Part shown: positions 1 through 23,636 of the stretch, piece after piece
Layout of the letters: the number at the start of each line of letters is the position of its first letter
How positions within the stretch are numbered: the first letter of the stretch is position 1
Source: a virus
Virus record (IMG/VR): IMGVR_UViG_3300032322_001669
Span: 1-23,636 of that record
Reading direction: 5' to 3' (one strand)
DNA: 23,636 nt
Program-made: the position numbers and the translations under genes
Notes under the pieces: model-generated
The model's input: the letters and a program-made list of their open reading frames with translations, nothing else
Database searches by the model: none
Told to the model about the DNA's origin: nothing

Positions 1-627
1 ACCATTTCGTTCATTGGTTTTGATAAGGTCAGACTGCGATGCATCACCACAGAAATGGATCTTACAATTTTCACCAACTCTAGTAATTATACTATCTAAT
101 TCGTGAAAATTCAAGTTCTGGCACTCATCAACGATGATAATACAATCATCTAGTGTAGTCCCACGGATGAAACTTGTAGACCAGAACTTTACACTTTCTT
201 GTGTTTTGAGATTGCCCCACAGCATTTCAAAATCATTGTCTGTAGGTAACTCAAACATGTACTTTACCATATTCTTGTAAGGAATTTGGTAAAGAGAAGA
301 CTTATCTTCATGATCTCCTGGAAGGAAACCAATTTCTCTTGTAGCAACTAATGATCTTACAACTACAACTCTGTTGTAAGGTGTCAAAGGATTAAGGACT
401 TCTTTCAATGCAAGATACATGGTAATAAATGTTTTACCTGTTCCTGCTGCTCCGTAAACAAAAAGATTTTTATCTTCTTTATAAGCGTCAAAAACTTTTG
501 TTTGGTTTTGTGTTAGCGGTTCAATATCGACCATCATGTCAACATTGAAAGGTTTTTTTCTTTGCATTTGCTTTGCTGATAATCCAGCTCCGACTTGGGA
601 AGAAGTTCTTTTTTTCCTTGAGGACAT
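1..627 (-). CDS. phoH: PhoH-like ATPase, 3' end beyond window
   Basis: PhoH-family P-loop ATPase. 209 codons are visible and the C-terminus lies beyond base 1. The protein starts MSSRKKRTSSQVGAG, and a Walker A loop (GAAGTGKT) sits near residues 58-65. A Walker B-like stretch ending VDECQN and a motif HFCGDASQSD, typical of the PhoH/RNA-helicase-like fold, come further on. The ATG at 625-627 lies one base after the stop of the upstream gene, so translation is probably coupled; I see no strong ribosome site of its own. PhoH is one of the commonest accessory genes of marine T4-like phages. It is phosphate-regulated in bacteria, but its role during infection is not established. Identity is secure from the motifs; the function in the phage is uncertain. 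Confidence 0.93.
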   Translation of the reverse strand, partial: MSSRKKRTSSQVGAGLSAKQMQRKKPFNVDMMVDIEPLTQNQTKVFDAYKEDKNLFVYGAAGTGKTFITMYLALKEVLNPLTPYNRVVVVRSLVATREIGFLPGDHEDKSSLYQIPYKNMVKYMFELPTDNDFEMLWGNLKTQESVKFWSTSFIRGTTLDDCIIIVDECQNLNFHELDSIITRVGENCKIHFCGDASQSDLIKTNERNG

Positions 628-628
628 A

Positions 629-880
629 TTAGAAGTGCGTTGTTTTCTGAGGCTTTACTTTTGAACCAGGCATCTTGCTAACTCTATGGAGGACTTCATT
701 CCATCCTCCATCAGTTCTACTATAAACGTCACCTACAGCACTCACGGCAGAAGCGACACCAGCAGACCAATCTTTATCCCATTCGGGATTGTCTTTTCTC
801 CACTGATCATAATCAGCGACAGACATAACAAGTTCCTGTGTTTCCCCAGTTTCTAAATGTTTTACAGGATATATGGGCAT
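629..880 (-). CDS. Conserved small cyanophage-type protein (83 aa)
   Basis: Small soluble protein starting MPIYPVKHLETGETQELVMS. The opening resembles the N-terminus of FmdB-like zinc-ribbon proteins (MPxYxxxxxxTGE), but there is no cysteine at all, so no zinc ribbon can form. A charged segment (DYDQWRKDNPEWDKDW) and a lysine-rich tail follow. I chose the ATG at 878-880 rather than the upstream in-frame ATG at 952, because the upstream 24 residues are basic, non-conserved looking, and read back through the end of the radical SAM gene. A late-promoter octamer lies 19 bases upstream of the chosen start. It directly precedes phoH (one-base gap). No function can be assigned. Confidence 0.75.
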   Translation of the reverse strand: MPIYPVKHLETGETQELVMSVADYDQWRKDNPEWDKDWSAGVASAVSAVGDVYSRTDGGWNEVLHRVSKMPGSKVKPQKTTHF

Positions 881-899
881 AGTTATTTCAATTCGTAAA

Positions 900-907
900 T
901 ATTTATT
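900..907 (-). promoter_or_regulatory. Candidate late promoter octamer (AATAAATA)
   Basis: On the minus strand the sequence reads AATAAATA, matching the NATAAATA -10-type octamer used by the gp55-class late sigma factor of T4-like cyanophages. It ends 19 bases before the ATG of the 83-aa gene, which implies a leader of about a dozen bases, and it overlaps the stop-codon end of the radical SAM gene. It would give late transcription of the 83-aa gene and phoH. The AT-rich background makes single octamers weak evidence; position is the main support. Confidence 0.5.
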
Positions 908-1709
908 GTGTGGTAATAATCTTTTTATGATTATTGATTTGTAATGCTGCACTAAACTTTAATGGTTTAGCGGTACACATGTTACATATTTGTTCTGGTT
1001 TACTAGAATTATCACAGAATTTTACCAGATCTTCATCACTACAGTCAACTGGTAATCCATCTCCAAGAAAAGGTTTCCAACAATCATCTTCTAGTTGTTC
1101 AGTAACATAAAGAAGTTCCTTTAGAAAAGCTGCATTAGGACATTTCCAAAGTTTTCCATTATAAAGTTGAGTATTAGGACAAGAACACATCTCATAACTT
1201 TGCTTTATGTTGTTATGGGCATAAGGGAAAACTTTACCATTGGATTGTTTAATCGAATTAAACCAACGATCTTTCCCATCATGGTGTTCTGTAACAAGAA
1301 CCTTAGAACTTTTTACTTTACTAATGTTATCAATAACTTCTGGAGTATGAACACTAACACGCAATTGCATCCCAGGATAAGTTTCTAAATCTTCTTCGAT
1401 CCATTTTCTATTTTCTTCATTAAGAAGAATACCATTAGTGTAAAGATAAACTATCTCTTTGTGTTCTAAACAAGCATGTAAAATGTCTCTACAGCGTTGA
1501 TTGAGTAAAGGTTCTCCTCCAATAACTGAGACACGTTCTACATCTATCCTAGGTAAAATTGTATGGATATCTTCAATAAGTTTATCAGTATCTAATTTGC
1601 TGCCTGGTGCAAAATAGTTACTGAAATGGTTGCATCCTTTACAACTTAGATTACATCCAATTGTTGCACTGATATCAAGAATTTTTAATTTTGGGATTGT
1701 AGTAAGCAA
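903..1709 (-). CDS. Radical SAM protein with C-terminal cysteine-rich (SPASM/twitch-like) region
   Basis: Radical S-adenosylmethionine enzyme of 268 aa. The [4Fe-4S]/SAM motif CxxxCxxC is C19, C23, C26 (CNLSCKGC), followed by a GGEPLL motif typical of the SAM-binding barrel. The C-terminal third carries further cysteines (MCSCPN, KCPN, CDNS, ICNMC), which suggests an auxiliary cluster. The start is TTG at 1707-1709: no suitable ATG precedes the motif, and AGGAG lies 9 bases upstream (1719-1723). The gene overlaps the end of the half-length carbamoyltransferase gene by 35 bases. The substrate is unknown. The neighbourhood of carbamoyltransferases suggests small-molecule, sugar or nucleotide modification, but this is inference. 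Enzyme class is secure, specificity is not. Confidence 0.88.
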   Translation of the reverse strand: MLTTIPKLKILDISATIGCNLSCKGCNHFSNYFAPGSKLDTDKLIEDIHTILPRIDVERVSVIGGEPLLNQRCRDILHACLEHKEIVYLYTNGILLNEENRKWIEEDLETYPGMQLRVSVHTPEVIDNISKVKSSKVLVTEHHDGKDRWFNSIKQSNGKVFPYAHNNIKQSYEMCSCPNTQLYNGKLWKCPNAAFLKELLYVTEQLEDDCWKPFLGDGLPVDCSDEDLVKFCDNSSKPEQICNMCTAKPLKFSAALQINNHKKIITTQ

Positions 1710-2526
1710 GGTAAGCAGCTCCTATAGAAGTTCCACCATCATGTGCGATAGGTTCAATATACATTTTAACATCCTTTGATAATTGTTTGCGAAGTTTATA
1801 ATTAACCACACAATTTAAAAAACAACCTCCAGATAAAACAATGTTCTTACACTTTGTTTTCTCCAGTGCAAGATTGACAAGTTCTAATGCTCGTTCTTCC
1901 CAAAGTGTTTGGATTGTATATGCAGCATCTTCTTTAGAAGATCCTGCAGTATTATACAGATCTACTTTTTTAGACCCATACACAGACAATCCCATAACTT
2001 TTCCAGCATCATCTGGTCCAAATCCACAAAATTTTGAAATGCCTTCAAACAATTTACCAATACCATTCTCTCCAGGTTCCCAATATTTTTTATGAACAGT
2101 CTTCCACTGAAATCTATTTCCAATTTTTGCATGAATAATAGTTTCAATTTCTAATTTATCTGCAATATTAGATCCATTGCTATCAACAACGATACAAGCG
2201 GCTTCATCAAATCCAGAATTATAAAATCCAGCGGCAACATGTGTAAGATGATGTGATTTTCTGTAATCGATATGCTTAGCATCAGGAAATTCTCGTTTAA
2301 ATCTTGCGATATCCCTAGCGGTAATCATGTTTTTCTCAGGAAGAACCCAATGAGCATCAACTGTTGCAATGACATCTACATTAGTTACATAATTTACTAG
2401 GTCCCTAACAGAATAATCATATTTTTTTCTTGTTATACGCTCTGCTTCCAAATAAAAATCTATTTGCCCATCTTTTAATAGACAAATGGATCCATTATTA
2501 GAAAGATTTATTCCTAAAATATTCAT
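1675..2526 (-). CDS. Half-length carbamoyltransferase paralogue (Kae1-like domain only)
   Basis: 283-aa relative of NodU/TobZ-type carbamoyltransferases. It has the ATPase-like N-terminal start (MNILGINLSNNGS), the metal-binding histidines H92/H93/H96 (SHHLTHVAAGFY), the VVDSNGS loop with D115, an SGGCFLNC motif and the DGGTSIGAA motif. It then ends about 20 residues later. The YrdC-like C-terminal domain with EAGPRALGNRSIL, present in the neighbour, is missing. In TobZ the Kae1-like domain transfers the carbamoyl group from a carbamoyl-adenylate made by the YrdC-like domain, so this protein might work with the full-length neighbour or have lost activity. It overlaps the upstream gene by 4 bases (ATGA) and the radical SAM gene by 35. 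No frameshift remnant of the missing domain is visible. Confidence 0.88.
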   Translation of the reverse strand: MNILGINLSNNGSICLLKDGQIDFYLEAERITRKKYDYSVRDLVNYVTNVDVIATVDAHWVLPEKNMITARDIARFKREFPDAKHIDYRKSHHLTHVAAGFYNSGFDEAACIVVDSNGSNIADKLEIETIIHAKIGNRFQWKTVHKKYWEPGENGIGKLFEGISKFCGFGPDDAGKVMGLSVYGSKKVDLYNTAGSSKEDAAYTIQTLWEERALELVNLALEKTKCKNIVLSGGCFLNCVVNYKLRKQLSKDVKMYIEPIAHDGGTSIGAAYLAYYNPKIKNS

Positions 2527-4109
2527 TTTACTATTAATTTTTGAATTTCAGGAAAATAAAGATAGTTAATATCACTATTGTAAAATGTTTTCAAAGCATC
2601 TTCTGGAGTTTCTACTAAAGGTTCTCCTGCAAGATTAAAAGACGTATTGAATAAGATAGGAACTCTTGTCTTTCGATAAAATGCTTCAATCAAATTATAA
2701 TAGTGCTCATTCTGTTCTTTAGTTATAGTTTGAATTCTACATGTCTTATCTACATGAAGTATTGCTGGAATTTTATCATATGCATATTTCAAAGCATCTA
2801 CAGCATACATCATAAAAGGACTTTCATCCATGCCTGCCATGTCAAACCAACCATTTACATATTCTTTTAAAACTGTTCCTGCAAATGGTCGGAATGCTTC
2901 TCGTTTTTTAATTGTATTAACATGATCTTTTCCATTTGGATCTCTAGGATCATAAAGAATAGATCTATTTCCTAACGCTCTTGGTCCTGCTTCAGATCTT
3001 CCTTGGAACATTGCGACAATATTTTTTTCAGAAATTATTCTTGCAACTTCACTATATGAAGTATCTTTCCCCTCGATATGAGAAAGATCATAAGTTGGTC
3101 CTAAGTATAATGTCTTCATGAATGTTTTTTTATCGGAAACTAACATTGCAGATCCAAATGCATGTCCACCGTCATAAGATAATGGATCAGCATATAGATT
3201 TATATCTAATGATTTTAGCACATTAAAATTTGAAACGCAATTCAAAAAGAACCCACCAGAAACAACTACATTCTTTTTTCCAGAAAGTTCAACTGCTTTT
3301 TTAATCATATAAACTGCATGGTTTTCTGCAGATTTTTGTAAGTTGTACGCTAGATTTTCCTTTGTAGTTTCTTCACCATAATACTTTGTCCACCCAACAT
3401 CATCTCGTGGATAAATGTCTTTGCTGCAAAAACTATGGTTGTATTCTTCATTAAATAAATTTACTTTACCAAACCCATAAGCAGACAACCCCATCGTTTT
3501 GCCCGCTTCAATTTCGTCAAACCCGCAGTGTCCAGAAACACATCTAAATGCTTGTCCAACACTAACCCTATTACTAAAAAGGTTTATACCATCCCAGAAA
3601 GGTTCTTCAAGGTTTTCACATAAAGAACGATTGTGAAAACAAGAATAATGTTTAAACAAGGAAATAAATTTTCCATCATTGTAAGTATAGATACTTTCTA
3701 TTTCTGAAAATAATATATCATTTTTAATAATGGAGGATCCTTTTCCATCCATCACCAAACATACAGCATCATCAAATCCAGATCCATAAAAAGCAGACGC
3801 TGCATGACACTCATGATGCCTAGCACTAAAATCTAAAACCTGTTTTACTCCTCTAGAGTATAAAAGATGTTCTAAGTTTTTTCTAGCAGCAACTCTTTCT
3901 AAATGTCCTTTGAAAGAATATCTTGTAAAGCAATCGGAATAAATCGCAACATCAATTGTATCGTCTACAAATTTTTCACATAATGCATACGCACCAACAT
4001 CACGTTTTATTCTAGTAACTCTTTCTTCTTCAAGATAAAGATCTAATTGACCATTATTGACTATTGCAATAGATCCATTTTTTGCTAAGTTTATCCCTAA
4101 AACCTTCAT
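2523..4109 (-). CDS. Carbamoyltransferase, NodU/TobZ family, full length
   Basis: 528-aa enzyme expected to transfer a carbamoyl group from carbamoyl phosphate, via an adenylate, to a hydroxyl on a sugar, antibiotic or modified base. The Kae1-like half starts MKVLGINLAKNGS and carries metal ligands H98/H99/H102 (RHHECHAASAFY), D121 in VMDGKGSS, SGGFFLNCVSN and YDGGHAFGSA. The C-terminal YrdC-like half has EAGPRALGNRSIL, FRPFAG and LFNTSFNLAGEPLV. I chose ATG 4107-4109, which overlaps the thyX stop by 4 bases and aligns with the paralogue's start; a GTG two codons upstream is the alternative. Carbamoyltransferases of this family occur in several marine cyanophages. The acceptor cannot be read from the sequence. 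Confidence 0.93.
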   Translation of the reverse strand: MKVLGINLAKNGSIAIVNNGQLDLYLEEERVTRIKRDVGAYALCEKFVDDTIDVAIYSDCFTRYSFKGHLERVAARKNLEHLLYSRGVKQVLDFSARHHECHAASAFYGSGFDDAVCLVMDGKGSSIIKNDILFSEIESIYTYNDGKFISLFKHYSCFHNRSLCENLEEPFWDGINLFSNRVSVGQAFRCVSGHCGFDEIEAGKTMGLSAYGFGKVNLFNEEYNHSFCSKDIYPRDDVGWTKYYGEETTKENLAYNLQKSAENHAVYMIKKAVELSGKKNVVVSGGFFLNCVSNFNVLKSLDINLYADPLSYDGGHAFGSAMLVSDKKTFMKTLYLGPTYDLSHIEGKDTSYSEVARIISEKNIVAMFQGRSEAGPRALGNRSILYDPRDPNGKDHVNTIKKREAFRPFAGTVLKEYVNGWFDMAGMDESPFMMYAVDALKYAYDKIPAILHVDKTCRIQTITKEQNEHYYNLIEAFYRKTRVPILFNTSFNLAGEPLVETPEDALKTFYNSDINYLYFPEIQKLIVK

Positions 4110-4741
4110 GCCCACTCAAGTGCTTCAGATACCACAGGAAATTGTTCTACAAATAATTTTTTACATTCATTCGCAATATCCATATGCTCTTTCTGAGTTC
4201 CGTTAGCAGAACGAAGATTAATATAATGAATCCAAGAACGTACAGACCCAGACATATAAATGCGTGTAGGAGTTGCAAGAGGAAGAACAAAACGAGCACA
4301 TTCTTTTGCTACTCCCTTATCAAGAAGTTCCTTATATAGTTCCATAGATGCCTGAAAATGATCATTGATCTTCAACCAAAGATCTTGTTTCATATCTTCA
4401 GAGAAATCATCAATAGAATTTTGACGGTTCTTAGTATCCTGACGACGAAGATCTGGTACTGGAATTTCAGTTGCTAAAAGATTAGTGTCTGCATAACGTT
4501 GAGAAAACTCTTGATACGTGAAACTTCTGTGACGCAAGATTTGTGCTGCGATACCACGGTTGGTTTCAATCTCAAGCGTCATAAATGCCTGCTCAAAAAC
4601 AGACCAATGATTGTGCTTAATACAATAACGTAACAGACCTGCATAGTTTTCATTATCTTGATTTGCTGGATTAGAAACCCTAGCAACATATGCCATTGTT
4701 TGTTCTGCATCTGGCGTTACACTAATCAAACGTACTGTCAT
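4106..4741 (-). CDS. thyX: Flavin-dependent thymidylate synthase
   Basis: 211-aa ThyX, which makes dTMP from dUMP using FAD, NADPH and methylene-tetrahydrofolate. The signature RHR-x7-S is present at R70-H71-R72 ... S80 (RHRSFTYQEFS), and the C-terminal substrate-binding region LRSANGTQKEHMDIA is intact. I start at ATG 4739-4741 (MTVRLISVTP), which fits family length. An in-frame ATG at 4774 would add 11 lysine-rich residues that read through the end of the upstream gene. It overlaps the 60-aa gene by 20 bases and the carbamoyltransferase by 4. It supports phage DNA synthesis by supplying thymidylate during host takeover, as in many marine cyanophages. There is no sign it is a dCMP hydroxymethylase, which belongs to the unrelated ThyA fold. 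Confidence 0.96.
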   Translation of the reverse strand: MTVRLISVTPDAEQTMAYVARVSNPANQDNENYAGLLRYCIKHNHWSVFEQAFMTLEIETNRGIAAQILRHRSFTYQEFSQRYADTNLLATEIPVPDLRRQDTKNRQNSIDDFSEDMKQDLWLKINDHFQASMELYKELLDKGVAKECARFVLPLATPTRIYMSGSVRSWIHYINLRSANGTQKEHMDIANECKKLFVEQFPVVSEALEWA

Positions 4742-4904
4742 TGTTTCCAAATCCTTTTTTCTTTTGTTTGTCAAATTTTTTTCTTGCTAGTCCCAGAATA
4801 GCATCATCTAAAGCACGTTTCATATAAGTCAATTCAGCATCAGAATACTTCCAAGGCTGTTCTAGTGCTTTTTTTACTAATCGAATTGTTTCCTTATATC
4901 GCAT
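4722..4904 (-). CDS. Small basic conserved phage-type protein (60 aa)
   Basis: 60-aa protein starting MRYKETIRLVKKAL and ending in a lysine-rich stretch (KKFDKQKKKGFGNND). It looks mainly alpha-helical and has no recognisable domain. Evidence that it is real: it has a consensus ribosome site (AGGAGG, about 10 bases upstream of the ATG), it lies immediately downstream of a near-perfect sigma70 promoter (4928-4956) with a leader of only about 17 bases, and it is tightly coupled to thyX by a 20-base overlap. It is therefore the first gene of the transcript that also carries thyX, the carbamoyltransferases and the radical SAM gene. The function is unknown. Confidence 0.8.
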   Translation of the reverse strand: MRYKETIRLVKKALEQPWKYSDAELTYMKRALDDAILGLARKKFDKQKKKGFGNNDSTFD

Positions 4905-4927
4905 TAGATAGTACCTCCTGTATACTA

Positions 4928-4956
4928 ATTATACCAATAAAAAAGGGGGAAGTCAA
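4928..4956 (-). promoter_or_regulatory. Early sigma70-type promoter of the thyX operon
   Basis: On the minus strand, TTGACT (4951-4956), a 17-base spacer, and TATAAT (4928-4933). The -10 is perfect and the -35 has one mismatch to the sigma70 consensus. Expected start is near 4921, giving a leader of about 17 bases with AGGAGG for the 60-aa gene. The -35 box lies in the loop of the terminator just upstream. One of four such promoters in this window, all with 17-base spacers. Confidence 0.85.
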
Positions 4957-4963
4957 TTCCCCC
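4936..4963 (-). terminator. Rho-independent terminator of the 43-aa gene
   Basis: A perfect 7-bp stem (GGGGGAA / TTCCCCC, 4945-4951 with 4957-4963) and a 5-base loop are followed on the minus strand by TTTTTTATT (4936-4944). It starts 6 bases after the stop of the 43-aa gene. This is a textbook intrinsic terminator. The loop contains most of the -35 box of the next promoter, so termination and re-initiation share the same bases. Confidence 0.88.
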
Positions 4964-4969
4964 GATCAA

Positions 4970-5101
4970 TCATCCTTTAAGTTGCATTTGCGCCTGCTTT
5001 AGACGCTCTGCTTTTTCAATTTGTTCTTTTAGAAGTTGAAGAACATTAAGTTTACGCTCTTCAACTTCATATTTTACGCCTCTGTACGTTGCAGTAGTCA
5101 T
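4970..5101 (-). CDS. 43-aa protein with YRGVKY (DUF4278-like) start
   Basis: Very short gene, 43 aa, starting MTTATYRGVKYEVEERKLN and ending in a charged helix (LKQAQMQLKG). The xxYRGVKY opening resembles the small DUF4278 proteins of cyanobacteria and their phages, whose function is unknown. Support for reality: ribosome site AGGAG 7-8 bases upstream of ATG 5099-5101, and a strong intrinsic terminator immediately after the stop. It is co-transcribed with the 49-aa gene 40 bases upstream, from the promoter at 5359-5387. The predicted helix is heptad-like and could self-associate, but that is speculation. Confidence 0.78.
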   Translation of the reverse strand: MTTATYRGVKYEVEERKLNVLQLLKEQIEKAERLKQAQMQLKG

Positions 5102-5141
5102 TTTGTTTCTCCTGAATGAATGGATTTTTAGGTCCGTTCCT

Positions 5142-5291
5142 TCAGCCGTTTGCGTCTATGCTGCACTTCTTGGGGGAAACCCTTACGAGTTCTGCAATAA
5201 TTTGTTGTTTCACTATAGCAGGATAATAAGAATTGTTCACCCTACTAACTAGTTGTCCAAATTGCAAACAAGTAATTAGAACTGCTTCCAT
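5142..5291 (-). CDS. 49-aa conserved-looking small protein
   Basis: 49-aa protein with a hydrophobic start (MEAVLITCLQFGQLVSRVNN), a helical middle (AIVKQQIIAELVRV) and the tail SPKKCSIDANG. I recognise similar short proteins (MExxLITCxQF...) from marine cyanophages, but no function is known. The ATG is at 5289-5291, with GGAG 9 bases upstream. It is the first gene downstream of a near-perfect sigma70 promoter and is preceded by an 8-bp stem-loop at the 5' end of the transcript. It and the 43-aa gene form a small early unit closed by the terminator at 4936-4963. Confidence 0.72.
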   Translation of the reverse strand: MEAVLITCLQFGQLVSRVNNSYYPAIVKQQIIAELVRVSPKKCSIDANG

Positions 5292-5323
5292 AGATGAACG
5301 CTCCGTTCCGCGACTTACTTGCG

Positions 5324-5345
5324 TTCGCTATCTGAAAATAGCGAA
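5324..5345 (-). promoter_or_regulatory. 5'-terminal stem-loop in early leader
   Basis: A perfect 8-bp inverted repeat (TTCGCTAT / ATAGCGAA; 5324-5331 with 5338-5345) with a 6-base loop. It begins only a few bases downstream of the expected transcription start (near 5352) of the 49-aa/43-aa transcript. Such 5' stem-loops commonly protect mRNA from 5'-end-dependent decay; that role here is inference. Confidence 0.6.
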
Positions 5346-5358
5346 TGAACGTAGACAC

Positions 5359-5387
5359 ATTATAGCGTCTATACACTATCTAGTCAA
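5359..5387 (-). promoter_or_regulatory. Early sigma70-type promoter of the 49-aa/43-aa genes
   Basis: TTGACT (5382-5387), a 17-base spacer and TATAAT (5359-5364) on the minus strand. It lies in the 114-base gap between the DUF6433-like gene and the 49-aa gene and points at the latter. Nothing else coding is supported in this gap. Confidence 0.85.
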
Positions 5388-5405
5388 GCAATTTTGTATA
5401 ATTTG

Positions 5406-5855
5406 TTACTTATCTCGCCAAACAATTTCAGGATATGCTTGCTCTACAACACTTCTAGTGATGCGATACTTTGATTGTAAGTCTTTATCCTTTACCAAAG
5501 TAACAATTTCTGCTTCATCAGCATGAAGTGCTTCAAGAAGTTGAACAAACATTTGCTCACGCTTCATTTGTGAAATTTTATCGTTACCACCTTTCACAAA
5601 GTTATAAAGCATTCTCCATTCATGGACAAGTCTTGTATGTCCTGCAGTTCCTGCAGGTGCTTCATTCTTTTTATAAGGAACTTCACCTGGCGGAAGAGCA
5701 CTTTCAATTCCTTTATCAAAATTCCAGATGAGAAGTGCTTTGATATGATCACTTCTGTGTTCTTGTAAAATTTCAACCTTACGTTCTACAGTTTTTCCGC
5801 CGTGTGCAGCTTTGAAAACTTCAGAAACCAAGGGGTTATTTGGTAGTTTTGTCAT
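5406..5855 (-). CDS. DUF6433-type conserved T4-like cyanophage protein
   Basis: 149-aa protein starting MTKLPNNPLVSEVFKAAHGG. Recognisable family features are the EILQEHRSDHIKALLIWNFD stretch, PPGEVPYKKNEAPAGT, HEWRMLYNFVKGGND, and a C-terminal segment with LLEALHADEAEIVTLVKDK followed by YRITRSVVEQAYPEIVW. This matches a family found in essentially all T4-like cyanophages (DUF6433). No enzymatic motif is apparent, and the biochemical role is unknown. It starts two bases after the stop of the 72-aa membrane protein gene, so the two are likely co-translated. Family assignment is from memory of the motif pattern and is fairly confident. Confidence 0.88.
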   Translation of the reverse strand: MTKLPNNPLVSEVFKAAHGGKTVERKVEILQEHRSDHIKALLIWNFDKGIESALPPGEVPYKKNEAPAGTAGHTRLVHEWRMLYNFVKGGNDKISQMKREQMFVQLLEALHADEAEIVTLVKDKDLQSKYRITRSVVEQAYPEIVWRDK

Positions 5856-5857
5856 AG

Positions 5858-6076
5858 TTAATCGTCAAATTCATCTAAGTGTTCTGCGTTACCTTCAAAT
5901 CTGAAAGCAATAATTTCGTCTGGAAGTGGGTTGCCGTTAGAATCAAACATTTCAGGATGTGAATACTGTGGTGTTACATCTTGTAAGTATTGTCTAACCA
6001 AATACCCAACAACAACTCCTAAACCCAATGTCAACAGGCAACATAACGTTGCTAAACAAATGACAGCTGCTAACAT
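5858..6076 (-). CDS. Small single-pass membrane protein (72 aa)
   Basis: 72-aa protein with one N-terminal membrane segment (residues about 2-28, AVICLATLCCLLTLGLGVVVGYLV in two parts around the CC pair). A short acidic C-terminal domain follows, containing HPEMFDSNGNPLPDEIIAFRF and ending EHLDEFDD. It lacks a clear signal-peptidase site, so it is probably anchored in the host inner membrane with the acidic tail on one side. The ribosome site AGGAG lies about 8 bases upstream of ATG 6074-6076. It sits next to the DUF6433-like gene, an arrangement I associate with T4-like cyanophages. The function is unknown. Confidence 0.8.
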   Translation of the reverse strand: MLAAVICLATLCCLLTLGLGVVVGYLVRQYLQDVTPQYSHPEMFDSNGNPLPDEIIAFRFEGNAEHLDEFDD

Positions 6077-6143
6077 TTTTATTCTCCTGGGATTACCGTT
6101 CTCTTATTTCTAAGCAAATGGTAAATTCCTTGTTTGTAAAAGG

Positions 6144-6188
6144 AAGAAACCACTTTCCAAATCTTAAGATTTTTACTTCTGGTTTCTT
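6144..6188. other. Nested inverted repeats, possible terminator after glutaredoxin
   Basis: In the 153-base gap between the glutaredoxin and 72-aa genes. An outer 9-bp perfect inverted repeat (AAGAAACCA at 6144-6152 with TGGTTTCTT at 6180-6188) encloses a separate 14-base perfect palindrome (AAATCTTAAGATTT, 6159-6172). On the minus strand the outer repeat is followed by CCTTTT, so it might act as a weak terminator. A second small palindrome (GTAGAAGTTCTAC, around 6197-6209) lies just upstream. Function unproven. Confidence 0.4.
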
Positions 6189-6214
6189 ACTCCTAAGTAG
6201 AAGTTCTACACCTT

Positions 6215-6222
6215 TATTTATT
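6215..6222 (-). promoter_or_regulatory. Candidate late promoter octamer (AATAAATA)
   Basis: AATAAATA on the minus strand, just after the glutaredoxin stop codon and about 139 bases upstream of the 72-aa gene. It would provide late transcription of the 72-aa and DUF6433-like genes. The long distance to the gene and the intervening inverted repeats make it less convincing than the other octamers. Confidence 0.35.
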
Positions 6223-6229
6223 GATATAT

Positions 6230-6466
6230 CTAAACTAGATTTTGCTCCTTTAGATATTTGATTGTGTCTGTGCATCCGCCAATGTGCTTGTCATCTAATA
6301 CAACTTGAGGAAAAGTTGATCTTTCACCAAATTCAGCATAGAATTGGTTACGATCAAAATCTCTACCATATATGTATTCTTTATATTCAATAGCACAATG
6401 GTATAAAATTACTTTAATCTTTTCGCAATATGGACAATCTGGTTTTGAGTATACTACTGCTTTCAT
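6230..6466 (-). CDS. grx: Glutaredoxin
   Basis: 78-aa glutaredoxin, a thiol-disulfide oxidoreductase usually coupled to glutathione and to reduction of ribonucleotide reductase. The active-site CPYC is at residues 11-14 (KPDCPYCEK), and the cis-proline motif TFPQV and the glutathione-binding GGCTD are both intact. Length matches the compact phage and bacterial class. Its ATG is one base after the stop of the 91-aa gene, so the two are co-translated from the promoter at 6767-6795. Glutaredoxins are common in T4-like phages, where they probably feed electrons to nucleotide reduction. The assignment is secure. Confidence 0.95.
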   Translation of the reverse strand: MKAVVYSKPDCPYCEKIKVILYHCAIEYKEYIYGRDFDRNQFYAEFGERSTFPQVVLDDKHIGGCTDTIKYLKEQNLV

Positions 6467-6467
6467 T

Positions 6468-6743
6468 TTAATTTATCGTTACTGGCATTGAGGTTCCTTC
6501 CTCAATACTATATATTTTTCTGCCTTCTATTTTATAAGTTCCTGGTGGCAATCCAACTTGCCCAGAAAGTTGTTTATCTACAGATGAAGTTACTGTAATT
6601 ACTTGATCCAAAATAAACTTTTGTTTTCGATAAGACCTTTTATCTTTATCAAATCCAACTAACATTAAAGCATCAATTTCATCGCCACAATGTGCAATAA
6701 TTCGCCCAGTTCTAGTTTCGGTAACTACCCAATAATCATACAT
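6468..6743 (-). CDS. Conserved phage hypothetical protein (91 aa)
   Basis: 91-aa soluble protein starting MYDYWVVTETRTGRIIAHCGDE. The middle is rich in basic residues (KDKRSYRKQKF), and the C-terminal half is beta-rich (VGLPPGTYKIEGRKIYSIEEG). There is no signal peptide, membrane segment or known enzyme motif. It is the first gene after a consensus TTGACA-17-TATAAT promoter, with a leader of about 17 bases. It runs into glutaredoxin with a one-base gap, so it is likely expressed early. I do not recognise the family with confidence. Confidence 0.72.
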   Translation of the reverse strand: MYDYWVVTETRTGRIIAHCGDEIDALMLVGFDKDKRSYRKQKFILDQVITVTSSVDKQLSGQVGLPPGTYKIEGRKIYSIEEGTSMPVTIN

Positions 6744-6766
6744 TTATTTTATACTGCATACAGTTT

Positions 6767-6795
6767 ATTATATGATACAAATAAATAATTGTCAA
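6767..6795 (-). promoter_or_regulatory. Consensus sigma70 promoter of the 91-aa/glutaredoxin genes
   Basis: TTGACA (6790-6795), a 17-base spacer and TATAAT (6767-6772) on the minus strand: a perfect match to the sigma70 consensus in both boxes and spacing. It lies in the 64-base divergent gap between the 91-aa gene and the plus-strand amidinotransferase. Host RNA polymerase should use it immediately after infection. Confidence 0.9.
6780..6787 (+). promoter_or_regulatory. Candidate late promoter octamer of the amidinotransferase
   Basis: AATAAATA on the plus strand, 20 bases before the ATG of the amidinotransferase gene. It lies entirely inside the 17-base spacer of the divergent early promoter. 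Late polymerase bound here would physically block the early promoter, so the two are likely mutually exclusive. The octamer alone is weak evidence in AT-rich DNA; the position is what supports it. Confidence 0.55.
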
Positions 6796-6807
6796 TGAAA
6801 AAACAAC

Positions 6808-8040
6808 ATGTTTACAGTACATCAACATTGGGATCCGCTAAAAGTTTGTGCAGTTGGTCGTTCATATCCTCCAGAATTTTATTCTCAAATAAAAAACTCC
6901 AAGGTTCGCAATGTTATGGAACGCATTGCGATTGAAACCGAAGAAGATTATCAAAAACTCATATCCAAGTTGGAAGAGTTTAATATTACTGTTATAAGAA
7001 CAGATATTTCTGAAAACTTTGAAAATCATTTAAGAGATGATGGTATTCCAATGCCCCCGCCCATGTGTCCAAGAGACCATACTGCAATGGTTGGCAATAC
7101 GTTTTACATGCCAGGAAAAAATTATGGAAATATTAATATTTCAAATTTAATATCAGAATATTATGGTATAGAAATATCATCAGATACAAATCTATCAGAA
7201 ATAACCAATGTCACTGAAGATTCTACATTATTAAATGAAATTATTGCAGCAGAAACACAAACGATTGGATCAAATATAAAGTATCCAAACAATAAAAAAC
7301 ATTATGCATTTTCATCCATAAAAAAATTTTTAAATAAAAACAATGTGCCCATAGTTTATGATGAATACATTAATACCGCTTGTATGACTAGACTTGGAAA
7401 AGATTTATATTTTTCTGCAGTCAATAATATCATCAGGAATAATCCAAACAGATTTATTGAAAAAGTAAAAAGATTGTTTCCGAATTATAGATCACATATT
7501 CTTGATATTGAAGGACATGCAGACGGATCATTTTGTCCAGTAAAGCCTGGTCTCCTCGTAACGTTAATAGATAAACTAAATTACTCGGAAACTTTCCCTG
7601 GATGGGAAATAATCACTCTTCCTGGTCAAAGTTGGTCAAAAGTAAGACCCTTTTTAGATTTAAAAGAAAAAAACAAAGGAAAATGGTGGATACCAGGAGA
7701 AGAATATAACGAAGACTTAATCAATTATGTCGAAACATGGCTTAAAGACTGGGTGACATACGTAGAAGAAACTGTTTTTGATGTCAATATGTTAGTTATT
7801 GATGAACATAATGTAATTTGCAACAATTATAACGAGGAAGTTTTTAAAGCGTTTGAACGGTATGATATTACCCCACATATAATTAATTTTCGCCATCGTT
7901 ATTTTTGGGATGGTGGATTGCATTGTATTACAAGTGATATCGCAAGAGAAGGAGAACAAAAAGATTATTTTCCCAATAGAAAAGGGTCAAGTGCAATATT
8001 ACACCCGACCCCAAATGAGATTGTATTTAAATCCTGGTAG
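6808..8040 (+). CDS. Amidinotransferase (GATM/StrB1-like)
   Basis: 410-aa member of the guanidine-modifying superfamily, closest by motif to glycine/inosamine amidinotransferases that move the amidino group of arginine to an amine. Matching landmarks: PRDHTAMVG near residue 88, GKD near 197-199, HADGSF with H237 and D239 (family HID), VIDEHNVICNNYNE, and DGGLHCITSDIAREG with the presumed nucleophile C373 (family GGxxHCxTxD). Against human GATM, the position of catalytic D254 appears to be a cysteine (C192) in my hand alignment, so chemistry may differ. It is the only plus-strand gene in the window and ends directly against the psbA stop. The acceptor is unknown. Candidates are an amino sugar of the glycan cluster or a small amine. 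Confidence 0.85.
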   Translation: MFTVHQHWDPLKVCAVGRSYPPEFYSQIKNSKVRNVMERIAIETEEDYQKLISKLEEFNITVIRTDISENFENHLRDDGIPMPPPMCPRDHTAMVGNTFYMPGKNYGNINISNLISEYYGIEISSDTNLSEITNVTEDSTLLNEIIAAETQTIGSNIKYPNNKKHYAFSSIKKFLNKNNVPIVYDEYINTACMTRLGKDLYFSAVNNIIRNNPNRFIEKVKRLFPNYRSHILDIEGHADGSFCPVKPGLLVTLIDKLNYSETFPGWEIITLPGQSWSKVRPFLDLKEKNKGKWWIPGEEYNEDLINYVETWLKDWVTYVEETVFDVNMLVIDEHNVICNNYNEEVFKAFERYDITPHIINFRHRYFWDGGLHCITSDIAREGEQKDYFPNRKGSSAILHPTPNEIVFKSW

Positions 8041-9120
8041 TTATCCGATAGAAGGTGCAGTTAGTGCAACAGGAGTTGCATCAGCACTCGCAAGATCTAG
8101 TGGAAAGTTATGTGCATTTCTTTCATGCATCACTTCAAAACCAAGATTAGCACGGTTAAGAATGTCTGCCCAAGTGTTGATGACATGACCATTGTTATCA
8201 AGCAGCGACTGGTTAAAGTTGAAGCCGTTGAGATTAAAAGCCATGGTGCTAACACCAAGAGCAGCAAACCAGATACCAACTACAGGCCAGGCAGCAAGGA
8301 AGAAGTGCAGCGAGCGTGAGTTATTGAAGGAAGCATATTGGAAGATAAGGCGACCAAAATAACCGTGAGCAGCTACAATGTTGTAGGTTTCTTCTTCTTG
8401 TCCGAACTTGTATCCGTAGTTTTGGGATTCATTTTCAGTAGTTTCACGAACAAGCGAAGAAGTCACAAGGGAACCGTGCATCGCACTAAACAAAGAACCA
8501 CCAAACACACCAGCAACTCCAAGCATGTGGAAAGGATGCATAAGAATGTTATGCTCTGCCTGGAACACAAGCATGTAGTTGAAGGTTCCAGAAATACCCA
8601 GAGGCATCGCATCAGAGAACGAACCCTGACCAAAAGGATAGACCAAGAACACTGCAGAAGCAGCAGCAACAGGTGCTGAGTATGCTACACAGATCCAAGG
8701 ACGCATACCAAGACGGTATGAAAGTTCCCACTCACGACCCATATAGGCATAGACACCGATCAGGAAGTGGAAAACAATCAATTGAAAGGGACCACCGTTA
8801 TAAAGCCATTCATCTAAACTTGCTGCTTCCCAAATGGGATAGAAGTGAAGTCCAATAGCGTTAGACGATGGAACAACAGCACCAGAAATGATGTTGTTGC
8901 CGTACATGAGTGAACCAGCAACGGGTTCACGGATACCGTCAATATCGACGGGAGGTGCAGCAATGAAAGCAACAATGAAGCAGATAGTTGCTGCGAGAAG
9001 GGTAGGAATCATCAGTGTTCCAAACCAACCAACATACAAACGATTGTCGGTTGAGGTTACCCATTCACAGAACTCTTGCCAAATATTGCTTCCACGCTGT
9101 TGGGCGATGGATGCAGTCAT
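8041..9120 (-). CDS. psbA: Photosystem II D1 protein
   Basis: 359-aa D1 reaction-centre protein, complete and without an intron. All functional residues I could count are in place: TyrZ Y161, H190, D170, chlorophyll ligand H198, iron ligands H215 and H272, QB-site S264, and manganese ligands H332, E333, H337 and D342. The C-terminal processing site follows A344, leaving a 15-residue tail. Residue 130 is Glu, the form associated with high-light D1 isoforms (D1:2). Its base composition looks less AT-rich than the neighbours, consistent with host origin. Phage D1 replaces the host protein and sustains photosynthesis during infection. The ribosome site GGAG is 6 bases upstream of ATG 9118-9120. 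It has its own promoter region at 9181-9214. Confidence 0.99.
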
Positions 9121-9155
9121 TTAAAACTCCGAGTAATTGTGGGATTAATTATGTT

Positions 9156-9175
9156 AAGAAATGTTTCCATTTCTT
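9156..9175 (-). promoter_or_regulatory. 5' stem-loop with GAAA tetraloop in psbA leader
   Basis: On the minus strand AAGAAATG-GAAA-CATTTCTT forms a perfect 8-bp stem closed by a GNRA (GAAA) tetraloop. It sits at the 5' end of the leader expected from the sigma70 promoter (start near 9179). It may stabilise the mRNA or control translation. Confidence 0.65.
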
Positions 9176-9180
9176 CACAT

Positions 9181-9188
9181 TATTTATC
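9181..9188 (-). promoter_or_regulatory. Candidate late promoter octamer of psbA (GATAAATA)
   Basis: GATAAATA on the minus strand, overlapping the -10 box of the sigma70 promoter by three bases (9186-9188). It implies a start a few bases further downstream and so an almost identical leader. Together the two would keep psbA transcribed early and late. Confidence 0.5.
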
Positions 9189-9214
9189 ATATATCAGAAT
9201 TCCCTGACAGTCAA
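9186..9214 (-). promoter_or_regulatory. Early sigma70-type promoter of psbA
   Basis: TTGACT (9209-9214), a 17-base spacer and TATGAT (9186-9191) on the minus strand. Each box has one mismatch to consensus. It lies in the 107-base gap between the TOD1-domain gene and psbA, directly upstream of the leader stem-loop. No convincing terminator for the glycan cluster is visible in the gap, so read-through into psbA is possible. Confidence 0.75.
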
Positions 9215-9227
9215 TGCGTATAAATAC

Positions 9228-11147
9228 TCAACTGTTCATTGACTTGAGTTTTTCGATTCTTTCTGCGTCAAGTCTTTTTATATGAGATGGTTTATGATCA
9301 GACCATATAGCATCATTTACAGATAAAGTTCTCTCTTCCCACAAACGCTTTTGTCTTGCTAAACTTGAAATAGTAGTTGAAGTAGATGTGTATTCAGTTC
9401 TTTCGGCGTCATTTTCAAATACTCCATTCCAATCCATCATTGTTATATGTTCATGTTTGGCATAAAGTTTTGGATTTAAATTAGTATATTGCTGCAATTC
9501 TTTTAAAAAATCATTTCTTCTTTTCCACTGTGAAGTATTACCTCTTTTAGGATGTTTTCCTTTTCTATTTTTATTTTTTAAAGAAAATTTTAAATCAATT
9601 CCAGCTACTTTAGTTGATGGTGGTTTATTAATGACGCGAGTTACTTCCATATTAGTGAATTGTCTTGCTGCATCAAAAGAATGTTGATCTCTATTAGATC
9701 CAACCAAAGACCATTCCCACCAAAGATCACAAAAATTATGAAAGGTTTTATCTGATTTGATTGTTCTCCAAAGTATCGTGCAGCAGGGACTAATATACTG
9801 TTTAAAATTATATCCAGCATCTGCTAATTTCTTTGTCAATTCAACTCCATGTTCATATGAAAAAAATGAACACATAAATCCTTCCAACATCTCATCATAA
9901 TAAGTAAACTCATAGCAATGTTCTAAAGTAGTTACTCCTTTTGTGGGAAAAACTTTTTTTGAATATTCAACAAATTCTTTAGTTTGAATATAACAAGCAT
10001 CTATCCATACAGTGTTATCGCCCGCATTAAAAAATTTATGAGGATTTATTTTTGGGAAAGCTGATAATCGTCTTGGACAAGTCAAATCACAATAATCTCT
10101 TATATCAATATATTCCCAAGGACCAATTGTTGTATCAATAGTTCCATCATGAAACATAACATATCTTACATCTGGATCATAATAGTTTTCCTCTGGAATT
10201 TTATCGTAATTATTAGTAATGCAACTATAAATGATAAAAGGTTTATCATCAAACTCATTTAATAGTTTTTGATGATTTTTATATGCTTTTTCTTGATATT
10301 TTGTTACAGGTATATCATTAATAATTTTATGATTAATCATTTGGTTGTAAATTGTCCCATATCCAAGGGTTTTTAAATACATCAAACGAGATAAATTAAT
10401 TTTAGTTTTACATTCTACTTGAGATGACGTTGAAAGTCTTTCAAGAAAGACTTTCCAATCAAGTTCATTTTTACCACCAGAATAATTACCAGATCCACCC
10501 AACAAATTATTCCACCAACCTTTATAAAAAGTAAATTTAGATATTGTTTTTGCTGGATGTTCTTTAACATAATCTATGTTTGACAATTTTAATGCTGCAG
10601 AACCAGTTAATTGATCTCTTGGATTGTATTTTTCATATAGTTTCCACCAAATGTTTGACCACCTTATTGCATCTTCGGTCGGATTTCTCCACAAAATACA
10701 AGCAAAAATTGTTTCATGATTTAAAAAATCATATTCCTGTTGTTTTAAATATTCTGTTTGATCAATTATTTTATCCTCCTGAACCCAAGATCTAATATAA
10801 TATTCTAAACATTCTTCAAAATAATTGTGCTGTTCTGGATGCTCTAAAATAAAAAGTTTTTTCTTTCTTAAAATTTTTTCAGACAAAGAAAAAAATTCTT
10901 GATTGTTAATTAAATGCAATCTTGAAGCATCGACATATACACAAGGTTCATCAAAGTATTCATGAAATAAAATCTTTGGATGTCTTGAAAGAACTACTGG
11001 GTTATCATGCTGATATTTAATTTCTCTCAATTTCCATGGAGATTTTTCTTGAACAGTTCCATCATGAAAACAAATGTATTCGTGTCCTAAATCTTCCATC
11101 TCTGGAAGTTCACAATAGTTATTAGTGATGCAGGTGTAGATAATCAT
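9228..11147 (-). CDS. Tandem TOD1/MUCI70 (DUF616) glycosyltransferase-like protein
   Basis: 639-aa protein with two copies of a TOD1/MUCI70-type domain. Copy 1 (about residues 1-285) opens MIIYTCITNNYCELPEM and has YICFHDGT and a YVDASR acidic motif. Copy 2 (from residue 304) opens IIYSCITNNYDKIPEENYYD and has VMFHDGT, CPRRLSAFPKINPH and WIDACY. A basic C-terminal region with RKGKHPKRG follows. The pattern YTCIxxxYD ... CFxDG ... P(H)xxF ... WxDx matches this glycosyltransferase-like family, known from plants and bacteria. Copy 2 is closer to the second copy of the next gene than to copy 1. Last gene of the glycan cluster; it overlaps the upstream gene by 4 bases. The substrate is unknown. 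Confidence 0.8.
   Translation of the reverse strand: MIIYTCITNNYCELPEMEDLGHEYICFHDGTVQEKSPWKLREIKYQHDNPVVLSRHPKILFHEYFDEPCVYVDASRLHLINNQEFFSLSEKILRKKKLFILEHPEQHNYFEECLEYYIRSWVQEDKIIDQTEYLKQQEYDFLNHETIFACILWRNPTEDAIRWSNIWWKLYEKYNPRDQLTGSAALKLSNIDYVKEHPAKTISKFTFYKGWWNNLLGGSGNYSGGKNELDWKVFLERLSTSSQVECKTKINLSRLMYLKTLGYGTIYNQMINHKIINDIPVTKYQEKAYKNHQKLLNEFDDKPFIIYSCITNNYDKIPEENYYDPDVRYVMFHDGTIDTTIGPWEYIDIRDYCDLTCPRRLSAFPKINPHKFFNAGDNTVWIDACYIQTKEFVEYSKKVFPTKGVTTLEHCYEFTYYDEMLEGFMCSFFSYEHGVELTKKLADAGYNFKQYISPCCTILWRTIKSDKTFHNFCDLWWEWSLVGSNRDQHSFDAARQFTNMEVTRVINKPPSTKVAGIDLKFSLKNKNRKGKHPKRGNTSQWKRRNDFLKELQQYTNLNPKLYAKHEHITMMDWNGVFENDAERTEYTSTSTTISSLARQKRLWEERTLSVNDAIWSDHKPSHIKRLDAERIEKLKSMNS
10091..10184. 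repeat. Direct repeat copy B (second TOD1 domain)
   Basis: About 94 bases that match 11800-11893 at roughly 85% by eye, including a 19-base identical run (AATCTCTTATATCAATATA). It encodes the segment from FHDGTIDTT to YIDIRDY of the second domain in the 639-aa protein. It indicates recent duplication or gene conversion between the two genes. Confidence 0.75.
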
Positions 11148-12781
11148 TCTATAATACCATAAACTTTCATATAAAAATCATGGGATGGATATCCTGTATA
11201 TAATTTAGGGTTCAATCCAGTTAGTTTTTCTAAATCATTTAGAAGTTCTTCTTGTCTTAAATATTGAGTTTTATCTCCTCTTTGCGGATGCATTCCTTTC
11301 CTACCTTTTTTATTAAAGTACCCCAAAGGAACTCCAGAATGCTCTCTATGCTCATAAACAGATGGTAAATCTATATTAGATAATCTTAATGCTACATCGA
11401 AAGATATTTGATCTCTATTACATCCAACAAGTGACCATTCATACCACAATTTATTGAACGCCGTCATTTCATCACTCATCGTTCTCCATACAATGGTTCC
11501 AAGTGGGCTCCCATAAGTTCTAAAATTATATCGAATTTTTTTCAATTCTTTTGTAAGATGAATTGCATCATCATATGAAAAAAATGCACAAGTAAATCCT
11601 TCTAACATTTCATCAAAATAAGAAAATCTTGATGCATGTCTTAACATAGTAAAGGGAAAACATCCTCTACTTCTATTGATAAATTCTCTAGTGTGCTGAT
11701 AGCATCCATCAATCCAAATTGTATTTGTTCTATTTGGAAACCAAATATGAGGATTAGCTTTTGGAAAGAAAGATAATCTACGAGGACATTCTTCATGATG
11801 ATAATCTCTTATATCAATATACTCCCACGGATCCACTGTTGTATCAATAGTCCCATCATGAAAACATACATACCTTACTTCTGGATCATAGTAATTGAGT
11901 GGAACAAATTCATCGTATCCGTTTGTAATACATGTATATACAACCATGTCTTTCTTTTCAACATAATTGTTTAATTCAAATGGTGTGTATCTTACGCACG
12001 CATACATCCTATTAACAGTAAAAGTATCAATCGGTTCTCCAAAAATTCCTTTTAGTTTGTCTAACAATGAAATTCTTTCCTTCATTGTTGGAATTGAATG
12101 CAAATTGTATGCTTCTTTATATTCTTTTTGTCGTGTAGTGCTGTATTTAAAATTTAATTGTGGGTTAACTTTATTAATAGTATAATTAAGTGGTGATTTA
12201 TATTTTTTTGAAATCAAAAATTCCGCAATAGAGCTTGAAATTTGATCCCTATTAACTCCATTATCATACCATTCTCGCCAAAGATTATTCCAATCATTAA
12301 CGGCAGGACAAATTTTTCTCCAAATTGCACAATTAATCGTTTGATTATAATCTAATAAAGTGTACCCGAGTTCTTTAATTTTAGATGCCATTTCAAGAAT
12401 TTCATCAGCAGTAGAAAATCCTTGAAAATATAATTTAGAAAATTCCGCAAGTAAAGATCTTTGATCTGGATGTTTTTGTAAACAAAAATCATGTTCGGAA
12501 AAAACTTCTTTAGAAAATTCTGTAAATTCTTTTGTTAACAAGTAACATCCATCTACCCATACTGTCAATTCTCCCACATCAAAATAATGATGGGGGAGAT
12601 GTTTTGGATGATATGATCTTCTTACTGGACATTGAATATCTAAATCGAGTTTAATAAACTCCCACGGACCTATTTTTTCTAAGTCACCGTCATAAAAACA
12701 CACATATCTAATATCGGGATCATAATAATTCTCTTCAGATATTCGATCATACCCATTAGTAATACAAGTGTAGATAATCAC
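11144..12781 (-). CDS. Tandem TOD1/MUCI70 (DUF616) glycosyltransferase-like protein, paralogue
   Basis: 545-aa protein, again two domains. Copy 1 opens MIIYTCITNGYDRISEENYY and has VCFYDGD, CPVRRSYHPKHLPHHYF and WVDGCY. Copy 2 starts at residue 279 (MVVYTCITNGYDEFVPLNYY) with VCFHDGT, CPRRLSFFPKANPH and WIDGCY, followed by a conserved tail KKGRKGMHPQRGDKTQYLRQ that also occurs in the 639-aa neighbour. The start is GTG at 12779-12781, overlapping the oxygenase stop by 4 bases (GTGA). The fourfold domain repeat across two genes suggests stepwise duplication. The role is presumably transfer of a sugar in the phage-directed glycan, but neither donor nor acceptor can be read. Confidence 0.8.
   Translation of the reverse strand: MIIYTCITNGYDRISEENYYDPDIRYVCFYDGDLEKIGPWEFIKLDLDIQCPVRRSYHPKHLPHHYFDVGELTVWVDGCYLLTKEFTEFSKEVFSEHDFCLQKHPDQRSLLAEFSKLYFQGFSTADEILEMASKIKELGYTLLDYNQTINCAIWRKICPAVNDWNNLWREWYDNGVNRDQISSSIAEFLISKKYKSPLNYTINKVNPQLNFKYSTTRQKEYKEAYNLHSIPTMKERISLLDKLKGIFGEPIDTFTVNRMYACVRYTPFELNNYVEKKDMVVYTCITNGYDEFVPLNYYDPEVRYVCFHDGTIDTTVDPWEYIDIRDYHHEECPRRLSFFPKANPHIWFPNRTNTIWIDGCYQHTREFINRSRGCFPFTMLRHASRFSYFDEMLEGFTCAFFSYDDAIHLTKELKKIRYNFRTYGSPLGTIVWRTMSDEMTAFNKLWYEWSLVGCNRDQISFDVALRLSNIDLPSVYEHREHSGVPLGYFNKKGRKGMHPQRGDKTQYLRQEELLNDLEKLTGLNPKLYTGYPSHDFYMKVYGIIE
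11800..11893. repeat. Direct repeat copy A (second TOD1 domain)
   Basis: Partner of 10091-10184, same orientation and spaced about 1.7 kb, lying at the equivalent place in the second domain of the 545-aa protein. Differences are mostly at third codon positions, so the protein stretch stays almost identical (FHDGTIDTT, PWEYIDIRDY). Confidence 0.75.
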
Positions 12782-13407
12782 AATTCGGATAACATTTTAT
12801 CGGTTACAGCACCAGGTTCTCTAAGAAACCATCCTGTTGCAATGTATTTATCAATAGGTCCAGTTAAAAATCCCCCACGATGCATGTGTGTATACGCAGC
12901 TGGCCATAAAACAATTGTGCCTTTTTTTGGATGAAGTGCTAATTTCTGATAAAGAAACTCTGTTGCACCACCATTCTCTGGTGGAATATCATTCAAGTAT
13001 GCCATCCAAGTCAAGACACGATCCCTATACATAAAAGCACCATTTTCACAATGCCATTTATGATATCCACCACCTGCTGTGGTTCTTTGAATTTTTGTTG
13101 TCCACGACGAAACTGGATCATTGTTCTGAACCATACCAGTATAATACTTTGCATACTGCTCAAAACATTGTCCAATAAACGTGTTTAACTGTATAGACAC
13201 TTTCAAGTCAACACATTCCAAATACAATTGTTCATCCTTTCTACTTAGTTCCCTATCAGGGAACTGATCTTCACCAGAAGATTTCCATTGCTCTACTTCT
13301 GGTGTCATCTTTTCATTCATCCAACCATCAAATACTTTGATGATCAAATCACACAATTCATCTGGGACAGCATTTTCAAAAATGCCAATATGATCTACTA
13401 ATTTCAT
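12778..13407 (-). CDS. 2-oxoglutarate/Fe(II) oxygenase (prolyl 4-hydroxylase-like)
   Basis: 209-aa oxygenase expected to couple 2-oxoglutarate decarboxylation to hydroxylation of a protein side chain or small molecule. Iron ligands read as H119-x-E121 (KWHCENG) and H174 or H176 (THMHRGG). The 2-oxoglutarate-binding basic residue is probably K187 (GPIDKYIATGWF), and NGGATEF matches the family core. The usual HxD is HxE here. Small enzymes of this type are very common in T4-like cyanophages. Its position inside the glycan cluster, overlapping both neighbours by 4 bases, suggests it acts on the glycan or the carrier protein. The fold is secure, the substrate unknown. Confidence 0.9.
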   Translation of the reverse strand: MKLVDHIGIFENAVPDELCDLIIKVFDGWMNEKMTPEVEQWKSSGEDQFPDRELSRKDEQLYLECVDLKVSIQLNTFIGQCFEQYAKYYTGMVQNNDPVSSWTTKIQRTTAGGGYHKWHCENGAFMYRDRVLTWMAYLNDIPPENGGATEFLYQKLALHPKKGTIVLWPAAYTHMHRGGFLTGPIDKYIATGWFLREPGAVTDKMLSEL

Positions 13408-14204
13408 TGCTGTTGATTTAAATATACCTGTGGTGGTATTCTACCACAATATTCATCAAGTTCCATAATTTGATCTACGTTTTGATCTGGACCCTGATGT
13501 TGCCAAAATTCTGCAAGAGCATTTCTACTATCTTTATGAAAAATATCAATGTGTTCTTCATGAATTGCAGATCCAAGATCAAGTCTATAGTTGAATAGTG
13601 GAGTTGAATATCCCTTTCCACTATCAAGAATTAGATCTTCAGATACAGCTCTTGGTTTAATATTTTGATCAATCTTCCAACAAGATCCTCTATTATGAAG
13701 TTTGAAAATTTTTTCTGCATGATGTCTGGTGATTAGATAACAAGCAGCAGAAAAATCATTGATAAACCTATGGTGTAACTTCAGTGTAATACCATTCGGA
13801 TTAATGATTGTAAACTGGCAAGTATCAAAATTAATTGGAAGTCTTTTTCTCACTTCTTTCCAAGTAAAGTTCCAATACTTGGCAGTAGAAAGATCAACAT
13901 CATCTTCCATAATCATAATTTCTGAAAGATCTGTTTCATATAAAAAATATTTGATTGCATTTAGATGAGAAAGCACACAAGCAATCTCACCTTGGTTCAT
14001 GTTATGTGGAATTGTTCCCTTCAAATATGAAGTAGGATCATCTTCTTTACCATCAATACCAGAAATGCGGTAATGATCTTGGATCTCCCAATAGGTAAAT
14101 TGATCTTCCATATATTTCCTGCGTTCAGGAAATCGATCAAGATTAATCCAAAGACATTTAGGAAATTCTTTTAATTTATATACTGCTTTATTTTTATCCA
14201 CCAA
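13404..14204 (-). CDS. Glycosyltransferase family 25 (LPS/collagen GT type)
   Basis: 266-aa glycosyltransferase. Family 25 features are the opening WINLDRFPERRKYM, the block GEIACVLSHLNAIK (family GExGCxxSH) and the metal-binding EDD at 100-102 (MIMEDDVDL). A later stretch FSAACYLITRHHAEKI corresponds to the usual GxxAYxxxxxxA region. The family includes LPS beta-galactosyltransferases and collagen galactosyltransferases. There is no ATG before the conserved N-terminus. The start is TTG 14202-14204 or GTG 14199-14201, behind an AG-rich stretch, overlapping the upstream gene by 8-11 bases. Donor probably UDP-galactose or similar; inferred from family only. Confidence 0.87.
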   Translation of the reverse strand: MVDKNKAVYKLKEFPKCLWINLDRFPERRKYMEDQFTYWEIQDHYRISGIDGKEDDPTSYLKGTIPHNMNQGEIACVLSHLNAIKYFLYETDLSEIMIMEDDVDLSTAKYWNFTWKEVRKRLPINFDTCQFTIINPNGITLKLHHRFINDFSAACYLITRHHAEKIFKLHNRGSCWKIDQNIKPRAVSEDLILDSGKGYSTPLFNYRLDLGSAIHEEHIDIFHKDSRNALAEFWQHQGPDQNVDQIMELDEYCGRIPPQVYLNQQQ

Positions 14205-15093
14205 TCTTCTTCCCGTGAATAATACCTCGATTTGCCATATAAGTTTGATTAGTATAATATTCTAGAATTTTTTCTGGAGATATTCTTGACAAGTATTGAA
14301 ATAGACTTCTGTTTTCTTCAATATGTGGATTATTAAACCAGGAATTAGAAGTTCTCTTGTGTTCCAAATGATAAACTGCATCATCAATTCTTGCTACATG
14401 TGATAGTTGATTGAACCGAAGATACCGTTCATCATCTTCATACCCATACGATACGAAGTTTTCATTCTCCATACCTAAACGAATATATTCTTCGCGGTCA
14501 AAGAACTGACAGAACCCATACTTAGCATCCCAAACTTTTGTATCTGTAAATGCTAAAAAGTTAAAATTAGAATTGATAAAGTTAGTTGCTTGTTCATCAT
14601 TGAAAAATACTTGACGCTGATAATCGCCATACCCATAAGGATAAACTACCTTGACTGGTTCTGGTTTTGCATCAGGGAACGCAGGATTTGAATATCCGTT
14701 TAAGAGTAAATCTACCGCTTGTTTGTATACGTGCTTAGGCAGAATAATATCACTATCATAGTTGACAACGATTGGCGTTTTAGCCATCAAGATCATATCA
14801 TTAAGAAGTCTTGTTCTATGGAAAGTATATTGATCAGTTTCCTCAAAAACATGAACAAGATTTTTAAGTTGATCCTCAGTTAGTGCTTGTTCAATCTGAG
14901 GAAAAACAGATCTTTCAAACGTAGATACACTATCATACTCTTTTATAATAACAGTGGTATCAAAGTTGCGAAGCAAATAGATTAGGGTGGTAATAATATT
15001 ACGCATCCTATCATCAGTTTCAATTCGCAAAGGAATAATAAATGTCGCTTCTTTTAATGAAATATATTCTTGTTCTAAAATTTCTAGTTCCAT
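14194..15093 (-). CDS. GT-A glycosyltransferase (GT7 C-terminal-like)
   Basis: 299-aa glycosyltransferase with a GT-A fold. A metal-binding DSD is at 113-115 (VNYDSDIILP), and the motif YGYEDDERYLRF at about 216-227 resembles the GWGxEDxxxxxR block of galactosyltransferase/chondroitin-synthase-type enzymes (Glyco_transf_7C). The N-terminal region SLKEATFIIPLRIETDDRMR is the usual first strand of GT2-like enzymes. The ATG is at 15091-15093, overlapping the fucosyltransferase stop by one base (TAATG). It probably adds a hexose or hexosamine to the glycan made by this cluster. Confidence 0.85.
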   Translation of the reverse strand: MELEILEQEYISLKEATFIIPLRIETDDRMRNIITTLIYLLRNFDTTVIIKEYDSVSTFERSVFPQIEQALTEDQLKNLVHVFEETDQYTFHRTRLLNDMILMAKTPIVVNYDSDIILPKHVYKQAVDLLLNGYSNPAFPDAKPEPVKVVYPYGYGDYQRQVFFNDEQATNFINSNFNFLAFTDTKVWDAKYGFCQFFDREEYIRLGMENENFVSYGYEDDERYLRFNQLSHVARIDDAVYHLEHKRTSNSWFNNPHIEENRSLFQYLSRISPEKILEYYTNQTYMANRGIIHGKKIGG

Positions 15094-15875
15094 TAGATTA
15101 CCTCCCAGTTGTCACAGTATAAATCAGAAGTATCATGTGCTGCAGTATATCCTGTACCAAACCACTTATTTGGTGCAATAATACGCTTATCTTTATTTTC
15201 ACACAACCAAGATCCCCACCAAGAGAATGAGGAATTAGCAATAATAAAGTCTGTGCATAGTGTCATCATGCACAAATCTGCTAAGTTATCGCCGCCCTCA
15301 GAGATGAGGAACCTGTCATCAGTAAATACAGTCCCACACCATTCAGGATCGTCAGAAAAAACAATAACGTTACGAGAAGTATCAAATCTAGATAGTGCTT
15401 CATCGTAATATTCCTTTGGGCAGGGTGGATGATTGTCGGAGTTTACAAGATAGTCTCCACGACGAACATGTAAAGCAATAGGTTCTTCTACACTATTAAT
15501 TAGTTCTTTGCAAGGACCGTAAATATCATTCTTAAATTGAAAGTCTTCACGAATTTCTTTTTCAATATGAGAAAAATATTTTGTAGTCTGAAGATATCCG
15601 TATATATTATGCCCGTCAGGCATATTATTAAATAGGTTCTCATCAAATTTAAATGATGTTTCCTGCACATAAGGTCCAGGAACAACGGCAATGTTTGTAA
15701 GACCTGTTAGTTTAAATGCTTCAAACAGCTGATGATCTGTCCAAGGATCTTTGAAGTCGCTAGGTGGAATAGCAAAATCATATCCTCGATGAGCAGCAAT
15801 ACCGCGAAGCCCAGCATACTGAAACATCTGGTTTCCCAGACGACCATGACGACCTAGATGATTAAATCCAATCAT
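15093..15875 (-). CDS. Glycosyltransferase family 11 (alpha-1,2-fucosyltransferase-like)
   Basis: 260-aa enzyme with all three GT11 hallmarks: GRHGRLGNQMFQYAGLRG at the N-terminus, HVRRGDYL at 135-142 (GDP-sugar-binding), and SSFSWWGSWL near residue 220. GT11 enzymes transfer L-fucose, or another GDP-linked L-sugar, from a GDP donor. No fucose-synthesis genes are in this window, but a GDP-mannose 3,5-epimerase is, so GDP-L-galactose is a plausible donor. It overlaps neighbours by 1 and 4 bases. The family call is very secure; the donor is inference. Confidence 0.94.
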   Translation of the reverse strand: MIGFNHLGRHGRLGNQMFQYAGLRGIAAHRGYDFAIPPSDFKDPWTDHQLFEAFKLTGLTNIAVVPGPYVQETSFKFDENLFNNMPDGHNIYGYLQTTKYFSHIEKEIREDFQFKNDIYGPCKELINSVEEPIALHVRRGDYLVNSDNHPPCPKEYYDEALSRFDTSRNVIVFSDDPEWCGTVFTDDRFLISEGGDNLADLCMMTLCTDFIIANSSFSWWGSWLCENKDKRIIAPNKWFGTGYTAAHDTSDLYCDNWEVI

Positions 15876-16555
15876 TTATACTTTTCCTTCAAATACTCAA
15901 TTTCAGATGGTAAAAGATGCTCTTGCAATCTTTGGGTTTGATTTTTATGTTCTCGATTAGAGATGTGATAATCAGTTAAAACTGCAGGTTCACCGTGATA
16001 TTTATAGAGGCGATAATACATATCACAATCCATGAGCATGGTAAGTTTTTCATCAAAAAATTCGTTGAGACCATTCCTCATCGCAAGAATAGAAGGAGAA
16101 CTCAACGTGTTTACTCCTTCTAAAAGGCGATCATTATATTGTGGTAACTTAAAATTATAATGCGAATACCCACCATTGTTAGTATGAGCAAACCCAGTTA
16201 CTGCCCATAATACATCATTTTGAAATGCTTTGTCAAGCTCTTTTACTAAAGTTTTAGTCAAGATAAAATCATCCTGAAACATGATTTTCAATATTTCACC
16301 ATCAGCATGTTCAAGAGCACAATTAGTATTGGCAGAAATAGAACCAATACCTTCAGTATTTTTTACATAGTTGATTTCAAATAAATCAGCATACTCTTGG
16401 CAAGCTTCCAACACATCATCATTCTTACTATGATCAGAAATCCATACATTGAAATCTTTACAGGTTTGTTGTGTTAGTGCATAAAAGATTTCAAACAAAT
16501 ACTGCTTCGCTTTACCGTGACTTTCATAGCACGGGATACAAAAACTTACTCTCAT
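15872..16555 (-). CDS. Glycosyltransferase family 2
   Basis: 227-aa inverting glycosyltransferase of family 2. It opens MRVSFCIPCYESHGKAKQYL, has SDHSKNDDVLEACQEY as the nucleotide-binding aspartate region, GIGSISANTNCALEHADGE as the usual conserved core, and the metal-binding QDD at about 94-96 (IMFQDDFIL). There are no membrane segments, so the enzyme is cytoplasmic or peripheral. It overlaps both neighbours by 4 bases (ATGA). Substrate specificity cannot be predicted for GT2. Confidence 0.92.
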   Translation of the reverse strand: MRVSFCIPCYESHGKAKQYLFEIFYALTQQTCKDFNVWISDHSKNDDVLEACQEYADLFEINYVKNTEGIGSISANTNCALEHADGEILKIMFQDDFILTKTLVKELDKAFQNDVLWAVTGFAHTNNGGYSHYNFKLPQYNDRLLEGVNTLSSPSILAMRNGLNEFFDEKLTMLMDCDMYYRLYKYHGEPAVLTDYHISNREHKNQTQRLQEHLLPSEIEYLKEKYK

Positions 16556-17229
16556 AGATCTAAAAGAAGTTGATATGCTTCACAGTTACCATGACGCAAT
16601 GCATCACGAACTTCCTTGTCTACACTTTCATGAATAAACCATTCTTCCATTGTGCATCCATTATTTCTCAAGTTCTCTCCAACAAGATCATAACCATGCT
16701 TGGCAAAAATTTCACGATGTGCATAGATATCTCCCCATCCACGATAAGCATCGTGTTCATAAGTAACGCAGTTAAAACTTAACTGATCTAAGGGAAACTT
16801 TTTCAGTGCTTCTAGTGTAATATCAGGTGGTTCAAGATCAAAGGAAAGATAATCCATGTGTCTTGGGAGACCTAAAGTATCTACTGCCTCAACATAGTCA
16901 AACTCAAGTGCATCAGTACAAAACAATTGAGTATTAGGTCTCAATCCAGGTGTCCACATATCACAGAGTTCTTTTTCTAATTCAATAGAAAATCCTCGCC
17001 AGTTGTACTGCTCTTCAAGCAACCAAGTGTTATTACCAATACAAGGTTGTGCTCCACCAATCTCAATAAAAGTTCCATCTTGTTTAGCATCATTAACAAC
17101 AAGAGCAAAAATATCTTGCCAAACCTGCGAATAATTTTTTTTCAAATCTTTCATCCCTTCAGGTTTTACCCTTAGGAACTCATAATCTTTTTGAATATAG
17201 TTTGTTTGATTAGATCCGTTGAGCGGCAT
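16552..17229 (-). CDS. FkbM-like SAM methyltransferase
   Basis: 225-aa protein of the FkbM-like methyltransferase type. The SAM-binding region is GTFIEIGGAQPCIGNNTWLL, followed by WRGFSIELEKEL and DYLSFDLEPPD, with the late motif VTYEHDAYRG. Such enzymes O-methylate sugars or polyketides. It is clearly related to the second FkbM-like gene at 21191-21850 (shared pattern K-N-x-SQ-x-QD near the N-terminus, then E-x-G-A and DYLS-x-D-x-E), and the two differ enough to have separate acceptors. ATG 17227-17229; 20-base overlap with the GT10 gene. It probably caps or decorates the glycan. Confidence 0.85.
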   Translation of the reverse strand: MPLNGSNQTNYIQKDYEFLRVKPEGMKDLKKNYSQVWQDIFALVVNDAKQDGTFIEIGGAQPCIGNNTWLLEEQYNWRGFSIELEKELCDMWTPGLRPNTQLFCTDALEFDYVEAVDTLGLPRHMDYLSFDLEPPDITLEALKKFPLDQLSFNCVTYEHDAYRGWGDIYAHREIFAKHGYDLVGENLRNNGCTMEEWFIHESVDKEVRDALRHGNCEAYQLLLDL

Positions 17230-18019
17230 GTTCTTTCACGTCCTGAATAATTTTTCTTGTTAACCTTGGAACAACATCGTTGACCCCATGAAATTGTTTG
17301 GCAATCTCATAGTTCTCTTCAATTGCTGTTTGTCTACTATTATAATAGTCTTCATCAATATAGTCAAAGATATGTTCTAAATCTTTGATATCATTAAAGG
17401 TAATAATCCCATCCATATTGAACCAGTCGCCAATATTAGGACATCCGTAATAGATAGGAATAGTTTTACTTGCGAAGCAATCAATAACTTTTTCAGTAAA
17501 ATAATTCTTTTGTTGAGAATTTTCTGCCGCAATATGAAACATTGCAGTTTCAAAAAAGTCATTTCTCCTTTCATGAAATGGTGGAGATTTGTGTTGGTAA
17601 ATCTCTAGACCATTAACTTCATCTAAATTAGCAAGTGTTTCATGAATTGCTAATCGTAGTTCGTGTCCTGGTGCTTGACTTTTACTACTAGTTACAAAAG
17701 TAATGTGTGGTTTTTTATTGACTTTAAGATCTTTAAAATCCAACCAGGAAGAACCCCATGGAAAAAGTTCTGCTGTTTTATATTTGTCTAGAATTGCTTG
17801 ACCAAATGTATAGATCTTATTAAACGAATTAGCATTCCTTAAAGCACCTTCATTAACAGTTGGTGCAATAGCATATGGTTCTGCCAAAAATAAAATCCTA
17901 TAGTCAGCATCTGGATCAAAAGATAAGTTATCAATCGAAATACTAACCGCAGTATTGCCTAAATCAAGTCCTCTTTCACCCCAAGGGTTCCACCATAATG
18001 GAAATATGTTTGCCTTCAT
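17210..18019 (-). CDS. Glycosyltransferase family 10 (alpha-1,3-fucosyltransferase-like)
   Basis: 269-aa enzyme of the GT10 fold. The signature of bacterial alpha-1,3/4-fucosyltransferases lies at about residues 160-200: FHIAAENSQQKNYFTEKVID followed by CFASKTIPIYYGCPNIGDWF (family F-x-x-A-x-ENS ... TEK ... P-I-Y-x-G). Upstream it has LFLAEPYAIAP and FVTSSKSQAPGHELRL. It uses a GDP-linked L-sugar, normally GDP-L-fucose. It sits beside an FkbM-like methyltransferase and a DUF5672 gene, with overlaps of 20 and 4 bases. The alternative donor GDP-L-galactose fits the epimerase in this cluster. Confidence 0.9.
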   Translation of the reverse strand: MKANIFPLWWNPWGERGLDLGNTAVSISIDNLSFDPDADYRILFLAEPYAIAPTVNEGALRNANSFNKIYTFGQAILDKYKTAELFPWGSSWLDFKDLKVNKKPHITFVTSSKSQAPGHELRLAIHETLANLDEVNGLEIYQHKSPPFHERRNDFFETAMFHIAAENSQQKNYFTEKVIDCFASKTIPIYYGCPNIGDWFNMDGIITFNDIKDLEHIFDYIDEDYYNSRQTAIEENYEIAKQFHGVNDVVPRLTRKIIQDVKEHAAQRI

Positions 18020-18684
18020 CTGATTTCTTGAAAATGATAATGAAATCCAAAAGTTTCTTCCTCGCTATCAGGCAAGGTTTCTTCTCTGGAAAATTTAGAT
18101 GCAACTTCTACAGGTGCAAATTTACATCCGTGTGCTTCAAAAATATGTCTATTATGAACACAAATGTTGCCGTCTTCATTATATAGTCCCGCATTCATGT
18201 GCTTATAAAAATCACCAACATTAACTTCCCAAGGTACTTCTACTATGCTTGGTAGATCCAATAATTTTTTACTTCTTAATGAAAATCCTCCATTACCAAC
18301 TCGCTGATTTTTCCCCCAAGGATCTAGATATGCGGTTGGATCATTTCTCCAAGGTGCTCCAATATAATCATATCGAAGCCAATCATTATCCCACAACCAG
18401 GGGCGAATAACATAACCATCGGGATGAATTAATAGTGCATGAGATGTTTCTACATGCTTACCAAGATTATAGATGCAATAGAAATTAAAATCATTAATAC
18501 TTTTAATTGGATACGTCAATTCAAAATTTGCCTGATCGCAAAGACCTTGTGGTTTACCTTTGCTACCAAGAAATTTTACAGCACCCCACTGAATTTCTTC
18601 GCAAGATTTATTGACAGCATATACCGCTTCAGGTATATCAATGTCTGCCAACATCAATAATGTTACATCAGGAATTTTTAGCAC
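18016..18684 (-). CDS. DUF5672-type glycosyltransferase-like protein
   Basis: 222-aa protein with the DUF5672 pattern: SHALLIHPDGYVIRPWLWDN (family xxxLIxQxDxxV), DYIGAPWRND, and VGNGGFSLRSKKLLD, then VHNRHIFEAHGCKFAPVEVA. DUF5672 proteins sit in glycan clusters and look like GT-A-type transferases, with the D in HPDG as a likely metal or nucleotide contact. The start is GTG at 18682-18684, inside the end of the upstream gene (17-base overlap). The activity has not been established to my knowledge. Confidence 0.85.
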   Translation of the reverse strand: MLKIPDVTLLMLADIDIPEAVYAVNKSCEEIQWGAVKFLGSKGKPQGLCDQANFELTYPIKSINDFNFYCIYNLGKHVETSHALLIHPDGYVIRPWLWDNDWLRYDYIGAPWRNDPTAYLDPWGKNQRVGNGGFSLRSKKLLDLPSIVEVPWEVNVGDFYKHMNAGLYNEDGNICVHNRHIFEAHGCKFAPVEVASKFSREETLPDSEEETFGFHYHFQEIR

Positions 18685-19588
18685 GTTTCACAGCTCGATT
18701 GAATACTGAATATAAGTCTAGCAGATTATTATCTAAATTTTTAGCCCGATCATAAAGATACTCATGATTTGTTAGAAGTGTTTTAGTAACTTCTGAATAA
18801 TCATCTACCCAAAGAACAGGATAATCTTTATATAATTCTTGTAGGTATGGAGTTCTTTTCATAATAGGAACTCTTTTTAGATAAAGAACTTCCCAGTTTC
18901 TATGGCAATCAACACCATTGCCTTGCGGACAAATCATAAACTTATGATTTTGAATTTGTGTGCAATAAATGTCATATGATACTCGATTATCTACAGTAGC
19001 ATACTTTAATTTTGCAAACTTTTCTCGGATATTACCCCGCTCACTTATATTTGTATGCTCAGCATGATTAATATAAAGTAGTTTTGTTGGAGTTACATCA
19101 CGAGCAATTGCTTCATGTAGAATAGCAATGCGATTGTCAGAAGGATGAATAATACGTTGAACACCATATGGAAATGGATGCACCTTGCCACCAAATCCGA
19201 TAGCGTTGACGCCATAGATTGCCTTTACATTATCTGGAATTAGATCATGAATGTCATCCCTGATCGGAGTATCTTCTAAATTTGTAAAGATAATAAATTT
19301 TGTCTTGGGAAACGCTGCACACGTTTCTAACATGTTATTGGTTTCAAGTAAGGCATCAACCCACTTTTGATCATCATCATTTGTACATGTGATCTGACGA
19401 TTATAAAGACGAATGTTGTCAATGAAAATTGTCATCCATTCTTTGCCCTTTACAAGTTCAGCAAACTCTAGATTAGATGGATCTGCTTGTTTCATGAACG
19501 ATCCAGGTACACGTCCAATGCATCCAGATTGATCACCAAAAGAATAATCGCAGTGATTAGAAACTGCTACGCCTTCAATAATGTTCAC
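18668..19588 (-). CDS. Exostosin-like glycosyltransferase
   Basis: 306-aa protein. Its C-terminal block, KFMICPQGNGVDCHRNWEVL at about 216-235 followed by RVPIMKR and YPVLWVDDYSEV, matches the nucleotide-sugar-binding half of exostosin-type (GT47-like) enzymes (CPxGNGxDxHRxWExL...PI). The N-terminal half has no clear motif. The start is GTG at 19586-19588, overlapping the GT17 stop by 4 bases. Exostosin-type domains transfer glucuronic acid, galactose, xylose or arabinose in eukaryotes, and their bacterial and phage relatives are uncharacterised. Confidence 0.8.
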   Translation of the reverse strand: MNIIEGVAVSNHCDYSFGDQSGCIGRVPGSFMKQADPSNLEFAELVKGKEWMTIFIDNIRLYNRQITCTNDDDQKWVDALLETNNMLETCAAFPKTKFIIFTNLEDTPIRDDIHDLIPDNVKAIYGVNAIGFGGKVHPFPYGVQRIIHPSDNRIAILHEAIARDVTPTKLLYINHAEHTNISERGNIREKFAKLKYATVDNRVSYDIYCTQIQNHKFMICPQGNGVDCHRNWEVLYLKRVPIMKRTPYLQELYKDYPVLWVDDYSEVTKTLLTNHEYLYDRAKNLDNNLLDLYSVFNRAVKRAKNS

Positions 19589-20424
19589 TTAATAAACTTC
19601 TCTAACTTATCTTGATTTTGAATGATGTACTCTGGAAAAGTATCATCGATGGGAACAACTTGTGGTGTGTAAAGATAGTCCCTACCAAAAGGATCGATAC
19701 CTTTTGCAATACGTTCTTCCATACTGTCCCTAAATTGTGGGAGATTGTTTTCTTGGTGTTCGTATGCATCCATTTTTGCACGAACAGTATCGGCATCACC
19801 AAAGAAACTCCAATGCCAAGATCCATTTTCAACTTTCCATGCATCTTGATGCGACTGTCTGAGTTTATCAACACTCATAGTCTTCAGCATTTTCATGGTA
19901 GAAACTCTTGTCCCCATCCATTCTCTTTCACAAAGAAGATTTAGATAATAATAATAAACTGGACCTTTAAGAACATAATGATTGTTTGGATCAAACCATT
20001 CAGAAATCGCTTTAATTGCTTCTGGATTGGCAATTTCATCAGCATCACTAGTCAAAATAATATCATCATCTTGAGCACGATCTAATAAAGCATAGATTGC
20101 ACTGTCTTTATGGAAACATGCACGCTGATAATGAATTGGAAGTTTATAGATATCATCTTCCATCATACTTCGATGATATGGTACACCTTCCCAATACTTT
20201 TCTAAGGTTTCATTATTATCATCTAAAACATGATGAATAATTTTATCTTCCCATTTCTTGAAGCGTTCTTTATTTTCTGCAAAGTATAATGGTTTTTTCT
20301 TTCCAGTAAATGTAATTGTAGCTTCATTAATAACAAAATAATCTACAACATCACCAAGGATGTTCATCCTAAGTTCTAGAAGATCAAGTTCGTTATAGAA
20401 GGTGAACGTGTCAAAGATTTTCAT
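19585..20424 (-). CDS. Glycosyltransferase family 17 (MGAT3-like)
   Basis: 279-aa enzyme of family 17, named for beta-1,4-mannosyl-glycoprotein N-acetylglucosaminyltransferase. It opens MKIFDTFTFYNELDLLELRM, contains DYFVINEATITFTGKKKPLY, a DADE metal motif at 127-130 (LTSDADEIANP), and GSWHWSFFGDADTVRAKMDA. All are hallmarks of GT17. No membrane anchor is present, unlike the animal enzymes. The overlap with both neighbours is 4 bases. Probably adds GlcNAc or a related sugar; the acceptor is unknown. Confidence 0.92.
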   Translation of the reverse strand: MKIFDTFTFYNELDLLELRMNILGDVVDYFVINEATITFTGKKKPLYFAENKERFKKWEDKIIHHVLDDNNETLEKYWEGVPYHRSMMEDDIYKLPIHYQRACFHKDSAIYALLDRAQDDDIILTSDADEIANPEAIKAISEWFDPNNHYVLKGPVYYYYLNLLCEREWMGTRVSTMKMLKTMSVDKLRQSHQDAWKVENGSWHWSFFGDADTVRAKMDAYEHQENNLPQFRDSMEERIAKGIDPFGRDYLYTPQVVPIDDTFPEYIIQNQDKLEKFIK

Positions 20425-21200
20425 AAAACATATTCAAGAATAAAGTTTCTCTGTTCTTCTGTGTTTGTCCACTCACCAACTTGAATATAATCATTCAATT
20501 TTAATTGACAGACATTAATATCTGTGCCTACAAGCATACTATAATTTAAGTGTTCTGTCAACATTAAATCAGTGCAATAAAAATTTTGAACCTGATCACT
20601 ACATAGTGCAGCAGCAACACAAAACGTTCCTACACCAGAATTTGCCAGGTTTTTTGCAGACATAAGTGTTGCAAAGTCTTCAGCAACAGAAGAAGATTGA
20701 ACTGTTACTTTTGAATTTTGTCTAAGAACCTCAACAATGGGATTGTTTTTATCAGGTTCCGTGACAACAATCGCTCTTTCAAAATTGGAAAGTAATTTGT
20801 TATAAAAATCAAGAGGATTAGGAGTATATTGATGCCCGTTAGGATGAACTTGGTCAAAAATATCTCCACTCCTAATGTGAATAACAACAGTATCGTCAGG
20901 TATAATTTTCCTGGGTGGTAGTTTAAGATGTGGTGCAATGTATTCTTTACAGATCCTACGCATGTTGCGATAAATGTGTTCAACTGGTAAGTTGACTTCC
21001 TTGTATGGACCTTCCCAATAGAAAAACTTTGATGATAACTCTTGAGTGCTGTATCCAAACGATGCCTGGTATTTGGAGATAATCTCATGATCAATACTTT
21101 CAAACTGTGTCATCAACAACTCAGCAACCATACATCCAACAGCACATTGTTGGATATTATTACCAAGCCTTCCATACCAATGAGAAATTTTTACTGACAT
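20421..21200 (-). CDS. Fucosyltransferase-like GT-B protein (GT11-related)
   Basis: 259-aa protein with the two motifs that define GDP-fucose-type transferases. GRLGNNIQQ is at the N-terminus (compare GRLGNQMFQ in the GT11 gene at 15093-15875), and VIHIRSGDIF lies in the middle (compare HVRRGDY). A later stretch NLANSGVGTFCVAAALCS corresponds to the SxxSxWxxxL region. It is more divergent than the other GT11 gene. ATG at 21198-21200, 10-base overlap with the FkbM-like gene. It is the third predicted GDP-L-sugar-using transferase of the cluster; the family number is less certain. Confidence 0.8.
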   Translation of the reverse strand: MSVKISHWYGRLGNNIQQCAVGCMVAELLMTQFESIDHEIISKYQASFGYSTQELSSKFFYWEGPYKEVNLPVEHIYRNMRRICKEYIAPHLKLPPRKIIPDDTVVIHIRSGDIFDQVHPNGHQYTPNPLDFYNKLLSNFERAIVVTEPDKNNPIVEVLRQNSKVTVQSSSVAEDFATLMSAKNLANSGVGTFCVAAALCSDQVQNFYCTDLMLTEHLNYSMLVGTDINVCQLKLNDYIQVGEWTNTEEQRNFILEYVL

Positions 21201-21850
21201 ACAAATAGATCTCTTGCTTCAGCACCATCAGAAATAAATGGACCCCAAATAGTTTCAGGAATAATAGTAGGATCTACATACCAATCTTCATAAGGATTAC
21301 CGCCATTACAAACATTTGAAGCGACTAATTCAAATCCCTTTGATTTTAAAAATTCTCTTGACAATTCTCTTGCTTGAGGACCATCTTTATACACATCAGT
21401 TTCATATGTAATTACAGAAACTTTATATTCATCAAAAGGAATTCTAGTCAAAATTTTATAAGTTATCATTGCTGGTTCACAATCGAGTGAAAGATAATCA
21501 ATCGTTTTATCTTTCCATCGACGACCATCTAACTTCTTTTTAAAATCAAAGACAGTTCCATCAGCATACTCACATTTATTATGACGAACTGTGTTAAAAA
21601 GTTCAACCATTTCCTTATCAATTTCAACAGAAATTCCCTTCCACATAAACTTATCTTCTAGAAGAAAAGTATTGTTAAATTCTACTGGATGGTTTGCACC
21701 AACTTCAAGATACTTACCACTACGTTTCCCCTGAAGCATTGTTAAGACAAACAAGTCTTGGTATGCTTGAGAAAAATTTCTTTTAATATTTTCTACTCCA
21801 GGAAAGGGGTTGTTCAGTGCATCAAGTTCTGCGTCGTAATGCGTATTCAT
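21191..21850 (-). CDS. FkbM-like SAM methyltransferase, second copy
   Basis: 219-aa FkbM-like methyltransferase. Motifs: SQAYQDLFVLTML, then GKYLEVGANHPVEFNNTFLL (SAM-binding), WKGISVEIDKEM, TIDYLSLDCEPAMI and VITYETDVYKDG. It ends with a short tail EARDLFVCQ. It is paralogous to the gene at 16552-17229, probably by an old duplication since identity is low. ATG 21848-21850 overlaps the epimerase stop by one base (TGATG), so it is translationally coupled to it. It likely O-methylates a sugar of the glycan. Confidence 0.86.
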   Translation of the reverse strand: MNTHYDAELDALNNPFPGVENIKRNFSQAYQDLFVLTMLQGKRSGKYLEVGANHPVEFNNTFLLEDKFMWKGISVEIDKEMVELFNTVRHNKCEYADGTVFDFKKKLDGRRWKDKTIDYLSLDCEPAMITYKILTRIPFDEYKVSVITYETDVYKDGPQARELSREFLKSKGFELVASNVCNGGNPYEDWYVDPTIIPETIWGPFISDGAEARDLFVCQ

Positions 21851-22923
21851 CAGTTTTCAGAATATACCTTTTTTAAAATTTGTTCATTTATCCACTTATA
21901 AGTTTTACGAATGCCTTCTTCAAGTGTCATCGAGTAATCCCATCCAAGTTTTTCGCGGATAAGATCATTGTTTGAGTTACGACCACGAACACCAAGAGGA
22001 CCATCAATGTGTTCTTTATCAACAAACTTAGAAGCAACTTTAGCAGCAGTTTCAACAAGTTGATTGATGGTTACCATTTCTTCAGATCCAATGTTCACTG
22101 GACCCATAAAGTCACTATCCATCAAACGACGGGTTGCTTCAATACACTCATCGATATACAGGAATGAGCGAGTTTGTTTTCCATCACCCCATACTTCTAT
22201 AGATCCACCTTCTTTTGGAAGGTAGGCAACTTTGCGACAAATTGCTGCAGGAGCTTTCTCACGTCCACCTTCCCAAGTTCCTTCGGGACCAAAGATATTA
22301 TGATATCTGGCAACACGCACAGGAATATTATAGTTGCGATTATAGGCAAAATAAAGACGTTCCGAAAAAAGTTTTTCCCAACCATATTCACTGTCTGGAT
22401 CAGCTGGATAAGCACTTTCTTCACGACAATCTGGGTTATCGGGATCAAGTTGATTGTGTTCTGGATACATGCAAGCAGATCCAGAATAGAAAATTTTAGT
22501 CTTATTTACGCCATAGCGTTCATTCATTTTTGCCTGTTGATCAAGCACGTTGAGATTGATTGATACTGAGTTGTGCATAATATCAGCATCATGCTCTCCA
22601 GTGAAAACAAATCCTGCTCCACCCATATCAGCAGCAAACTGATAAACCTCATCAAATACTTGAATATAACGATAAGGAACCGAATTGTAGAAGTTTCCTG
22701 ATGTACCCTTCCATTCAAGGACACGACGAACAAAATCTACATCACGAAGATCTCCAAGAACAAATTCATCTGCCTCAGTTGGAGAAAATTCTGGTCTTTT
22801 CATATCAACTCCACGTACCCAATATCCTTCGGATTTGAGACGTTTAACCATGTGACTACCGATAAAGCCACCTGCACCTAAAACTAGTGCTTTCTTAGTA
22901 TACTGTGTCATACTGGATGCCAT
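21850..22923 (-). CDS. GDP-mannose 3,5-epimerase-like SDR enzyme
   Basis: 357-aa extended short-chain dehydrogenase/reductase. The NAD-binding GxxGxxG is G16-G19-G22. The epimerase-specific motifs are AADMGGAGF, SGSACMYPE, YGWEK and GGREKAPAAICRK. The catalytic set C151, Y180, K184 and K223 corresponds, at a constant offset of 6, to C145, Y174, K178 and K217 of plant GDP-mannose 3,5-epimerase, which supports a true GME rather than a generic epimerase. The enzyme converts GDP-D-mannose to GDP-L-galactose or GDP-L-gulose. This is probably the sugar-donor gene for the three fucosyltransferase-like enzymes downstream. ATG 22921-22923, overlapping the dehydratase gene by 16 bases; M5 is an alternative start. 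Confidence 0.92.
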   Translation of the reverse strand: MASSMTQYTKKALVLGAGGFIGSHMVKRLKSEGYWVRGVDMKRPEFSPTEADEFVLGDLRDVDFVRRVLEWKGTSGNFYNSVPYRYIQVFDEVYQFAADMGGAGFVFTGEHDADIMHNSVSINLNVLDQQAKMNERYGVNKTKIFYSGSACMYPEHNQLDPDNPDCREESAYPADPDSEYGWEKLFSERLYFAYNRNYNIPVRVARYHNIFGPEGTWEGGREKAPAAICRKVAYLPKEGGSIEVWGDGKQTRSFLYIDECIEATRRLMDSDFMGPVNIGSEEMVTINQLVETAAKVASKFVDKEHIDGPLGVRGRNSNNDLIREKLGWDYSMTLEEGIRKTYKWINEQILKKVYSEN

Positions 22924-23636
22924 TGTAAATGATTTTTTGTATAGTTAGCAACGACCTCTTCTATGTAGTCGATCATTTCATCTGTGATTACAGGACTACA
23001 TCCGAGGAAAAATACATTATCCAACACTTTAGATGCGTTAGGATAATTGGATGCTGGTTCAATGTGTTTATAACCAGGATGTGCAAGAATATTACCAGCA
23101 AAATAATTTCTTGTCTGAATACCATGCTGTTCTAAATATTTTACAAGGTTCGGTTTACCGTCCTCATAAACAATAGGAACTCCAAACCAAGAAGTTTCAG
23201 CATGTTCTTTTTCTTCAATAACCCTTGCACCAGGGATCTTAGAGAAGATCTCATGAAGTCTAGTTTTATTGAGACGACGGATGTTGTGTATCTCGGTCTG
23301 CTTCTCCAGTTGTACAAGACCAATAGACCCCTGCAAGTCGGCAGGCTTGAGGTTGTATCCTTGGACGCCGAAGACATACTTATGATCGACATCCTTGTCG
23401 TACCCTTCCAACCAGCGGTCGAAGCGATTACCACAAACACCGTTGGGCAGTTTATTCTGGGATCCTACACAGTAGCATCCACGACCCCACCAGGCAAAAG
23501 ATCTAGCGATCTGGACAATCTCTTCAATGTTAGAGGAAACCATTCCTCCTTCGATAGTACTGATATGATGCGCTGGATAAAACGAACACGACGCTGCGAC
23601 GGCATGTTTGGTAAGAAGATCACCTCTCCACCTACT
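22908..23636 (-). CDS. RfbH/E1-like sugar 3-dehydratase (PLP/PMP enzyme), 5' end beyond window
   Basis: DegT/DnrJ-fold enzyme, open at the right edge; 242 codons are visible. The usual PLP-binding lysine is replaced by histidine in SFYPAHHISTIEGGMV. That is the hallmark of CDP-4-keto-6-deoxyglucose 3-dehydratase (E1/RfbH) and of ColD, which remove a sugar 3-hydroxyl. RfbH-like features continue: GRGCYCVGSQ...GVCGNRF (cysteines placed like the E1 [2Fe-2S] ligands), YNLKPADLQGSIGLVQLEK, TSWFGVPIV and TRNYFAGNILAHPGY. The next step would give a 3-deoxy sugar. The reading frame is open to base 23636, so the ATG at 23543 is internal. First gene seen in the glycan cluster. CDP versus GDP substrate cannot be decided. 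Confidence 0.88.
   Translation of the reverse strand, partial: SRWRGDLLTKHAVAASCSFYPAHHISTIEGGMVSSNIEEIVQIARSFAWWGRGCYCVGSQNKLPNGVCGNRFDRWLEGYDKDVDHKYVFGVQGYNLKPADLQGSIGLVQLEKQTEIHNIRRLNKTRLHEIFSKIPGARVIEEKEHAETSWFGVPIVYEDGKPNLVKYLEQHGIQTRNYFAGNILAHPGYKHIEPASNYPNASKVLDNVFFLGCSPVITDEMIDYIEEVVANYTKNHLQWHPV

Follow-up and report, generated by a model that had tools for sequence, protein, structure and literature searches.

A candidate terminator-promoter fusion with its -35 box in the hairpin loop, upstream of thyX in a T4-like cyanophage and its relatives

Promoter early stem-loops (PeSLs) are reportedly the subject of Arbiol et al. in 2010 for RB49/phi1, and those of KVP40 and nt-1 are said to have been treated by Comeau et al. 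in 2014. In the work cited in PMC4503421, PeSLs appear as cassettes in which T4-like phages combine a promoter with a stem-loop; in general terms, a PeSL joins an early promoter of sigma70-like type to a terminator stem-loop pointing in the same direction, and the element described here has this composition. A second related system is RNA polymerase recycling, in which intrinsically terminated Escherichia coli RNA polymerase usually stays on the DNA, slides and can reinitiate nearby (PMC6978380, PMC6978322). Cyanomyoviruses are without alt/modA/modB, the T4 enzymes that modify host polymerase, and are believed to transcribe their early genes with the unmodified sigma70 enzyme of the host (PMC2984593).

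We analysed a window of 23,636 bases (the whole stretch of an IMG/VR virus record) carrying psbA, thyX and carbamoyltransferase genes. Its source is a T4-like cyanomyovirus, a virus of photosynthetic marine bacteria, and most of its relatives are phages of Synechococcus and Prochlorococcus. Between two small genes of this window a terminator and a promoter share bases, and, judged from sequence, this element is real, functional-looking and widespread. Phages would thereby repeatedly pack stop and start signals into one 36-bp stretch, following a simple evolutionary rule whereby the -35 box goes in the loop, where termination is indifferent to sequence.

A composite element between two small genes

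The minus strand at window positions 4963-4928 reads GGGGGAA-TTGAC-TTCCCCC-TTTTTTATTGG-TATAAT, and is located in the gap that separates the stop codon of one small gene (43 aa) from the ATG (4904) of the next (60 aa), which leads into thyX (Table 1). Rechecking of the sequence found the coordinates given by the initial annotation exact to the base, and agreed with its description of one composite element, in which the loop plus its closing base form the -35 box and the U-tract is the spacer. Folding of the RNA gives the 7-bp hairpin as the structure of minimum energy (-12.5 kcal/mol; z -2.06), and its terminator is the sole one above the score threshold in the window. Exact TTGAC/TATAAT promoters whose spacer measures 16-18 bp number only four in the window, this one included. 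The -10 is of the extended type (TG at 4936-4935, TGG preceding TATAAT). The 3' end of the 43-aa transcript is expected at about 4937-4939 and the start site of the thyX unit is predicted at about 4921, relative to which the hairpin DNA occupies approximately -42 to -24. Rfam and tRNA scans of the window gave no matches.

Table 1. Features of the composite element and of the flanking units, in window coordinates
Feature	Position	Strand	Basis
Consensus promoter TTGACT-17-TATAAT	5359-5387	-	sequence
43-aa gene (PHROG 5049/545), upstream; stop codon 6 nt ahead of hairpin	4970-5101	-	profile match; kept in orthologues
Terminator hairpin, 5' arm GGGGGAA	4957-4963	-	sequence, fold, covarying arms in relatives
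Hairpin loop TTGAC	4952-4956	-	sequence
-35 hexamer TTGACT (5/6), loop plus first base of 3' arm	4951-4956	-	sequence
Terminator hairpin, 3' arm TTCCCCC	4945-4951	-	sequence, fold
U-tract TTTTTTATT	4936-4944	-	sequence
17-bp promoter spacer: six 3'-arm bases, U-tract and TGG of the extended -10	4934-4950	-	sequence
-10 hexamer TATAAT (6/6)	4928-4933	-	sequence
Shine-Dalgarno AGGAGGT (strong)	4919-4913	-	sequence
60-aa gene (PHROG 6449), first in downstream unit	4722-4904	-	profile match
thyX, flavin-dependent thymidylate synthase	4106-4741	-	profile match, alignments of relatives

Upstream, the promoter at 5387-5359 probably drives the 43-aa unit, from which it is separated by a leader of about 250-270 nt (window 5101-5376); this leader has a possible 49-aa ORF at 5291-5142 and gave no Rfam match. 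Downstream, the start of thyX is likely the ATG at 4741, because the alignments to most relatives begin at residue 12 of the ORF as listed (4106-4774); the listed ORF begins with TTG at 4774, and the ATG, which has a good ribosome site, fits the relatives better. From this ATG, thyX overlaps the 60-aa gene by 20 nt, which suggests translational coupling of the two. Elsewhere in the window, two adjacent ORFs (1675-4115) both have the phage Nol-like carbamoyltransferase family as their match; 2523-4115 covers the whole profile and 1675-2526 its initial part, which suggests that a gene has been split or duplicated.

Spacing, loop and stem across viral loci

The association of the two signals was examined in IMG/VR from both sides. 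In the loop test, hairpins of the form GGG..TTGAC..CCC followed by T5 were picked with no requirement for a -10. Of 86 TTGAC-loop hairpins, 62% had a -10 (at least 5/6) at a spacing of exactly 17 bp, with every other spacing accounting for 0-5%, as compared to 4% of 48 hairpins whose loop holds the same letters reversed (CAGTT). For spacings of 16-18 the counts were 59/86 and 4/48, respectively (p 3e-12, a value uncorrected for relatedness and inflated, relatives being non-independent samples). The whole collection held at least 120 loci with TTGAC-loop hairpins versus 69 with CAGTT-loop hairpins. A GTCAA loop was dropped as a null for being unclean, since its A-tract/hairpin/T-tract sites can be read on both strands. 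In the reverse test, TTGAC..CCTTTT..TATAAT promoters were picked with no requirement for a stem, and a GC stem placing the -35 in a hairpin was found in 61 of the 114 distinct viral matches listed (null of 18.5, upstream flanks swapped) and in 8 of 117 from bacterial and archaeal genomes (null of 1.7). When a single fixed loop geometry was imposed on the promoter-chosen matches, about half were paired, because loop length ranges from 3 to 9.

At the level of genomes, 11 of 190 terminators were fused, versus 0.66 expected from permuted consensus hexamers, in a set of eight cyanophage genomes (S-PM2, S-CREM1, S-ShM2, ACG-2014d, S-CAM9, most of P-SSM2, Syn9 and part of S-SKS1); Syn9 yielded no fused element at the thresholds used. 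Among the cultured cyanophages, fused elements were located at 124303 in S-PM2, at 65745 and 79000 in S-CREM1, at 142791 in P-SSM2 and at 198132 in S-SKS1. Over all viral loci examined, a set that includes loci selected for the element, we counted 242 distinct fused elements, 194 of them with a spacer of 17. Pipelines that annotate terminators independently of promoters will overlook such cyanophage elements or break them up.

In 54 of 80 loci a fused element preceded thyX by no more than 915 nt, nearly all with spacer 17, and 50 of the 155 terminators in these 80 loci were fused, versus 1.08 expected. Stems ranged from GGGGGAA to GAGGGTTC, AGGAGGGT and GGGAGGTC, with matching 3' arms. The remaining 26 loci consisted of 12 with neither signal, 12 with a terminator only and two with too little sequence. 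In at least 8 of the 12 terminator-only loci, the stem, the U-tract and a -10-like box are kept while the loop -35 is degenerate or lost; the S-SKS1 thyX leader, for instance, has a GCAA loop and an extended -10, the -35 being gone. Because these relatives keep the other parts, the promoter half appears able to lose its -35, which is not always needed, and this is awkward for a strict two-signal rule. The idea that an extended -10 makes up for the lost -35 was rejected, as TGn turns up less often, and not more often, where the -35 is weak (31/164 vs 70/188). Overall, the expectation that related cyanophages carry the composite element was borne out by the IMG/VR scans, the cyanophage genomes and the 54 thyX loci. 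As to relatives lacking one half, which the initial annotation had regarded as counting against the element, the picture is favourable but mixed: the 54 loci with both halves are set against the 12 with a terminator only, the 12 with neither signal, and Syn9.

In the window and two orthologous loci (L122 and L098), the 36-bp element is identical except for one spacer base, while the same three sequences have diverged between the stop codon and the hairpin and at upstream codon positions. In a set of 23 distinct fused elements, each with arms of 7 bp around a 5-nt loop, double changes occurred at all 7 stem pairs (54 cells vs 14.1 in shuffles) with the loop remaining TTGAC-like; this set was picked for having stems, so that pairing is 100% by construction and the evidence lies solely in how diverse the pair types are. 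The stem of the fused elements thus covaries, while the -35, the spacer and the -10 are fixed. Clustering of the genes beside the thyX elements gave nine upstream groups (largest 16, 12 and 11; the upstream gene was taken as the longest nearby ORF, and single assignments may be wrong) versus one downstream family in 49 of 54. Therefore the element most likely stays with the downstream operon while varied small genes arrive upstream, as would an insulating module boundary.

Other arrangements were encountered in the course of these scans. In S-PM2 (NC_006820, 124303-124343), a fused element with a loop -35 lies directly upstream of an hli gene and overlaps the end of the preceding ORF. In Acinetobacter phage ZZ1 (L706, 797-842), a non-cyanophage T4-like, a fused-looking element with a weak -35, consisting of the hairpin AAAAGGGGAAAG-TTG-CTTTCCCCTTTT and then TATAAT, lies just upstream of gp43. 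A second, nested composite (class II) is carried by loci L041, L044, L045, L071, L090, L110, L536, L544, L708 and others, and up to about 380 phage records match a 55-nt query for it. It is laid out as an outer G/C stem, an inner hairpin AACTGG-CAAAAT-CCAGTT, and then a T-tract and a -10; its -35, TTGACA, spans the 3' side of the inner stem with GAC as a 3-nt bulge (fold of -19.5 kcal/mol; z -5.1). The motif CTGGCAAAATCCAG is nearly constant in this composite, the inner loop is constant, and the inner and outer stems are variable. The composite is found upstream of an ORF that precedes psbA, or is flanked by hsp20 and gp43.

Proposed mechanism and alternative readings

Both signals are present in the sequence, they are co-conserved at a fixed spacing with a covarying stem, and the upstream genes vary while the downstream one is retained. 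We consider it quite likely that the element is a fused intrinsic terminator and sigma70-type promoter, with both signals working as drawn. RNA of the 43-aa unit, probably begun at 5387-5359, would fold the GC hairpin and be released in the U-tract near 4938; host holoenzyme would bind the same duplex at the loop-encoded TTGACT and at TGG-TATAAT; and the 60-aa/thyX transcript would start near 4921, about 15 bp beyond the U-tract. The location of the -35 in the loop would leave the arms free to vary, so that both signals could fit into 36 bp. The result would be a compact boundary at which any upstream unit is ended and the downstream operon retains its own start. From this arrangement we infer that both signals are active, that they act early, and that selection has favoured the element for insulation. 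The proposal of the initial annotation that two units are insulated in under 40 bases is the best reading.

The view that a terminating polymerase sits on the next promoter has the geometry right, since the active site near 4938 would fall between the -35 and the -10. Such a polymerase would cover the -10, so that termination and initiation should be mutually exclusive for at least a short time. The converse claim, that an initiating polymerase opens the DNA encoding the hairpin, was mistaken, because a sigma70 open complex melts only from roughly -11 to +2 (here about 4932-4919), downstream of the hairpin, which would stay duplex.

An unlikely alternative is active coupling, whereby the polymerase would remain bound to the DNA after release, take up sigma again and start anew from the promoter beneath it, so that the upstream unit feeds the downstream one. 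The retention and reinitiation described for terminated E. coli polymerase agree with it, and reinitiation is expected to depend on the terminator-promoter distance (PMC6978380), which is essentially zero here; however, this behaviour has been demonstrated only in vitro with the E. coli enzyme, a promoter covered by polymerase could equally be blocked, and close packing alone explains the geometry. Terminators with a loop -35 might serve as relays, the polymerase restarting at once on the promoter that it occupies and so passing transcription between small phage units without leaving the DNA; we regard this as doubtful. The hosts are not known to have Rho. For in vivo restart by terminated polymerases, the class offers many natural minimal templates with a terminator-promoter distance near zero.

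It is also rather improbable that the element is mainly a mobile recombination cassette, providing short homology for module exchange as proposed for PeSLs. The varying upstream genes and the kept downstream operon would fit such a role, and PeSLs are reported, in work cited in PMC4503421, to mediate shuffling in T4-like phages, but the stems differ among copies and the window holds one copy, so that the shared homology is short. Moreover, the covariation shows selection for signal function, and PeSL-mediated exchange was judged unlikely for the S-PM2 ORFanage region (PMC4503421).

Very improbable is a DNA operator, in which the inverted repeat over the -35 would bind a dimeric repressor or activator and would not be a terminator. 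Operators are commonly positioned as inverted repeats with the -35 at their centre, and in the nested class-II variant a constant palindrome, CTGGCAAAATCCAG, immediately precedes the -35. In the fused elements, however, the arms vary freely yet stay complementary, which is what an RNA hairpin would demand and is incompatible with a sequence-specific operator; the hairpin runs directly into a T-tract, and the 5' arm is 80% purine. The operator is thus disfavoured by the covarying arms. Finally, accidental overlap of a terminator with promoter-like sequence, conceivable in that AT-rich sequence is often near T-rich terminators, is rejected as practically negligible by 300 random windows matched in dinucleotide content (none with a fused element of equal quality, six with any fused element at lax thresholds), by permuted-consensus nulls far below the observed fused counts, and by the exact 17-bp spacing together with the reversed-loop control.

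Comparison with PeSLs and polymerase recycling

The fused terminator and promoter described here was compared with PeSL geometries measured in phage genomes. In RB49/phi1, as in the cyanophage element, a strong terminator and a strong TTGACA/TATAAT early promoter are combined in one short cassette. In contrast to the cyanophage element, the RB49 signals are in tandem and not fused, a hairpin with a GAAA/TTCG loop being followed by the U-tract and then by the -35, and none of 42 RB49 terminators was fused at a threshold of at least 10/12. In such tandem arrangements the distance from the stem to the start of the -35 is about 14-19 nt for RB49 (10-19 nt in the direct comparison with cyanophages), 5-19 nt for Aeh1 and 15 nt for T4. 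This geometry, in which the -35 is downstream of the U-tract, is not that of the cyanophage element, whose -35 lies 11-15 nt ahead of the stem end.

Templates used in the RNA polymerase recycling studies likewise have a terminator beside a promoter in the same direction, a layout suggested there to couple units (PMC6978380, PMC6978322), but those findings were obtained in vitro on engineered templates, and coupling by the cyanophage element would be hypothetical.

The closest likeness is with KVP40 and nt-1, whose hairpins, from the phage names and the motif, we take to be the PeSLs of Comeau et al. In those phages, too, a terminator and a sigma70-like promoter share bases (AAGGGTTGAC-AGAT-GTCAGCCCTT-TTTTG-TATTAT). 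The difference is that TTGAC lies in the 5' arm, paired with GTCA, whereas it lies in the loop in cyanophages, and the -35 begins 17-20 nt ahead of the stem end in KVP40/nt-1 versus usually 11-15 nt in cyanophages. Because TTGAC is inside the 5' arm, the KVP40/nt-1 stems are nearly constant between copies (GGGTTGAC/GTCAGCCC), while cyanophage stems covary freely. KVP40 has 8 near-identical copies; the window, a fragment only, has one, and cyanophage genomes have 0-4 with differing stems. KVP40-type GGGTTGAC/GTCARCCC hairpins were absent from the cyanophage reference genomes and the thyX loci. Our literature search, which did not extend to the original PeSL papers or the Syn9 transcriptome paper, found no description of a promoter box inside a terminator loop; because the former lay outside it, we do not claim the loop -35 geometry as undescribed, and an earlier description may exist. 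Fusion itself is not new among T4-like phages, and placement of the -35 in the loop, which would free the stem, is the variant seen in cyanophages.
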